From Arthrobacter sp. C2 (GTDB taxonomy: Bacteria > Actinomycetota > Actinomycetes > Actinomycetales > Micrococcaceae): a DNA stretch of 64,000 nucleotides. Within the stretch, counting starts at the first letter, position 1. The number at the start of each line of letters is the position of its first letter. Below are positions 1-64,000 of this stretch, in pieces. A program made the position numbers and the translations under genes. The stretch is from positions 2,976,001-3,040,000 of the forward strand of contig CP042428.1 in assembly GCA_024207135.1 (NCBI GenBank). The letters run 5' to 3'. The notes beneath the pieces were generated by a model. It did not search any database. It was not told the origin of the DNA and saw only the letters and a program-made list of their open reading frames with translations.

Positions 1-213
1 TCCGGACACGCCGCCGGCCGCGGCCAGCGCCGCCGCTCCCCAGGCTGCTGGCAGCTCGGGGGTGAAGCGGTCGGCCGGGACGTAGGCGGTGTGGATCGGC
101 TGGCGCACGCCGGAGTCGCCCGGGTAGCCCTTTTCGAGCAGCTCGTCGGTGGCCGCCAGGTCGCTGTCGACCTTGGCAAGGGCCGCGGCGTTCAGCACGC
201 CCCGGATGCTCAC
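1..213 (-). CDS. DUF6986 family protein (aldolase/lyase-like), N-terminal part
   Basis: Only the first 71 codons are in the window; the gene runs off the left edge. The GTG start overlaps the malate synthase stop as GTGA, so it is translated directly after aceB. The visible N-terminus ([19 protein letters not shown], then a YPGD...RQPIHTAYVPADRF stretch) resembles the actinobacterial DUF6986 proteins that often follow malate synthase, at times annotated as aldolase/citrate lyase-like or as phosphoenolpyruvate kinase. The function is not settled. The overlap with aceB suggests a role in C2/C4 acid metabolism. The family call is from memory of the family and is moderately sure. Confidence 0.7.
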   Translation of the reverse strand, partial: MSIRGVLNAAALAKVDSDLAATDELLEKGYPGDSGVRQPIHTAYVPADRFTPELPAAWGAAALAAAGGVSG

Positions 214-1838
214 TTGGACACCAATTCGGTGCTCAGCAGGCGGTAGGCCGGCAGGGTGAGGAAGTCCTCGAAGTCCTCGTCGCGGCCGGAGACCAGGCGG
301 CCGATCAAATCGGCTGCCGGTGCGTAGTAGGCCTTGAAGGCCTCCTCGTCGTTGACCTCGGTACGCAGCTTGGCAACCTGGGTCTCCAGGGCCTTGGCGA
401 CCAGCTCGGCGGTGATGGTGTTGCCGGTGTCCGCGGCGACGACCTTGTTGTGGATCTGCTGCCAGATCTGCGAACGCGAGATCTCGGCGGTTGCCGCATC
501 CTCCATGAGGTTGTGGATGGCCACCGCGCCGGTGCCCGAGAGCCACACGGCGGTGTAGGCCACGGCCACGTAGAGGTTGGTGTTGACCCCGGCCTCGGTG
601 ACCGAGCCCGGTGCGGAGGCGACGTCGAGCAGCTGTGCGGCGGTCACGTTGACCTCCGGGCGCTGGCGGTCGATCTGGTTCGGCTTGTCTCCCAGCACGG
701 AGTCGAAGACCTCGACGCAGATTTCCACCAGGTCCGGGTGTGCGACCCAGGAGCCGTCGAAGCCGTCGTTGGCCTCGCGGGTCTTGTCCGCGCGGACCTT
801 CTCGAAGGCGGCGGCGGTGACCTCGGGTTCGCGGCGGTTCGGGATGACCGCGGCCATGCCGCCCATCGCGAAGGCGCCGCGCTTGTGGCAGGTGGCGACC
901 AGCAGTTCGGTGTAGGCGCGCATCATCGGGGCGGTCATCGCCACGTCGGCGCGGTCGGGCATGATGAATGCGTCGCCGGCCTCGCGGAAGTACTTGATGA
1001 TGGAGAAGAGGTAGTCCCAGCGCCCGGCGTTCAGGCCCGAGGCATAGTCGCGCAGCTCGTAGAGCATCTCGTCCATCTGGAAGGCGGCCGTGATGGTCTC
1101 GATGAGCATGGTTGCGCGCACCGTGCCGTGTTCGATGCCCAGCTCGGCCTCGGCGAAGGAGAACACGTCGTTCCACAGGCGGGACTCGAGGTGGGACTCC
1201 ATCTTCGGCAGGTAGTAGAACGGTCCCTGGCCCTTTTCCGCAAGCACACGCGCGTTGTGGAAGAAGTGCAGGCCGAAGTCGACCAGTGCGCCCACGGCCG
1301 GTGCGCCGTTGATGAGCACGTTGGCCTCGGGCAGGTGCCAGCCGCGCGGGCGGACCACGACGGTGGCCAGCGGCGCGTCGGTGCGCAGCGCGTAGGACTT
1401 GCCGTTGCCCGCATCCTCGAAGGACAGCGTGCCGGCGGCGGCGTCGGTGAGGTTTACCAGTGCATCGATGACGTTGTGCCAGGTCGGGGTCGAGGCGTCC
1501 TCGAGATCCGCGAGCCAGACCTTGGCGCCGGAGTTCAGCGCGTTGATGGCCATCTTGGCCGGGGTGGCCGGGCCGGTGATTTCCACGCGGCGGTCCTGCA
1601 GGGCCGCCGGTGCCGGCGCGACTTTCCAGTCGCCGTTGCGGATTTCGGCGGTGGCGGGGTCGAAGTCCAGGGTTCCGGTCTTGGCCACCTCGGCGCGCGC
1701 GGCGGTGCGCGCCTCGAGGAGCGTCTCGCGGGTGGAGGCGAACTTTTCGTGCAGCTTCTCCACGAACGCCAGGGCCTCGGGGGAAAGGATCTCATCGGCC
1801 TTGGCAACGGCCGGGGTGTGGGTCAGGGTGATGCTCAT
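210..1838 (-). CDS. aceB: malate synthase A
   Basis: Malate synthase condenses glyoxylate with acetyl-CoA to give malate, the second step of the glyoxylate shunt and the sink for glyoxylate from ureide breakdown. At 542 residues it has the usual size of the A isoform. [11 protein letters not shown] lies at about 110-120 and RPRGWHLPE, which carries the catalytic arginine of the family, at about 163-171; the C-terminal [17 protein letters not shown] block is also present. An upstream in-frame methionine at 1961 lies inside the malic enzyme gene, so the ATG at 1838 is preferred. It follows malic enzyme by 22 bp and overlaps the next gene by 4 bp, so all three are probably one operon. Confidence 0.96.
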
Positions 1839-1860
1839 GGTGGTGGACCAGACTTTCTTG

Positions 1861-3249
1861 CTACTTGTTTTTCGCGGCCGCGGTGGCGACGGCCTCGGCG
1901 ACGTCTGCGGCCACATGCGGGTCGAAGACGGACGGAATGATGAAGCCCGGGTTAAGTTCATCTTGGCTTACGCGGGCGGAAATGGCATCGGCTGCGGCCA
2001 ACAACATTTCGTCGGTGATGTCCGCGACGCGTGCATCGAGCAGGCCGCGGAAGAAGCCCGGGAATGCCAGCACGTTGTTGATCTGGTTCGGGAAGTCGGA
2101 ACGGCCCGTGGCAACCACTGCTGCGTGGCGGCCGGCGGCGATGGGGTCCACTTCCGGGTCAGGGTTGGCCATGGCAAAGACGATGGCGTCCTTGTTCATG
2201 GCGGCGATGTCGGCCTCGTCCAGGACGTTCGGGGCCGAAACCCCGATGAAGACATCGGCCCCGGCAACCGCTTCCTTGAGCGTTCCGGTGAACTGCTCCG
2301 GGTTGGTGTTCTCGGCGAGCCATTGGCGGTGCGGGTCGGCGGAGACATCCGCGGCACTGATCGCTCCGTTGCGGCCTGCGGCAATGATGTTCTTTGCGCC
2401 GCGTGCGGCCAGCAGCTGGATGATGGCGTTGCCGGCGGCGCCGACGCCGGAGACGACGATGCGGACCTTGTCGATCTGCTTGCCGACCACCAGCAGCGCG
2501 TTGGTCAGTGCGGCCAGGGTGACGATGGCGGTGCCGTGCTGGTCGTCGTGGAAGACCGGGATGTCCAGTTCCTCGCGCAGGCGGGCCTCGATCTCGAAGC
2601 AGCGCGGGGCCGCGATGTCCTCGAGGTTCACCCCTCCGTAGACCGGGGCAAGGGCCTTGACGATCATGATGATTTCTTCGGTGTCCTGGGTGTCCAGGCA
2701 GACCGGCCAGGCGTCGACGTTGGCGAACTGCTTGAACAGCGCTGCCTTGCCCTCCATGACCGGAAGGGCAGCGGCCGGGCCGATGTTGCCCAGGCCCAGG
2801 ACGGCCGAGCCGTCGGTGACCACGGCGATGGTGTTGCGCTTGATGGTGAGGTTGCGGGCATCCTCGGGGTTCTCTGCGATGGCCATGCACACGCGGGCCA
2901 CACCCGGGGTGTACGCCCGGGAAAGGTCGTCGCGGTTGCGCAGGGCGACCTTCGGGACGACCTCGAGCTTGCCGCCCAGGTGCATGAGGAAGGTGCGGTC
3001 GGAAATATTTCGGACGGTGACGCCTTCTAGCTCGTTCAGCGCGTCGCGGACGATCTGCCCGTGGTCGGCGTCGGTGGTGTTGCAGCTGACGTCGACGACC
3101 ATGGTGTCGTGGCCGGACTCGGCCACATCGAGTGCCGTGATGGAGCCGCCCGCGCGGCCGACCGCGGCAGCCAATTCGGTGGTCGCCGTAATGGAGACGG
3201 GCGTTTCAACACGCAACGTCACTGAGTAGCCTGGGCTTGGAACAGCCAT
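1861..3249 (-). CDS. NAD(P)-dependent malic enzyme with N-terminal ACT domain
   Basis: Oxidatively decarboxylates malate to pyruvate, removing carbon from the malate pool fed by AceB and DctA. The protein has 462 residues. An ACT-like regulatory domain occupies roughly 8-85. The malic enzyme core follows: [10 protein letters not shown] at 112-121 (catalytic Tyr), [20 protein letters not shown] at 136-155 (catalytic Lys and cofactor region), [11 protein letters not shown] at 233-243 (metal ligands) and a Rossmann GVGAAGNA at 268-275. The start has a strong AGGAGG eleven bases upstream. It is the first gene of the operon with aceB and is divergent from the IclR gene; two operator-like repeats lie in the shared promoter region. 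Cofactor preference cannot be read from the sequence. Confidence 0.95.
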
Positions 3250-3268
3250 TTCGTCCTCCTATAAATGT

Positions 3269-3283
3269 TTCCGTATAGTGGAT
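3269..3283. promoter_or_regulatory. imperfect operator-like repeat TTCCG-N5-TGGAT
   Basis: TTCCG-tatag-TGGAT lies 20-34 bp upstream of the malic enzyme start. Its left arm equals that of the perfect repeat at 3351-3365 and the spacing is the same, but the right arm matches CGGAA in only three of five bases. It would be the promoter-proximal site for the divergent IclR-type regulator. This is inference from position and resemblance only. Confidence 0.45.
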
Positions 3284-3350
3284 ACTATTATCTACGCAGT
3301 GAAATTACAAGCCTACTTGTGGACTACGTCACTAGATTTTCCGCGAAAAC

Positions 3351-3365
3351 TTCCGGATTGCGGAA
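3351..3365. promoter_or_regulatory. perfect operator-like repeat TTCCG-N5-CGGAA
   Basis: A perfect 5-5-5 inverted repeat in the malic enzyme/IclR intergenic region, flanked by further TTTTCCGC (3337-3344) and GCGGAAAA (3360-3367) sequence. IclR-family proteins often bind short palindromes with TTCC/GGAA arms next to their own gene, so this is the best candidate operator for the regulator at 3472. Confidence 0.55.
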
Positions 3366-3471
3366 AAGTGGGCCCCGGCTCCGGTAACGTAAGGCCTAAC
3401 AACCCACCCGTTTGGGGGATCGCCGGACCGGGAATCCCCTTCCGCGCACCACCGACATCAGGAGCCCCTCC

Positions 3472-4236
3472 ATGGCCGAAGCAAAGACGACACCGGGCGT
3501 CCAGTCCGTCGAGCGCGCCTTCGAGCTGCTCGAACTCATTGGCCGGGCCGGCGGAGAGGCCGCACTGAGCGAACTTGCCGTGGACACCCCGCTTCCGCTG
3601 CCCACCATCCACAGGCTGCTGCGCACCCTGGTCGGGATCGGCTACGTCCGCCAGCTGAACAACCGCCGCTACGCCCTTGGCCCGCGCCTGATCCGCCTCG
3701 GCGAGGTCGCCAACCGCCAACTGGGCGCCCTGTCCACGCCCATCCTCCAGACCCTGGTGAACGAACTGGGCGAATCGGCCAGCATCGCGGTGCTCGACGG
3801 CGACATGGTCACCTACATCTCCCAGGCCCAGTCGCCGCACGCAATGCGCATGATCACCGAGGTCGGACGCCGCTCCTCGCTGCACGGCACGAGCGTGGGC
3901 AAGGCCATCCTGGCGGTGCTGGACAACGACCGGGTCCAGCGGCTGGTCAACCAGGCCGGCATGCCCGCCCACACGCCCAAGACCATCACAACCATGCACC
4001 AGCTCTTCGACGAGCTCGAGGCGGTCCGCGCCCGCGGATACGCCATCGACGAGGAAGAGCAGGAACTGGGCGTGCGCTGCCTGGGCATGTCGGTCCCGGG
4101 CGCGCCGACGCCGATGGCCATCTCCGTCTCCGGGCCCGTCACCCGCGTCACCGACGAGTTCACCTCCCGGGCCATACCGCACCTGCGCGCGGCCACGGCC
4201 CAGCTTTCCGCGGCCCTGGCCGTCACCACGGGCTAG
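3472..4236 (+). CDS. IclR family transcriptional regulator
   Basis: A 254-residue repressor-type regulator. The N-terminal winged helix-turn-helix spans about 8-70 (VQSVERAFELLELIG, then PLPTIHRLLRTLVGIGYVRQ). The C-terminal IclR effector domain runs from about 85 and includes GRRSSLHGTSVGKAILA and a GYAIDEEEQELGVRCLG block typical of the ligand pocket. The start at 3472 has GGAG eleven bases upstream. The gene is divergent from malic enzyme-aceB and sits just before the urate operon. In Streptomyces the IclR protein AllR responds to allantoate and glyoxylate and controls ureide and malate synthase genes; the context fits a similar role, but this is inference. Confidence 0.93.
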   Translation: MAEAKTTPGVQSVERAFELLELIGRAGGEAALSELAVDTPLPLPTIHRLLRTLVGIGYVRQLNNRRYALGPRLIRLGEVANRQLGALSTPILQTLVNELGESASIAVLDGDMVTYISQAQSPHAMRMITEVGRRSSLHGTSVGKAILAVLDNDRVQRLVNQAGMPAHTPKTITTMHQLFDELEAVRARGYAIDEEEQELGVRCLGMSVPGAPTPMAISVSGPVTRVTDEFTSRAIPHLRAATAQLSAALAVTTG

Positions 4237-4253
4237 CGCCGGCAACGGCACGG

Positions 4254-4312
4254 CAAGGCGGTCCGGCCGGAGGCGGGGAACCTGGTTCCCTGCCTCCGGC
4301 CGGACCGCCTTG
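4254..4312. terminator. bidirectional hairpin terminator
   Basis: A very long stem: CAAGGCGGTCCGGCCGGAGG continues into GGGAACC, a single-base loop region, and the matching complement. It lies between the convergent IclR and permease genes, 18 bp after one stop and 30 bp from the other. There is no U-tract, as is usual for high-GC actinobacteria. Confidence 0.8.
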
Positions 4313-4341
4313 GAGTTCAATGCGATGGCAGTGTCCGCGTC

Positions 4342-5949
4342 TCAGTGGTGCGGCGGCGAAGCCGGGCCCGAACGAACGAACTCGGACTCGTCCGGACAGG
4401 GCACGCCGGCTTCCTCGCACCTCTTGCGGTAGTCCGACACGATGCCTCTGAATTCTTCGTCGTCCACGACCGGGATTTCCTCGCCGGCCGCGTCAATGAG
4501 CCGCCCGGACTTGAAGTGGTCGCCCTCGAGCAGCCCGCGGACTTCCTCGGCCTTGACGATGCGCGGGATCTGCTCGGCAATGAGCATCCGCGGGGGCGCG
4601 GCGGCATAGGCCGAACCGTCCCGCTTCGGGGTGCCGATCTTCAACTCGTTGAACAACAGGTTCAGCGCCACGGCCATGACCGCCGCCGAGCTGATGCCCG
4701 AGTGGAAGATGGTGGCGAACCAGGTCGGGAACGCGTCGTAGAAATCGGTCTTGACGATCGGCAGCGCTCCGAAGGCGATGGAGGTTGCCACGATGATCAT
4801 GTTCAGGTTGTTCTCGTACCTGACGCTGGCCAGGGTGCGGATGCCCGAGGCTGCAACGGTGCCGAAGAGCACGATGCCCGCCCCGCCCAGCACCGGGGTG
4901 GGGATTGCCGCGACCACGCGGCCGAGGATCGGCAGCAGGCCCAGCACCACCAGGATGCCGCCGCCGGCGGTGACCACGAAGCGGGACTTGACCCCGGTGA
5001 TGGCCACCAGTCCGACGTTTTGTGCGAACGCGCTCTGGGTGAAGGTGTTGAAGACCGGAGCCAGGACGCTGGAGGCCATGTCGGCGCGCAGGCCGTCGGC
5101 AATGCGCTTGGAATCGACGCGGGTCTTGGCGATCTCGCCCACCGCGAGGATGTCGGCGGTGGTTTCGGTGAGGATCACGATGACAACGATGGTCATCGAG
5201 ACGATCGCGCCGACCTCGAACACCGGCCAGCCGAAGGCGAAGGGCTGCGGGAAGGCGAAGATCGACCCGTGGGGCACCGCGGAGAAGTCGGCCATGCCCA
5301 GGAACACGGCGACGATGGTGCCGATGACCATGGCCAGCAGGATCGACAGGCGCGAGATCGCGGCCTTGCCGACCTTGGAGAGCAGCAGCACGATGAGCAT
5401 CGTCATTCCGGCAAGACCGATGTTGGCCAGCGAACCGTAGTCGTCGGCCTTGGCGTTGCCGCCCATGGCCCAGTTTGCCGCCACGGGAGTCAGCGAAAGC
5501 CCGATCATCGTGATCACCACGCCGGTGACCACCGGCGGGAAGAACCGCACGATCTTGGCGAAGAAGGGAGCGACAAGGAAGCCGATCAGCGAGGCGGCAA
5601 GCACGGCGCCGAAGACCGATTGCAGGCCGCCGTCGCCGTTGACGATGGCCACCATGGTGGAGACCGAGGCGAAGGACGTTCCCTGGACCAGCGGGAGCTG
5701 GGCCCCGAAGAACGGGATGCCGACGGTTTGCAGGATCGTGGCCAGCCCGCCGACAAAGAGGCAGCTGGCCACCAGCACGCCGATCTGCTCGGGGGTGAGC
5801 CCGGCGGCCCCGCCGATGATCAACGGCGGCGCGATGATTCCGCCGTACATGGTCAGTACGTGTTGGAGCCCGTAGGCGATGGTCTTGCCCAGGGGCAACC
5901 GCTCGTCCTCGGGACGGAGTGTAGTACTTTTGACGTGCGCAGCCTTCAT
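4342..5949 (-). CDS. NCS2 family urate/xanthine permease
   Basis: A 535-residue multi-spanning membrane carrier of the nucleobase:cation symporter-2 family, expected to import urate or xanthine with protons. QGTSFASVSTM at about 89-99 and QNVGLVAITGV in the second half match the conserved NCS2 motifs (the Q-N-x-G-x4-T-G substrate motif). About 12-14 hydrophobic segments are seen. The C-terminus carries an unusually long hydrophilic tail of roughly 80 residues with VVDDEEFRGIVSDYRKR, ending in SPPHH. The ATG at 5949 has AAGGAG upstream; longer in-frame starts lack one. It is the last gene of the uraD-uraH-uricase operon, which points to urate as substrate. Confidence 0.9.
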   Translation of the reverse strand: MKAAHVKSTTLRPEDERLPLGKTIAYGLQHVLTMYGGIIAPPLIIGGAAGLTPEQIGVLVASCLFVGGLATILQTVGIPFFGAQLPLVQGTSFASVSTMVAIVNGDGGLQSVFGAVLAASLIGFLVAPFFAKIVRFFPPVVTGVVITMIGLSLTPVAANWAMGGNAKADDYGSLANIGLAGMTMLIVLLLSKVGKAAISRLSILLAMVIGTIVAVFLGMADFSAVPHGSIFAFPQPFAFGWPVFEVGAIVSMTIVVIVILTETTADILAVGEIAKTRVDSKRIADGLRADMASSVLAPVFNTFTQSAFAQNVGLVAITGVKSRFVVTAGGGILVVLGLLPILGRVVAAIPTPVLGGAGIVLFGTVAASGIRTLASVRYENNLNMIIVATSIAFGALPIVKTDFYDAFPTWFATIFHSGISSAAVMAVALNLLFNELKIGTPKRDGSAYAAAPPRMLIAEQIPRIVKAEEVRGLLEGDHFKSGRLIDAAGEEIPVVDDEEFRGIVSDYRKRCEEAGVPCPDESEFVRSGPASPPHH

Positions 5950-6024
5950 GTCTGAACTCCTTGATGGTTGCGATGAATCGGGGGTGCCCGCGTGGCAGCG
6001 CCGGCACCCCCGAAACCTCATCGG

Positions 6025-6963
6025 CTAGCAGAATCCGGGCGTGTTTTCCCAGATGGTGTGGCTGGCGGGAACACCCTCGCGGGTGATCGTCGCCTCGATC
6101 AGGCCGTACGGGCGATCCGCCGCGAAGAAGACCTCATTGGGGTTGTCCTGGCCGAACGGAGACAGGTCAACCAGGAAGTGGTGCTTGTTGGGCAGCGAGA
6201 ACCTGATCTCCTCGATTTCCGGGTGCGCCTCGAGCGCGGCCTTGCCCATCTCGAACATCGTCTGCTGCAACGCGTAGGAGTGCGTGGCGGCAAATCCCGC
6301 AAGCAGCAGCTCGCGCACCGAGGCATAGACAGCGTTGAAGTCGACGCCGCCGGAGGCGGCGGCCTGGCTGTTGTAGCGCCAGCGTGCGGTCACGTCGGTG
6401 GCCAGGATCCGGTCGCCGGTTTCCTGCAGCGTCGTGTACTTGTCGCGCGGGAAGCCGCGGAACTCGCTGGCCGTGGACTTCAGCACCGTGAGGTCCCGGA
6501 TGCCGGCCAGCACCGAGGTCTCGCCGTCGCGGATTTCCAGCACCGCGGTGCGGATCTCGGACTTGTTGCGCGAGAAGGCATGGTCGTGGTCCTGGATGCG
6601 GTCCCAGAAGTACTGCTCGGCCGCCCAGCGGCCGCCGGTGACCCAGTCGAACTCGCTGGTGAAGTGCTTGCCCAGGCGGGCGAGGAATTCCTCGGGCGAG
6701 CCCACGCCGTCGCGGGCGAATGCGTAGACGGTGTTCTTCTGGGTGTCGGTGGCCACGACGTGGCCGTTGTCCCCGTCGATGTGGGCCGCAAGGAAGTCCC
6801 CATGCAGCTGGGAGGTGACGTTGAGGTCCTCGATCTCGTGGCGCTTGGTGTCGCGGGTGACCTTGACCAGTCGGACCTCGGCCTTGCCGTATTGGTTCGA
6901 GCCCAAGACGATCTTGTTGCCGGTCGTGGTGCCGGTCGCCGGGTCGGATGCAAATGTAGTCAT
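6025..6963 (-). CDS. uricase (urate oxidase, cofactor-free)
   Basis: Oxidises urate with O2 to 5-hydroxyisourate and H2O2, the first step of urate breakdown. The 312 residues match the family's usual length of two T-fold domains. Visible markers are NQYGKAEVRLVKV near 23-35 (catalytic Lys), VVATDTQKNTVYAF near 69-82 (the Thr of the Thr-Lys dyad), RGFPRDKYTTLQE, and LPNKHHFLVDLSPFG in the second T-fold. The C-terminus ends in GFC and has no peroxisomal signal, as expected for a bacterium. It starts 5 bp after the hydroxyisourate hydrolase stop, so the two are co-translated. Confidence 0.97.
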   Translation of the reverse strand: MTTFASDPATGTTTGNKIVLGSNQYGKAEVRLVKVTRDTKRHEIEDLNVTSQLHGDFLAAHIDGDNGHVVATDTQKNTVYAFARDGVGSPEEFLARLGKHFTSEFDWVTGGRWAAEQYFWDRIQDHDHAFSRNKSEIRTAVLEIRDGETSVLAGIRDLTVLKSTASEFRGFPRDKYTTLQETGDRILATDVTARWRYNSQAAASGGVDFNAVYASVRELLLAGFAATHSYALQQTMFEMGKAALEAHPEIEEIRFSLPNKHHFLVDLSPFGQDNPNEVFFAADRPYGLIEATITREGVPASHTIWENTPGFC

Positions 6964-6968
6964 GGTGT

Positions 6969-7325
6969 TTAGCTCCCTCGGTACGTGGAAAATGCAAACG
7001 GGCTGATAAGAAGAGGTACGTGGTAGTGATCGGCCGTGTCCCTGATACTGAAGCCGATCACCACCTCGGGAAAGAAGGTTTCCGTGCCCGTCTTTCCAAA
7101 GTAGGAACCCGTGTCGAAAGTGATCCGGTAGTGTCCCGCTTCAACCTGTGTCGGGCCGAGGTTCGCGATCCGCCCGTCGCGGTCGGTCACCCCGGTTCCG
7201 ATTTCTTGCCAGCCGGATGCCGCCTTGGCTTCCAGCGTGGCCTTGACACCGGAGGAAGGCCTCCCGGTCCCGGTGTCCAGTACATGGGTGGTGATGTGAC
7301 TGCGTTCAGTCTGGGTGGCGCTCAT
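6969..7325 (-). CDS. uraH: 5-hydroxyisourate hydrolase (transthyretin-like)
   Basis: Hydrolyses the unstable product of uricase to OHCU. At 118 residues it is a complete transthyretin-related protein: ITTHVLDTGTGRP near the N-terminus carries the active-site His, an internal DRDGR motif follows, and it ends in the diagnostic YRGS. The ATG at 7325 is preceded in frame by TTG and has AAAGGAG eight bases upstream, so ATG is chosen. It sits between uraD and uricase in one operon. Confidence 0.97.
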   Translation of the reverse strand: MSATQTERSHITTHVLDTGTGRPSSGVKATLEAKAASGWQEIGTGVTDRDGRIANLGPTQVEAGHYRITFDTGSYFGKTGTETFFPEVVIGFSIRDTADHYHVPLLISPFAFSTYRGS

Positions 7326-7381
7326 CAAAAGACTCCTTTGGGGTTCGATGAGTGGAAGTGAAGAAGATCCAGTGGCGCTTT

Positions 7382-7888
7382 CTAGCGCGCTGGGACGGGG
7401 TCGAAGGCCGAGGTGAGACGCAACAGCGCGATGGCACGCAGCTGTTCGCCGACTTCCGCCACCTCGGCGGCGGGGTCGTTGTCGAGGCGCCGGTGCAGTT
7501 CGGCAAGGATGCCTTCGCTGGTGCGTCCGGCGGCCCGAATGAGGAAGACGCGGGAGAACCGTTCTTCGTAGGCGCGGTTTCCAGCCAGGAGGTCTGCTGC
7601 AACCTGCTCGTCGATGTCGAGCCCGGATTGTTCGCCGCGGCTTAGTGCCGCTTCCGCGGAGGAACCGGCGGCACGTTCCCCGATGCGGGGGTGGTGGGCC
7701 AGTGCCGCGTCGATTTCCGCTTCGGTGAAAGGGGATGCAGCAGTTGCGGCGGTTTCCAGGAGTTCGTTGACCGAAGCAAACGGACGGGCAGCAAGAATGG
7801 CTTCAACCCAGCGAACGATGTCGGCACATGGTTGAAGGACTGCTGTTGCGGCATTCGAGTCGAGTGAATTGAAACGGGAAATGTTCAT
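7382..7888 (-). CDS. uraD: 2-oxo-4-hydroxy-4-carboxy-5-ureidoimidazoline decarboxylase
   Basis: Decarboxylates OHCU to S-allantoin, the third step of urate breakdown. It has 168 residues, all-helical in this family. The catalytic HPRIGE motif is at about 65-70 (AALAHHPRIGER) and EERFSRVFLIRAAGR is the usual FG/FVxxAxGR region. The start at 7888 has only a weak AAAGAG upstream; longer in-frame starts run into the promoter region. It is the first gene of the urate operon, 56 bp before uraH. Allantoinase and later ureide genes are not in the window. Confidence 0.96.
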   Translation of the reverse strand: MNISRFNSLDSNAATAVLQPCADIVRWVEAILAARPFASVNELLETAATAASPFTEAEIDAALAHHPRIGERAAGSSAEAALSRGEQSGLDIDEQVAADLLAGNRAYEERFSRVFLIRAAGRTSEGILAELHRRLDNDPAAEVAEVGEQLRAIALLRLTSAFDPVPAR

Positions 7889-7953
7889 GGGGTGGTCAGC
7901 TCTTTCATCCTGCTTGAGTTGCTTGCACCATCCAGGGCTGAACACCCTTACAA

Positions 7954-7970
7954 CCGGTTTTGGAAACCGG
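7954..7970. promoter_or_regulatory. perfect inverted repeat upstream of uraD, candidate operator
   Basis: CCGGTTT-tgg-AAACCGG, a perfect 7-3-7 palindrome 66-82 bp before the uraD start. Position and symmetry suggest an operator for the urate operon. It differs from the TTCCG-N5-CGGAA sites near the IclR gene, so a second regulator is possible. Nothing else supports it. Confidence 0.45.
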
Positions 7971-8015
7971 ATTCGACTCGATGTTTCTGGATGGTGGAAC
8001 TTCGTGTTCACACTA

Positions 8016-8031
8016 TGTAACCCGCATCACA
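8016..8031 (-). promoter_or_regulatory. CRP/GlxR-like site upstream of uraD
   Basis: On the minus strand this reads TGTGA-TGCGGG-TTACA, nine of ten matches to the CRP-family half-sites TGTGA-N6-TCACA. A near-identical 16-mer lies upstream of dctA at 13252-13267. It is 128-143 bp before uraD. The likely meaning is carbon-source control of the urate operon; this is inference. Confidence 0.5.
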
Positions 8032-8212
8032 GCCGCTCCGTCAAGGGCTCCGCCGAAAAACTTTCGGCTCGTCCTGCAGCGCCGGCGACGATCCGGTGTG
8101 AAATAAGTTACGTCGAACCCTTGCCTTTCCGCCGATTCACCTACATACTTAATTTCACTAAGCAATATTAAGATTTCATATATTGGAATCTCGCCATTCA
8201 GAGGAGGAACGC

Positions 8213-8404
8213 ATGAAAATCACCCAGCCCATCGTTGAAGCAACCAGCGAGAAAACCCCACGCGTCGTTCCGGAGCCCTCTACGGCACTAGGCACAGGAA
8301 TTTTCCACCCCATCGGCGGCCTCGACCCCGATATGAGCCGCGGTCCGCGCGGTTCCAAGGCTCGCATCGGTTTCTGGTCCCGCTTCCGCGCCGCACGCAG
8401 TTAG
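8213..8404 (+). CDS. small protein of unknown function (63 aa)
   Basis: Not recognised. The case for a real gene is a strong GAGGAGG six bases before the ATG, an AT-rich promoter-like stretch at 8100-8190, and its position as the only reading frame in the gap divergent from uraD. The product has 63 residues with no signal peptide or membrane segment. The middle is Pro/Gly-rich (FHPIGGLDPDMSRG) and the tail basic (KARIGFWSRFRAARS). The C-terminal FWSRFRAAR could be amphipathic. It could be a chance frame, but the ribosome site argues otherwise. Confidence 0.5.
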   Translation: MKITQPIVEATSEKTPRVVPEPSTALGTGIFHPIGGLDPDMSRGPRGSKARIGFWSRFRAARS

Positions 8405-8471
8405 CGCCGGCCACCCCGCCGAAGCTATCCGTTCGGGCGCCGACACACGACTTTCAGGCACCATGACCACC

Positions 8472-8509
8472 ACGGTGGGATTCCAGGCACGGCCACGGGA
8501 TCCCACCGT
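8472..8509. terminator. possible hairpin terminator
   Basis: ACGGTGGGAT and ATCCCACCGT form a perfect 10-bp stem with an 18-base loop, 68 bp after the small gene at 8213-8404. There is no U-tract. The rest of 8405-8677 shows no gene. Confidence 0.4.
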
Positions 8510-8677
8510 TGGCATGTCACCGGGATTCATCGAAGAGCCGCCACCAATGCGGCAGGGTTCCAAGATCCAGCCACGTCACCAACGGCTTCGGTAGTCTGGG
8601 AACCGAAGGCCTCCCCCGGGCAGATCCCTACCCGCAACCGCCCAAAATGACAGTTTTATTTCCAAAGGATGATCCCC

Positions 8678-9445
8678 TTGACCGCACCCCAGGAACATGC
8701 CGCGCCCGCACCTCGAACCATCCTGGTCACCGGGGCCGGCTCCGGCATCGGCAAGGCCGTCACCGGGCGGATGCTCAATGCGGGATGGAATGTCGTCCTG
8801 GCCGGCCGCCGCGGGCTCCAGCTTGAGCAGAGTGCAGCCGGGCACCCCCATGCCCTCGTGGTGCCCACCGACATCACTGACCCGACCGCCATCGAGCAGC
8901 TTTTCAACGCGGGAATCGAACGCTTTGGCAAGATCGGTGTGCTCTTCAACAATGCCGGGGTCTTTGGGCCGGCCGCAACCATCGGCGAGCTCACCGCGCA
9001 GCAGTGGCAAGAGGTCTGTGCCGTCAACCTCAGCGGCGCCATCTACTGCGCCGGGGCCGCGTTCAGGCACATGCAGGAAACCGGCGGCGGGCGCATCATC
9101 AACAACGGATCAATCAGCGCCCAGGTGCCCCGCCCGGCGTCCGTCGCATATGCGGTGACCAAACATGCAATCTCCGGCCTGACCAAGTCCATTGAGCTGG
9201 ATGGCCGCCCTTACGGCATCAACTGCTCGCAGATCGACATCGGCAACGCCGCATCGGAAATGATGAAGGATGTCGGTGCAGCTTCGGGCGCGCTGCAGGC
9301 CGACGGCAGCCGGAAGGTGGAGCCCACCTTCGACATGGACCAGGCCGCTGCGGCCATCGAGTTCATGGCCTCCGCACCCGCCGAGGTCTCCGTCAACCAG
9401 GTCACCATCACCGCCGCCGGGATGCCGTTCATCGGCCGCGGCTAG
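8678..9445 (+). CDS. SDR family NAD(P)-dependent oxidoreductase
   Basis: A classical short-chain dehydrogenase of 255 residues. The cofactor motif TGAGSGIG is at about 18-25, NNAG at about 90, the catalytic Ser in NNGSIS and the catalytic pair in YAVTK near 156-160. Substrate is unknown. An ATG at 8669 directly abuts the AAAGG ribosome site and cannot use it; the TTG at 8678 lies eight bases after that site in the same frame and is preferred. It is a single gene, convergent with the AHSA1 gene 12 bp away. Confidence 0.9.
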   Translation: MTAPQEHAAPAPRTILVTGAGSGIGKAVTGRMLNAGWNVVLAGRRGLQLEQSAAGHPHALVVPTDITDPTAIEQLFNAGIERFGKIGVLFNNAGVFGPAATIGELTAQQWQEVCAVNLSGAIYCAGAAFRHMQETGGGRIINNGSISAQVPRPASVAYAVTKHAISGLTKSIELDGRPYGINCSQIDIGNAASEMMKDVGAASGALQADGSRKVEPTFDMDQAAAAIEFMASAPAEVSVNQVTITAAGMPFIGRG

Positions 9446-9457
9446 GAGCGGTGCCTG

Positions 9458-9904
9458 CTAAAGGTGCATGGCGAACAGCCGGTCCAGCTTGGTGAACGAG
9501 GATTCCCAGCCGGCACGTGCCAGTTCCAGGACCTCGGCCGGAAGCGGCCCCTGGGTGATCCGCAGCGCGGTCCCCGTGGGGCAGTCGGCGAACTCGACGC
9601 GCATTTCAATGACCAGGTTCAGGGTCATCTCATGCGGCCCGTCCTCCCCGACCAGCAGCTCGTGCTCACGGACCTCGGTGAACGTCGCGTGCACCGGCGA
9701 GGTCTTGGTCGGGTCCTCCAGCAGGTGCATCACGAACTTCTGGACGCCACCCACGCGCGGCTCGATGGTCACGGTATCCACGTGCACGCCCCAGCCTTCG
9801 GGGCCGAACCATTCGGCCAGGATTTCCGGCTCGGTAAATGCCGCCCACACCGCACCCCGGGGTGCGGAAAATTCACGTTCAATAACCAGTTCGCCCATAT
9901 CCAT
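9458..9904 (-). CDS. SRPBCC / AHSA1-like domain protein
   Basis: A 148-residue START-fold protein. The opening [32 protein letters not shown] is given here only in part ([18 protein letters not shown], 13-30) and is diagnostic of the AHSA1/CalC family, as is the final [13 protein letters not shown]. The family binds hydrophobic ligands; no specific role is known here. An ATG two codons further in is an equal alternative start. It is a single gene, divergent from ynfA. Confidence 0.88.
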
Positions 9905-9999
9905 GCGCACGAGGTTACCCCGATTCGAGCCGCGAGCCGAATGGCGTGCTCCTTCCGGGGGGCAAACACCCCTTGGAAGAAGATGAAAGGATGGCCGGC

Positions 10000-10335
10000 A
10001 TGACCGTGTTGAAATCAATTGTGCTCTTCGGCGTTGCCGCCTTGCTGGAAATCGGCGGCGCCTGGCTGGTGTGGCAAGGCATCCGCGAACACCGCGGCTG
10101 GCTCTGGATCGGCGGCGGGGCCATTGCCCTGGGGCTGTATGGAATCGTCGCCACGCTGCAGCCCGACGCCAACTTCGGCCGCATCCTGGCGGCCTACGGC
10201 GGGGTCTTCATTGCCGGGTCCCTGCTCTGGGCGGTGCTCCTGGACGGTTTCCGACCGGACCGCTGGGACATCGCAGGGGCTGCGATCGCCCTGGCCGGGG
10301 TCGGGTTGATCATGTACGGCCCGCGCGGGGCCTAG
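10000..10335 (+). CDS. YnfA/UPF0060 family membrane protein
   Basis: A 111-residue inner-membrane protein with four hydrophobic segments, the usual size of the family. [19 protein letters not shown] and [21 protein letters not shown] are typical. It resembles small multidrug resistance proteins but its substrate is unknown. The ATG at 9991 abuts GAAAGG, whereas the ATG at 10000 has it nine bases upstream and gives the usual N-terminus. Its last bases overlap the end of the convergent DUF998 gene. Confidence 0.92.
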
Positions 10336-11057
10336 GAACCGAAGATCCCCCGGCCGGGATCGACCGTCCCCGCAGACAGGGGATCCCCTCCGGGAAGAAC
10401 CGTGGGTGCCGGCCAGGTCCTAAGGGGCAACCTCCTGATGGCCCCGCACACCACCAGCACCCAGCCGAGCACTCCGGCGAGACAGACCCGCTCGGCAAGC
10501 CCCAGCAGATCCTGCCCAACGGCTGCTGCCAGTCCCAGGGATGCGAGCCCGACGGCAGCAACTGCCGCAAGAATCAACGCCGCAGGGTAGGCCTTCTCCA
10601 GCTCCGGGGCGGAGCGCATCCAGCGGGTCAGCACGAAAATGCCGGCCAGCGCGGCCAGGAATCCGGCGCCGGCCACGTAGAGATGCACGGTGCCCGCCGT
10701 CGTCACCGCATGCAGGCCGGACCCGGCATCTACGTCGGTCGGGAAAAAGGCCAGTGCCGCCGAGCACAGGCCCCCGGCGGCCATCAGGAGCACCCCGGCC
10801 CGTCGAAGCCCGGAGACTTGGTCGATCCGGTTGATGGCAACGATGGCACACAGGGTGGTGACGGCTCGGCCGAGGAAATTCAGGTTCATGATCCACCCGA
10901 ACGGACCCACCGCCAGGTTGCTTTCGGCTTCACTGACCACGTTGTAGTGCGGGGGCAGGAACTGGAGCACCACGTCGACCAGGACGTAGACGGCGACGCC
11001 GGCCATGGCTGCGGTGGCAAACCGCCGTCGGGCATTGTCCGGGTTCTGCGGCATCAT
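10332..11057 (-). CDS. DUF998 family membrane protein
   Basis: About 241 residues with seven or eight hydrophobic segments. [20 protein letters not shown] near the N-terminus and FPTDV...[12 protein letters not shown] are typical of DUF998 proteins, whose role is unknown. Two ATG codons stand in tandem (11057, 11054) behind GGAAAG. An in-frame extension to 11525 overlaps the next gene and is rejected. The tail overlaps ynfA by 4 bp. Confidence 0.8.
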
Positions 11058-11215
11058 TGATCCAGCTTTCCATACCGGCGCCCCCATCCACCGCACCGCA
11101 CCCACGCTGCAGGGGAAACAACGCAAGACCCCGAAGACAAGGGCCCCGGAAAAGGCTCCCCGGGGGCCGGGCAGTGCTTGTCCCGCGCAACAGGTCGCCT
11201 CGTGCGACAGGGGGT

Positions 11216-11647
11216 CTATGACCTGAAGACCCCCTGGCCGGTTTCCATGTCGATCGGCAGGGACGAATGCTCGTGGACAATCAGCCACCTCGACCCCCGC
11301 AGCTCCAGTCCCATGGTCATCCTGTTCGTCAGCGAACGCAGCTTGCCGCGGTCGGCAGAGAACGCGGTAGACGTTGCCGCGGTCGAAATCATCGCCACCT
11401 TTTCGCCGGCAAGGACCCGGACATCGGCGAAGTCCAACCGGACCGTTTCGGTGCCCAGGGAACCGTACCAGTCGGCCGCCATCGCCTGCCAGGCCTCGGC
11501 ACCCACGTATTCGAATTTTCCCCACGCATCGTAGACATGGACATCTGGGGCATAAAGGCCCGTGTAGTCCGTGAGGTTCTTGCCATCCACCGCGGCGGAG
11601 TAGGCGCCAAGAACCAGGCCGGGGCCGTCGTTAAGAAAGCTATCCAT
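11216..11647 (-). CDS. SnoaL-like / nuclear transport factor 2 family protein
   Basis: A 143-residue single-domain protein of the NTF2-like superfamily. LTDYTGLYAPDVHVYDAWGKFEYVG and RWLIVHEHSSLPIDMETG match the actinobacterial SnoaL/SgcJ group; function unknown, possibly a small-molecule isomerase or binding protein. The only usable start, ATG at 11647, lies inside the right arm of a 16-bp perfect inverted repeat and has no ribosome site, so translation is probably weak or the 5' end has been rearranged. It follows dctA on the same strand. Confidence 0.72.
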   Translation of the reverse strand: MDSFLNDGPGLVLGAYSAAVDGKNLTDYTGLYAPDVHVYDAWGKFEYVGAEAWQAMAADWYGSLGTETVRLDFADVRVLAGEKVAMISTAATSTAFSADRGKLRSLTNRMTMGLELRGSRWLIVHEHSSLPIDMETGQGVFRS

Positions 11648-11689
11648 GCAGCGGACACTAATGCCTCGGTCCACTGCATGGATAGCTTT
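11636..11689. terminator. long perfect hairpin downstream of dctA
   Basis: AAAGCTATCCATGCAG and its exact complement CTGCATGGATAGCTTT flank a 22-base spacer whose ends GGAC/GTCC extend the stem after one mismatch. It begins 20 bp beyond the dctA stop and could end its transcript. The start codon of the SnoaL-like gene falls inside one arm. No transposase or target duplication is seen. Confidence 0.55.
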
Positions 11690-11708
11690 TTGCCACAAGG
11701 AGTCGGTG

Positions 11709-13214
11709 TTACTCCGTGCGTTCCGGTGCCCCGTTGGCCGCCAGCAGCCGTTCCGCGTGGGACATCTGGATGTTGGGGGTCGAGCCACGGGTTGGTCCGC
11801 CGGCGAACTTCGGCGACGGCTCCCCGCCCTCGGACAGGCGCAGCTCTTCTTCGACGCGGAATCCGTCTTCTTCGCCAAGCATGATGGCGCTGTCCTCGTT
11901 TGTGATTTCCCCGGCGAAGGCACGGACCATGGCCTCGCGGTCGAACTGGCCTTCCCACTTGGCGACCACGAAAGTTGCCACGCAGTTGCCCAGCAGGTTC
12001 ACTGCCACGCGCATGGAGTCCATGATGCGGTCGGCACCAAGCAGCAGGGCGACACCGGCAACCGGGAAGATCCCGAGCGCGGCGGCCGTGGCCGAGAGGG
12101 CAAGGAAGGACGAACCGGGAACCCCGGCCATGCCCTTGGAGGTCAGCAGCAGGACACCGAGCGCGCCGAGCTGCTGGCCGAAGGTCAGGTCATGCCCGAA
12201 GGCCTGGGCCAGGAAGAGCAGCGAAATGGAGAGGTAGATTGCCGCGCCGTCGAGGTTGAAGGAGTAGCCGGTGGGAACAACCAGGCCGGTGGTTGCACGC
12301 GAGCAACCGGCGTTGGTCAGCTTCGTCATGATGCGGGGCATGACCGCCTCGGTCGAGGCCGTGCCCAGTGCCAGCAGGAATTCCTCGCGGGTGTAGCGGA
12401 TGAACTGCCAAAGCGGCACTCGTGCCACGGCCCAGGCAATGATGAACAGAATGCCGATGAACAGCAGGGCGGCGACGTAGCAGGCGACGATGAGCTTGGC
12501 GTAGGTGCCCAGGGTTTCGATGCCGTACTGGCCGATGATGAAGCCCATGGCTCCCAGTGCGCCCAACGGGGCAACCCGCATGATCCAGCTCATGATCTTG
12601 AAGATGAGTTCGAGGATGATCTCGAACAGGCTCAATACCGGTGCGCAGCGTTCCTGGCCGACGACCACGATGGCGGCGCCAAAGAACACGGAGAAGAAGA
12701 GGACCTGGAGCAGGATGTTGTCGGCGAAGGCGCCGATGACGCTGACCGGGATGATGCCGAGGATGAAGCTGGCGGCGTCCTTGGCCTCGCCGGTCTTTTC
12801 CGCCAGGGCTCCGCCGTCGAGGGTGGCGGGGTCGATGTTGAGCCCGACACCCGGCTGGACGATGTTGCCGATGATCAGACCGAACACCAGGGCGAAGAGC
12901 GTTGCGCCGGTGAAGTAGATCAGCGCCTTGACCCCGACGCGGCCCACGGCCTTGACGTCGCCGACGGCGGCGATGCCGGTGACGATCACCAGGAAGATCA
13001 GCGGGGCAATGATCATCTTGATCAGCATGATGAAGCCGTCGCCAAGCGGCCGCAAGGCCGAACCCAATGTGGGCCAGAAGTGCCCGATGAGCACCCCTGC
13101 TACAACGGCAAGTGCAAGCTGGAAAAAGAGCGACTTGTAGATCGGCGCCCTTTTGGGCCGAACATCCGATCGTGCCACAGTGGCACCTGGCGTTGTTTTC
13201 ACGGTTTCATCCAT
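11709..13214 (-). CDS. dctA: C4-dicarboxylate:cation symporter DctA
   Basis: Imports succinate, fumarate and malate with cations; it would feed the malic enzyme and TCA cycle. The 501 residues belong to the DAACS (glutamate/dicarboxylate) family: eight membrane helices with two re-entrant loops, ALGTASTEAVMPRI (HP1 serine-rich motif), PTGYSFNLDGAAIY (substrate and cation site) and SKGMAGVPGSSF (HP2). The C-terminal hydrophilic tail of about 75 residues is longer than in most DctA proteins. A CRP-like site lies 38-53 bp upstream. Confidence 0.93.
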   Translation of the reverse strand: MDETVKTTPGATVARSDVRPKRAPIYKSLFFQLALAVVAGVLIGHFWPTLGSALRPLGDGFIMLIKMIIAPLIFLVIVTGIAAVGDVKAVGRVGVKALIYFTGATLFALVFGLIIGNIVQPGVGLNIDPATLDGGALAEKTGEAKDAASFILGIIPVSVIGAFADNILLQVLFFSVFFGAAIVVVGQERCAPVLSLFEIILELIFKIMSWIMRVAPLGALGAMGFIIGQYGIETLGTYAKLIVACYVAALLFIGILFIIAWAVARVPLWQFIRYTREEFLLALGTASTEAVMPRIMTKLTNAGCSRATTGLVVPTGYSFNLDGAAIYLSISLLFLAQAFGHDLTFGQQLGALGVLLLTSKGMAGVPGSSFLALSATAAALGIFPVAGVALLLGADRIMDSMRVAVNLLGNCVATFVVAKWEGQFDREAMVRAFAGEITNEDSAIMLGEEDGFRVEEELRLSEGGEPSPKFAGGPTRGSTPNIQMSHAERLLAANGAPERTE

Positions 13215-13251
13215 TCCTCAAGAATCCCCACGGCGGGAAGCTTCCAAGCAA

Positions 13252-13267
13252 CGTAACCCGGATCACA
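13252..13267 (-). promoter_or_regulatory. CRP/GlxR-like site upstream of dctA
   Basis: Minus strand TGTGA-TCCGGG-TTACG, eight of ten matches to TGTGA-N6-TCACA and almost identical to the site upstream of uraD. Catabolite control of dctA is well known in other bacteria. The rest of 13215-13599 holds no gene; a GTCAC-TTGC-GTGAC palindrome at 13484-13497 lies before the BNR-repeat gene. Confidence 0.5.
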
Positions 13268-13599
13268 TTCTTTCACAAGGGAGTATTTAGTTTTCACACA
13301 GCGGAATATTGATGGAATTTACATCAGCCGAAATCCAGTGCACATGCGACATGGCCGATTTTCCTCACCCACCGCAGCGATCCCACGCCCGCTAATGCCC
13401 TTTCTCCCGGCGTCGATCGACGGCCCCCTCCATAGTCCGATGCCCGCCCATGACGCTCGGGCCCGTCAAATAGAACCGAATGTGTCACTTGCGTGACGGG
13501 CCGAACCGAATCACCGTGAAACCAACAGTGCGTCATTTCGCGCAAAGCCGTGCGCCACAACCCTTGAATCAAGCCCGCTGCGGTGTTGCACTGTTTGCC

Positions 13600-14709
13600 A
13601 TGGACAACGACCAACGAACCATCATGGCCATCGGCACCAAGAAGGGCCTCTGGCTGGCCGAAAGCACCGACCGCGAAAACTGGAATCTGACCGGACCCCA
13701 CTTCGCCAACCTCGAGGTCCCCTCCGTCGCCATCGACACCCGGGAAGGCCGGACCCGCATCCTGGCCGGGGTCAACGACTGGCACTGGGGACCGACCGTC
13801 GTCTATAGCGATGACGAGGGCGCAACCTGGTCCGAACCCGAGCAGGGCGCCATCAAGTTCCCCGCCGACACCGACACCGCACTGGCCCGGATCTGGCACC
13901 TGCGCCCCGACACCGCCGAACGCCCCGGGGTGGTGTGGGCCGGATGCGAACCGATCTCGGTCTTCAAGTCCACCGACTCCGGGGAGAACTTCGAGCTCAA
14001 CCGAGGGCTCTGGGACCACCCGCACCGCAGCGAATGGGGCGCCGGCTTCGGCGGGGCCGCGGTGCACAGCATCGTGCCCAACGCGGCGGACGAGAACGTC
14101 ATCCACGCGGCCATGAGCACCGGCGGGGTGTACCGCAGCACCGACGGCGGCACCTCCTGGGAGCCACGGAACCACGGCATCAAGGCAGATTTCTTCCCCG
14201 AGCCGTTCCCGGAGTTCGGCCAATGCGTCCACCACATCACCGCCGATGCCGAAGACCCGGACCGGCTCTATGCGCAAAACCACGGCGGGGTCTACCGCAC
14301 CGACGACGCCGGGGACCAGTGGAACAGCATCGCCGATGGACTGCCGGCCGACTTCGGATTCGTGTTCCTGTCACACCCCCGCACGGGCGGCACCGTGTGG
14401 ACCATCCCGCTGAAGGCAGCCGAGGAACGCAATCCGGTGGGCGGACGGCTCTCGGTCTACCACTCCACGAATGCCGGGGACACCTGGAGCGAACAACACG
14501 CCGGATTGCCGGATGCGGACTGGAACGCGGTGTTGCGCGACGCCGCGGCGGTGGACGAGCACCCCGAAACCGTGGGCGTGTACTTCGGCACCCGTGGCGG
14601 AGAGGTCTTCGCCAGCAACGACGAGGGCGCGCACTTCGTCACGGTGGCCCAGCGCCTGCCCGATGTGCTCAGCGTCCGGGCAGCCCAGGTCAACGGTGCG
14701 GGGCAATGA
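13600..14709 (+). CDS. BNR/Asp-box repeat beta-propeller protein
   Basis: A 369-residue protein with repeated Asp-box motifs: SDDEGATWSEP, STDSGENFEL, STDGGTSWEP, TDDAGDQWNS, STNAGDTWSE and SNDEGAHF. This predicts a six-bladed or larger propeller like those of sortilin/sialidase-type proteins. No signal peptide is present, so it should be cytosolic. No sialidase catalytic residues could be identified. The stop overlaps the start of the next gene (ATGA), linking it to a ubiquitin-like protein. The ATG at 13600 lacks a clear ribosome site; the ATG at 13624 is an alternative. Confidence 0.85.
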   Translation: MDNDQRTIMAIGTKKGLWLAESTDRENWNLTGPHFANLEVPSVAIDTREGRTRILAGVNDWHWGPTVVYSDDEGATWSEPEQGAIKFPADTDTALARIWHLRPDTAERPGVVWAGCEPISVFKSTDSGENFELNRGLWDHPHRSEWGAGFGGAAVHSIVPNAADENVIHAAMSTGGVYRSTDGGTSWEPRNHGIKADFFPEPFPEFGQCVHHITADAEDPDRLYAQNHGGVYRTDDAGDQWNSIADGLPADFGFVFLSHPRTGGTVWTIPLKAAEERNPVGGRLSVYHSTNAGDTWSEQHAGLPDADWNAVLRDAAAVDEHPETVGVYFGTRGGEVFASNDEGAHFVTVAQRLPDVLSVRAAQVNGAGQ

Positions 14710-14993
14710 CGGACATTACCGTTGAGGTGCCCTCGGTGCTCGCCTCCACGCTGGAGGGCCAGCGCAGCCTGCAGGTCCCGCTGCCCGAGGACGGGACCGT
14801 GGGTTCGATCCTGGATGCGCTCGGCGAGCGCTACCCGCTCTTTGCCCGGAGGGTGCGCGACGAACGCGGCCAGGTGCGCCGCTACGTGAACATCTTCGTC
14901 GGTCCGGACAACATCCGCAGGCTCCAAGGCCTGGATTCGACCGTCTCCGAGGGGCAGGACGTGTTGATCATGCAGTCGGTAGCCGGCGGATAG
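14706..14993 (+). CDS. MoaD/ThiS family ubiquitin-like protein
   Basis: A 95-residue beta-grasp protein ending in Gly-Gly (SVAGG), the feature used for activation by E1-like enzymes or for sulfur transfer. VPLPEDGTVGSILDALGERYP and the YVNIFVGPDNIRRLQGLDS region match MoaD/ThiS/small archaeal modifier proteins. It overlaps the BNR-repeat gene by 4 bp. No moeB, moaE or thiF is nearby, so a molybdopterin or thiamine role is not indicated by context. Confidence 0.88.
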   Translation: MTDITVEVPSVLASTLEGQRSLQVPLPEDGTVGSILDALGERYPLFARRVRDERGQVRRYVNIFVGPDNIRRLQGLDSTVSEGQDVLIMQSVAGG

Positions 14994-15052
14994 CCGCTTC
15001 GGGGCAGGCTCCCGCGATACTCTGGCAGGGTGTCTTGCCTGAAGGAGCCCGC

Positions 15053-16156
15053 GTGCCGCCGATGATCCCGCCACCTCCCGCCGCCGCACCGGACGGGCAC
15101 CTGCGGCGCGCGCACCGGCGGCTGGATGCGGCCATCAAGGACTTCCCGCCGGCAGCGTTCTCCTTCGTCATGGCCACCGGCATCCTGTCCATCGCTCTGG
15201 CCCTGGTGGGCCGCGAGGCCTTGGCCTCGGTGCTGCTGTGGATTGCGGTGGCAGCCGGGGCACTGCTCTGCGCGGGACTGGCCTGGCGCGCAATCTCCCA
15301 CCCGGGTTCCCTGCTCAAGGACCTCAACGACCCGGCCAAGACCTTCGGGTTCTTCACCATCGTGGCCGGCGCCAACGTGCTGGGCCTGGGTTTCGACATG
15401 GCGGGGACCCCCGCCGCGGCGGTGGCCCTGGCCATCGTGGCCGGGGTGTTCTGGGTGGGGTTGAACTACGGGATACCGTCTTCGATGCTGCTGCGCGAAC
15501 GCTCCACCCCGATCCTGCAGGACGCCAACGGCAGCTGGTTCCTCTGGGTGGTCGCCACCCAGTCCATGGCCAACGCCCTGGCGGTGATCGCCCGCAGCAG
15601 CAACAACGAGCTGGCCGGGGCCGCTGCCGTCGCCGCCTGGGGCATCGGGCTGGTGCTCTACCTGCTGGTGGGCACCTTGGTGACCCTGCGGCTGCTGACC
15701 CGGCCCAACCGCCCGGAAAACCTGAGCCCCACCTACTGGATCTTCATGGGAGCCACCGCGATCACGGTGCTGGCCGGCGCGAAGGTGCTGGCCATGCCCG
15801 CCGACTTCCCGGTGATGGTGCGCACCGCGGTGTTCGTCGCCGGCGCCAGCTACATGCTGTGGGCGCTTGGCATGTGGTGGATCCCGCTGCTGGTGGTCTT
15901 CGGGATCTGGCGCCACGGGATGCGCCGCTACCCGATGCGCTATGAGACCGGGCTGTGGGCCATCGTCTTCCCGCTGGGCATGATGTCGGCCGCGTCCATC
16001 GCCTTTGGCCGGGGCGAGTCCGTCGCGGTGATGGTGGGCGTCGGCGAGGTCGGGGCGTGGGTCGCCGCTGCGGCCTGGGCCGGCACCACGGTGCTGATGC
16101 TCGCCTGCCTGCTGCGCTGGCTGCGTGCCGGGCGGGATCCTTCGCCCGTGGAGTAG
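15053..16156 (+). CDS. TehA/SLAC1 (TDT) family transporter
   Basis: A 367-residue membrane protein with about ten hydrophobic segments. FPPAAFSFVMATGILSIAL near the start and NGSWFLWVVATQSMANALAV in the middle are typical of the tellurite-resistance/dicarboxylate transporter family, which includes TehA, SLAC1 anion channels and malate carriers. Substrate cannot be assigned. The GTG at 15053 has AAGGAG five bases upstream and is preferred to the TTG at 15035. Confidence 0.88.
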   Translation: MPPMIPPPPAAAPDGHLRRAHRRLDAAIKDFPPAAFSFVMATGILSIALALVGREALASVLLWIAVAAGALLCAGLAWRAISHPGSLLKDLNDPAKTFGFFTIVAGANVLGLGFDMAGTPAAAVALAIVAGVFWVGLNYGIPSSMLLRERSTPILQDANGSWFLWVVATQSMANALAVIARSSNNELAGAAAVAAWGIGLVLYLLVGTLVTLRLLTRPNRPENLSPTYWIFMGATAITVLAGAKVLAMPADFPVMVRTAVFVAGASYMLWALGMWWIPLLVVFGIWRHGMRRYPMRYETGLWAIVFPLGMMSAASIAFGRGESVAVMVGVGEVGAWVAAAAWAGTTVLMLACLLRWLRAGRDPSPVE

Positions 16157-16263
16157 CGCCGCCGGGGCACCCGGTGCCCGTCACCGATTACCCGCCCGCC
16201 GTACCCGCCCGCCACCGCGGTGCGGGGGATGCCTAAAACCGGCCCCGGCACTAGGCTGGGGAT

Positions 16264-17271
16264 ATGAGTAACCTCGAGGCCGCCCCTGACGAGATGGTTT
16301 GCGGAGCAGACAAAACCCATGCCGGGATCGAGCTGTTGGTTCCGCGCAACGTCCCGCTCGGCGGGCCGCGCGCCATGGACGTGCGCCGCACGCTGCCGCA
16401 AAAACAGCGCAGCCTCATCGGCGCGTGGTGCTTCCTTGACCACTACGGTCCCGACCCGGTGGGCGACACCGGAGGGATGAACGTCCCGCGCCACCCGCAC
16501 ACCGGGCTGCAAACCGTGTCCTGGCTGTTCACCGGGGAGATCGAGCACCGGGATTCGGCCGGGTTCCATGCCATGGTGCGTCCCGGCGAGTTGAACCTGA
16601 TGACCGCCGGCCGCGGGATCAGCCACTCCGAGTTCTCCACCCCCGACACCACGGTGCTGCACGGCGCCCAGCTGTGGGTCGCGCTGCCCGATTCCGCGCG
16701 GCACATGCCGCCGACCTTCGCCCACTACCGGCCCGAGCCGATGTCCGGTGACGGGTTCAGCGTCAGCGTGTTCCTCGGCTCGCTGACGGTGCCGAATCCG
16801 CGCGGCACGGACCTGCACTCCCTTTCCCCGGTGTCCACGCACACCGAGCTGGTGGGCGCCGAGATCCTGCTGCAACCCGGCGCCTCCATCCGACTGGGGG
16901 TGAAGGCCCACCACGAGCACGGGGTGCTGCTGGACTCCGGGACGCTGAGCGTCGGGGTCGACGAGCTGCCCGTGGACCACCTGGCCTACCTGCCGCCAGG
17001 CACCCAGGAAATTACGTTGAGCGCCGGCGCCCAACCCGTGCGCGCCCTGCTCATTGGCGGGGAACCGCTGAACGAGCAGATCCTGATGTGGTGGAACTTC
17101 GTCGGTCGCACCCACGAGGAAGTCGTCGAGTACCGCAGGCAGTGGCAGGCGGAGATCGGCGCGGAACCCGGGGACACCACCTCCAAGCGCTTCGGGGACT
17201 TCCCGGCGGGCGAGCCCGCTCCCCTGCCGGCACCGGTGTTGCCCATGGTCAGGCTGCGGCCCCGCGACTGA
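16264..17271 (+). CDS. pirin family protein
   Basis: A bicupin iron protein of 335 residues. The metal-binding cupin motif is HPHTGLQTVSWLFTGEIEHRD at about 77-97, with TAGRGISHSEFS following, and the C-terminal pirin domain begins near 185. Bacterial pirins are often quercetinase-like or redox sensors; no specific substrate is indicated. A hydrophilic extension of about 40 residues ends the protein. It is followed at 77 bp by the RraB-domain gene. Confidence 0.94.
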   Translation: MSNLEAAPDEMVCGADKTHAGIELLVPRNVPLGGPRAMDVRRTLPQKQRSLIGAWCFLDHYGPDPVGDTGGMNVPRHPHTGLQTVSWLFTGEIEHRDSAGFHAMVRPGELNLMTAGRGISHSEFSTPDTTVLHGAQLWVALPDSARHMPPTFAHYRPEPMSGDGFSVSVFLGSLTVPNPRGTDLHSLSPVSTHTELVGAEILLQPGASIRLGVKAHHEHGVLLDSGTLSVGVDELPVDHLAYLPPGTQEITLSAGAQPVRALLIGGEPLNEQILMWWNFVGRTHEEVVEYRRQWQAEIGAEPGDTTSKRFGDFPAGEPAPLPAPVLPMVRLRPRD

Positions 17272-17348
17272 ACAAGCAACCGGCCACGCAGCGGATCACC
17301 GGAGCACGCCGGCAGCCCAAAGAGGACAACGTAAGGAGCGAGGCCCAC

Positions 17349-17732
17349 ATGTCATTGGTGGAGGAACTGGCCAAGTTGCGTCGGGCGCTGGCCGAACGCG
17401 CCGCGCTGGGCGACCAGCTCGATGCCAAGCGCGAGATGGAACACTTCGTTTCCTTCCGCTCGCTGCGGGAGGTCACCGAGGCCGCGGACCACTTCGAGCG
17501 CTCCGGCTGGGACGTCGACCGCTCCGGTGGCCAGGACGCCAATTCCCGGTACCTGTTGCGCGTCTACCGGGAACAGCCGCTGGACGTCTGGAGCGCGGAA
17601 CAGGCGTTGCGCGGCGTGCACGCCGTCACCGAAAAACACGGAGGAACCTATGACGGGTTCGGTGCCGTGTTCATCGACGCCGAAGGCAGCGAGCCCAAGG
17701 GCTTCTTCGGCCGTCTCTTCGGAAACCCCTGA
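17349..17732 (+). CDS. RraB domain (ribonuclease E regulator-like) protein
   Basis: A 127-residue protein. HFVSFRSLREVTEAADHFERS (part shown) and the closing KHGGTYDGFGAVFID are the RraB domain pattern, a ferredoxin-like fold first known from the RNase E inhibitor RraB. Whether it acts on RNase E/G here is unknown. AAGGAG lies nine bases before the ATG. It is 28 bp upstream of the next gene, so they may be co-transcribed. Confidence 0.82.
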   Translation: MSLVEELAKLRRALAERAALGDQLDAKREMEHFVSFRSLREVTEAADHFERSGWDVDRSGGQDANSRYLLRVYREQPLDVWSAEQALRGVHAVTEKHGGTYDGFGAVFIDAEGSEPKGFFGRLFGNP

Positions 17733-17760
17733 AAACCACCAACCAGCAAGGAAGCAACAC

Positions 17761-18093
17761 ATGAGCGAGATCCGCATCGAGCACCGTCCCGAACGCCGGC
17801 GCTACGCGCTGCTGGACGACGAGAAAACCATCGGGGCGGCCCACTACCGCGAGCTGGAAACCACCGGCGGCATCGATCGGGTCTTCTTCCACACCGTCGT
17901 CGACGAGTCCTACGCCGGACAGGGCCTGGCCTCCAAGCTGGCCGCCCAGGCGCTGCAGGACACCGTGGCCCAGGGGCACAAGATCGTGGCCGTCTGCCCC
18001 TACATCAAGGCCTGGCTGCTCAAGCACCACGAGTTCGACGCCGACCTGGTGAAGCCCACCAGCGCGCACCTGCGGATCCTGCCGCAGGAATAG
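17761..18093 (+). CDS. YjdJ-type GCN5-related N-acetyltransferase
   Basis: A short 110-residue acetyltransferase of the Acetyltransf_CG group. VVDESYAGQGLASKLAAQAL carries the acetyl-CoA pyrophosphate loop (Q/R-x-x-G-x-G/A) and CPYIKAWLLKH the conserved Cys-Pro-Tyr. These are thought to acetylate small molecules or protein tails; the substrate is unknown. AAGGAAG precedes the ATG. Confidence 0.9.
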   Translation: MSEIRIEHRPERRRYALLDDEKTIGAAHYRELETTGGIDRVFFHTVVDESYAGQGLASKLAAQALQDTVAQGHKIVAVCPYIKAWLLKHHEFDADLVKPTSAHLRILPQE

Positions 18094-18106
18094 CCCGCAG
18101 CGCGGA

Positions 18107-18298
18107 TCAGTCCGCCAGCTCCATCCCCAGCCCGGCCAGGGCCTCGCGCAGGATCCCGATGCCCCTGGGCCCGAAGCCATGGAGCTGGAGCAGCGCGGCC
18201 TGGCCGTACGCGGCAGCCTGTTCCAGGGTCGTGATCCCGGCGCCGGCCAGGGCGCGGGAGGCGGGCGCGGAGATCTTCGGCAGGGGGTGGGTACTCAT
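18107..18298 (-). CDS. helix-hairpin-helix DNA-binding domain protein
   Basis: A 63-residue protein with the pattern LPKISAPASRALAGAGITTLEQAA followed by LLQLHGFGPRGIGILREAL, which is a tandem helix-hairpin-helix like that in the RNA polymerase alpha C-terminal domain. It may bind DNA nonspecifically. Its ATG overlaps the stop of the upstream MFS gene (ATGA), so the two are translationally coupled. Confidence 0.85.
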   Translation of the reverse strand: MSTHPLPKISAPASRALAGAGITTLEQAAAYGQAALLQLHGFGPRGIGILREALAGLGMELAD

Positions 18299-19698
18299 GG
18301 CTCCAGCGTAGCGATGGATTCCAGGCGGGCGGAAGTCCCGGTGCCGCTGCGCACCCGCGGGGTGAGCACCAGCAGCGCCACGCCGATGGCGGCGGTGAAC
18401 ACGAAGACCGCCACGAAGGAGTCGTTGCCGCCAAAGGCGCCGAAGACCAGCCCGCCGGCGGCCAACGCCATCGCGGAGCCCAGCGAGTCGGACACGGCCA
18501 GCGCCGAGGAGTTGAAGCCCTGGTTAGCGGTGGTGGACAGCGCGATCATGTGCACGTTCTGCCGCGGATACACCAGCCCCATGCCTCCCCCGCCCATGGC
18601 CCACGCGAGGATCGCGACGATCGCCGGCAGGTGGAACGCCGCGGTTCCCAGCACCAGCAAGATCGCGCCCACGCCGAGGGCCGAGCCGATGGACATGGCC
18701 CGGGCGTTGTCCAGCGACTCCCCCATGCGGCCCTGGATGGCCGAGCCGATGGACCAGCAGATGGCCCCGCCGGTCAGGGAGAGGCCGGCTACCGCCGGGG
18801 ACAGGCCGAAGCGGTCCATCAGGAGATAGGGCAGATAGACCTCGGTGCCGAAGAACGCTGCGGCGGCCAGGCCGCGCACCAGGATCGTGGCCGGCAGCCC
18901 GCGCCCGGCCAGCAGCGTCCGACGCGGCAGCAGCGGCCGCACCGCAACCAGCACCACCAGCACCGAGATGCCCATGAGCACCAGCCCCAGCGCCGGAGCC
19001 CGGGCCAGCAGGTTCATGCCCAGCACGGCTGCGGCCGCCAACCCGGCCCAGCCCAGCGCCCTCCAGCTAAAGGCCGCCGCGGGATTCTCACCACCGCCCA
19101 TCGCGTGCACCGAGGGCATGACCGCGGCCATCGCCAGGACCACCAGGCCCACGACCCCGAGAAACACCCAGCGCCAGCCGATGGTTTGCGCCACGAGCCC
19201 GGCGGCGAACGGACCAATCAGCGAGGGAACGACCCAGGCGGCGGCGAAGGCCGCAAAGATCTGCGGGTGCAGGCGCGGGACAAAGACCCGGGCCACCACC
19301 ACATAGAGGGCCACCGTGATGCCCCCACCCCCGAGCCCCTGCACCAGCCGTCCGGCCACCAGTACCTCCATGTCCGGGGCCAGGCCGCACACGAGCAGAC
19401 CGAGCACGAAGAGCGCCGAGGACGCGTACAGCGGGACGGAGGGCCCGTGGCGATCGGAGTAGCTCCCCGCGGCCACCATGCCGATCACCCCGCTGGCCAT
19501 GGGCGCGGCAAAGGCCAGGGCATAGAGCGCGGCGCCATCCAGTTCCTTGCTGACCAGCGGCATCACGGTGGTGACGGCCAGCGACTCGAACGCCACCAGG
19601 AAGACCAGCGCGAACATCCCGGCGGTGACCCAACGGTATTCCGGGGCAAGCAGGCCCGCCGGGGACCCGCTGCTGGATGCGCTCGGCTGGCTCGACAT
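18295..19698 (-). CDS. MFS transporter
   Basis: A 467-residue major facilitator, most like drug:H+ antiporters. The motif A region is SGVIGMVAAGSYSDRHGPS and the motif C-like region includes AAWVVPSLIGPFAAGLV with QTIGWRWVFLG after it. About 12-14 membrane segments are seen. The substrate is unknown. The ATG at 19698 starts the aligned part; an in-frame extension to 19935 lacks a ribosome site. It overlaps the HhH gene by 4 bp. Positions 19699-19891 show no gene. Confidence 0.9.
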   Translation of the reverse strand: MSSQPSASSSGSPAGLLAPEYRWVTAGMFALVFLVAFESLAVTTVMPLVSKELDGAALYALAFAAPMASGVIGMVAAGSYSDRHGPSVPLYASSALFVLGLLVCGLAPDMEVLVAGRLVQGLGGGGITVALYVVVARVFVPRLHPQIFAAFAAAWVVPSLIGPFAAGLVAQTIGWRWVFLGVVGLVVLAMAAVMPSVHAMGGGENPAAAFSWRALGWAGLAAAAVLGMNLLARAPALGLVLMGISVLVVLVAVRPLLPRRTLLAGRGLPATILVRGLAAAAFFGTEVYLPYLLMDRFGLSPAVAGLSLTGGAICWSIGSAIQGRMGESLDNARAMSIGSALGVGAILLVLGTAAFHLPAIVAILAWAMGGGGMGLVYPRQNVHMIALSTTANQGFNSSALAVSDSLGSAMALAAGGLVFGAFGGNDSFVAVFVFTAAIGVALLVLTPRVRSGTGTSARLESIATLEP

Positions 19699-19891
19699 AC
19701 CTCGAGCGTAAGGGCTGGCGCGCGGCTCCACCACACGGGGCGAACCGGCGGTGACCACCGACACCCTGCGGATCGGCGCGCTGCGCTTCGGCCCCATGGT
19801 CACGAAGCAGAGTCTCCCGGTGCTGAGGGCCCCCAAGGAGTTCGCCGAGGCCCGCGCCTGTCGCCTGCCCGGAAAGTGCCGGAAATGGTTT

Positions 19892-19929
19892 GGGCGGTTG
19901 TGCCCCCCTGCGAGAGGGCACAACCGCCC
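19892..19929 (-). terminator. dnaB terminator
   Basis: GGGCGGTTGTGCCC and GGGCACAACCGCCC form a perfect 14-bp stem 27 bp beyond the dnaB stop. No U-tract follows. Confidence 0.75.
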
Positions 19930-19955
19930 GAACACGACGACCCGAAGGGAACCAG

Positions 19956-21329
19956 CTAGCCCATGCCGTCCTGGGCCATGTTGTTGAAGCGCGAGTAGTG
20001 GCCCTGGAACGCGACAACGATGGTCTTGGTCGGACCGTTACGGTGCTTGGCCACGATCACGTCGGCCTCGCCGGCACGTGCCGATTCCTTGTCGTAGATG
20101 TCTTCACGGTGCAAGAGGATGACCATATCCGCATCCTGCTCAATCGATCCGGACTCGCGAAGGTCGGAGATCATCGGCTTCTTGTCGGTACGTTGCTCCG
20201 AACCACGGTTCAGCTGCGACAGGGCGATGACCGGAACGTCGAGTTCCTTGGCCAGCAGCTTCAGCGCACGCGAGAACTCGGAGACTTCCTGCTGACGCGA
20301 CTCCACCTTCTTGCCGGAGCTCATCAGCTGCAGGTAGTCCAGCACCACGAGCTTGAGGTCGTGCTTCTGCTTGAGCCGGCGGCATTTGGCGCGGATTTCC
20401 ATCAGCGACATGTTCGGCGAATCGTCGATGAACAGCGGGGCGTCGTTGAGCCTGCCCATCGTGGTGGCGATTTTCGACCATTCTTCGTCCTGGATCGTGC
20501 CCTTGCGCAGGTTCTGCAGCGCGATGCTCGCTTCGGCCGACAGCAGGCGCATGGCGATTTCGTTGCGTCCCATTTCCAGGGAGAAGAAAACTGAGGTCAT
20601 GTTGTTCTTAATGGACGCTGACCTGGCAAAATCCAATGCAAACGTACTTTTGCCAACGGCCGGGCGCGCAGCAATAACGATCATCTGGCCGCCGTGCAGG
20701 CCCTGGGTCAGCTCGTCGAGCTCAAAGATCCCGGTGGGAACACCGATCACGCCCTCGCCTCGGCTGCCGGCCGATTCGATCTCATCGACGGTGCCCTCGA
20801 TGATGTCGCGCAGCGGCACGTAGTCTTCGGCGGTGCGGCGTTCGGCGACCTTGTAGACCTCGGCCTGGGCCTCGTTGACGATGGCGTCAACCTCGCCGTC
20901 CTGCGAGTAGCCAAGCTGCACGATCTTGGTGCCGGCATCGACCAGGCGGCGCAGGACCGCGCGTTCGCGGACAATCTCGGCGTAGAAGCCGGCGTTGGCG
21001 GCGGTGGGCACCGACTGGATGAGCGTGTGCAGGTAGGCCGGGCCGCCAATGCGGGTGATCTCGCCGCGCTTGGTCAGCAGGTCCGAGACGGTGACGGCGT
21101 CGGCGGGCTCCCCGCGGCCGTAAAGGTCGATGATGGCTTCGTAGATTGCCTCGTGTGCCGGGCGATAGAAATCGAGGCCTCGCAACACCTCGACGCAGTC
21201 AGCGATGGCGTCCTTGGAAAGCATCATGCCGCCCAAGACGCTTTGCTCTGCTACAAGGTCCTGTGGTGGAGTGCGTCCATAGTCCGATCCTTGTGAATCG
21301 GAGCTGGTTTCGGTGCTGGCTAGCGACAC
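19956..21329 (-). CDS. dnaB: replicative DNA helicase DnaB
   Basis: The hexameric helicase that unwinds the replication fork. The 457-residue protein has the N-terminal primase-binding domain (TPPQDLVAEQSVLGGMML at about 20-37), a linker, and the RecA-like domain with Walker A ARPAVGKST at 221-229, LVVLDYLQLM (Walker B) and SQLNRGSEQR. No intein is present, unlike in some actinobacteria. The start is GTG at 21329 behind AAGGGA. Seven DnaA-box-like sequences lie 184-438 bp upstream. Confidence 0.98.
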   Translation of the reverse strand: MSLASTETSSDSQGSDYGRTPPQDLVAEQSVLGGMMLSKDAIADCVEVLRGLDFYRPAHEAIYEAIIDLYGRGEPADAVTVSDLLTKRGEITRIGGPAYLHTLIQSVPTAANAGFYAEIVRERAVLRRLVDAGTKIVQLGYSQDGEVDAIVNEAQAEVYKVAERRTAEDYVPLRDIIEGTVDEIESAGSRGEGVIGVPTGIFELDELTQGLHGGQMIVIAARPAVGKSTFALDFARSASIKNNMTSVFFSLEMGRNEIAMRLLSAEASIALQNLRKGTIQDEEWSKIATTMGRLNDAPLFIDDSPNMSLMEIRAKCRRLKQKHDLKLVVLDYLQLMSSGKKVESRQQEVSEFSRALKLLAKELDVPVIALSQLNRGSEQRTDKKPMISDLRESGSIEQDADMVILLHREDIYDKESARAGEADVIVAKHRNGPTKTIVVAFQGHYSRFNNMAQDGMG

Positions 21330-21512
21330 GGGCTTTTCCCTTCAAGCTGCGCGGGTTCCCAGGTTTTCCGCTTCATTACCTTTCCAGTGTCTCAAGGAGC
21401 ACGGACGATTCGTTAGGTCCAAGCTCACACGTGCCGCAAGGCACCACGAACCTGTGGAAATAGGTGGGGAACACTGTCACCATAGACCTGTTTTCCCCCA
21501 AACCCAACACGG

Positions 21513-21767
21513 TTATCCACAAGGCGTGTGGATAACCTGTGAACCTCGCGGCGTGTTGTGTGCACAGTCTGGGGAGAACGTTGTGGATTACACAAGATAT
21601 TTGATCACTACAGGCTTTTGACTAGTACTTATGCGATTCCTCACCTGTGGATACAAACTAGTTATCCACATCCTCCACGGGCGTAAAAGTGGGTTATACA
21701 TACAAAAACCCCGAGATTCCGCGGTTAATCCACCCCCGTTTCCAGAGTTACCCACAAGCTATCCACA
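21513..21767. promoter_or_regulatory. cluster of DnaA boxes upstream of dnaB
   Basis: Three perfect TTATCCACA boxes occur at 21513-21521 (+), 21527-21535 (-) and 21662-21670 (+). Four single-mismatch boxes occur at 21582-21590 (-), 21646-21654 (-), 21748-21756 (+) and 21759-21767 (+). The first two form a perfect head-to-head pair (GGTTATCCACA-aggcg-TGTGGATAACC). An AT-rich stretch lies at 21590-21640. The 515-bp gap 21330-21844 holds no gene. Density resembles an origin, but dnaA and dnaN are not in the window; DnaA control of dnaB or DnaA titration are the more likely roles. Confidence 0.75.
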
Positions 21768-21844
21768 GACACGCCGGAGCTCGCCACGGATCTGGGGATT
21801 ACGGGCATTGATGCACATCACCAAGCCCTGACATACTGGGCCGC

Positions 21845-22276
21845 ATGGCCGCCAACAAGACCGCACCGACATCCATTGATCCCCACGAGTTCATTGCGGC
21901 GGTGCCACACCCGACGCGGCGCGCTGACGCCGAGCTCCTGCTGGAGATGATGGAAGAGGCCAGCGGCCGGACCGCCACCATGTGGGGACCGACGATCGTC
22001 GGTTTCGGCACCTATCACTACAAATACGAGTCCGGCCGCGAGGGAGATGCGGCCGCCATCGGCTTTTCACCGCGTTCCTCCAATTTGGCTCTCTACGGGC
22101 TGACCAACGCACCGACGGCACCGGCTCTCCTGGCTCAGCTCGGCAAGCACAAGCGAGGAGCGGGCTGCCTGTACGTAAACAAGCTTGCCGATGTCGATGT
22201 CGAGGTCCTGGCCCGGCTGGCCCGCGACGGGTACCGGCACATGATGGACGTGGTCCATGTCCAGCCGCAGGGCTGA
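21845..22276 (+). CDS. DUF1801 domain protein
   Basis: A 143-residue protein with the YdhG/DUF1801 pattern: TRRADAELLLEMMEEASGRTATMWGPTIVGFGTYHYKY (part) near 22-60, FSPRSSNLALYG, and LGKHKRGAGCLYVNKLADVD. The family has an iron-chaperone-like (frataxin-like) fold and no clear function. It is divergent from dnaB across the DnaA-box region. Confidence 0.9.
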   Translation: MAANKTAPTSIDPHEFIAAVPHPTRRADAELLLEMMEEASGRTATMWGPTIVGFGTYHYKYESGREGDAAAIGFSPRSSNLALYGLTNAPTAPALLAQLGKHKRGAGCLYVNKLADVDVEVLARLARDGYRHMMDVVHVQPQG

Positions 22277-22295
22277 GCACCGCATCAACGAAGAA

Positions 22296-22348
22296 GGCTC
22301 CCCGCCTGCCGCTCCGAATCATGGGTTCGGGGTGGCGGGCGGGGAGCC
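22296..22348. terminator. bidirectional hairpin terminator
   Basis: GGCTCCCCGCC pairs with GGCGGGGAGCC and the stem continues with GCC/GGC and CCGAA/TTCGG to about 23 bp around a TCATGGG loop. It lies between the convergent DUF1801 and flavin reductase genes. Confidence 0.8.
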
Positions 22349-22366
22349 CTCGCGTTTCGGTGGCCT

Positions 22367-22876
22367 TCAGGAGACCAGCTGCTGGGCCTCCAGGCGGCGG
22401 AAGGCCGAACCGTGGAACACCAACGGAGGATTGGTCTCGTCGTGCGTCTGGTGGCCGTGCACGCGCAGGAGCACCACGTGATGATCCCCGGCCGGGATCT
22501 CCTGCTCGATCGAGCAGTCGAGCCACAGGGTGGCGTCATGCAGGAACAGTGCGCCCTCGTCGGTCGAATCCAGGCGAAGCCCGGCAAAGCGGTCCCCGGA
22601 TTTGGAGGCGATCTGTCGGCAGACGCCCTCGTTCTTTTCACTGAGCACCGAAACGCCGATGCGCCCGCTGGTGCGCACCAGCGGCCAGGTCTTCGAAGTG
22701 TTCTGGACCGCGAACATCACCAGCGGCGGATCCATGGATACGCCGACCGTGAACGACGAGGCCACGATTCCCTGCGGCTGCCCGTCGACGATGGCGCAGA
22801 GTGCGGCAATGCCGGATGGATGCTGGGCAAAGACGTTGCGCAGGGTATCTGGTGTGAGGTCAGAGGTGAGTGTCAT
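22367..22876 (-). CDS. flavin reductase family protein
   Basis: A 169-residue FMN-binding split-barrel protein of the flavin reductase/HpaC-like group, which supplies reduced flavin to a partner monooxygenase. FAQHPSGIAALCAIVDGQPQG and VASSFTVGVSMDPPLVMFAV (about 30-70) form the FMN site; GDHHVVLLRVHG is the conserved late block. No monooxygenase is adjacent. The start at 22876 has AAGGA about ten bases upstream. A SAM-IV-like riboswitch about 100 bases upstream implies control by S-adenosylmethionine and a role in sulfur metabolism, such as desulfonation. Confidence 0.9.
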   Translation of the reverse strand: MTLTSDLTPDTLRNVFAQHPSGIAALCAIVDGQPQGIVASSFTVGVSMDPPLVMFAVQNTSKTWPLVRTSGRIGVSVLSEKNEGVCRQIASKSGDRFAGLRLDSTDEGALFLHDATLWLDCSIEQEIPAGDHHVVLLRVHGHQTHDETNPPLVFHGSAFRRLEAQQLVS

Positions 22877-22977
22877 GGTGCTCAATCCTTCGGCTTCGGC
22901 CCACCTTCGCTGCTGCGTGAAATGCACGCATGGAACAGCGAGGTGTGCGGTACTTGCCCCCGGGGTTCCGGTAGGCC

Positions 22978-23059
22978 GAATCATCACCTGGAGCACCCCA
23001 CCACCGTGAGAGGGTTGCCGGCCAACAAGCCAGGGCTTGAACGTTGACGCTCTTGATTC
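22978..23059 (-). ncRNA. SAM-IV-like riboswitch aptamer
   Basis: Read on the minus strand, GAATCA (23059-23054) pairs with TGATTC (22983-22978) as P1. Between them come GAGCGTCAA, CAAGCC-TGGCTTG, the diagnostic TGGCCGGCAACCCTC, CGGTGGTGGGGTGC and CAGGTGA, in the order of the actinobacterial SAM-IV/SAM-I-clan aptamer. The following 100 bases hold CCCCCGGGGG and TGCGTG-catt-t-CACGCA hairpins that could serve as an expression platform before the flavin reductase start. The call is from memory of the consensus. Confidence 0.8.
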
Positions 23060-23199
23060 ACCACTAACGTTAGGAGAAATATTGCGACTCCGTCAAAGTT
23101 TGTTTCGACACACGAGGTCATGAAGCGTAAGAATCGAAGATCCTGCGATCATCTGGCGCGATGCGGACATCCGAGGGCGATCTTGGGAAAGGTGGCCGT

Positions 23200-23826
23200 T
23201 CAGCCCACGTCCGAGGCACCCGTGTAGGTCGCATAGTCCGGGATTCCGGAGTTCTCGTAGACCAGGATGGCCAGACCGCCTCCCGTCGCCTTGCTGTCGG
23301 CCAACCGCAGTCCCGCCGGCGCTCCGCCGTCGGGGAAGAGCCTCCGGCCGTGCCCCAGGACGACGGGAGCCACCACGAGCCGGAGTTCGTCGATCAGCCC
23401 CGCGGCGAGCAGCGATCCCGCGAGCCTGCCACTGCCGTGGATCTGCAGTTCCCTGCCGGGCCGTGCCTTGAGCTCCGCAACCCGGGCGGCAACGTCGCCG
23501 GAGAGGACCGTCGTCGGGTTCCAGGTTCCCTCGGCCAGCGTCTGCGAAGCGACGTACTTGGGCAGCGAATTCATCAGGGCGGTGAAAGGGTCGTCCGGGT
23601 CGGTGATTTGCGGCCAGTCCCGTGCGAAGGCCTCGTAGGTGCGGCGGCCCAGCAGCAGCCCGTCGGCCTGTGCCAGCCATTGCGCGGCCTGGTCGACGAA
23701 CCCCGCATCCATGTGCGGGACGAACCATCCGCCCTGCGTGAATCCGTCGGTGGTGTCTTCGTCGGGAGCCCCGGGGCCCTGGCAGACCCCGTCCAAGCTC
23801 ACGAATTCGGTCAGTGTCAGTTTCAT
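23200..23826 (-). CDS. dihydrofolate reductase family (RibD C-terminal-like) protein
   Basis: A 208-residue NADPH-binding reductase-like protein. MKLTLTEFVSLDGVCQGPG is the usual start; LLLGRRTYEAFARDWP, QIHGSGRLAGSLLAAGLIDEL and APVVLGHGRRLFP are the conserved blocks of this YwjB/DUF-type group. These are distant relatives of DHFR and RibD with mostly unknown substrates. It is a single gene upstream of the riboswitch-controlled gene on the same strand; 323 bp separate the two. Confidence 0.9.
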   Translation of the reverse strand: MKLTLTEFVSLDGVCQGPGAPDEDTTDGFTQGGWFVPHMDAGFVDQAAQWLAQADGLLLGRRTYEAFARDWPQITDPDDPFTALMNSLPKYVASQTLAEGTWNPTTVLSGDVAARVAELKARPGRELQIHGSGRLAGSLLAAGLIDELRLVVAPVVLGHGRRLFPDGGAPAGLRLADSKATGGGLAILVYENSGIPDYATYTGASDVG

Positions 23827-23991
23827 GCTCGTGCCTTCCTGTTGGAGCGGCCGGCAGGGTCCGTGGCCCGGGTAGGACTGCGGAACCGGTCGGCAGCGGT
23901 TTCCTGCCGCAAAGCTACGGGACGCCGGGGCCATGCGCCAGACCCCGGCCAGCCCGGTCCGCGGGGACTGGGGCCCGGGCTGACCTTAAAG

Positions 23992-24026
23992 CACTGTGGA
24001 CCCCGCCAACGGCGGGGTCCACAGTG
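23992..24026 (-). terminator. terminator of the rpsF-ssb-rpsR-rplI operon
   Basis: CACTGTGGACCCCGCC-aac-GGCGGGGTCCACAGTG, a perfect 16-bp stem with a three-base loop 36 bp after the rplI stop. Confidence 0.9.
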
Positions 24027-24062
24027 GTTTGCCGTCAGCCAAGACGGCGGATGCGCAAGAAA

Positions 24063-24518
24063 TTACTTCTTGGCGGCAACAACCTGCAGTGCAACGGTCG
24101 CGGAGACATCGGTGTGCAGACGCACGGTCGCCGAGTAGTTACCCGTCGACTTGATGTGATCGTTGATCTCGATGTTGCGCTTGTCGATCGAGCCCAAGCC
24201 AGCGGCTGCAACAGCCTTGGCAATGTCCTCGGTCTTCACGGTGCCGAAGAGGCGACCGGTAGCGCCGGCCTTGACGGTCAGCTTGACCGGCTTGGCCGAG
24301 ATCGAAGCGGCAAGTGCCTGTGCTTCTTCCAGGGAAGCAACGGCGCGAGCAGCACGGGCGGCCTTGATCGACTCAACCTGCTTCTCACCGCCCTTGCTCC
24401 AGGTGATGGCGAAGGCGCGCGGGAGAAGGTAGTTACGTGCGTAACCGGTCTTCACCTCGACGATGTCGCCTGCGGCACCAAGGCCGGTAACTTCGTGGGT
24501 CAGAATGAGCTTTGCCAT
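24063..24518 (-). CDS. rplI: 50S ribosomal protein L9
   Basis: Binds 23S rRNA domain V at the base of the L1 stalk. The 151 residues show the L9 N-terminal domain ([33 protein letters not shown] in part, with the GYARNYL motif at 25-31), a long connecting helix and the C-terminal domain ([14 protein letters not shown]). GGAAGG precedes the start. It is the last gene of the classical four-gene operon. Confidence 0.99.
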
Positions 24519-24533
24519 GTTGGTATACCTTCC

Positions 24534-24773
24534 TTAGCCGCGGCCAGCGCCGGAGTAAGGCAGCAATGCCACTTCGCGCGCGTTCTTGATGGCCTGTGCG
24601 ATCTTGCGCTGTTCCTGTACGGAAACGCCGGTAACGCGACGGGCACGGATCTTTCCGCGATCCGAAATGAACTTGCGCAGCAATGCTACGTCCTTGTAGT
24701 CGATGACAGTGATGTCAGCGGCCTTCAAGGGGTTGGACTTTGGTTTGGGCTTACGGAGTTCAGCCTTAGCCAT
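24534..24773 (-). CDS. rpsR: 30S ribosomal protein S18
   Basis: A 79-residue S18, partner of S6 on the 30S platform. [50 protein letters not shown] is the full conserved core (seen at about 24-73). AAAGGAG precedes the ATG. No zinc-binding CxxC is present at the N-terminus, so it is the zinc-free form. Confidence 0.99.
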
Positions 24774-24835
24774 CGTGGAGCTCCTTTATCAGGTGGAGCC
24801 CGCAGAATTTTCTGCGGGATGGTGAATAAATTTGT

Positions 24836-25429
24836 TTAGAAAGGTGGTTCGTCGGAACCCGGGTTGCCCCATCCGCCGTTGTTTCCTCCGGCAGGAGCTC
24901 CCCATGGATCGGCCGCGGGTGCATTCCAGCCGCCACCGGTGTTTCCGCCTGCGTTGCCGCCGCCGAATCCACCGCCGCCACCTTGGTTGCCGCCGCCGAA
25001 TCCACCGGCGTTAGCGCCGGCGTTCTGCTGTTGACCACCAAAGCCACCACCGCCACCGCCGGAGCGCTGGGTACGGGTGACCTTTGCGGAGGCGTAACGC
25101 AGCGACGGGCCGATTTCATCGACCTCGAGCTCGGTGACGTTACGCTTTTCGCCTTCCTTGGTTTCGTAGGAACGCGACTTGAGGCGGCCCTGGGCGATGA
25201 CGCGCATGCCCTTGGTCAACGTCTCAGCGACGTTTTCGGCAGCCTCACGCCACACCGACGCACGGAGGAACAGCGTGTCGCCGTCCTTCCATTCATTGGT
25301 CTGGCGGTCGAAGGTTCGCGGGGTCGATGCAATGGTGAAGTTCGCCACGGCCGATCCTGACGGGGTGAAACGCAGTTCCGGGTCAGCGGTCAAATTACCA
25401 ATAACCGTAATGACTGTCTCGCCTGCCAT
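24836..25429 (-). CDS. ssb: single-stranded DNA-binding protein
   Basis: Protects ssDNA and recruits repair and replication partners. The OB-fold fills 1-115 ([22 protein letters not shown], then a conserved [11 protein letters not shown]). A long Gly/Asn-rich disordered linker follows, with many GGGGFGG runs, and the acidic tip SDEPPF ends the protein. The 197-residue length is usual for actinobacteria. AGGAGG lies before the ATG. It is the second gene of the operon. Confidence 0.99.
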
Positions 25430-25473
25430 TGGAGCCTCCTAAAGTGTTGTTCTACGAAGATCGAAGAGCAGAA

Positions 25474-25779
25474 TTACTCTGCAACGACCTTTGCCTCTTC
25501 CGGGCGGGTGATCTTGGTGCGCATGATGGTCTCATTGAGGCCCAGCTGGCGGTCAAGCTCTGCGGAAGTAGCGGGGGTGGCGGTGAAGTTAACTACCGCG
25601 TAAATGGCCTCATTCTTCTTCTGAATGTCGTAGGCCAGGCGGCGACGGCCCCAGATGTCAACGTTCTCGATGGTTCCACCATCGTTACGGACAACGTCCA
25701 GGAACTTACCGAGGGTTGGTTCAACGGTTCGCTCGTCGACCTCGGGGTCGATCAGCACCATCAATTCATAAGCACGCAT
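25474..25779 (-). CDS. rpsF: 30S ribosomal protein S6
   Basis: A 101-residue S6, binding partner of S18. [19 protein letters not shown] at the start and [20 protein letters not shown] in the middle are diagnostic. AAAGGAGG lies eight bases before the ATG, the best ribosome site in the operon. It is the first gene of rpsF-ssb-rpsR-rplI; the upstream 180 bp must hold the promoter. The GT87 gene that often neighbours rpsF in actinobacteria is 20 kb away here. Confidence 0.99.
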
Positions 25780-25961
25780 GTGAACCCACCTCCTTTGGGC
25801 TAAACGGTCACGGCATTTCCGCAACAGGAGGTTCTTTGCATTTGCTGTCGCCGCAACCCGATTGCCGGGCGCGGCAGAAACAGCCTCAACCATTCTAGCG
25901 GAAAACCAGGGATTCTCCCGACCGTGTCCGGTGCGGTGCATCACGCCCTTCGCGCGGGCCC

Positions 25962-28085
25962 TCAGCCCAATCCATCAACACGCAGCAACGCGCCCAGCCG
26001 GGCGTCAAAGACCGGGGCAAGGGTGCGGATGTAGGTGTCCGAGACATGGTGCTTGTCCCGGTACACCAGCACGTTGCCGATCACCGCCGGGCAGAATCCG
26101 TCCGCGCAGAACTGGTCGGAGAAATCCAGCACGTCGACGCGTGGTTCGCGTGCTGCAGCGGCACGGGTGGTGTCGTTGGCCTCGAAGGCCTTGGTCTCCG
26201 GGGCCCCGCAGGACACCAGGTCCGTGGGGTGTTCCGCCACGCAGTCCCGCGCGTAGGTCCTGGTCCCGGGGCGCGGGGTGTCGATGATCGGGTAGACCTT
26301 GATGCCGGCGTCCTCGAGCTGCCCCCAGTAGTCGGCGAAGCCCTCGGCCGCACCGCTTTCGAACGTGGACCCGGCCCAGTGGCTGGTCACCACCGCGTCC
26401 ACGTCCCCGCGTGCCAGGATGCGCTCCAGCGTGTCCTGGTTTGCCCCGCTGCAGGAGATGCTGCCGTTGGCCTCGGCGACGCGTTTGGTGCAGGAGAACG
26501 GGCAGGAGTTCTTCAGGTAGGTCAACAGCGTCCACCCGTGGCGCTTGGCGGAGGCCTCCAGCGCCCGGTACCAGTGCGTGGCATGCGAGTCGCCGACCAG
26601 GGCAATGGTCAGGGAGCCGTCCTTCGCTCCCTTGGTGCATTCGCGGGTGCTGGGCGACTGCGGTTTCTGGACGCAATCGCCCAGGTCGGGCAGGTCGCGC
26701 TCGGCTTCCGCTGGCACCGGGACGATCTGGTTCACGCCCTGGAGGTAGGCCGGCGCGCCGGAGGCAATCGACGCGGCGCCGAAGCCGGGAGGCGGGGCGG
26801 CCAGTAACGTGGCGGCGGCACGTTCGGCGGCGATGGTCTCCCGCTGCGCCAGGGTTCCGGGCGCCAGGGCCAGCGCGGCGACCACCGCGACCGCGACCGC
26901 GCCGTCACCCAGCGCCCGCCATTTCGAGGCGGCAAGCGGGGCCAGGGTTCGCACCGGGGTTTCGATCCAGCGGTGGGAGGCCGCAGCGAGCAGCAACGAG
27001 AGCACCAGCAGCCCCAGGCTCTGGGCCGGGCCCGGTTCCCGTCCGGCCAGGAACAGGAAGAAGGTGAGCACCGGCCAATGCCACAGGTACAACGAATAGG
27101 AAATGTCCCCGACCCATTGCACGGGCCGGGCCTCAAGGAGTTTTTGCGGGGCTAGGGCGCCGCGGGTCTCCCCCGCCAGGATCACCGCAAGCGCTCCAGC
27201 CACCGGCATGGCCGCGGAAAGCCCCGGGAACGCGGTGCCCGGCCCGTACCCGAAGGCCGCGACCGCGATGGTCCCGAACCCGGCCCAGGCCAACGCGGTG
27301 CGGGCCCGGCGGCCCTCGAACCAGCGGGCGCGCAGTGGCTGGGTCCCGGGCTCGGGCGGGGCGAGGAAAAGCGCCAGCAGCCCGCCCGCGGCGAGTTCCC
27401 AGACCCGGGCGCCGGTGTCGAAGTAGGCCGCCTGGTTCCCCGCGGCAACCAGCACCATCGAATAGGCCAGGGATGCCGCGACGACTGCACCGAAGACCAG
27501 CAGCAGACCGGTGCGCGGCAACCCGGCGGCCGCTTCCCGCCGGCCCGCCGTGCCGTGCGCCCGGCCGGCCACCCACTTGTTTGCGAGCCACACGGCCAGC
27601 AGCACCAGCAGCGGCCAGAAGAGGTAGAACTGCTCCTCGACGCCGAGGGACCAGAAGTGCTGCAGGGCGGTGGGCGCCTCCTCGGCGGCCAGGTAGTCCA
27701 CCGAGCTTGCTGCAAGCAGCCAATTCTCCACGGAGAACGCGGAAGCCAGCGCCGCGGCGCCCACGGATTTCCATTGCGTTGCCGGCAGCAGCACCAGCGT
27801 GGCGGCCAGCACCGCCAGGATCACCGCGAACGCGGCGGGCAGGATCCGCCGCACCCGCGCCGCCCAGAACCCGGGCAGGTCAATGCGTCCGGTGCGGCGC
27901 ACCTCGCGCAGCAGGTGCCCGGTGATCAGGAAGCCGGAGATCGCGAAGAACACGTCGACCCCGATGAACCCGCCGGGCACCAGCCGGGGCTCCAGGTGGT
28001 AGGCGAGGACCAGCAGCACCGCGACGGCGCGCAGGGATTGGACCTCGGGCAGGAAACGGCGTGGCGTGCTTTGCTCGGCGATCAT
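25962..28085 (-). CDS. OafA-type acyltransferase with C-terminal SGNH domain
   Basis: A 707-residue membrane O-acyltransferase, of the type that acetylates cell-wall polymers or exported glycans. The acyltransferase-3 domain occupies about 10-380 with ten or eleven membrane segments; [19 protein letters not shown] carries the catalytic His30 and [10 protein letters not shown] (329-338) is typical. After a last membrane helix near 395-412 the extracellular SGNH domain begins, with the nucleophile in GDSHATHW (498-505) and the Asp/His pair in DKHHVSD near the C-terminus. The ATG at 28085 is preferred to an in-frame TTG; no clear ribosome site is seen. It is a single gene. Confidence 0.93.
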
Positions 28086-28151
28086 GTCCGCGAGCAAAGC
28101 ACGGGCGGGTGAACATCGGGTGACGCGCCGGTGGCCGGCAGGCCACGGAGC

Positions 28152-28772
28152 TCAGGAACGGGCGGCGGGGCCCGGGCGGGGGTCGGTGGCCAGGATGGAG
28201 AACACGTGGGCGTCGATCCACCGCCCGTCAAAGAGCAGCGCGGCCCGCGCCGTGCCCTCGAAGGTGAACCCGGCGCGCTCGTAGACGTGCCGGGCCCGCG
28301 GGTTGAAGTCGTAGACCTCCAGGGCAATGCGGTGCAGGGTCGTATTGGTGAAGGCGTGCTCCAGCAGCAGCGCCGTCGCCTCCGAGCCCAGTCCCCTGTT
28401 CCGGCCGGCGGGGCCCAGCAGGATCCGGAAGCCGCACGAGCGGTTTTCCGCATCCAGGTCGTTGAGCACCACCTCGCCCACGCAGTGCCCGCCGGCCGCA
28501 TCCACCACCGCCAGGTCAAGCCGGTCGGGCCGCGCCGCGAGCCCCTCGTACCAGGTTCTGGTGGCGGCGTCGAGGCCCGGGTCCGCCGATTCGGCGTCCC
28601 GGGTCGAATGCACCGACCCGGTCAGCCGCAAGACCTCGGGATCGGCAAGGATCGGGCCCATGGCCGCGATGTCCGCCTCGGTGAAGGGGCGCAGGATGAC
28701 CTTTTCCCCCGCCAGGACGGGCTTGGTTCCAAGTCCCGCCACGGCCCCGCCGTTCTCCATCTGCCCGCCCAT
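28152..28772 (-). CDS. GNAT family N-acetyltransferase (RimJ/RimL-like)
   Basis: A 206-residue acetyltransferase. GEKVILRPFTEADIAAMGPIL opens the domain (about 22-42); GPAGRNRGLGSEATALLLEHAF contains the acetyl-CoA loop RNRGLGSEA; HRIALEVYDFNPRARHVYERAGF is the C-terminal signature of the RimJ-like group. The substrate may be a protein N-terminus or an amino compound. It begins 13 bp after the M18 aminopeptidase stop, so the two are probably co-transcribed. A second ATG at 28760 is possible. Confidence 0.9.
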   Translation of the reverse strand: MGGQMENGGAVAGLGTKPVLAGEKVILRPFTEADIAAMGPILADPEVLRLTGSVHSTRDAESADPGLDAATRTWYEGLAARPDRLDLAVVDAAGGHCVGEVVLNDLDAENRSCGFRILLGPAGRNRGLGSEATALLLEHAFTNTTLHRIALEVYDFNPRARHVYERAGFTFEGTARAALLFDGRWIDAHVFSILATDPRPGPAARS

Positions 28773-28785
28773 CGTCGGCCGCCGA

Positions 28786-30063
28786 TCAGGCGGCGAAGAA
28801 CGCGGCGGAGATCTTGGCCAGGCGCAGCGGGTCCTCCACGCCGCACAGCTCGCGGGCCGAGTGCATCGACAGCAGCGGGATGCCCACATCCACGGTGCGG
28901 ATGCCCAGCCGGGTGGCGGTCAGCGGGCCGATGGTCGAGCCGCACGGCATCTGGTTGTTGGAGACGAACTCCTGGTACGGGACATCCGCCTGTGCGCAAA
29001 GCCGGGCAAAGAGCGCCGCGCCCACCGCGTCGGTGGCGTAGCGCTGGTTCGCATTGATCTTCAGCAGCGGCCCGGCACCCAGCATCGGGCGGTTGGCCGG
29101 GTCGTGGCGGCCGGGGTAGTTGGGGTGCACCGAGTGCCCGGCGTCCGCGGAGAGGCAGAACGAGTCGGCGTAGGCGCGGTTGCGGTCCTCGCCCGTGGCG
29201 CCCAGAGTGTGCCCGATGCGCTCGAGCACGTCCTGCAGCAGCGGGCCGCAGGCCCCGGAGCGGGAGGCCGAGCCGATTTCCTCGTGGTCGAAGGCGGCCA
29301 GCACCGCGATGTGCTCCCCGCCGCCGGTTTCGGCGTGTTCGATTAGCGCGGCCAGCGAGGCGTGCATCGAGGAGAGGTTGTCCAGCCGGCCGCAGGCGAA
29401 GAACTCGCCCGCGCCGCCGAACACCTGCCCTTCCTGCGCGTCGGCCACCACCACGTCGTAGCCGCCGATGTCGGCCGCCTCCACGCCGGCGGAAGCGGCC
29501 AGCACGGCCAGCACGTCGGATTCGGCAGGGTCCCCGATCCCCCACACCGGGTTCATGTGCTGCTGCTTGTCCAGGGCCAGCCCCTCGTTCACCGCGCGGT
29601 CCAGGTGGATGGCCAGCTGCGGGAAGCGCAGCATCGGGGCGGTGCGGGCCAGCACCTGCGTGCCGTCGCGCAGCACCAGGCGCCCGGCCAGCAGCAGCTC
29701 GCGGTCCAGCCAGGAGTTCAGCAGCGGGCCGCCGTATACCTCGACCCCGGCCTGCAGCCAGCCGTGGGCGCCGGTGGTGGGCTTGGGCTTGAGCTTGAAG
29801 GAGGGCGAATCGGTGTGCGAGCCCAGCACGTGGAAACCGGTGGTCGCGCCGGCGGATGCGGGCTGCACCCAGGCGATGATCGCCCCGTCGCGGATGACGT
29901 AGTGCCGCCCGGGTGCCGGCTCCCAGGCGTCGGCCTCGTTCAAGGCGGTGAACCCGGCCGCGTCCAGCCGGCGGGCGGCCTCGGCGGCGGCGTGGAAGGA
30001 CGAGGGCGAGGCCGCGACAAAGGCGGAGAGGTCGTTGATGTGCTCGATGGCTGCGCTGGGCAT
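28786..30063 (-). CDS. M18 family aminopeptidase
   Basis: A cytosolic dinuclear-zinc aminopeptidase of 425 residues, dodecameric in the family, that removes acidic or neutral N-terminal residues. LGSHTDSPSFKLKP (about 79-92) carries the first metal His and Asp, GRLDNLSSM the bridging Asp, AAFDHEEIGSAS the catalytic Glu pair, and the C-terminal LLSMHSARELCG the last metal His. It is first in a probable operon with the GNAT gene. Confidence 0.96.
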   Translation of the reverse strand: MPSAAIEHINDLSAFVAASPSSFHAAAEAARRLDAAGFTALNEADAWEPAPGRHYVIRDGAIIAWVQPASAGATTGFHVLGSHTDSPSFKLKPKPTTGAHGWLQAGVEVYGGPLLNSWLDRELLLAGRLVLRDGTQVLARTAPMLRFPQLAIHLDRAVNEGLALDKQQHMNPVWGIGDPAESDVLAVLAASAGVEAADIGGYDVVVADAQEGQVFGGAGEFFACGRLDNLSSMHASLAALIEHAETGGGEHIAVLAAFDHEEIGSASRSGACGPLLQDVLERIGHTLGATGEDRNRAYADSFCLSADAGHSVHPNYPGRHDPANRPMLGAGPLLKINANQRYATDAVGAALFARLCAQADVPYQEFVSNNQMPCGSTIGPLTATRLGIRTVDVGIPLLSMHSARELCGVEDPLRLAKISAAFFAA

Positions 30064-30145
30064 TGAGTTCCCTTGACGTAGGTTGCGGGCGGGGGCTCCG
30101 GCGGTGCGGTTCCGGAAAACGTGCGTGGAGCCGCGGCTCCGGGCC

Positions 30146-30310
30146 CTAGTAGCGGGTGCGGACCAGGGCCACCACGAGGGCGCCGACCCCCAGCACGATG
30201 CTAGCCCAACCGGGGACGGGCAGCGCGAAGAGCGTGATCAGGAAGGCGCCGAGCACCCCCAGCACCACGGCCAGCAGCAGCCAGGGGCTGCGCAGGAATT
30301 CGGAGTTCAT
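30146..30310 (-). CDS. small membrane protein (54 aa)
   Basis: Not recognised as a named family. The frame starts ATG at 30310 with AAGGA ten bases upstream and ends TAG at 30146. The product MNSEFLRSPWLLLAVVLGVL... has two hydrophobic helices (about 10-28 and 33-49) separated by LPVPGW, with a basic C-terminus VRTRY. It begins 13 bp after the response regulator stop, so it is probably the last gene of the ABC transporter/two-component operon and might serve the system as an accessory membrane peptide. Confidence 0.65.
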   Translation of the reverse strand: MNSEFLRSPWLLLAVVLGVLGAFLITLFALPVPGWASIVLGVGALVVALVRTRY

Positions 30311-30323
30311 GGGCATGCGTCCT

Positions 30324-31049
30324 TTAGTAGTCCAGCCCCTGGCTGGGGATGACCAACCCGGTTTCGTACGCGTAGACCACGGCCTGCACGCGGTCGCGCA
30401 GGTGCAGCTTGGTCAGGATCCGGCGCACGTGGGTCTTCACGGTGGCTTCGGAGAGGAAGAAGCGGTGCGCGATCTCCGCGTTGGACAGGCCCTCGGCCAT
30501 GGCCCCGAGCACCTCGAGCTCGCGCGGGGTCAGGTCCCCCAGCAGCGGGTCGCGTTCCGGGGCCGGTGCGGGACGGTTGGCCCCGCCGGCGCGCACGTAG
30601 GTTTCCAGCAGCCGGGCGGTGACCCGGGGGGCGACCACCGCATCGCCGGAGGCGACCAGGCGCACCGCGTTGACCAGTTCCTCGGGAGCGACGTCCTTGA
30701 GCAGGAAGGCGCTGGCCCCGGCCTGCAGCCCGGCGAAGGCATACTCGTCCAGGTCGAAGGTGGTCAGGATGATGACCTTCGCCTCCGGGTGTTCGCGCAC
30801 GATGCGTCCGGTGGCCTCGATGCCATCCATGACCGGCATGCGCACGTCCATGAGCACCACGTCGGGCTTCAGCGTGGCGGCAAGCGCCACGCCCTCGGCC
30901 CCGTCGGAGGCTTCACCGAGGATCGCCAGGTCATCCTCGCCCTCGAGGATGAGCCGGAATCCCATGCGCAGCAGCGGCTGGTCGTCGACCAGCAGCACCC
31001 CGATGCGCGCGGTGGTTTGGTCGGTGGTTTCGGGCATGGTTTTGCTCAC
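30324..31049 (-). CDS. NarL/FixJ family response regulator (system 1)
   Basis: A 241-residue regulator. The receiver domain has the acidic pair in LLVDDQP and the phosphoacceptor Asp68 in VLMDVRMPVMDG; the LuxR-type helix-turn-helix is LTPRELEVLGAMAEGLSNAEIA with FLSEATVKTHVRRIL. The GTG start overlaps the kinase stop (GTGA). The linker between domains is longer than usual (about residues 135-165, Pro/Ala-rich). It probably controls the ABC transporter upstream. Confidence 0.94.
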   Translation of the reverse strand: MSKTMPETTDQTTARIGVLLVDDQPLLRMGFRLILEGEDDLAILGEASDGAEGVALAATLKPDVVLMDVRMPVMDGIEATGRIVREHPEAKVIILTTFDLDEYAFAGLQAGASAFLLKDVAPEELVNAVRLVASGDAVVAPRVTARLLETYVRAGGANRPAPAPERDPLLGDLTPRELEVLGAMAEGLSNAEIAHRFFLSEATVKTHVRRILTKLHLRDRVQAVVYAYETGLVIPSQGLDY

Positions 31050-32380
31050 GATCCTTGGTGTTGGGTCTTGGGTGCAGTTTGGGTGCCCGGGCCCCCGGGC
31101 GTTTCCTCGGGGCAGCGGGTCGGGTGCGGCAACTTGAGCTTGGCCAGCACGCTCCAGCCGCCGGCGGAGGCCGGCCCGGCGTACAGCGTGCCCTCGAAGA
31201 GCGCGGCGCGTTCCTTCATGCCGCGGATGCCCTGGGCCGATCCGACCAGTTCGCGGCGTGCCTCCTGGTGCGTGCCGTCGTCGTGGATGCGCACCGTGAC
31301 ATCCCGGTTCACCCGGGCCACGGACACCTCGACCGCGGTGACGTTGCGGCCGTAGCGCAGCACGTTGGTCAGCGATTCCTGGATGATGCGGTGGACGGTC
31401 AGCTGGAAGGTGGCGTCGTCCGGCAGCGCCGGTCCGGAGGTGGAATAGCGCAGCGGCAGCCCCGCCACCTTGAATCCGGCGAGCATTTCCGCCAGCGACC
31501 CCCCGGCGGGTTGCGGCTCCAACGGCGCCCCGTCCCCGGTGCGCAGGACCCCGATGACCCGTCGCATGTCCCCCAGCGCGCGCCGCCCGGTGCCGGAAAG
31601 CTCGGCCAGCACCTCCCCGGCACGGACGGGATCGCGCTTGAGCACCACCGCCGCTCCGTCGGAGAGTGCGATCATCACGGAGAGCGAGTGCGCGACCACG
31701 TCGTGCATCTCGCGGGCGATGCGGGTGCGTTCGCGCACCCGTGCCAGGGTCTGGACGCGCTTGGCCCAGTTGTCCAGCTCGGCCTCGTGCAGGCGGTGGT
31801 TGCGCACCGCGGCACCGATCGCCACGGCCGCGGCGTTGGTGCCCAGCAGGAAGGCCAGGGAGAGCGTGATGATCAGGTTCCGTCCGCCGATTTCCGCCAG
31901 CGCGGCCTGGTCCTCTGCGGAATCAGTGAACATCGCCGGCAGGCCGATGATCACGAAGATCAGTCCCTGCAGGGCGGTGATCAGGGCGGTCAGTGCGAAC
32001 ATGCGCCTGGCGGCATATTTGGTGGAGGCGGCATACAGCGCGATCCACAACCCGGCGCTGCCGCCGAAGTACGAGGAATCCTGCAGTGTTGCGGCCGAGT
32101 CGAAGAGCACCACCATGATCAGCACGAACATCGGCCAGCGGCGGCGGAAGTACAACCAGGCCCCGGTGATCGTCAACAGGCCGGCGGTGGCCCAGTGCCC
32201 CGAAAGCACCGATTCGACCAGGCTCGTCATGGTCAACAGGAAGTAGAGGAGCACCACGGAGGCATTGACCAGCACCGGGTTCCGGCGCATGTAGGCACGC
32301 AGGGGCCCGATGCGCTGCGCCGAGATCTCGGCGAAGCTGGCCTCCGGGGTCCCGGAGGCCAGCGCCGTGTTTTCACTCAT
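31046..32380 (-). CDS. DesK/LiaS-type sensor histidine kinase (system 1)
   Basis: A 444-residue kinase. About five or six membrane helices fill 35-190 with no large extracellular domain, the intramembrane-sensing layout. The HisKA_3 domain follows with RTRIAREMHDVVAHSLSV (His226), then the ATPase domain with the N-box in IIQESLTNVLRYG. The G-box (SAQGIRGMKERAALF) is present but the D-box is weak. It overlaps its regulator by 4 bp and lies 30 bp after the ABC permease, an arrangement usual for antibiotic-stress transporters. Confidence 0.93.
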   Translation of the reverse strand: MSENTALASGTPEASFAEISAQRIGPLRAYMRRNPVLVNASVVLLYFLLTMTSLVESVLSGHWATAGLLTITGAWLYFRRRWPMFVLIMVVLFDSAATLQDSSYFGGSAGLWIALYAASTKYAARRMFALTALITALQGLIFVIIGLPAMFTDSAEDQAALAEIGGRNLIITLSLAFLLGTNAAAVAIGAAVRNHRLHEAELDNWAKRVQTLARVRERTRIAREMHDVVAHSLSVMIALSDGAAVVLKRDPVRAGEVLAELSGTGRRALGDMRRVIGVLRTGDGAPLEPQPAGGSLAEMLAGFKVAGLPLRYSTSGPALPDDATFQLTVHRIIQESLTNVLRYGRNVTAVEVSVARVNRDVTVRIHDDGTHQEARRELVGSAQGIRGMKERAALFEGTLYAGPASAGGWSVLAKLKLPHPTRCPEETPGGPGTQTAPKTQHQGS

Positions 32381-32410
32381 GTCTTGAGCCTAGCGACCAA
32401 TCGGCGGATT

Positions 32411-33274
32411 CTAGATGTCGCGGCGCTGCAGCACCACGGCCGCGGCGACCAGCGGGATGACGATCCACGCGGCGACCACCAGCCCGTTCTGCCATTGCTC
32501 CAGGCCGCCTGGAGCCAGTTGGAGCTGCATCAGTGCCGCACCTGCCTGGTCCGGCAGGAAGCGCATGGCCTTGGCCAACCAATCGGCAAGTGCACTGAAT
32601 CCGCCCATGGCCAACGGAAGGACGAAGAACAGCGCCGCAAGCACGACGATGCCTCCGGCCGAGTTGCGCAGCAGGGCCCCCAGCGCCATCCCGATCAGCG
32701 ACACCATCACCACGTAGAGCACGCCGACCCACATGGCGCGCTGCAACGCCTCGGAAGAGAACACCAACTCCAGGTCATATGCTCCGGCGATGGGCTTGGC
32801 AACGGCGAAGGAGAGCAGAATCGACACGGTCGCCACCACCGCGGAAACGATGCCGATCATCAGCGTCTTGGCCCAGAACACGGGCTGGCGCGTGGGGACG
32901 GCGACAAAGGTTGAACGTGCTGCGCCCGTGGCAAACTCGGAGCTCATGACCATCACGGCCAGCGCCCCGATGATCAGCTGGGCGAAGGCCAGTCCGCTGG
33001 TAGGCAGTGCCGCGGTGACCTCTCCCATGTCCCCCATGGATGCGGCCATTTCCGGGGACTCCGCGGCCATGCCCATGGACCAGCCGATAAGCCATGCGCC
33101 CAGTGCGGCGAATGCCACCATCACCACGACGGTGGCCAGGATCAGGATCATGGTGGAGGGAAGCGAGAAGAACTTGATGAATTCGCCGCGCAGCACTCCG
33201 GGGAAGCTGAGCTTTCCGCTTCCGGCGGCACCGGGCGCGGCGGAACGTGGTCGTTTCATGGTTGCGGTACTCAT
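32411..33274 (-). CDS. ABC-2 type transporter permease
   Basis: A 287-residue membrane subunit with six hydrophobic segments. The pattern LRGEFIKFFSLPSTMILILA at the start and SEFATGAARSTFVAVPTRQPVFWAK in the second loop are typical of the NatB/BcrB-like permeases that export peptides, lantibiotics or sodium. The substrate is unknown. It begins 2 bp after the ATP-binding gene. Confidence 0.9.
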   Translation of the reverse strand: MSTATMKRPRSAAPGAAGSGKLSFPGVLRGEFIKFFSLPSTMILILATVVVMVAFAALGAWLIGWSMGMAAESPEMAASMGDMGEVTAALPTSGLAFAQLIIGALAVMVMSSEFATGAARSTFVAVPTRQPVFWAKTLMIGIVSAVVATVSILLSFAVAKPIAGAYDLELVFSSEALQRAMWVGVLYVVMVSLIGMALGALLRNSAGGIVVLAALFFVLPLAMGGFSALADWLAKAMRFLPDQAGAALMQLQLAPGGLEQWQNGLVVAAWIVIPLVAAAVVLQRRDI

Positions 33275-33276
33275 GG

Positions 33277-34221
33277 CTAGCCCTGCTTTCCGGTGGTCGT
33301 GGCGGCAAGCTCGTTGCCAAGGTGGGAGTGGTACTCGACCTCGTCCTGGGTCAGCGCCATGTAGGCCTCTTCGAGGGACTGCTTCACGGGCGTCAACTCG
33401 TAGAGCAGGATCCGCCTGTCGAGGGCGCGGGCCGCGATCGCCCGGCCATCAAGCCCGGCAACCTGGATGGTCTGGCCATCGACCCGGGTCAAGTGCACGT
33501 TTTCGGCGGCCAGCGCGTTCATCAGGTCTTCGGCCGAGTCCGTCTTGACCCTGCAGGTCGGCACGTTGCTGCCGCCAATGATCTGCTCGATCGGGGCGTC
33601 GGCAATGATGCGCCCGCGTCCGATCACGATCAGGTGGTCGGCGGTCAGGGCCATCTCGCTCATCAGGTGCGAGGAGATGAATACCGTCTTGCCCTGGGAT
33701 GCCTGGTGGCGGGCGAGGTTGCGCACCCACAGGACGCCCTCGGGATCCAGCCCGTTGACCGGCTCGTCGAGGATCAGCGTCTGCGGGTCACCCAGCAGGG
33801 CGACCGCGATGCCCAACCGCTGGCCCATGCCCAGCGAGAAGCCGCCGACCTTCTTGGAAGCGACAGCCCCCAGGCCGGTGAGTTCGATGACCTCGTCGAC
33901 GCGGGTGTTGGGGATCGAGTGGGTTGCCGCCAGGGCCCGAAGGTGGGTGCGGGCGCTGCGCGACTTGTGCACGGACTTGGCTTCCAGCAGGGCCCCGACC
34001 TCGCGCAGCGGCGCTGCGTGCTCGGCGTACCTGCGGCCATTGACCGTCACGTTGCCAAAAGACGGCCGGTCGAGCCCGACGACCATGCGCATGGTGGTGG
34101 ATTTTCCGGCCCCGTTCGGGCCAAGGAAGCCGGTGACTTTGCCCGGCTGGACGGTGAAGCTCACGCCGTCCACCGCACGCTTGGTGCCGTAGTTCTTGGT
34201 CAGTGCCTCTGCTGTGATCAT
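33277..34221 (-). CDS. ABC transporter ATP-binding protein
   Basis: A 314-residue CcmA/BcrA-type ATPase. Walker A is GPNGAGKST (34-42), the signature is FSLGMGQRLG (LGMGQ in place of LSGGQ, common in this group), Walker B with the catalytic Glu is TLILDEPVNGLDPEG and the switch His is in ISSHLMSEM. The C-terminal 90 residues form the accessory domain of drug exporters. It is the first gene of a minus-strand operon: ATPase, permease, kinase, regulator, small membrane protein. Confidence 0.95.
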   Translation of the reverse strand: MITAEALTKNYGTKRAVDGVSFTVQPGKVTGFLGPNGAGKSTTMRMVVGLDRPSFGNVTVNGRRYAEHAAPLREVGALLEAKSVHKSRSARTHLRALAATHSIPNTRVDEVIELTGLGAVASKKVGGFSLGMGQRLGIAVALLGDPQTLILDEPVNGLDPEGVLWVRNLARHQASQGKTVFISSHLMSEMALTADHLIVIGRGRIIADAPIEQIIGGSNVPTCRVKTDSAEDLMNALAAENVHLTRVDGQTIQVAGLDGRAIAARALDRRILLYELTPVKQSLEEAYMALTQDEVEYHSHLGNELAATTTGKQG

Positions 34222-34368
34222 GTCTCCAACGGTACGGAGTATCTCTCGTTGCGTCGCCGCCCAAGTGGATGATCTTCAGGGGTGAGGCCGTCACTCTTTC
34301 GGCGTACGGGTTTCCCCCTAGGGGGTGCCGGAGTTCCGGTAAAACCGCCGCATGCCGCGGGCCCGGAA

Positions 34369-34968
34369 TCAGCCGGCCTGGGCCCGTTCCAGCTTGCGGG
34401 CGTAGGCCCGGGCCGCGCGCACGCGGTCGCCGCAGCGGGTGGAGCACCAGCATCGACGGGCGTGCGTCCGCAGGAGGAACCTGTCGCAGGACGCGGCCTC
34501 GCATTGCGCGACCAGCTCGGCCTGGCCGCCGGTCAGCAAGGCGGCCGCATCCTCCGCGATCTGGGCCATGGCGTGTTCGACCAGCTGGGTCACCGGGTGC
34601 CGTGGGACCCGGCGGAGTCCGCTGCCGGCGTCAAACTGCAGCAGCAGTGCGCTGGGCACCTTCACCAACGCCCGGTTCACGGCCTCCACTGCCTCCGGCG
34701 CGGGAGCGTCGCCCACCACCCGGGCAGTGAAGAGGGTGCGCAAATTTCCGCGCAACGTCGTGAGCTGGTCCTGGCAATAGGCGAGCAGGGCGGTTTCGGC
34801 CGGAACCAGGCGTTGCCCAACGAGCCACGCGGTCGCTTCGGCCGGGCTGCCCAGATCGTCCGCCACGTGTCCGCCGGGAAGGCTCACGGCGCTATTGACC
34901 AGGGCGAGGCTCGGGTGGTCGTCGGCGCCGGGGGCAGGGGGAAGTGGGATCCTTGACATAGATCTCAT
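34369..34968 (-). CDS. CGNR zinc finger (ABATE domain) regulator
   Basis: A 199-residue probable transcription regulator. The N-terminal ABATE-type domain contains LALVNSAVSLPGG and ends with RFLLRTHARRCWCSTRCGDRVRAARAY (part), the C-terminal zinc finger: Cys residues in CEAASCD, CWCS and RCGDR. The name-giving CGNR is CGDR here. It is divergent from the luciferase-like oxidoreductase across 88 bp and may control it. A second ATG at 34959 is an equal choice; neither has a good ribosome site. Confidence 0.88.
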   Translation of the reverse strand: MRSMSRIPLPPAPGADDHPSLALVNSAVSLPGGHVADDLGSPAEATAWLVGQRLVPAETALLAYCQDQLTTLRGNLRTLFTARVVGDAPAPEAVEAVNRALVKVPSALLLQFDAGSGLRRVPRHPVTQLVEHAMAQIAEDAAALLTGGQAELVAQCEAASCDRFLLRTHARRCWCSTRCGDRVRAARAYARKLERAQAG

Positions 34969-35056
34969 GGTATCAGTTGTATTTTTCCGTGATAAGACGC
35001 TAACCTGAGAGTCACGCTTAAGTTACATATTTTCCATGAGAATTGAGAGAGAACCC

Positions 35057-36178
35057 ATGATCCAGTCACGACCCCTGGGCAACGCGCCCTTCGTCCTATC
35101 GGTGCTCGACAATGCCATCACCGGAGTGGGGCATACGGCACAGGAGACCTTCGGGGAGATCATCACGCTGGCGCAGTTGGCCGAGAAGCGCGGCTTCGAG
35201 CGCTTCTGGATGTCCGAACACCACGCCATGCCCGGTGCCGTGACCTCCTCTCCCCAGCTGATGGTCGCGCGCCTGACCGGCGAGACGCAGCGCATCCGCC
35301 TCGGCGCCGGCGGCGTGATGTTGCCCAACCACGCACCGCTGGTGATCGCCGAACAGTTCGGCATGCTCGAGTCGCTCGCCCCGGGACGCATCGACCTCGG
35401 CCTGGGTCGCGCTCCGGGAACCGACGGGCAGACCGCGGCGGCGTTGCGCCGCCGCCACAACGCGAACGACGACTTTCCCCAGCAGGTGCTGGAACTGCTC
35501 GGGTTCATCAACGACGACTTCGGGCAGGGGCACCCGTACCACGACGTCCACGCCGTGCCCGGTCCCTGGCTCGCGGAGCAGAACCGGGTGCCCCGGCCCG
35601 AGACGAATCCCGAGGTCTGGATCCTGGGTTCATCCCCGTACTCGGCGCAGCTGGCGGGCCAGCTCGGCCGCCCCTATGCCTTCGCCCTGCAGTTCGGCAG
35701 CGCCGACGTCACCACGGCCATGCGGCTGTACCGAGAGAACTTCAGGCCCTCGGAGCTGCTGGACGAGCCGTACAGCCTGGTCAGCGTGGGCGCGATCGCC
35801 GACAACGACCCGGCCGAGGCACGCCGCCAGTCGGCGTCCTCGGCAATGGCAATGATGCGCATGTTCCAGCGCAAGCCCTTTGCCCTGCTGCCCCCTGACG
35901 AGGTCGAGGCCTACCCGGCAGACACGCACGAGCGCGCAATCCTCGACGAATGGACCGACCGCACGCTGCACGGCACCGCCACGGACGTGGCCCAGGGCCT
36001 GGAGCTGCTTCACCGGCAGACGGGCGTCAACGAGGTGATGCTCGTGGTCGGCGGCCATTCACGCCGCGCCCAGTCCCGGACCGTGGAGCTGATCGCCGAC
36101 CACTACGGACTCCCCTCGATTCAGGAAGGCCTCCCCGGGAGCACGCCTGCGGCCGGCCCGCAGCCCGCAGGGCGTTAG
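35057..36178 (+). CDS. LLM class flavin-dependent oxidoreductase
   Basis: A luciferase-like monooxygenase of 373 residues, TIM-barrel fold, using FMNH2 or F420. GFERFWMSEHHAMPGAVTSSPQL (part) near 52-72 and LESLAPGRIDLGLGRAPGTD near 105-124 are family hallmarks, with ILGSSPYSAQLAGQLGRPYAFA for flavin phosphate binding. The substrate is unknown. The ATG at 35057 has GAGAGAG upstream; the ATG at 35036 does not. It is divergent from the CGNR regulator and its tail overlaps the next gene by 4 bp on the opposite strand. Confidence 0.93.
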   Translation: MIQSRPLGNAPFVLSVLDNAITGVGHTAQETFGEIITLAQLAEKRGFERFWMSEHHAMPGAVTSSPQLMVARLTGETQRIRLGAGGVMLPNHAPLVIAEQFGMLESLAPGRIDLGLGRAPGTDGQTAAALRRRHNANDDFPQQVLELLGFINDDFGQGHPYHDVHAVPGPWLAEQNRVPRPETNPEVWILGSSPYSAQLAGQLGRPYAFALQFGSADVTTAMRLYRENFRPSELLDEPYSLVSVGAIADNDPAEARRQSASSAMAMMRMFQRKPFALLPPDEVEAYPADTHERAILDEWTDRTLHGTATDVAQGLELLHRQTGVNEVMLVVGGHSRRAQSRTVELIADHYGLPSIQEGLPGSTPAAGPQPAGR

Positions 36179-36825
36179 CGGACCTCGGATTCGAAGACGC
36201 ACAGCGCCACCTGGACGCGGTTGTCCATGCCCAGCTTCTCCAACACCCGGCCGATGTGGGTTTTCACGGTCGCCAGCGAGATGAACAGCTGCTGCGCGAT
36301 CTCCTGGTTGGAGTAGCCGCGGGCCATCGCCACCGCAATCTCCCGTTCCCGCCCGGTGAGCACGCCCAGTTTCTCCAGGGCCAGGTTGCGCCGCGAGCTC
36401 TCCGGGCGCGAACCGGCCACCGAGATCAGCTGCTTGGTGACCGATTCAGAGAGCATGGTTCGCCCGGCGGCCACCTGGTTGATGGCGTTCATGAGGTCGG
36501 CCGGCGGGGTGTCCTTGAGCAGGAATCCGCTGGCACCCATCTTCAGCGCGGTCAGGACCATCTCGTCGGTGTTGAACGTGGTCAGGACCAGGATCTTTTG
36601 GCCCGGGTCGGCCCGCAGGATCTCCTCGCTGGCCAAGAGCCCGTCCATGACCGGCATCCGGATGTCCATCAGCACCAGGTCCGGTGCCATCGAGGCCACC
36701 ATGGACACCGCCGCCCGGCCGTCTGCGCATTCGCCCACGACCTCGATGCGCGGGTCCGATTCGATGATCATGCGCAGCCCGGCGCGCACCAGGTTCTCGT
36801 CATCGACCAGCACGATCCGGATCAT
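36175..36825 (-). CDS. NarL/FixJ family response regulator (system 2)
   Basis: A 216-residue regulator. The receiver has VLVDDENLVR and phosphoacceptor Asp54 in LVLMDIRMPVMDG; the LuxR helix-turn-helix is LTGREREIAVAMARGYSNQEIA with FISLATVKTHIGRVL. The ATG at 36825 gives the standard MIRIVLVDD start, 5 bp after the kinase stop. Its target is not evident; the kinase gene upstream is its partner. Confidence 0.94.
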   Translation of the reverse strand: MIRIVLVDDENLVRAGLRMIIESDPRIEVVGECADGRAAVSMVASMAPDLVLMDIRMPVMDGLLASEEILRADPGQKILVLTTFNTDEMVLTALKMGASGFLLKDTPPADLMNAINQVAAGRTMLSESVTKQLISVAGSRPESSRRNLALEKLGVLTGREREIAVAMARGYSNQEIAQQLFISLATVKTHIGRVLEKLGMDNRVQVALCVFESEVR

Positions 36826-36830
36826 TTCGT

Positions 36831-38069
36831 CTAGGTTCCCCACGGCAGCCACACCTTCAACACGAATTCGCCTTGTTCTTCCGGCTCGATCTGCAATTCC
36901 CCGCCGGCCAGCCGGACCCGCTCGGCCAGGCCGGTCAAGCCCAGGCCGGAACTGGGAGGGCTCCCCGGCTCGGGTGCTTCCCGCGGCCCGACGTCCAGCC
37001 TGTTGGCTGCCCGCAGGAACAGCCTCTCGCCGCCACCGCCGACCAGAAGCCTGACCTCTTGCCGGGGCGCGTGGCGGCGGGCGTTGGTCAGCACTTCCTG
37101 GATGATCCGGTACAGGTGGCGTCCGGTGCTCTGCGGCAGGGCATCCAGCCGTTCCCGGGCTCCGGGCTCCAGCTCGAGGTTGACCGCGGTGCCGGCGGCC
37201 CGGCTGTCCGCCAGGATCTGCTCCAGCTGCTCCAGCGTCGGTTGCGGCCTGGCCGATTCGTCCTCGCGCAGCGTGTTGGGGTCGCGCAGCATGCCCAGCA
37301 CCTCGCGCAGCTCGCCCAGGGCCAGATGCGAATTCTCCCGGATGATGCCGGCCGTTTGCCGGGTTTCCTCCGGCGTGAGGTCGCTGCGGTATTCGAGGGC
37401 ACCGGAATGCAGGGCAACCAGCGAGAGCCGGTGCGCCAAGACGTCATGCATCTCCCGGGCAATGCGGGTGCGCTCGTCCGCCTTGGCCGCGTGGATCTGG
37501 GCTTCGCGTTCCCGCTGGGCGCTGTGCAGCTGCTCCCGCTGCGCGGCCGCCAATTGCCGCCGTCCCCCGATGTACATGCCGCTGAGCACCATGACGGCGA
37601 GCAGGACCAGGGCCGTGATGGTGGTTTCCCACCAGGCCAGGGCCTCGCCAACGGGAATCAGCACCGTGGAGGCCAGGCGTTCGCTGATCAGCATCGACCC
37701 GATAAACAGCACCGAGATCCCGGCAATTTCCCACGGCTTGCGCCGGGTGGCCAGGGACGCCACTCCCATCAGGGTGATGCCTGCGGCGACTGCGGAGGGG
37801 ATGGAAAGCAACACGAGGGCAGCCACCACAGGCACGGGGAATCGGTGCCGGAACGGGTACAGCACGAATGCCGCCAGCCCGCAGAGGATGTCCAATCCGA
37901 CAACGAGCCCCACCGCGTCCAGGTCCGCGGGGTTGTCGGGGGAATACCCCTCGTAAACCATCCCGAACCCCAGGATCCCCAGCAGCAGCCCCAGGGCCAG
38001 CCGCCACGAGTGGGCAAGGATGCGGCGCGGCATCGATGCCTTGGCGGTTGCTGCATTCACTGTGGTCAT
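36831..38069 (-). CDS. DesK-type sensor histidine kinase (system 2)
   Basis: A 412-residue kinase. Five or six membrane helices lie at about 18-165, then an acidic/basic coiled-coil linker (RRQLAAAQREQLHSAQRERE), the HisKA_3 motif RTRIAREMHDVLAHRLSLVA with His208, and the ATPase domain (IIQEVLTNARRHAP, GLGLTGLAERVRLAGG). The start at 38069 is the first ATG of the aligned part. It is divergent from the CPBP protease gene 133 bp away, a possible target. Confidence 0.92.
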   Translation of the reverse strand: MTTVNAATAKASMPRRILAHSWRLALGLLLGILGFGMVYEGYSPDNPADLDAVGLVVGLDILCGLAAFVLYPFRHRFPVPVVAALVLLSIPSAVAAGITLMGVASLATRRKPWEIAGISVLFIGSMLISERLASTVLIPVGEALAWWETTITALVLLAVMVLSGMYIGGRRQLAAAQREQLHSAQREREAQIHAAKADERTRIAREMHDVLAHRLSLVALHSGALEYRSDLTPEETRQTAGIIRENSHLALGELREVLGMLRDPNTLREDESARPQPTLEQLEQILADSRAAGTAVNLELEPGARERLDALPQSTGRHLYRIIQEVLTNARRHAPRQEVRLLVGGGGERLFLRAANRLDVGPREAPEPGSPPSSGLGLTGLAERVRLAGGELQIEPEEQGEFVLKVWLPWGT

Positions 38070-38202
38070 TGGCTTAACGTTACCGGCGGGACCAACGTGC
38101 CGGCATCGGCCGAAAGGACCACGTTGCCCTGCCCCGGCGGAAGCGCAAAGATCGTCCGAATTGCCGAGGCAAACAAGGCACCGCCTGATACAGAATGGTG
38201 GC

Positions 38203-39276
38203 ATGAACACGATTCCACCGCCGTACCCGCCACCGACCCACGGCCCGCAGCCCGGAGCCCAGCCCGCCTACTGGGGTCCGGTGGTCCCCGCCCCGGCACC
38301 CGTCCCGGCCGAACCGCTGGAATACCACCGGCTGGCCCGCACCTATGGCGCCTATCGCTGGTGGAAGCTGCTCATGGTGGGGCTCATCGCCCTGGGCCTG
38401 TACGTGGGCCTCATGCTGCTGGTGGGGATCGTTTTCGTTTTCGTCGCGCTCGGCAACCCGGAGCTGGAGGCCTCGATGGATGCGGTCGTCATGGGCACGA
38501 CCAACCTCGACATGTCCGACCCGGCCGTCTTCATACTCTCCATGGCCACCTTGGTCGTGATGCTTCCGGTGATCCTGTTGGCCACCCGGATGATGAACGT
38601 GCAGAAGGTCGGCTCGCTGACCTCGGTCACCGGGCGCATGCGCTGGGGTTGGCTGGGCCAGTGCATGGCCGTGGCCCTTGCGGTCCTGGCATTGAGCTTC
38701 GGGCTCTCCTTTGCGCTGGATGCCATGGCCGGGCACGGCATCGCACCGGACTTCAACGCACCGGACATGTGGATGATGCTGATCCTGACCTTGCTCCTGG
38801 TTCCGTTCCAGGCCACGGCCGAGGAGTACGTGTTCCGCGGATACCTGATGCAGCTGATCGGCGGCTGGCTGCGCCACCCCGCCTTCGCGATCCTCCTGCC
38901 CATCCCGCTGTTCATGGCCGGACACATGTACGACATCTACGGGCAGCTGGATGTGGGCTTCTTTGCCCTGGCAGCCGGCTGGCTGGCCTGGCGCACCGGC
39001 GGGCTGGAAGCGGCCATCGCGCTGCACGTGGTGAACAACTCCGTCATCTTCGGCCTGGGCGCCATCGGGCTGGTCGATGTCAGCGCCACCGAAAGCGACC
39101 TGCCAAGCCTGATCGCCTCGATCATCACCACCTCGGTGTTCGTCCTGGTCATCGTGAAGCTGGCGAACAAGCGCAACATCCAGCGCCGGTCCGTTCCGCC
39201 GGTGGCCACACCGGCACCCCCCGTACCCGGACCGTGGGTGCAGCCCGGTCCGTGGAACGCACCGCCGGCGCACTGA
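38203..39276 (+). CDS. CPBP family intramembrane glutamic endopeptidase
   Basis: A 357-residue CAAX-protease/bacteriocin-immunity family protein. A Pro/Tyr-rich cytosolic N-terminus (1-50) leads to about eight membrane helices. The motifs are complete: AEEYVFRG (Glu207, Glu208, Arg212), FMAGHMYD (His241) and ALHVVNNSV (His275, Asn279). In bacteria the role is mostly unknown; some confer self-immunity to bacteriocins. It is divergent from kinase system 2. A Pro-rich C-terminal tail mirrors the N-terminus. Confidence 0.9.
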   Translation: MNTIPPPYPPPTHGPQPGAQPAYWGPVVPAPAPVPAEPLEYHRLARTYGAYRWWKLLMVGLIALGLYVGLMLLVGIVFVFVALGNPELEASMDAVVMGTTNLDMSDPAVFILSMATLVVMLPVILLATRMMNVQKVGSLTSVTGRMRWGWLGQCMAVALAVLALSFGLSFALDAMAGHGIAPDFNAPDMWMMLILTLLLVPFQATAEEYVFRGYLMQLIGGWLRHPAFAILLPIPLFMAGHMYDIYGQLDVGFFALAAGWLAWRTGGLEAAIALHVVNNSVIFGLGAIGLVDVSATESDLPSLIASIITTSVFVLVIVKLANKRNIQRRSVPPVATPAPPVPGPWVQPGPWNAPPAH

Positions 39277-39346
39277 GGCACCTTGCGGGGTTCGACCGCA
39301 TCCGCGGTATAGGTTGGGGCCAACGAGCAACATCAGGGGGATATCG

Positions 39347-39988
39347 ATGAAGGCAACTGATCGCGGCGCGGCAAGGCCTGCCCTTGCCGTCCCCTGGCTC
39401 GGGGCAGCAACCCTGCTGCTTGTCGGGTGCGTCCCGCTGGATGCACCCGAACCCGTGCCGATCCCGAGCCCCTCGGTCCCCGCGCCAATCCAGTCGGCCT
39501 CCGCGATTCCCACCGGTTGGGAGGACTGCCAGGATCCCGTCGTCACGGCAGGAGAGGCACTCGTCGAAGGCTGGAAGGTCTTCGCAGTCAAGGCTGTGGA
39601 TACGGGGCCGGGAGGGATCTCCGGCACCACACTCCTGGACGGAGCCTACAGCCCGCTCATTTTCTTCGAAGACGAAGGCTCCCAAGACCTGGGACGTTTC
39701 ACCGGGACGGTCAGCGAGGACATTGGTTTTCCCGTGGATGGAGTCCTGTCCGGCGTTGAATCGCTGGAAACGACCTTCCAGGACGTCGAAGGAGAGGGCA
39801 GGATCGTCACCTACCGTGCCGTCGAGGAGGCGAGACTGCCGTTCACCTTGGCCTGCGGGAACGAAGAAGCCCGCGGAACGCTCCACACCTGGAACAACAC
39901 CGAGTCCGGCATCCTCGACTGCGCCCTGGCTCCCGAAGAGCCGGTCGGTTCCCCGGCGGCCTTGACTCGGGAAGAATATTGTCTATAG
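39347..39988 (+). CDS. putative lipoprotein of unknown function
   Basis: A 213-residue exported protein. The signal peptide ends in the lipobox LLVGC with Cys28; a Pro/Ser-rich spacer follows. The mature part has no family recognised here; several Cys (in EDCQD, LACGN, LDCAL, EEYCL) suggest two disulfides outside the membrane. CAGGGGGA lies before the ATG. It is 65 bp upstream of a second lipoprotein gene, and both follow the CPBP gene. Confidence 0.75.
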   Translation: MKATDRGAARPALAVPWLGAATLLLVGCVPLDAPEPVPIPSPSVPAPIQSASAIPTGWEDCQDPVVTAGEALVEGWKVFAVKAVDTGPGGISGTTLLDGAYSPLIFFEDEGSQDLGRFTGTVSEDIGFPVDGVLSGVESLETTFQDVEGEGRIVTYRAVEEARLPFTLACGNEEARGTLHTWNNTESGILDCALAPEEPVGSPAALTREEYCL

Positions 39989-40053
39989 GGCTGAGGTGGT
40001 TCATCGTGGGCGGAAGTTCCTGGGAACCCATCGGCCTGGAAAAGGACAAGATC

Positions 40054-40785
40054 ATGGCCCGCCGAAAGAACAGGCAAGGGCCAGCGGTCCTTGGCCTGCT
40101 GGCCCTGTTTGCGGCGTTGGTCCTCACCGGCTGCCAAGCGGTCGGTTCCGCCGAACCGTCCCCCACCAGCACCATGGGAGTTCCGGACGCCGTGCGCAAC
40201 GTGGTGGTCATTGGCGATTCGCTGAGCACCGGATTCGGCACCAGCCCCGCGAACGCCTGGCCACAACTCATCGCCACCTCGCACCGGGACGACACCCCTC
40301 CGCTGGAGATCCTCAACATCGCACAGAACGGAAGCGGCTACCTGAACGTCGGCCTCACCGGCACCACCTTCGCGTGGCAGGTGGAACAGGCGGTGACGCC
40401 GAAGGCCGACCTCGTGATGTTCTTCGGTTCGGTCAACGACCTGCGACACGACCCGGCGGACCTGGCTCCGGTCATCGCCGAAATCTACGCCTCCGCCCGG
40501 CAGCAGGCCCCGAACGCGACCTTCCTGGTGATCGGGCCGCCGGCCTACAGCACCCGCCCCGAGGCCCGGCGCCTGGCCCTGCGGGACGTGATCGAGCAGG
40601 CGGCACAGGCAGCCGGGGCCCGATTCGTTGATCCCATCGCCGAGGGCTGGCTCGTCGAGGACCTAGGCCGGTTCGTGGGACCGGACGGGCTGCATCCCTC
40701 GGTGGCGGGAAACCACCATCTGCGGGACAAGATGGAACCGCTCATGCTGGAGGCGCTGCGCGCGAGGACCGCCGCGGCTAGTTAG
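40054..40785 (+). CDS. SGNH/GDSL hydrolase lipoprotein
   Basis: A 243-residue exported esterase-like protein. The lipobox is LVLTGC with Cys27. The SGNH blocks are complete: GDSLSTGFG with nucleophile Ser56, a Gly in NIAQNGSGY, Asn in FFGSVNDLR, and the Asp/His pair in GPDGLHPS near residue 212-219. It probably acts on acyl groups of the cell envelope. AAAGGA lies before the ATG. Its last codons overlap the convergent regulator gene by 4 bp. Confidence 0.9.
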   Translation: MARRKNRQGPAVLGLLALFAALVLTGCQAVGSAEPSPTSTMGVPDAVRNVVVIGDSLSTGFGTSPANAWPQLIATSHRDDTPPLEILNIAQNGSGYLNVGLTGTTFAWQVEQAVTPKADLVMFFGSVNDLRHDPADLAPVIAEIYASARQQAPNATFLVIGPPAYSTRPEARRLALRDVIEQAAQAAGARFVDPIAEGWLVEDLGRFVGPDGLHPSVAGNHHLRDKMEPLMLEALRARTAAAS

Positions 40786-41417
40786 CGGATCAGCCGGCTG
40801 CCCCGGGCCCTGTCGATGGCCGCGGTGCGGTTGTCCACCCCGAGCTTGTCGTAGATGTGGATCAGGTGCGTCTTGACCGTGGACTGGGAGATGAACAGTT
40901 CGCCCGCGATCTCCTTGTTGCTCTGCCCGCGAGCCAGCAGCTGCAGCAGCTCGAGTTCGCGCGGGCTCAGGTCGGTGGAGTTGGCACGTGCCTCGGGGGT
41001 GATGCGCGCGGCAATGTCCGCCGAGAGGACCTGTTCCCCGGCTGCCGCGGCCTCGACCGCCGCCAGCACGTCGGGCAGCGGGGCATCCTTGAGCAGGTAG
41101 CCGGCCGCCCCGGCATCCAGCGCCGCACGGATGTCCGCGTCCGAGTCGTAGGTGGTCAGGATCAACACCGGCGGCCCGCCCTGGGCGCGGATCTTCGCGG
41201 TGGCGGTGACCCCGTCCATGCCGTCCATCTGCAGGTCCATCAGCACCACGTCCACGTGCTGGCCCAGGGTCTTGAGCCGTTCGAGCTGGGCCAGGGCGGC
41301 TGCCCCGTCGCCGGCCTCCGCCAGCACCGACAGCCCGCCCTGTTCGGTGAGCACCGCGCGCAGGCCCGCTCGCACCACCGGGTGGTCATCGACGAGCATG
41401 ATTTTCAGGTTGGGCAT
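40782..41417 (-). CDS. NarL/FixJ family response regulator (system 3)
   Basis: A 211-residue regulator. The receiver has IMLVDDHPVVRAG and phosphoacceptor Asp61 in VVLMDLQMDGMDG (MP replaced by MD); the LuxR helix-turn-helix is LSPRELELLQLLARGQSNKEIA with FISQSTVKTHLIHIY. The ATG at 41417 overlaps the kinase stop as TGATG; a GTG one codon earlier is also possible. The partner kinase lies upstream. Confidence 0.94.
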   Translation of the reverse strand: MPNLKIMLVDDHPVVRAGLRAVLTEQGGLSVLAEAGDGAAALAQLERLKTLGQHVDVVLMDLQMDGMDGVTATAKIRAQGGPPVLILTTYDSDADIRAALDAGAAGYLLKDAPLPDVLAAVEAAAAGEQVLSADIAARITPEARANSTDLSPRELELLQLLARGQSNKEIAGELFISQSTVKTHLIHIYDKLGVDNRTAAIDRARGSRLIR

Positions 41418-42742
41418 CACAAACTGCTTTCTGCGGTGGTGAGCGGGATGCGGACGGCCAGTACCGTCCCCTCCCCTGGTGCGGATTCGATCTCCAGGGA
41501 TCCACCGAGCAGCCCCAGGCGCTCGCGCAGGCCTGCCAGACCGTACCCGGTGCCGTCGGCGCGGGGCTTGGCCGGGATGTCTCCGGTGTCCATGCCGTCC
41601 CCGTCGTCAAAGATGTCCAGGGTGACGGCGTCGGGCAGGTAGCCCAGGCTGATGACGGCCCGGGACGCGTGGGCGTGGGCGGCGACGTTGGCCAGCCCGG
41701 ACTGGGCCGCCCGCCAGAGCGCCGCCGAAACCTCCGCCGGCAGCGAGGTCGCGGTGCCGTCCTGCCGGAAAACCACGTCGAAGCCATGGCCGGCGGCCAC
41801 GGCGGTGCGTTCGGCGGAGGCACAGAGCCGGCGCAGCCGCCCGGACAGGGAACGGGCCCCGTCGCCGGCCGAGGACAAATCTGCGACGAAGTCGCGCGCC
41901 TCGGCCAGGTTCTCGGAGGCCGTCGCCCCGATTGTCTCGAGCCGTTCGGCCGCGGCCGTGGAGTCCCCTGCCGCCAGGGCCGCGGAGGCGGAGCGGGAGA
42001 CCAGCACGATGCTCGAGAGCCCCTGGGTCAGGGTGTCGTGGATTTCGCGGGCCAGGCGGGTGCGCTCGGCCAAGGTCCCGGCGCGGTGCTGTTCCTCGGC
42101 GAGCGCCGCACGGGTGGCGCGCAGTTCGTCCAGGGCCAGGCGCTGGTTCACGCCCTCGGTGTACAGCGCACGGTAGGCCATGCCCATGATGACGGCGAAG
42201 ATCGCGCCGACCACCGGTCCCAGGATCTGGGGAAGGGCCAGGGATCCGGAGTGGTACCAGCCGGCGGTGACGACCGCGGCGGTAAGCAGCGCGACAGCAA
42301 CTAGGGCGTGGCGCTGGCCCAGGATGTGCAGGTGCAGGAAGAAGAGCGGGAAGGCCAGCCAGGAGTAGTCGGCGTGCAGGTAGAGCAGTACGAGCCACAA
42401 CACCACGACCCCGGCCAGCCACCATTTGGCCCAGCGCACGGTGCTCTGCGCCCGGGCGGCGGAATGCCGTTTCTCCTGGATGGTCCCTGCCAGGTAAAGG
42501 GCGGCAAGCAGAGCGGTCAGTGCGATTGCCGTGATCCGCGGGGCCGGGCTCGATTCTGAGAGCAGCACTCGGATGAGTCCGACGCCCAGCAGTGCGGCGA
42601 AGCCAACGTGCAGTCCCACGCGCAAGACGCGCAGCACCATTTCGCCGGCCGAGCCCGTTTGGGGTTCGAGTGGAGGAGGCGGGGCGTCTCGGCCTGGCTG
42701 TGCTGCGGGAATGGTCACATCACCCAGCGTAGCGCCGCGCAC
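41417..42742 (-). CDS. sensor histidine kinase (system 3)
   Basis: A 441-residue kinase. About six membrane helices lie between 40 and 190, then a helical linker and the HisKA_3 motif RTRLAREIHDTLTQGLSSIVL in part, with His235; the DTLTQGL variant is that of the NarX/ComP-like group rather than the DVVAHSL of system 1. The ATPase domain has FDDGDGMD and GYGLAGLRERLGLLGG. The GTG at 42742 has GGAG eleven bases upstream; a GTG at 42718 is an alternative. It lies beside the AAA+ island, transcribed away from it. Confidence 0.92.
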   Translation of the reverse strand: MRGATLGDVTIPAAQPGRDAPPPPLEPQTGSAGEMVLRVLRVGLHVGFAALLGVGLIRVLLSESSPAPRITAIALTALLAALYLAGTIQEKRHSAARAQSTVRWAKWWLAGVVVLWLVLLYLHADYSWLAFPLFFLHLHILGQRHALVAVALLTAAVVTAGWYHSGSLALPQILGPVVGAIFAVIMGMAYRALYTEGVNQRLALDELRATRAALAEEQHRAGTLAERTRLAREIHDTLTQGLSSIVLVSRSASAALAAGDSTAAAERLETIGATASENLAEARDFVADLSSAGDGARSLSGRLRRLCASAERTAVAAGHGFDVVFRQDGTATSLPAEVSAALWRAAQSGLANVAAHAHASRAVISLGYLPDAVTLDIFDDGDGMDTGDIPAKPRADGTGYGLAGLRERLGLLGGSLEIESAPGEGTVLAVRIPLTTAESSL

Positions 42743-42837
42743 CGGCGAGCCGACTCCACCAAATGGTTGAGTCCAGACTTCCCTGATCCCGTGACTCGGA
42801 AGCGGGTACGGTCGAGCATCTAACGGTATATAAACAT

Positions 42838-42879
42838 GTGTAGGTAAGTGTAGGAATTTCCATACACTTACCTATACAC
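42838..42879. repeat. iteron-like palindrome, left copy
   Basis: Two direct GTGTAGG units ten bases apart (42838-42844, 42848-42854) face two inverted units (CCATACAC from 42860, CCTATACAC from 42871). Within it TAGGTAAGTGTA (42841-42852) and TACACTTACCTA (42863-42874) are a perfect 12-bp inverted repeat. It ends nine bases before the ATG of the AAA+ gene, so it probably covers the promoter and implies autoregulation. Confidence 0.85.
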
Positions 42880-42887
42880 TCCTAAAC

Positions 42888-44066
42888 ATGGAACCTGCCC
42901 TCAACCCATACAGTCCCGGCTCTGGCTTGCAACCCCCATTCCTTGCTGGCAGGGAAGGTGAAATCGAGGCCTTCGACCTATTGCTTGCTCGGACGAAGCT
43001 GCAATACCAAGGACGAGGGATGATACTCGGCGGACTCCGCGGCGTGGGGAAAACCGTGCTCCTGAACAAGCTCCGCGGGATGGCTCGGCATCACGAATGG
43101 CTCGAGGTAAAGCTTGAAGCCCGCCCCGGCGTCGCTGGTTCCATCGACACCCGCAAAACCCTTGCGCGGGAACTGCAAGTTGCTGCCAGGAGATACACCA
43201 CATCTTCATACGTCGGGGAAAAGTTCAAGCAGATGCTGGGCACCTTGACATCATTTAGTCTCAGCATGGGAGCACAGGGAATCTCACTTGGAGTGGAAGC
43301 CGACCCTACCCGTGCTGCTACCGGACAAATCGAAATCGATTTGCGGGACTTGACCGAGGACTTGGCAAGGGCGATGCGTTCCCTACGCAAGGGGTTCGTC
43401 ATTTTTATTGACGAGATGCAAGACCTCGACAATGAGCTGTTGTCAGCTTTGGTTACGGCGCAGCATCATGCCGGGCAGGAGGAATTGCCCTTCTATGTCG
43501 TTGGTGCCGGGCTCCCCAATCTCCCTTCACGGTTGGCCGAAGCACGAAGCTACGCGGAGCGCCTCTTCGATTATCGGGTCATTGGAACGCTTGAAGAGAA
43601 TGAGGCGATCGACTCTTTCCAGATTCCGGCAGCAAGAGCTGGGCAGGAGTACTCCCCGGAGGCATTGGAAATACTGCTCAACGTTTCTGGACGGTATCCC
43701 TACTTCATCCAGGAATTCGGAAGCGCAATGTGGGAGGCCGCCCAAGATTCTCCTTTCACTGACGTTGATGCCGAAATTGCATCGCGAATTGGACTACAGC
43801 GGCTTGATTCTGGCTTCTTTCCATCCCGTTGGGATCGTGCGACGCCGAGGGAACGCCAATATCTGACCGCCATGGCACAAGATGGTGAAGACGGTTCTTC
43901 CAGCTCATCCGTGGCAACGAGACTTGGCACGGCCGTTCAAAACTTGGGCCCAACGCGTGCTCAACTAATTGGAAAGGGCCTCATATTTGCACCGGACCAT
44001 GGACGCGTCGCATTTACCGTGCCAGGCATGAGCGCCTATATCGAGCGCCAGCATTATGCCGATTAG
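42888..44066 (+). CDS. orphan AAA+ ATPase (ORC/Cdc6-like architecture)
   Basis: A 392-residue ATPase with no recognised partner. Walker A is GLRGVGKT (49-56), Walker B VIFIDEMQDL (171-180) with the catalytic Glu, and a sensor-1-like VVGAGLPNL at 204-212. The C-terminus (about 318-390, TPRERQYLTAMAQDG, then LGTAVQNLGPTRAQLIGKGLI) looks like a winged helix that could bind DNA. The N-terminal NPYSPGSGLQPPFLAGREGEI is shared with actinobacterial 'ATP-binding protein' orphans. Base composition is visibly lower in GC than both neighbours, which suggests transfer. No ribosome site precedes the ATG, so the mRNA may be leaderless. It could be a replication, partition, defence or regulatory ATPase. Confidence 0.85.
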   Translation: MEPALNPYSPGSGLQPPFLAGREGEIEAFDLLLARTKLQYQGRGMILGGLRGVGKTVLLNKLRGMARHHEWLEVKLEARPGVAGSIDTRKTLARELQVAARRYTTSSYVGEKFKQMLGTLTSFSLSMGAQGISLGVEADPTRAATGQIEIDLRDLTEDLARAMRSLRKGFVIFIDEMQDLDNELLSALVTAQHHAGQEELPFYVVGAGLPNLPSRLAEARSYAERLFDYRVIGTLEENEAIDSFQIPAARAGQEYSPEALEILLNVSGRYPYFIQEFGSAMWEAAQDSPFTDVDAEIASRIGLQRLDSGFFPSRWDRATPRERQYLTAMAQDGEDGSSSSSVATRLGTAVQNLGPTRAQLIGKGLIFAPDHGRVAFTVPGMSAYIERQHYAD

Positions 44067-44242
44067 AGTCGGCGACCCCACTCAACGTTTCAACCCCGAA
44101 TCGTCAAAGAATTGACCCCGGTCAGCAGAGCGCCAAAGTACCGGACAAAGACGGAAACTGACGGATTCAGAACCTCTGGCCAAAGGCGTTGGTCCGTGGT
44201 GTGGTTGGGGAAGGAAGCAATTTGAGTCTCGGGAGGACCGCA

Positions 44243-44482
44243 ATGTCGAACAAGCACAGTTCAGGATTCTTTCCCGTCGAGCGCCGCGGTCTGTGGGAGA
44301 CGTTGACCCTCACCATCGGATTCACCGCGATCCTTTGTTGGTGGGTAGCCATCGTCGGGATCGTGAACACCCGCAGCGCCGGATCCGCGGCCTTCCTGCT
44401 GGTCCCGGTCTTGGCCACGGCCGCAACCCTGGTCGCGTTGCGCCAGGCATCCCGCAGCCGGGCGGGCGGCTCCCTGCCCTGA
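44243..44482 (+). CDS. small membrane protein (79 aa)
   Basis: Not recognised. A strong GGGAGGA lies five bases before the ATG. The product has a hydrophilic start (SNKHSSGFFPVERRGLWE), two membrane helices (about 20-40 and 45-65) and a basic tail (RQASRSRAGG). Composition is back to high GC. It lies between the AAA+ ATPase and the right copy of the iteron palindrome, on the same strand as the ATPase and 176 bp after it; the gap between them shows no gene. Confidence 0.65.
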   Translation: MSNKHSSGFFPVERRGLWETLTLTIGFTAILCWWVAIVGIVNTRSAGSAAFLLVPVLATAATLVALRQASRSRAGGSLP

Positions 44483-44575
44483 GGTTCCGCTGGCTCAGGT
44501 CAGGCCCGCGACAGGGTTCTCCGGAAGGCTCATATCGACCCAGACGGGCAGCTACTTGTAAAGAGGTATGCCAAC

Positions 44576-44605
44576 GTATAGGTGCGTATAGGAATTTTCC
44601 TATAC
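44576..44605. repeat. iteron-like palindrome, right copy
   Basis: Two direct GTATAGG units ten bases apart (44576-44582, 44586-44592) face one inverted CCTATAC (44599-44605). The core GTATAGGAA-tt-TTCCTATAC (44586-44605) is a perfect palindrome. Layout and sequence match the copy before the AAA+ gene (GTRTAGG-N3-GTRTAGG-AATTT-CC), but no gene starts here; it lies 24 bp beyond the stop of the convergent flavoprotein gene. Confidence 0.8.
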
Positions 44606-44628
44606 TTTCGCCCGGCGAATCTAGACGA

Positions 44629-46041
44629 CTAGAAACGAATCCCGAACTCGTGGCGCAGCGCGCTTTGCGCGGCCAAGTGGCCGGACATTCCGTGTACCGA
44701 GGGCCCCGGCGGCGACGAGCTGGAGGCCAGGTAGATCCCTTTGGCCGGAGTCCGCCACGGATCGGTGGACAGCGTGGGACGAACCAGCATGCCGCGCATG
44801 TCGGTTGCCCCACCCGAGAGGTCCCCGCCGACCAGATTGGGGTTCTGCGCGGCCAACCCCGGCGCGGTGACCGCCTCGCTGTATTCGATGGTGTCGGTAA
44901 ACCCCGGGGCCACGGCCTCCAGCTGGCGGTTCATCACGGTGGTCAGGTCCGCCGGGCTTCCGTTGGGCACATGGCAATAGGCCCAGAGGACGTGCCTGCC
45001 TTCCGGGGCTCGGCTTGGATCGAAGCGGCTGGGTTGGGACACGATCGCGTAGGGCGCGGCCGAGACGTCGGTGCGGACCCGGCGCTCCTCCCGCCCGATC
45101 TGCGCGGCGGTGCCGCCCAGGTGGATGGTGCCGGCATCGGCCAGCTCCGGATTGCGCCACGGCACCGGGGCGTTGAGCACGTAGTGGACGAGGCAGGATC
45201 CCGGGGGCCGGCGCGTGCCGGTGAGGATGTCCCTGTACTTCTGCGGCAGGGCATTGACCGCGATGGAGGCCATGGCCTCCGGCGAGGTGTCGAACAGGAC
45301 GGTCTTTTCGGGTATCTGGGCCAGGTCGGTGACCTCGGTGTCCAGCTCGATGCTGCCCCCTGCCGCAACGAGCATGCCCGCCAGCGCGTCGGAGATCGCC
45401 TGCGATCCGCCCACGGGGATCGGCCACCCCCCGGAGTGCGCCGCAGCGGCCAGGAAGAGCCCGGCTCCGGTGGCCGCCGGTCCGCGCCCGCCGCCGGCGG
45501 TGTGGGCACCACAGCCGGCGATCATCGCCGCGGCCATCTGGCCGGTGCCCAGCCCGGGGACCATGAGCTGCGCGGCGCGCAGCCCGAAGACGGCCAGCGG
45601 ACCAAGCTGCCGCGGGATGCGCAGCAGCGGGTTGAGCAACAGCTCCGCGGTCCCCTCCATGCGATCGACAACGGGCCCCAGGATCCGCCGGTAGCCCGGC
45701 CCGTCGATGCCCAGTGCCGCAACGGTCCGCTCCAGCTCCCGCCAGGCGATGCCGGCCCGGCCGTCGGGAAGCGGGTGCGCAAAGGAGATTTCCGGGACCA
45801 CGAAGTCGACGTGCTCGCGCAGCCCGATCTGCCTGAAGAACGGGGAGAGCAGCGCCATCGGGTGCACCGCCGAGCCCAGGTCGTGGATCGCTCCCGGGTA
45901 GCCGAGTTCCCGGGTGCGCGCGGCCCCTCCGACGGTTGCGTTGCGTTCGATGAGCCGCACCGAGAGCCCGGCGCGGGCCAACGTGAGGGCTGCGGCCAGC
46001 CCGTTGGGTCCGGCCCCGATCACTGCGGCGTCATGCGCCAT
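44629..46041 (-). CDS. NAD(P)/FAD-dependent oxidoreductase, phytoene desaturase-like
   Basis: A 470-residue flavoprotein. The N-terminal dinucleotide fold VIGAGPNGLAAALTLARAG with ERNATVGGAAR (about 7-43) binds FAD; the C-terminal PGPSVHGMSGHLAAQSAL closes the FAD site. It resembles the PYROXD2/CrtI group. No other carotenoid gene is present, so a desaturase role is not supported by context. Its first 11 bp overlap the end of the GT87 gene, so the two are translationally coupled. Confidence 0.88.
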   Translation of the reverse strand: MAHDAAVIGAGPNGLAAALTLARAGLSVRLIERNATVGGAARTRELGYPGAIHDLGSAVHPMALLSPFFRQIGLREHVDFVVPEISFAHPLPDGRAGIAWRELERTVAALGIDGPGYRRILGPVVDRMEGTAELLLNPLLRIPRQLGPLAVFGLRAAQLMVPGLGTGQMAAAMIAGCGAHTAGGGRGPAATGAGLFLAAAAHSGGWPIPVGGSQAISDALAGMLVAAGGSIELDTEVTDLAQIPEKTVLFDTSPEAMASIAVNALPQKYRDILTGTRRPPGSCLVHYVLNAPVPWRNPELADAGTIHLGGTAAQIGREERRVRTDVSAAPYAIVSQPSRFDPSRAPEGRHVLWAYCHVPNGSPADLTTVMNRQLEAVAPGFTDTIEYSEAVTAPGLAAQNPNLVGGDLSGGATDMRGMLVRPTLSTDPWRTPAKGIYLASSSSPPGPSVHGMSGHLAAQSALRHEFGIRF

Positions 46042-47470
46042 GTCTTGCTCCCAACACGAATCTGTCTTCCGCCCCGGCGAATGCGCCGGCCTGCGGGTCT
46101 TCCTGGCCCACCCGGCGCACCGGGTCCAGCTCGGGGTCGAACATCGACTGGCTCACCCGGTACATCAGATACCCGGTGGCGATCATGTGCCCCAGCACGG
46201 CGAAGACGTAGAAGGAGGTGGGGAACGTGTTGGAGGCCTTGATGTCGGCGGTGGTGGCGTACAGGTACATCCAGATGGCCCAGAAGTGCAGCACCTCGAA
46301 GAGCTGCCAGATGAGGAAGTCCTTCCACTTGGGCCAGGCCAGCGCCGCCAGCGGGATCAGCCACACCACGAATTGCGGGGAGTAGACCTTGTTGAACAGG
46401 ATGAAGGAGGCGACGATCAGGAACACCAGCTGGCCCAGCCGCGGGGCCACCGGCGCGCGCAGCCCCAGGTAGGCGATCCCCGCGCAGCTGGCCACAAAGA
46501 GCCCCAGGGCCAGGGCGTTGATGGCTCCGGCGCCCAGTGCCGGCATCCCCGGCACCACGCCGGCGGTGACGTTCCAGATGTGCCAGAAGGATGACAGTCC
46601 GGCCCCGCGGTCCTCGGTGAAGGAGAAGAAGTGGCTCCACGCCTCGAAGTTCACCACCGCCAGCGGCAGGTTCACCGCCAGCCAGGACATCGCGGCCCCG
46701 GCCAGGGACACCCCCAGCGGCTTGTAGCGCCCGGTGCGGATGGCCAGCACGATCACGGCCCCGAAGAAGAGCAGCGGGAAGACCTTCATCGCGGTGCCCA
46801 GGCCGATCAGCACCCCGGCCAGGAAGACTGCCTGCCGCGACCAGGCCAGCATGGCCAGGGCCAGGAAGGCCACGGCCCACATGTCCCAGTTGATGGTGGA
46901 GGCCAGGATGAGGCCCGGGGCCAGGGCCACCATTGCCGCGTCCCAGGGCCGGCGCCCGGCGGTGCGCGCGGTGGCTATGACCACCAGCAGCCACAGCCCG
47001 GCCACCAGGAAGAAGTTCAGGTCGAAGAAGGCCAGGGCCCGGTTGAATTCGCCTTGCGGGATCAGCGCGGCGGTCAGCGAGGCGACGACCGACATCAGCA
47101 CCGGGTACTCGAACTGGGCACCGGAGGCGAAGGGCGAGAAGGCGTTGTCGGCGAAGCCGCGGGCGTAGAAGAGCGCGGTCCAGTCCGAATAGCAGGCCCA
47201 GGCATAGGAGTTGGTTCCGCCCCAGCCGTTGAGCCGGCAGGCGTTCTTCGAGGCCACCGCGAGCAGCGCGGCGATGACTGTAAGGATGACCAGCACGCGT
47301 TCGACGGTGAAAAAGCCGGGACTGATCCGCCCCGGGCTGCTGTGCCTGCCCAGCGGGCCGCCAATGACCTCGGTGAACTTGCGCAGGAACGCGTCGCTGC
47401 GGCTCGGAACCGTGATGCGCATCGGGGCAAGCCGCGGCTTCGGCGGACCTTGGTTCGGTGGCTGGCTCAT
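46031..47470 (-). CDS. GT87 family (DUF2029) membrane glycosyltransferase
   Basis: A 479-residue GT-C type polyprenol-phosphate-mannose-dependent transferase of the PimE/AcpA-like family, expected to mannosylate lipid-linked glycans outside the membrane. About ten to twelve helices are seen, with the first extracellular loop carrying NAFSPFASGAQFEYPVL, in which the acidic residue before YP is typical of the family; INWDMWAVAFLALAM and VYSPQFVVWLIPLAALAWP follow. In many actinobacteria this gene sits next to rpsF; here it has been separated. Confidence 0.88.
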   Translation of the reverse strand: MSQPPNQGPPKPRLAPMRITVPSRSDAFLRKFTEVIGGPLGRHSSPGRISPGFFTVERVLVILTVIAALLAVASKNACRLNGWGGTNSYAWACYSDWTALFYARGFADNAFSPFASGAQFEYPVLMSVVASLTAALIPQGEFNRALAFFDLNFFLVAGLWLLVVIATARTAGRRPWDAAMVALAPGLILASTINWDMWAVAFLALAMLAWSRQAVFLAGVLIGLGTAMKVFPLLFFGAVIVLAIRTGRYKPLGVSLAGAAMSWLAVNLPLAVVNFEAWSHFFSFTEDRGAGLSSFWHIWNVTAGVVPGMPALGAGAINALALGLFVASCAGIAYLGLRAPVAPRLGQLVFLIVASFILFNKVYSPQFVVWLIPLAALAWPKWKDFLIWQLFEVLHFWAIWMYLYATTADIKASNTFPTSFYVFAVLGHMIATGYLMYRVSQSMFDPELDPVRRVGQEDPQAGAFAGAEDRFVLGARHGA

Positions 47471-47558
47471 GGTTTTCAGCCTAGTAGGTCAAGCGGCCAA
47501 AGCCCCGGCTCCGGACCCGCGGCGCGATGGCGACAGGGAGGACGAACCCGCCTCTGCC

Positions 47559-48005
47559 CTATCGTTCGCCTTCGGGGAACTGGGCGGCCAGCCGCTCCAG
47601 GGTCCTTTCCATGTTCGGCCCGGTGGTCCGGGTGAAGCCCAGCAGCCGCAGCATCCACTTGTGCCGCAATCGGCTGGCATCCCAGGTTTCGCGCACCGTT
47701 GTCCCGGACCCGTCGGGTTCCAGTTCGTAGCGCCAGCGGTGCCCGCTGAAGTGCCGCCACGCAATCAGCCGGTCCTGCTCGAATTCGACCACGGTGTTGC
47801 TGATCCGGTAGGGCACACCCAGACGCATCTGCATGCCGAACTCACTCCCGAGGGCGAGCCTTTGCGCCTGCCCGCTTGTTGCCCGCACCGTTCCGGATCC
47901 GTCGATGACCGGGTGCATCGCCGGATTCGCCAGCAGCTCGAAGACCTCGTGCGGGGCGGCGGCGATGAATCGCTGGCGGGACTGCAGGTATGCGGAGGGG
48001 ATCAT
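47559..48005 (-). CDS. SRPBCC family protein
   Basis: A 148-residue START-like protein of the polyketide-cyclase type. SRQRFIAAAPHEVFELLANPAMHPVIDGSGT (part) opens the fold, GVPYRISNTVVEFEQDRLIAWRH gives the central strands, and ETWDASR with a C-terminal long helix NMERTLERLAAQF closes it. It probably binds a hydrophobic ligand; role unknown. It is divergent from the PhoD gene. Confidence 0.85.
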   Translation of the reverse strand: MIPSAYLQSRQRFIAAAPHEVFELLANPAMHPVIDGSGTVRATSGQAQRLALGSEFGMQMRLGVPYRISNTVVEFEQDRLIAWRHFSGHRWRYELEPDGSGTTVRETWDASRLRHKWMLRLLGFTRTTGPNMERTLERLAAQFPEGER

Positions 48006-48154
48006 CAGCCCATGCTATGCGCCGTCCGCCCCGGTACCGGTGCCCGGACTGCTTTTGCGCGCGACTTGGCGAACGGCGTTGGCGCGCCATCTGGTCTATC
48101 CCCAACGATTCAGTTGTGCCATTCTGGGGTGACTGGCACCATCAGGAGAGAATG

Positions 48155-49882
48155 ATGAGCATTGGAAGCACGCCGGCCGGCTCCGGCCCCCGGCCCGATC
48201 GGGGCCTGGTGCTCGGCCCGATGCTCCGCCACGTTGACGCAGCCTCCGCCAGCATTTGGGTGGAGACCGCCGCGGCCTGCACCGTCGAGGTCCGTTCCGG
48301 CGCGGACGCCTGGCAGGCCACAACCTTTGCCGCGCATGGCCACCACTACGCCCTGGTCGAGGTCTCGGGACTGGAATCGGGCAGCGTACGCCCCTACACG
48401 GTGCACCTGGACGGGACCCTTGCCTGGCCCGTTGCGGACGGGTTTCCCGACCCGGTGATCGCCACCCTGGACCCGGCCAAGGAACCACGGCTGGCCTTTG
48501 GCTCCTGCCGCACCAGTGTTTCCCACGACGAAGCCGGCAATCGCACCCACGGGATCGACGCCATGCGCGCCTACGCCCTGGCCATGGCCGCACCCGGGCA
48601 CGACCGCTGGCCCGATGTGGCGCTCTTCCTCGGCGACCAGGTCTATGCGGACTCCACCAGCGACGAGATGCAGGAATTCATCCGCAGCCGCCGCAACATC
48701 AAGGAGGCACCCGGGGCCGAACTGAAGGACTTCGAGGAATACGCCCACCTGTACCGGTTGGCCTGGTCGGACCCGGCCAACCGGTGGCTGCTCTCGACCC
48801 TGCCCAGCGCCATGATCTTCGACGACCACGACATCCGCGACGACTGGAACTCCTCGCTGAGCTGGAAACACAAGATGCAGAAGACCAGCTGGTGGCACGA
48901 GCGCATCGTTTCCGGGCTCGGCTCGTACTGGATCTACCAGCACCTCGGAAACCTCTCCCCCGACCTGCGTGCGGCCGATCCGCTGTGGCGGCGCATCGCG
49001 GCCCACACCGGTCCCGGCGAGCTGGACCTGACCGCGGACCTGGACGAGTTCGCCGAGCGCGTCGATGCCGTGCCGGAAAGCTACCGATGGAGCTACTGCC
49101 GCGACTGGGATGCGGTGCGCCTAATCGTGGTGGACTCCCGGGCAGCCCGCAAGCTCGAGCCCGAACGGCGCGCCCTGCTCGATGCGGCGGAACTTGACTG
49201 GCTCGACGAGCACATGCGCGGCGGATTCCGCCACCTGCTCATCGGCACCTCGCTGCCCTTCCAGCTGCCCATGGGCCTGCACCACGTGGAATCGTGGGAC
49301 GAGGCAATCTCCAGCGGGAGCCACCGGCGACTCAGGGCATGGCTGGGCGAGCGGTTGCGCCGGACATTTGACCTTGAGCATTGGGCCGCGTTCCAGCGCA
49401 GTTTCCAGGAGGTGGCCCGGCTCGCCACCGAGGTCGCCGACGGCAAGCGCGGACCGGCCCCGCAGACGGTCACGTTCCTCTCCGGAGACGTTCACTTCTC
49501 CTACGTCTCCGAGGTCGAACGCGAGGGCGGCAGCAGGATCCTGCAGGCGGTCTGTTCGCCGATCCGCAACCCGCTTCCCCGTTTCCTGCGCTACTTTGCC
49601 GCGGCCCTGGCCTTTGGGCCGGCGGTTCCGTTCGGGGCCTGGATGGCGCGCAGGGCGAACGTGCCAAGCCCGCCGTTTGGCTGGAATCTCATCAAGGGTC
49701 CCTGGTTCGACAACAACCTGGCCATCCTGGAGGTCACCGGCGACGGGCTGGCGTTCAGCTGGCTCACCGGGGTGGCCCGGGACGGGGCCCCGGAACTCCC
49801 CGGGCTGGACACCGTCGCCGCCGCAACCCTCGGCGCGCGCCGGAACGGTTCGCGGGAAGAGGAACCGCCTGTTCGCAAGTGA
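48155..49882 (+). CDS. PhoD-like alkaline phosphatase family protein
   Basis: A 575-residue metallophosphatase. An N-terminal fibronectin-like domain (about 18-105) precedes the catalytic domain with FGSCRTS (115-121), VALFLGDQVYAD (155-166) and IFDDHDIRDDW (221-231), the metal-binding motifs of PhoD. FLSGDVHFSYVSEV in the second half supplies the last His. No signal or Tat peptide is present, so unlike PhoD it should be cytosolic. AGGAG lies six bases before the ATG at 48155. Confidence 0.9.
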   Translation: MSIGSTPAGSGPRPDRGLVLGPMLRHVDAASASIWVETAAACTVEVRSGADAWQATTFAAHGHHYALVEVSGLESGSVRPYTVHLDGTLAWPVADGFPDPVIATLDPAKEPRLAFGSCRTSVSHDEAGNRTHGIDAMRAYALAMAAPGHDRWPDVALFLGDQVYADSTSDEMQEFIRSRRNIKEAPGAELKDFEEYAHLYRLAWSDPANRWLLSTLPSAMIFDDHDIRDDWNSSLSWKHKMQKTSWWHERIVSGLGSYWIYQHLGNLSPDLRAADPLWRRIAAHTGPGELDLTADLDEFAERVDAVPESYRWSYCRDWDAVRLIVVDSRAARKLEPERRALLDAAELDWLDEHMRGGFRHLLIGTSLPFQLPMGLHHVESWDEAISSGSHRRLRAWLGERLRRTFDLEHWAAFQRSFQEVARLATEVADGKRGPAPQTVTFLSGDVHFSYVSEVEREGGSRILQAVCSPIRNPLPRFLRYFAAALAFGPAVPFGAWMARRANVPSPPFGWNLIKGPWFDNNLAILEVTGDGLAFSWLTGVARDGAPELPGLDTVAAATLGARRNGSREEEPPVRK

Positions 49883-49909
49883 CAGGGCACCGGTCCCGCA
49901 ACCGTGCCT

Positions 49910-50863
49910 TCAGTAGACGCGCGCCGTGGCGAACCGCAGCGGGCTCAGCTCCGCGCGCCGCCGGATGAGGTCCACGGCATGGGCGTCCAGGCGCCTGTCC
50001 TCCTCGTTGGCGGGCACCAGCTGCCGCACCTCGGAGGCCCGCCCGGACCCATCGCGGGTGACGAAGATGGTCATGCACTGCGTCGTGTCGCGCCACTGGG
50101 CGTCGCGCGGGTCCCGCGCCCGCACGTGCACGGCGATGTGCATGGAGTGCGGGCCGGTGTGGATCAGCCTGGCCTCGAGCTCGACGATGTCGCCGATGTG
50201 GATGGGATTGGTGAAGTGGATGCCCCCGGAGTAGACGGCCACCGCGTCCGCGCCGCACCAGCCCATGGCACAGGCCCGTGCGACCTCGTCGATCCAGCGC
50301 ATGACGATCCCGCCGTGCGCGTTCCCGCCCCAGTTCACGTCGCCGGGCGAGGCCAGGAAGCGGAACCGCTCCCGCGGCGCGGTGCCCGCCTCCGTGTATT
50401 CCTGGGCCCGCATGGCGTCGCGGATCTCGGCACGCGCGGCAACGCGGGCCGTGGCCCCCTGGGCCAGCTGGGCGGCTTCGGCGTCTGCCGGCTCCCACGG
50501 CGGGACGGCCTTGGCGCGGCGGTTCTCGTCCATCGCCACGAAGACCAGGATGCAGTCCATGGCCGGCTTGAAGATCCGTTCGCGCACGTCGGCGGCGTCG
50601 ACCGTGACGACCACCTGCATGCTGCTGCGCCTGGTGTGCACGATCCGGGCGGTGACCTCGATCAGGTCGCCGTTCTCGATGGGCCTGGTGAAGTGCACGT
50701 TCCCGACGTAGGCGGTGACGCAGTACCCGCCGGAGTAGCCCACGGCGCAGGCGTACCCGGCCTTGTCGATCCATTCGAGCACCCGCCCGGCCTGGACGGT
50801 GGTGCCGTCCTCGGACACGTCCGTCGGGGCGGCCAGGAAGCGCAGCATCATCACATCGTTCAT
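49910..50863 (-). CDS. acyl-CoA thioesterase with two hotdog domains
   Basis: A 317-residue tandem-hotdog thioesterase. The repeat is clear: AGRVLEWIDKAGYACAVGYSGG with VHFTRPIENGDLIEVTARIVHT in the first half, and GGIVMRWIDEVARACAMGWCGA with IHFTNPIHIGDIVELEARLIHT in the second. Such BACH/YciA-like enzymes release free acids from acyl-CoA. The ATG at 50863 has TAGGA eight bases upstream, better than the ATG at 50872, which abuts it. Confidence 0.92.
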   Translation of the reverse strand: MNDVMMLRFLAAPTDVSEDGTTVQAGRVLEWIDKAGYACAVGYSGGYCVTAYVGNVHFTRPIENGDLIEVTARIVHTRRSSMQVVVTVDAADVRERIFKPAMDCILVFVAMDENRRAKAVPPWEPADAEAAQLAQGATARVAARAEIRDAMRAQEYTEAGTAPRERFRFLASPGDVNWGGNAHGGIVMRWIDEVARACAMGWCGADAVAVYSGGIHFTNPIHIGDIVELEARLIHTGPHSMHIAVHVRARDPRDAQWRDTTQCMTIFVTRDGSGRASEVRQLVPANEEDRRLDAHAVDLIRRRAELSPLRFATARVY

Positions 50864-50948
50864 GGGGTTCATCCTAACCAGCGGCCCGGGCACCGGCCCC
50901 ACGGTTACTTGCCTTGGTCTTGGGCAATAGCGGCGCCGAAGACAGCCA

Positions 50949-50979
50949 TGGCGGGCACCTTGGGAAATGGTGCCCGCCA
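50949..50979 (-). terminator. terminator after the FMN reductase gene
   Basis: TGGCGGGCACC and GGTGCCCGCCA form a perfect 11-bp stem around a nine-base loop, 47 bp beyond the FMN reductase stop. Confidence 0.75.
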
Positions 50980-51025
50980 CAGGTGGTGCATCGACCCTTG
51001 GCGGGTCAACGCGGGAAATCGGAAA

Positions 51026-51580
51026 TCAGTTGCTTTCGGCCACTGCGCGGATGCCCTCGAGCACCGCTGCGACCTGGCCGGCGACCTCTGCGTCGTCCTT
51101 CGGGTGCAGTTCGGCGAAGCGGACCACCGAGTTCGGGATCGACAGCTTGACGTCCTCCAGGACGTTGGCGCCGGCGATGTTCAGTGCCTTGCGGGCCTCG
51201 TCCTGGGCCCAGACCCCGCCGTACTGGCCGAAGGCGGTGCCGATGACAGCTGCGGGCATGTCCTTGGCGACGCTGTTGCCGAAGGGACGCGACAGCCAGT
51301 CGATGGCGTTCTTCAGGACGGCGGGCATGGTGCCGTTGTATTCCGGGGAGACCAGCAGCAGGGCGTCTGCCGCACCTGCGGCGGCGCGCAACTCAAGTGC
51401 CGCGGCGGGAACCTGGCCCTCGATGTCCTGGTCCTCGTTGTAGAACGGGATGTTCTCCAGGCCGGCGAAGACGTTGACCTCGACGCCGGCGGGGGCGTTC
51501 AGGGCCGTGGCTTCGGCGAGCTGGCGGTTGGTCGAGCCGTTGCGCAACGAACCGACGAGGGTAAGGACTGTGGTTGCCAT
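51026..51580 (-). CDS. NADPH-dependent FMN reductase
   Basis: A 184-residue flavodoxin-fold enzyme. LVGSLRNGSTNRQLAEA (8-24) binds the FMN phosphate and LLVSPEYNGTMPAVLKNAIDWLSRP (part, about 95-119) is the family signature with the conserved PEYNG. It reduces FMN, quinones or azo compounds. AGGAG lies before the ATG. It is a single gene, upstream of its own terminator. Confidence 0.94.
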   Translation of the reverse strand: MATTVLTLVGSLRNGSTNRQLAEATALNAPAGVEVNVFAGLENIPFYNEDQDIEGQVPAAALELRAAAGAADALLLVSPEYNGTMPAVLKNAIDWLSRPFGNSVAKDMPAAVIGTAFGQYGGVWAQDEARKALNIAGANVLEDVKLSIPNSVVRFAELHPKDDAEVAGQVAAVLEGIRAVAESN

Positions 51581-51853
51581 ATGGGGAGTCTCCTGTTTCG
51601 GGGGCTGTGCTTGATACGTCAATGAGAGCCAACCGCGTGGCGGCCCCCGCGATTCCCGAACCTTCCGTGACGTGCAACACTCCCCCATACGGGCGGAGCA
51701 TGGCCTTCCCCAAAACACCCTCCTCCAGCCGGTCTGTTGCCAAGGGTCCGCAGCGAAGCCCGCCCCGTCGTTCGGTGCTGGGCCTCAACCCACCTCGCAC
51801 TAGCCGCCGAAGAATTCCCTCTGCCCTAGACGCACGTGGGGAGCGGTGGCGAC

Positions 51854-52699
51854 CTACTCGAGGTCCGCGGACCCGGACAGGACGACCTTGGCCCGTCCCC
51901 CGACCCACAGCTTGCCATTCTCTCCACTGATGTAAATTCGCCCCTGTCGCCCCATCGCCGTTCCCTGCGCGGCAAGATACGGTGCGGTGGCGCGCTCGGT
52001 GGCGATGAGCCATTCGGCCACCGAGGCGTTGAGGCTTCCAGTCACCGGGTCCTCGCGCAGCGGTTCCTCCCCCTCGGTGAAGAACGCACGCACCTCGAAC
52101 ACCGCTTCCGAGTCCGGTCGGTGGGGGCCGATCACACCGATGTCCCACCTGCCCGGATACCCGGACGCGTCGGGGCGCAGATCGAGCACGGTGCGTGCAC
52201 TATCGAGCAGTAGCCCCACCCAGCCAGGCCCGTTGTCGAGCCACTCGGCATCCACAACCTGCTCGGGTTCGATCCCGAGGATCCCGATCAAATCAGCGAG
52301 CATGCCTGGAGCAACGGGTCCGGAGCGCAGCCGTTCCGGCGCGGCGAAAGCGAGCCGATCTCCATCGATGCGCACGGGCACCAGGCCTGCACCGCACTCC
52401 TGCACAACAACATCCGGAGTCGCCGGGATCCCGCCTGCATCCAGCCAGGCCCGCGCCGTTCCAAGCGTCGGATGCCCCGCAAAGGGCAACTCGGTATTCA
52501 GGCTAAAAATGCGCACACGATAGTCCGCTCCGGGGACCGTGGGCGGCAACACGAACGTGCATTCCGACAGATTCGACCAAACCGAGAACCTGCGTAGCAT
52601 CTCATCGTCGAGCCCCTCCTCGTCCAGGAGCACGGCAACCGGGTTACCGAGACACGGGTCCCCACCGAACACATCAACCTGACGGAATGCGAAGTTCAT
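51854..52699 (-). CDS. PhzF family isomerase
   Basis: A 281-residue protein of the phenazine biosynthesis PhzF/diaminopimelate-epimerase fold. FRQVDVFGGDPCLGNPVAVL opens the protein, with SECTFV carrying the catalytic-position Glu, FSLNTELPFAGHPTLGTA the substrate loop and EDPVTGSLNASVAEWL the C-terminal signature. The substrate is unknown in most bacteria and no phenazine gene is near. It is divergent from the Clp ATPase. Confidence 0.94.
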   Translation of the reverse strand: MNFAFRQVDVFGGDPCLGNPVAVLLDEEGLDDEMLRRFSVWSNLSECTFVLPPTVPGADYRVRIFSLNTELPFAGHPTLGTARAWLDAGGIPATPDVVVQECGAGLVPVRIDGDRLAFAAPERLRSGPVAPGMLADLIGILGIEPEQVVDAEWLDNGPGWVGLLLDSARTVLDLRPDASGYPGRWDIGVIGPHRPDSEAVFEVRAFFTEGEEPLREDPVTGSLNASVAEWLIATERATAPYLAAQGTAMGRQGRIYISGENGKLWVGGRAKVVLSGSADLE

Positions 52700-52831
52700 A
52701 TTCTGAGCCTATCGCCAAGGCAAGGCTGTAAATCGCAAGCGTCCAGCGAGCCCCCGGTGCACATCTCGCCCTCGGCGAACATAACCCTCCGGGGAGGGTA
52801 GCCGGGAATATCCTGTTTGCATCCGCGTTAA

Positions 52832-52852
52832 CTTGAGTCAATGGCACTCAAG
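52832..52852. promoter_or_regulatory. HAIR element (HspR operator)
   Basis: CTTGAGT-caatggc-ACTCAAG, a perfect match to the HspR-associated inverted repeat CTTGAGT-N7-ACTCAAG. It ends 17 bp before the Clp ATPase start, so the repressor would block initiation. A separate ACCCTCC-gg-GGAGGGT repeat lies at 52784-52799. Confidence 0.93.
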
Positions 52853-52869
52853 TATCCATAGGAGGAAAC

Positions 52870-55425
<2,556 letters not shown>

Positions 55426-55561
55426 CCCTCGGGGAACGGGGTGGGTGGGACCATGGGTCCCACCCACCCCGTTTGCGTCTTCCGCCTATGCTTGGTGTTG
55501 CAGGGGCTGGGGAGCCCCGCACGGGCGCCAACCTTGGGGGGAAAATGCCGCAGCAGAAACC

Positions 55562-56524
55562 GTGGAAACAGGAACCAGGATTCGGGAGCCGGGCCGGGCC
55601 GGGCAGCCGCTGCGCTCGCCCAGCGGGCGGGTTCCGCAATGGGCACTTGACGAGGCGGCCGGCCAGGAACCCTATGCCAGCGTCGTTCCGCTGAAAAGAC
55701 CCGCCCGCAGCTCGTTCAGGCGTCCTCGCCTGCGACGTCCACGGCGCAGCTGGAACCTTGGCGTGGTCATCGCACTGCTCGTGGGGCTCTACTACAGCCC
55801 CGTGCTCCTCGAGCGCCACATCATGCCGGCACTCGCACCGTCGGTTCCCGGCTCCAACGTCCCCCCGCGCGGCGTCGATGCGGCCACCGAGCCGTTGGGC
55901 ACACCGCCGGCCGCCACGGGCTCCGGGTCGTTCCGGCTGCAGGATTCCCCTGATCCCGGCCAGGACTTCGTCGCATACGATCCCTGCCGGCCCGTCCGCT
56001 ACGTCATTCGCACGGAAGGCTCCCCCGTCGGCGGCGAGACGCTCATCCACCAGGCTGTCGCCGAGATTTCCGCCGCCACGGGGTTGCGGTTCATCTACGA
56101 CGGTTCCACCACCGAGGCCCCCACCGAGCAACGCAAAAAGTACCAGCCCGAGCGCTACGGCAAGCGCTGGGCACCAGTCCTGATCGCCTGGTCGACCCCG
56201 GAGGAAACCCCCGACCTGGCCGGAGACGTGGCGGGACTGGGAGGCAGCGCCTACGCCCACGTCCCCGGGCAACCCTATGTCTACGTTGCCGGCCAGGTGA
56301 AACTCGATGCACCCGCGCTGGCTCCGTTGCTGGCGCACCGTCAGGGCCCCGCGCTTCTTCGTGCGGTCATCATCCACGAGCTCGGGCACGTGGTGGGGCT
56401 GGGCCACATCGATGACCCCGGCCAATTGATGCATGATGACAACGTGGGAACCACGGCGTTGGCCGATGGAGACCGGGCGGGACTTGCCCTTCTGGGCACC
56501 GGGGCCTGTGTGCCGCAACTCTAG
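55562..56524 (+). CDS. matrixin-like zinc metalloprotease, membrane-anchored
   Basis: About 320 residues from the GTG at 55562. A cytosolic N-terminus with PSGRVPQWALDEAAG and a basic stretch precedes one membrane helix (LGVVIALLVGLYYSPVLL), a Pro-rich spacer and the extracellular protease domain with HELGHVVGLGH at 271-281, the zinc motif HExxHxxGxxH, and a Met-turn candidate in GQLMHDDN. It resembles actinobacterial matrixin-domain proteins. The GTG has no ribosome site; the ATG at 55545 does but is out of frame because of a CCGGG repeat. The gene may therefore be frameshifted or phase-variable, or use the weak start. Confidence 0.8.
   Translation: METGTRIREPGRAGQPLRSPSGRVPQWALDEAAGQEPYASVVPLKRPARSSFRRPRLRRPRRSWNLGVVIALLVGLYYSPVLLERHIMPALAPSVPGSNVPPRGVDAATEPLGTPPAATGSGSFRLQDSPDPGQDFVAYDPCRPVRYVIRTEGSPVGGETLIHQAVAEISAATGLRFIYDGSTTEAPTEQRKKYQPERYGKRWAPVLIAWSTPEETPDLAGDVAGLGGSAYAHVPGQPYVYVAGQVKLDAPALAPLLAHRQGPALLRAVIIHELGHVVGLGHIDDPGQLMHDDNVGTTALADGDRAGLALLGTGACVPQL
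55589..55603. repeat. CCGGG tandem repeat (3 copies) at the 5' end of the protease gene
   Basis: Three exact CCGGG copies. The best start, ATG at 55545 with GGGGGGA upstream, enters this repeat in one frame and soon reaches a stop near 55690, while the protease frame runs on in another. Loss of one 5-bp copy would join the two. Confidence 0.7.
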
Positions 56525-56591
56525 ATGTTCGGTGCGGCGGCTGTCGTGACGTCGTTCAATGGTCCGCCGCAATCGGCACCGTCGCGGGCTT

Positions 56592-57002
56592 TCAGGCGTC
56601 GCGCAACTGGTCCAGCGCCGCCTTCAACCGCGTGTCTGCGTCGGAGGCGACCTCCCGTATTGCCGGGTTTCCACTGACTCGCGCCAAGACCTGCGCATCG
56701 ATGGTTTCTATCGTTGTTTCGGTGGCGTCCGCGGCCCGGCGAACCACCACGTTGCACGGCAGCAACACCCCGATTTCGGGTTCGGTGAGCAGCCCGCGAT
56801 TGGCCAGGTGGGGGTTGAAGGCACCCAGTATCAGGTAGTCGCCGATTCGGTTGGCCGATTCCGGACTGATCTCCGTTGCCAGGACGGCTCTCATGTCAAT
56901 CTCCGTGAGCACCCCGAAGCCCTGTCGTCCCAAGGCCTCCTTGGTGCGGGCCACTGCTTCCTCCCACTCCAGCGAAACGGTGATGCTGTGCGTGTAGGCC
57001 AT
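56592..57002 (-). CDS. DUF302 family protein
   Basis: A 136-residue protein with the DUF302 pattern: EEAVARTKEALGRQGFGVLTEIDM, NPHLANRGLLTEPEIGVLLPCNVVV (parts). The fold is ferredoxin-like and no enzymatic role is known; often found near sulfur or redox genes, not so here. It is a single gene, convergent with the protease. Confidence 0.92.
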   Translation of the reverse strand: MAYTHSITVSLEWEEAVARTKEALGRQGFGVLTEIDMRAVLATEISPESANRIGDYLILGAFNPHLANRGLLTEPEIGVLLPCNVVVRRAADATETTIETIDAQVLARVSGNPAIREVASDADTRLKAALDQLRDA

Positions 57003-57233
57003 GGCCGTTCTCCTGCTACTCGTGCGGCGTGCCGTGCTCCGGATTTCCGGTATTTGAGGCCCAGCCTAGCCGCGATCCGGACCACTGTCTGCACCGGCAA
57101 GGCCCTCCAAACCGGGCGATTTCCCCGCGGATTGCCCGTGCCATTTACATGGCGCATACCCATCTGCTAATGTCCACGTCAGCGACCATTTTGGCCGCAT
57201 CATTGGGGAAATAACTTAATCTTGGGGGATACC

Positions 57234-57773
57234 ATGAAGAAATCCATGGCTCTATTTGCCATGTCCGGATTCGCAGCAGCGGCCTTGTTTGTCGCCGCCC
57301 CGGCATCGGCCGTCTGGACGGTGGATCCTTCCACCGGCGTCGGATTCGTCGGCAAGGGCGACGTGCAGGACGCGTTCGGCTGGAACGACCACGACCTGCA
57401 GGCCAACCACGAGGGCGTGTCATTCGCCCTGAACGCGAAAACCACGTCGACCACGACGTGGTCGTGCTTCAACTCGAAGAACGGGAAATTCCAGGACCGC
57501 GAACATGTCGTCCTGGCCGGCACCACCGGAGAGTTGCTTTACGAGGCCCGCACCAACCCGCAGGACAAGGTCACCGGATTCCTGCTCACCGGTTTGGCGG
57601 ACGGCTCGAGTTCCGTGACCGAGTCCGACGGTCCGAAGCTGGGCTCGTGCCCCTCCGGACCGTGGGCGTACGTGGAGGGCAGCCAGGACACCACCGTCAC
57701 CGGCGGGGAGTCGGAACTGTCCGTCACCTTTGCCGACCAGGTCCAGGTCCTGACGCACTCTGCGGCCGAATAA
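57234..57773 (+). CDS. secreted protein of unknown function
   Basis: A 179-residue exported protein. The signal peptide (MKKSMALFAMSGFAAAALFV, cleavage after ASA near residue 27) leads to a mature part of about 152 residues beginning VWTVDPSTGVGFVGKGDVQD. The mature chain contains two Cys (in WSCFN and GSCPSG) that may form a disulfide, and is rich in Thr/Ser/Gly, as in small extracellular beta proteins. No family is recognised. GGGGGAT lies before the ATG. Confidence 0.8.
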   Translation: MKKSMALFAMSGFAAAALFVAAPASAVWTVDPSTGVGFVGKGDVQDAFGWNDHDLQANHEGVSFALNAKTTSTTTWSCFNSKNGKFQDREHVVLAGTTGELLYEARTNPQDKVTGFLLTGLADGSSSVTESDGPKLGSCPSGPWAYVEGSQDTTVTGGESELSVTFADQVQVLTHSAAE

Positions 57774-57779
57774 CCGCCA

Positions 57780-57820
57780 GGTCAGGGGTGGATGCCGCAC
57801 TGCGGCATCCACCCCTGACC
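57780..57820. terminator. bidirectional hairpin terminator
   Basis: GGTCAGGGGTGGATGCCGCA and its exact complement face each other with a single-base centre; an 18-bp stem with a short loop is expected. It separates the convergent secreted-protein and NERD genes. Confidence 0.9.
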
Positions 57821-57830
57821 GCTTTAACCA

Positions 57831-59084
57831 CTACTTCAGCAGCGCGATCATCCGGGCCATCACGTAGCGGTCGACCAACCCGCATTTTTGTCCCTGCATC
57901 AGCCAGCGTCCGATCATCTCGATCCCGTCCTGGATTCCGGTTGCCGATATTCCCGTCGGGGAAATGTGTGCCCCGGCGGTGAACGTTATCGCGCCCTCGT
58001 CGTTGGGGTGGATCAGCACGTGGCAACCGACCTCTGTCGCGGCGCTGGACGTCAGCGGATGGCGCTGCACATGGTCCATGTGGATATCCCGCCGGTCGAC
58101 GCGCCGTCCACGGACGTATCCAAGCTTGTCGGCATCCAGCCACCGGTACTCCCCCGGCTTCCAGAACTTTGAATCGATGAAGAGCACCCGGTCCCCGTTG
58201 ACCACCGCATGGTCGATGTCGGCGACGCTGCTGCCCGGAAAGCGGAGCCCGTGGAAGATCCGGGTTCCCGGGATGCGCAACAGCGATTCAAGGGCCAGCG
58301 CGGTGCGGCGCTCCCCAATCACGCCCTTGGCGATGTTTTCCTTCCTGAACCGGCTCCGGCCGTTGGACAGCGCCCCGCCACCCACGCCAAACACGCGTTG
58401 GTCCACCGACCGCCGCGTCGCTGCATATGGCCAGAAACGGCTGACCAGCACCAGGCCGGCCGCGCACAGCCCAATGGGCACCAGCGCGATGGGAGCCGGT
58501 GCCGCAACCAGGATGAGCATCGATCCCAGCACCCCGGCCACGAGCCCCAGGACGACCAGCACGCGCAGCAGGTTGTGGCCCGGCCCGATCTTCTCCTCCC
58601 CTCCCAAGGATTCTTCCCACCAGGACAGCCGTTCCGGGTCGAATCGCGGCGCCGTTGCGGCCGGTGCGTCGCCCGGCGGGACCGGCCCGGTGCCCGTGGG
58701 CCCGGGCGTTGCCGGCGGCTCGGGTTCGGCCTCGCGCAGTTGCCGGTCCGGAATGCCAGCCACCCGTTCGGGCGGCAACGGACCCGTCACCCGGCGCGGC
58801 GGAGCAGCCACAGGTGCCGCGGGAGGCACAGGGGGTTCGGCAACGTCCGACGCGGCGACACCTCGTTCGACCGGCGGGTACGACTCGCCCGGCGACGGCC
58901 CGGTCAGCAACCAGAAGTCGTAATCGAAGCGCCTGTCCGGGTCCCCCACGATGTACCAGGCGCCCATGATCCGCTCGGTCAGTCGGGCATCGCTTCGATT
59001 GCGCCAGATCGCCAACCTTGCGGCCGCGTTGATCTGATTGGGCGATGCGGAGCGCCCCACCCCCAAGAACTCATAGTGATCCAA
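57831..59084 (-). CDS. DnaJ-like domain / NERD domain fusion protein
   Basis: A 417-residue fusion. Residues 1-58 look like a J domain (DHYEFLGVGRSASPNQINAAAR, then GAWYIVGDPDRRFDYD in its third/fourth helix) but lack the HPD motif that stimulates DnaK. A Pro-rich linker (65-150) and two membrane helices (about 172-215) follow. The C-terminal NERD domain (251-370) has VIGERRTALAL, SVADIDHAVV and LFIDSKFWKPGEYRW, the nuclease-like Glu, Asp and Asp-x-Lys residues. The orientation would place both soluble ends in the cytosol. Function unknown. Confidence 0.8.
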   Translation of the reverse strand: MDHYEFLGVGRSASPNQINAAARLAIWRNRSDARLTERIMGAWYIVGDPDRRFDYDFWLLTGPSPGESYPPVERGVAASDVAEPPVPPAAPVAAPPRRVTGPLPPERVAGIPDRQLREAEPEPPATPGPTGTGPVPPGDAPAATAPRFDPERLSWWEESLGGEEKIGPGHNLLRVLVVLGLVAGVLGSMLILVAAPAPIALVPIGLCAAGLVLVSRFWPYAATRRSVDQRVFGVGGGALSNGRSRFRKENIAKGVIGERRTALALESLLRIPGTRIFHGLRFPGSSVADIDHAVVNGDRVLFIDSKFWKPGEYRWLDADKLGYVRGRRVDRRDIHMDHVQRHPLTSSAATEVGCHVLIHPNDEGAITFTAGAHISPTGISATGIQDGIEMIGRWLMQGQKCGLVDRYVMARMIALLK

Positions 59085-59318
59085 AGCTTCTCCCCCAAGA
59101 AAATGGCCATGACTCCTCCAAACCTATGTCCGCGCGTGTCGGGCCGCAAGGGGGTATGCGACGCCGCGGGCAACCATCGCGCACTTCGCGAGGGTCAATG
59201 CCCGGTCGCCTTCCGTACACCTGGACGCCACCGGAGGTTGGCCCGGGTCGTGGAAGATAAATGCGCGCACCGCTCTCCCCCGGCCGCGCCATCCAACCAC
59301 CGCACCGTGAGGCACGCC

Positions 59319-61220
59319 ATGAAGAAGTCCCTGTCCGCCGCCTTGGCCCTTGCCGTTTTGGCCGGTCCGGTGTTGGCCGCACCGGCCGGCGCCGCTCCCG
59401 CCCCGGCGAGCACCATGATCGGCGCCCGTGACGCCCAACCAGGTTTCCGCATCCTGCCCTACCTGCAGAATCCCAAGGCGGACGCCATGACCATCAGCTG
59501 GATCAGTGAAACCGCCGATCCGGGCACGCTGACCGTCACCGGTCCGGGCATCGGAAACGGCAAGGGCCGCGGATCCGGAAACCAGCTCAAGTTAGTTTCC
59601 GTTCCCGAGTACCTGCCCTTGATGGAATACACGCAGAAGGAACTTGACCAGTCCATCGCCGGATTGGTGAAAGGCTCCTGGCTCAAGGCCAACAGCAACT
59701 ACAAGCACACGCTCACGGTCAAGGACCTGAAGGCCGGCAAGGACTACAACTACACGGTCAACCAGGGCGGAAAACTCCACGAAGCCACGTTCACCACCGC
59801 GCCGGATGCCGATTCCTGGGAGGACCTGCGGCTGATCGCGTTCTCCGACTCCGAGACCGAACCGATGGGCCGCGTCGAGCACCGCGAATGGGAACTGAAC
59901 CCGGCCAACGGGTACACGGAAGATCCCGAGCAGCGCCCCGGAGCCGGTTCGGCCTGGGCCCAGAAGTTCGGTTCCACCACCCGCTACGGCGACTTCACGC
60001 TGCGCTACCCGCTCAGCCAGGACACCGCGATGCGCGAAAACATGGCGGCCATCGAGGCCGCCGACCCGGATTTGATGCTCATCTCCGGCGACCTGGTCCA
60101 GGGCGCCGGATACCAGCCGGCCTGGGACGAGTTCTTCGGCTACTTCGCCGGCGAGCACGGCGACCTGGCCTCCAACGTCCCGCTGGTGACGGCGCTGGGG
60201 AACTGGGAGACCTATGCGGGGATCAACGGCGGCTACGGCACGCCGGAGGACCAGTCCCCCGCGGTGATCTCGCGGAACAAGTACCTCTCCTACTTCGACA
60301 ACGACGGGGACCCCGCCAACCCGGCGGCCAAGGGCTCCTACTACCGCACCGACCACGGGCCGGTGACGGTGCTGACCCTGGATTCGACCAACGGCGAACC
60401 GGACGAGAACACCAGGACCGGGACGCTCTCCGGGGAACCCTTCTCCGGCGACGATTCCAACCTCACAGCCCAGAACCTCTCCACCGACACCCAGGGAGAG
60501 TTCACCGACGCCGACTACGACAAGGCGTACACCGAGGTCTTTGCCGGAACCACCGCCAAGGATTCGGACCTGCCGAATATGACCGTCGGCGGAGCGCAGT
60601 GGAAGTGGGCCGAGGCGCAGCTGGCCGAGGCCCGCGAGCAGGGACAGATCGTCATCGTCCAGTTCCACCACGCTGCGTACTCCTCGGGCGTACACGGCAC
60701 CCCGCCGAACCACGAACACGCCGACAACCAGTCCGGCACGGCCATGCGCGCGTACTCCCCGCTCTTCGAGAAGCACGGGGTGGCCGCCGTGCTCTCCGGC
60801 CACGACGAGATGTTCGAGCGCTCCTGGGTCGACGAGGACGGCGACGGACGGGGCTTCCACTCCTACGACGTGGGCGTCGCCTCCGACGGGCTGCGCGGCG
60901 AGCTGCAGGTGAAGAACGCCGAGGGCGTCTACGAGCCGCTGCGCTTCAACACCCATTCGAAGTGGTCCGCCGCGGCCAACCAGCCCGAGACCTGGGCCAC
61001 CGACGAGAGTGGAACCCCGCAGCTGGTTGACGGCGGCCTGCACTACGGGCACCTGCAGATCGACATCGCGCGGCAGGGCTCGGGTGCCCAGATCAAGCTC
61101 AGCCCGGTCTATCTCTTCCCGGTGCTGGATGCGGACTACAACCTGGTGAAGACCGAACGCCGCGTCTACGACGACGTCGTGGAAATCTCCATCGGCGCCG
61201 ACGGCACCGCGACCAGGTAG
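59319..61220 (+). CDS. secreted purple acid phosphatase-like metallophosphoesterase
   Basis: A 633-residue exported enzyme. The signal peptide is residues 1-25 (cleavage after AGA). The N-terminal fibronectin-like domain (GFRILPYLQNPKADAMTISW onward) is that of purple acid phosphatases; the calcineurin-like domain has LIAFSDSETEP, LISGDLVQGAGY, ALGNWETY, QFHHAAYSSG and SGHDEMFERS. The usual GNHE is GNWE and the first motif is D-S-E rather than D-x-G, so metal binding may differ. An in-frame run upstream to 58209 lies antisense to the NERD gene and is rejected. Confidence 0.88.
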   Translation: MKKSLSAALALAVLAGPVLAAPAGAAPAPASTMIGARDAQPGFRILPYLQNPKADAMTISWISETADPGTLTVTGPGIGNGKGRGSGNQLKLVSVPEYLPLMEYTQKELDQSIAGLVKGSWLKANSNYKHTLTVKDLKAGKDYNYTVNQGGKLHEATFTTAPDADSWEDLRLIAFSDSETEPMGRVEHREWELNPANGYTEDPEQRPGAGSAWAQKFGSTTRYGDFTLRYPLSQDTAMRENMAAIEAADPDLMLISGDLVQGAGYQPAWDEFFGYFAGEHGDLASNVPLVTALGNWETYAGINGGYGTPEDQSPAVISRNKYLSYFDNDGDPANPAAKGSYYRTDHGPVTVLTLDSTNGEPDENTRTGTLSGEPFSGDDSNLTAQNLSTDTQGEFTDADYDKAYTEVFAGTTAKDSDLPNMTVGGAQWKWAEAQLAEAREQGQIVIVQFHHAAYSSGVHGTPPNHEHADNQSGTAMRAYSPLFEKHGVAAVLSGHDEMFERSWVDEDGDGRGFHSYDVGVASDGLRGELQVKNAEGVYEPLRFNTHSKWSAAANQPETWATDESGTPQLVDGGLHYGHLQIDIARQGSGAQIKLSPVYLFPVLDADYNLVKTERRVYDDVVEISIGADGTATR

Positions 61221-61235
61221 GCCTTCAAACAAACG

Positions 61236-61281
61236 AAGCCCCGGGACGGATGCGGCATCGACCGCATCCGTCCCGGGGCTT
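61236..61281. terminator. bidirectional hairpin terminator
   Basis: AAGCCCCGGGACGGATGCGG and its exact complement around the loop CATCGA, a 20-bp stem, between the convergent phosphatase and acyl-CoA ligase genes. Confidence 0.92.
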
Positions 61282-61293
61282 TCGCGCAGGGTC

Positions 61294-62982
61294 CTACAGG
61301 CCCGGATTGACCTGCTCCCGGACCTGCTTGCGCAGGATCTTGCCGAGCATCGAGCGCGGCATCTGGTCGATGACCACGATCCGCTTGGGCACCTTGTAGC
61401 CGGCCAGCTGGGTGCGGCAGTGATCCCGCAGCACCTCCTCGTCCAGCTCCGTGCCGGGCTCCAGCTCCACGGCACCCACCACCATTTCCCCGCCGCGATC
61501 CAGCGGCTTGCCGAACACCGCGGCATCCTTCACATCCGGGTGGGCGCGCAGCACGGATTCGACCTCGGTGGGCGAGACGTTGAAGCCGCCGGTGATGATC
61601 AGTTCCTTGGCGCGGTCCACGATCGTGGCGAACCCGTCGGCATCGACAGTCACCACGTCCCCGGTGCGCAGCCAGCCGTCGGCGGTGAGCGACTTGGCGG
61701 TTTCCTCCGGGTTGTTCCAGTACCCGGAGAACACCTGCGGGCCCTTGAGCAGCAGCTCGCCCGGTTCCCCCTGGGCCACCTCGAGCGCCGGGTCATCCAG
61801 GTCCACGACCTTCATGTCGGTGGAGGGGAACGGCACCCCGATGGTGCCGGTGCGCCGGGTCGGGTGGAACGGGTTGCCCAGGGCCACCGGGGAGGATTCG
61901 GTCATGCCGTAGCCCTCGACCAGCAGGCCGCCGGAGACCGATTCCCACAGCTCGACCACGGAACCGGGCAGGTTCATGGCCCCGGAGATGCAGTACTTGG
62001 CCGAGCGCAGCGAAACGCCCTTTTCCTTCGCGGCCATGGCGGTGCGCTCATAGATCGGCGGCACGGCGCAGTACACGGTGGCCGGGGACTTCTTCATCGC
62101 GGCCAGGACCAGGTCCGGGTCGAACTTCGGGAAAAGCACCAGCAGGCCCTGCTTCTTCACGCCGAAGGTCAGGTAGAGGGTCATGCCGAAGGCGTGGAAC
62201 ATCGGCAGGATCGCGTAGAGGATTTCCTTGCGTTCCTGGGCCCCGGCCATCCACGCCTCGCCCTGCAGGGCGTTGGCATACAGGTTGAAGTGGGTGAGCA
62301 TGGCGCCCTTGGGGTTGCCCGTGGTTCCGGAGGTGTACTGGATAACCGCCAGGTCTTCCACGCCCGGGCGCGGATGCGCGGCATCGAGCCGCTCGGCCTT
62401 GAGCAGGTCCTTCCAGGGCATGGTCCCCGGTGCCGCCGCGGTCAGTGCGGCCTTGGATGCGCGCAGTTTCTTCAGCGGCAGGTTCAGGGCCAGGCGCTTC
62501 ACGGCGGGGAACGCCTCGAGCAGGTTGACCGAGATGACGGTGTCGATGCGCATGTCCTGCGGGAACTGGCGCACGGAATCGGCGGCCTTGTCCCAGGCGA
62601 TGACGATGCGGGCCTGGTGGTCCTCGAATTGGTGGCGCAGTTCGCGGGAGGTGTACAGCGGGTTGTGCTCCACGACCACCGCGCCCAGGCGCAGCACCGC
62701 GTAGAACGCGATGACGTGCTGCGGGCAGTTGGGCAGGATCAGCGCGACCCGGTCCCCGGCGCGGACCCCGAGCAGGCGCAGGCCCTCGGCGGCGCGTTCC
62801 ACCTGCTCGCCGAGCTCCCGGTAGCTGGTGCGCCGGCCGAAGAACTCGGTGGCGGGACTGTCGCCGGCCTCGGCGACGGAGCGCTCGAACATCGCGCTCA
62901 GCGATTCGGTGGGCAGCTCGATCTCGGCCGGGACGCCCGGCTGGTAGTTCTTGGTCCAGGGGTGCGTGGCGCTGTTCTCCAT
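61294..62982 (-). CDS. long-chain fatty acid-CoA ligase
   Basis: A 562-residue AMP-forming ligase that activates fatty acids for degradation or lipid synthesis. The P-loop is YTSGTTGNPKG (216-226), then VEGYGMTESSP, GWLRTGDVVTVDADGFATI and the C-terminal KVPKRIVVIDQMPRSMLGKILRK (part) with the catalytic Lys. Length and motifs fit FadD. It is a single gene that begins 46 bp after the panD stop on the same strand. Confidence 0.94.
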   Translation of the reverse strand: MENSATHPWTKNYQPGVPAEIELPTESLSAMFERSVAEAGDSPATEFFGRRTSYRELGEQVERAAEGLRLLGVRAGDRVALILPNCPQHVIAFYAVLRLGAVVVEHNPLYTSRELRHQFEDHQARIVIAWDKAADSVRQFPQDMRIDTVISVNLLEAFPAVKRLALNLPLKKLRASKAALTAAAPGTMPWKDLLKAERLDAAHPRPGVEDLAVIQYTSGTTGNPKGAMLTHFNLYANALQGEAWMAGAQERKEILYAILPMFHAFGMTLYLTFGVKKQGLLVLFPKFDPDLVLAAMKKSPATVYCAVPPIYERTAMAAKEKGVSLRSAKYCISGAMNLPGSVVELWESVSGGLLVEGYGMTESSPVALGNPFHPTRRTGTIGVPFPSTDMKVVDLDDPALEVAQGEPGELLLKGPQVFSGYWNNPEETAKSLTADGWLRTGDVVTVDADGFATIVDRAKELIITGGFNVSPTEVESVLRAHPDVKDAAVFGKPLDRGGEMVVGAVELEPGTELDEEVLRDHCRTQLAGYKVPKRIVVIDQMPRSMLGKILRKQVREQVNPGL

Positions 62983-63028
62983 GGTTCCATCATGCCGCTT
63001 TTCACGGCAGGGGAACTACCCGGGCCCT

Positions 63029-63451
63029 TTAGGCGTCGGCGAAGATGGCGAACGGCGGGGTGTGGAGGCCGTCGGCGAGCGCCTCGGCGGGGTCGGTTCC
63101 CAGCGCGCGGATGGCGTTGCTTTCATCCACGTGCACCACGGAGGGCTTGAATGCGCGGGCCTCGGCGTTGGTCATGGAGGCGTAGGTGATGATGATGACC
63201 AGGTCGCCGACATTGACCAGGTGGGCGGCGGCGCCGTTGATGCCGATGACGCCCGAGCCGCGTTCCCCGGCGATCGTGTAGGTCTCCAGCCGGGCGCCGT
63301 TGGTGACATCGACGATCGAGACCAGTTCCCCGGGCAGGATGTCCGCAGCGTCGAGCAGGTCCGCGTCGATGGTGATGGATCCGACGTAGTGCAGGTCCGC
63401 ATGGGTAACCGTGGCGCGGTGGATCTTGGACTTGAACATGGTGCGCTGCAT
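63029..63451 (-). CDS. panD: aspartate 1-decarboxylase
   Basis: Makes beta-alanine for pantothenate. The 140-residue proenzyme cleaves itself between Gly24 and Ser25 (HYVGS) to form the pyruvoyl cofactor. [20 protein letters not shown] and [27 protein letters not shown] (parts) are diagnostic. AGGAG lies nine bases before the ATG at 63451; a longer in-frame start is rejected. panB and panC are not nearby. Confidence 0.97.
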
Positions 63452-63562
63452 AGGGGGATCTCCTGGAGGGGGTTGTGCAAGGGCCGGCATTCATCCTTGG
63501 ATGCCTGCCCCGGGACGCCGGCTTGGTGCAGTGGGTGTTCCGGCGCCTAAGACATTCTAGAC

Positions 63563-63601
63563 GGCACCCCCCACGGTTGTCTGTGACGCATTTGGGGTGC
63601 C
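63563..63601. terminator. possible hairpin in the panD-gntP gap
   Basis: GGCACCCC and GGGGTGCC pair across a 23-base loop. The 63452-63859 gap holds no gene that can be supported; a CATAGT-N14-ACTATG repeat at 63767-63792 may be an operator for the permease gene at 63860. Confidence 0.35.
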
Positions 63602-63859
63602 GGTGCGGCCAGGAAGCCTGGTCTGCCGCCGGCGGCCCGCGGCGCACGCCAACGCACGGGCCCGGGTCCGCGAACAGCTGGAGGCACCGGTCCCAGCGGC
63701 GGCGTGTCCCCCAAGGACGGTCGCCGCCTTGTCAGGTCCTGCGATCAATTCAACGTCGATTGTTTACATAGTGAGCATCAACCCATACTATGAGTTGAGC
63801 GAAGTGGTGCAGCTCACCATCAAGGCAAATTCCTCCCTCCTTCACGATCGGAACAACTC

Positions 63860-64000
63860 ATGTCAGAAACTGCGATTCTGATCAACACTGCGGTGGCCGT
63901 CCTGGCCACCGTGCTGCTGATCGTTAGATTCAAGGTCAATCCAGTCATCGCCCTGGTTCTCGGTTCCCTGTACCTGGGCCTGTCGACCGGACTGGGCATC
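63860..64000 (+). CDS. GntP family gluconate permease, N-terminal part
   Basis: Only the first 47 codons are in the window. The start ATG is followed by two hydrophobic helices; VRFKVNPVIALVLGSLYLGLSTGLG matches the N-terminus of gluconate:H+ symporters (R-x-K-x-N-P motif, part given). Importing gluconate or a related sugar acid is likely. The gene is divergent from panD and continues beyond the right edge. Confidence 0.82.
   Translation, partial: MSETAILINTAVAVLATVLLIVRFKVNPVIALVLGSLYLGLSTGLGI

Follow-up and report, generated by a model that had tools for sequence, protein, structure and literature searches.

A stand-alone AAA+ ATPase of Arthrobacter sp. C2 and the helically phased array that it probably reads as its own operator

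The window analyzed here, a stretch of 64,000 nucleotides in the 4.56-Mb genome of Arthrobacter sp. C2, carries a gene for a stand-alone AAA+ ATPase whose ATG directly adjoins an array of short units in 10-bp phasing (Table 1). We consider it likely that this putative DNA-binding ATPase reads the array as an operator made for itself and thereby regulates its own gene. An array at the ATPase gene is more general than the window alone, and the self-addressing of the gene is well supported by sequence comparison. The original prediction was of an ATPase that binds its own flanking sites, one array copy lying on either side of the gene; self-regulation through the left copy survives as the favored interpretation, but the idea of the two copies as paired ends does not.

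Table 1. The ATPase gene, its predicted promoter and the two array copies, in window coordinates
Feature	Coordinates	Strand	Basis
Left iteron array, proposed operator of the ATPase	42838..42877	.	Sequence, repeat search, family-wide counterpart
Left array, direct units GTGTAGG and GTGTAGG	42838-42844, 42848-42854		
Left array, inverted units ATACAC and CTATAC	42862-42867, 42872-42877		
Predicted -10 box TACACT, starting 13 nt before the ATG	42875..42880	+	TANNNT box position in homologues
AAA+ ATPase, stand-alone, C-terminal winged helix, 392 aa	42888..44066	+	ORF, Pfam, AlphaFold model, fold search
Walker A motif GLRGVGKT, residues 49-56	43032..43055	+	7/8 residues invariant, K55 nearly invariant (49 homologues)
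Walker B region VIFIDE, residues 171-176	43398..43415	+	D175 and E176 invariant (49 homologues)
C-terminal winged-helix domain, residues 318-392, predicted array-reading part	43839..44063	+	AlphaFold model; correlation of HTH-helix with unit distance (weak)
Right array copy, three units, solo or relic operator	44576..44605	.	Sequence, repeat search, comparison of relatives
Right copy, units GTATAGG, GTATAGG and CCTATAC	44576-44582, 44586-44592, 44599-44605		

The gene is indeed lower in GC than its surroundings, as first noted, with 0.558 at 43001-44000 against 0.63-0.73 in the adjoining kilobases (41001-46000). Its product scores above the Pfam cut-offs for AAA_16 (49.9 bits versus 32.6) and AAA_22 (31.5 versus 27), and the AlphaFold model (mean pLDDT 92.3) has an AAA+ core and a C-terminal helix-turn-helix followed by a strand, which we read as a winged helix. 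The ORC/Cdc6-like layout proposed for the protein was borne out by the Foldseek search, in which Orc1/Cdc6 ranked first by E-value with moderate TM-scores: the archaeal proteins (2qby, 2v1u) have the AAA+ core and C-terminal winged helix in common with the ATPase but differ from it in reaching TM-scores of only 0.44-0.51 at 13% identity. The best full-length match among the 50 hits listed was PaBy2304, a Walker-type ATPase of Pyrococcus abyssi (2qen; TM 0.61/0.68, 16% identity) that is by its title a stand-alone ATPase like that of the window. A search of solved structures by sequence found no full-length relative, and the PADLOC defense models gave no convincing match to the ATPase (best E 0.016). 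All 49 of 49 homologues in alignment A1 matched the phage-side family phrog_6841, and homologues in the plasmid listing are labeled "ATP-binding protein," "AAA family ATPase" or "hypothetical protein." The closest named relative among the ATPase loci retrieved is that of Paeniglutamicibacter terrestris (L031), with 95% protein identity.

As originally described, the left copy of the array has two GTRTAGG units 10 bases apart and a perfect 12-bp inverted repeat, which lies inside arms (42837-42852 and 42863-42878) that are 94% complementary. The right copy had been credited with the same architecture and a perfect palindrome; it does have two direct units 10 bp apart and an inverted one, but its units number three rather than four, and the palindrome has perfect 9-bp arms around a 2-nt centre that is unpaired. 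The left and right copies share 78% identity over 32 nt, and a search of the genome for the array consensus with at most three mismatches returned two exact sites and one 3-mismatch site, against 0 for the reversed control. The roughly 450 bp from the ATPase stop codon to the right array (44086-44575) are without counterpart in P. terrestris and hold a 97-aa ORF (shorter if read from an ATG at 44240) with no Pfam match.

In 25 of 30 close and 23 of 24 distant dereplicated homologues, a TANNNT box begins 11-13 nt and 12-14 nt, respectively, upstream of the start codon, while other intervals of equal width average 4.1 and 0.9 in the close and distant sets, respectively. This near-fixed distance suggests that the ATPase mRNA is probably leaderless, with transcription starting at or next to the start codon and the array lying over the promoter. 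The putative operator and the gene's own predicted promoter thus overlap, as in autoregulated regulators.

Matches to the ATPase were found in 133 of the 295 family genomes searched (E<=0.001); the best 80 of 311 relatives in genome contigs were kept. In many relatives the upstream regions that we read show AT-rich units in phase immediately ahead of the start codon, with spellings that vary (GTRTAG in the window; TTATAA, TTCTAG, GTATAA, TTTAGT, TTCTAA and others elsewhere). The family arrays are often inverted and run to four to six units, some being made up of three plus three inverted ones, and in a distant clade the units are direct repeats (GTACAC, GTATAA, GATTAACC; e.g., L231 and L233). 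Of the motif that had been proposed as a search pattern beside homologues, the placing is kept across the family but the spelling is not.

The spacing of one helical turn, also part of the original prediction, recurs in the family. After dereplication we used 89 of 148 upstream regions (L265, with no clear start, was dropped, and loci with short upstream sequence were not entered). Identity in these reached z=+18.1 at lag 10, with z=+7.4 at lag 20, whereas control stretches farther upstream gave z=-3.0 at lag 10 and codon periodicity. The lag-10 peak was present in all four clades (+12.5, +7.7, +9.5 and +8.1), and among the 19 lags, lag 10 came out highest in 35 of the 89 regions versus 3 of the 89 controls, another lag being top in 54. 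A four-unit fit exceeded the best of 30 shuffles at 58 of 126 loci and failed to do so at 68; in the dereplicated set, 44 of 73 loci reached or exceeded that mark and 29 fell below it. Symmetry about the centre (p<=0.05) was seen in 20 of 42 homologues at 44% identity or more and in 5 of 63 more distant ones. We also read eight plasmid copies, from Pandoraea, Janthinobacterium, Protochlamydia, Sphingobium, Bradyrhizobium, Polymorphobacter, Microvirga and Mycobacterium gordonae. Seven non-actinobacterial or mycobacterial copies (all except Bradyrhizobium) are among the 126 loci of the four-unit fit; apart from those of Sphingobium and Polymorphobacter they exceeded the best of 30 shuffles, making five of seven. 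Taken together, the left array is a family trait, with position and phasing kept and unit spelling differing between clades.

Several observations tie the array to its own ATPase. The halves of an array covary: unit identity to the array's own other half was 0.733 versus 0.350 across homologues (0 of 5000 permutations; n=40), although the fit alone raises the "own" identity to 0.491 in shuffles; at spacer positions outside the fit, own identity was 0.344 versus 0.264 across (74 of 5000 permutations). One paralogue clade typically carries a triple-GTACAC array, which had 13 matches in 9 of 290 genomes. It lay directly before a full-length ATPase paralogue in six genomes (G023, G200, G141, G094, G132 and G230) and before a truncated ATPase in G210 (49 residues matched) and G111 (start only), and in G247 it was a coding repeat; by location, then, this array type was nearly confined to the starts of the family's own genes. 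The arrays that precede the two truncated starts (G210:C91:212312, L274; G111:C2:223351, L277) are neat, suggesting that operators can outlive their gene. Finally, with the AAA core allowed for, the distance between helix-turn-helix helices correlated with the distance between units (r=0.16, p=0.03, n=39); for the whole winged-helix domain the correlation is unsupported (r=0.13, p=0.065), and the reverse test of AAA core against unit gave r=0.02 (p=0.35). It is suggestive only, but these helices rather than the AAA core may track the array unit.

The same observations bear on whether an unlinked regulator, for example a host factor, reads the array instead of the ATPase. Persistence of the right copy in three genomes (G190, G156 and G168) whose sole family matches are about 30% identical would fit such a regulator. 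We nevertheless regard it as unlikely, given that unit spelling differs among paralogues within one genome (three in G164 and three in G217), that the array layout follows the gene into other phyla and that helix-turn-helix distance tracks unit distance, if weakly.

Less probable still is a module for replication initiation or partition, in which an Orc1/Cdc6- or Rep-like initiator would lie beside its origin or centromere. The fold and an iteron-like site adjoining the gene fit this proposal, and archaeal Orc1/Cdc6 genes often adjoin their binding sites. Homologues also occur on 118 of 72,556 plasmid records (108 of them with query coverage of 80% or more), with single copies near ParB-domain, toxin-antitoxin or transposase genes and, on the Pandoraea plasmid, next to genes for a ParB-domain protein and a further AAA ATPase. 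Against this, many homologues are found at diverse positions on chromosome-sized contigs, and the neighborhoods examined showed no recurring partner gene, the downstream genes that we read being too varied for that role. The ATPase scores 14.4 bits against the Orc1/Cdc6 model TIGR02928, far below its cut-off of 181.3, and unlike Orc1/Cdc6 sites those of the window are short 10-bp-phased units on a predicted promoter. The phage collection, moreover, gave one related virus record besides a bacterial-looking scaffold. The locus resembles iteron plasmid initiators of the RepE/RepA/pi type in having iterons near the gene and an inverted operator at the promoter; those initiators are not known to be AAA+ proteins and their iterons are about two turns, and a replicon context was not seen at the window ATPase. 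An abstract-level search of the literature returned no described system with these features that we judged relevant, which does not show that none is in print.

The bacterial-looking scaffold, MT837995.1 (L221), is an unannotated phage-scaffold record encoding a 41%-identical ATPase; we set it aside as a phage since its other ORFs look bacterial, and it is possibly mislabeled. A strict pattern search of viral contigs did not find a relative.

To place the right copy, we located the flanking histidine kinase and oxidoreductase genes in 15 genomes of the genus and cut out the gap between them in 14 (G210, with the genes on separate contigs, was excluded). The gap measures 75-169 bp in nine of the 14 genomes, 569 bp in G111 and about 3.3 kb in G180, where it is filled with other sequence (L204). 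It holds an ATPase in three: G000 (the window genome) and G074 agree in its orientation, whereas the gene of G022 (P. gangotriensis) is reversed, the G022 protein being 50% identical to that of the window and both arrays lying on one side of its gene. The right copy is present without a window-type ATPase in G190 (no mismatches) and in G156 and G168 (one mismatch, gaps identical). By eye it is degenerate in G050, G141, G022, G180 and G111, imperfect in G074 and unrecognizable in G126, G094, G200 and G219. The G111 gap contains an array similar to the one in G022 (75% over 64 nt, E=0.014), and no ATPase was detected in it.

Because the right copy is kept in genomes without the window-type ATPase, it is independent of the present ATPase and not an element end. 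This speaks against the two arrays as flanking ends, the more so as the gap can hold a different, reversed ATPase, and the comparison with relatives lacking the gene, which had been proposed as a way to find the ends of an island, gives no end at the right copy. Comparison of these gaps is best explained by the right copy being the remaining operator of an earlier ATPase copy in a hot spot. That earlier copy was perhaps oppositely oriented: the G190 solo array, when reversed, matches the ATPase promoter in an alignment that extends over the sequence following the -10 box (p=0.002), but its palindromic core lets the forward reading score just as high. G074 favors the reverse (p=0.002 versus 0.19), G000 and G156 are similar both ways, and alignment of the right array to the ATPase promoter was not significant in G141, G050, G022 or G180. 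As an alternative role, the right copy may lie in the promoter of the histidine kinase gene. The units of the right copy are still neat in the three assemblies without a window-type ATPase, and a pure relic need not be neat. The right copy as a transcription terminator was rejected, with an AU-rich stem, a modest fold and no clear U-tract.

Presence and absence of the gene in one intergenic gap among 14 genomes also raises the possibility of a minimal mobile element made up of the gene with both arrays and bounded by the palindromes. Two close pairs, L038/L039 (90.1%) and L022/L024 (87.3%), lie in unrelated contexts with only the array and gene in common (L038/L039 have an additional 53-bp match elsewhere); in L038/L039 the homologous stretch reaches from 68 nt upstream of the start codon to 3 nt past the stop codon, and in L022/L024 from 57 nt upstream to 5 nt past it. 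In L015/L018 (81%), the gene and 14 nt upstream are common in the reported match. In 3 of 11 annotated plasmid regions, the ATPase gene has IS or DDE transposase genes annotated nearby. We consider such an element improbable all the same, about as much so as a replication module: the right array occurs in genomes without the gene, the G022 arrays stand on the same side of the ATPase, and no matching terminal repeats were seen at the edges of the units shared by L038/L039 and L022/L024 (array edge and stop codon). Second arrays occur in few other loci, as a scan of 11 neighborhoods (20-64 kb, the window included) flagged one only in L033/G295, a weak test because the detector missed the right copy of the window and the own arrays of seven homologues. 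The age of the gene points the same way. Between G000 and G074, dS is 0.70 for the ATPase and 0.77, 0.61 and 1.03 for the histidine kinase, response regulator and oxidoreductase; we therefore set aside a recent insertion at the array, and the ATPase has either resided about as long as its flanks or been exchanged between equally diverged lineages. With dN at 0.024 and dN/dS about 0.034, against about 0.11-0.16 for its neighbors, the ATPase is under strong purifying selection, stricter than on the flanking genes.

Other candidates for transferred units were less clear. L049/L050 and L109/L110 share flanks too and were not counted. Sharp homology ends in Rhodococcus/Nocardia pairs were rejected as unit ends since contexts were shared in the two pairs checked, where intergenic divergence accounts for them. 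The L003 and L004 ATPases (G062 and G163) are identical, within a 99.8% match that spans 1500 bp upstream and stops 144 bp after the stop codon. Among neighboring ORFs of homologues (91 scanned of 122 selected), the 25 of 119 Pfam families listed included no transposase or integrase, and no mobile or defense family with more than two members was found among the neighbor families listed; single neighbors match the defense models mad1-mad3 and ShosA (alignment A2). At L033 (Arthrobacter sp. ES3-54, 2100-8470), an intact ATPase is accompanied by a second ATPase fragment (residues 1-37) on the opposite strand and by a solo array near 8369-8467 with two copies of a short coding segment, one on either side. 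A helicase-associated-domain gene beside this second array was rejected as a partner, as 30 of its homologues (L134-L163) are without an upstream array by eye.

That the palindromes act as RNA hairpins (a terminator or riboregulator) is highly improbable: the left one folds strongly (-25.9 kcal/mol, z=-7.2), but the predicted -10 box overlaps the last left-array unit and so should leave the left array outside the transcript, the fold of the right copy is modest (z about -2), and units are direct repeats in the clade of L231 and L233.

For autoregulation through the left array, we envisage that the winged helices of several ATP-bound protomers would bind consecutive units on one face of the DNA, with their AAA+ domains packing side by side. 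The assembled ATPase would then block the leaderless promoter and set its own level, repression being suggested by the position of the array only, until a nucleotide switch or other signal releases the block. The right array would be a second, solo site of the same spelling, left from an earlier copy in the hot spot. An accessory role that benefits the host would match the patchy distribution of the gene and the strong purifying selection on it; defense or replicon maintenance are speculative examples. More tentatively, and as a possibility that we rate somewhat below even, the solitary ORC-like AAA+ ATPases may form a cross-phylum family of one-gene modules, each consisting of the gene and a co-evolving, helically phased operator (2+2 or 3+3 units), which replace one another at hot spots and leave solo operators behind. 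Such modules would represent a new kind of self-addressed accessory gene, selfish or defensive, without a partner.

Many members of this family now have a predicted binding site, promoter and start codon by virtue of the phased array, which makes a large and apparently unstudied family testable. The arrays also offer many candidate orthogonal protein-site pairs for the study of AAA+ assembly on phased DNA, and the hot spot, with its alternative alleles and solo arrays, may serve as a tractable case of single-gene gain and loss.
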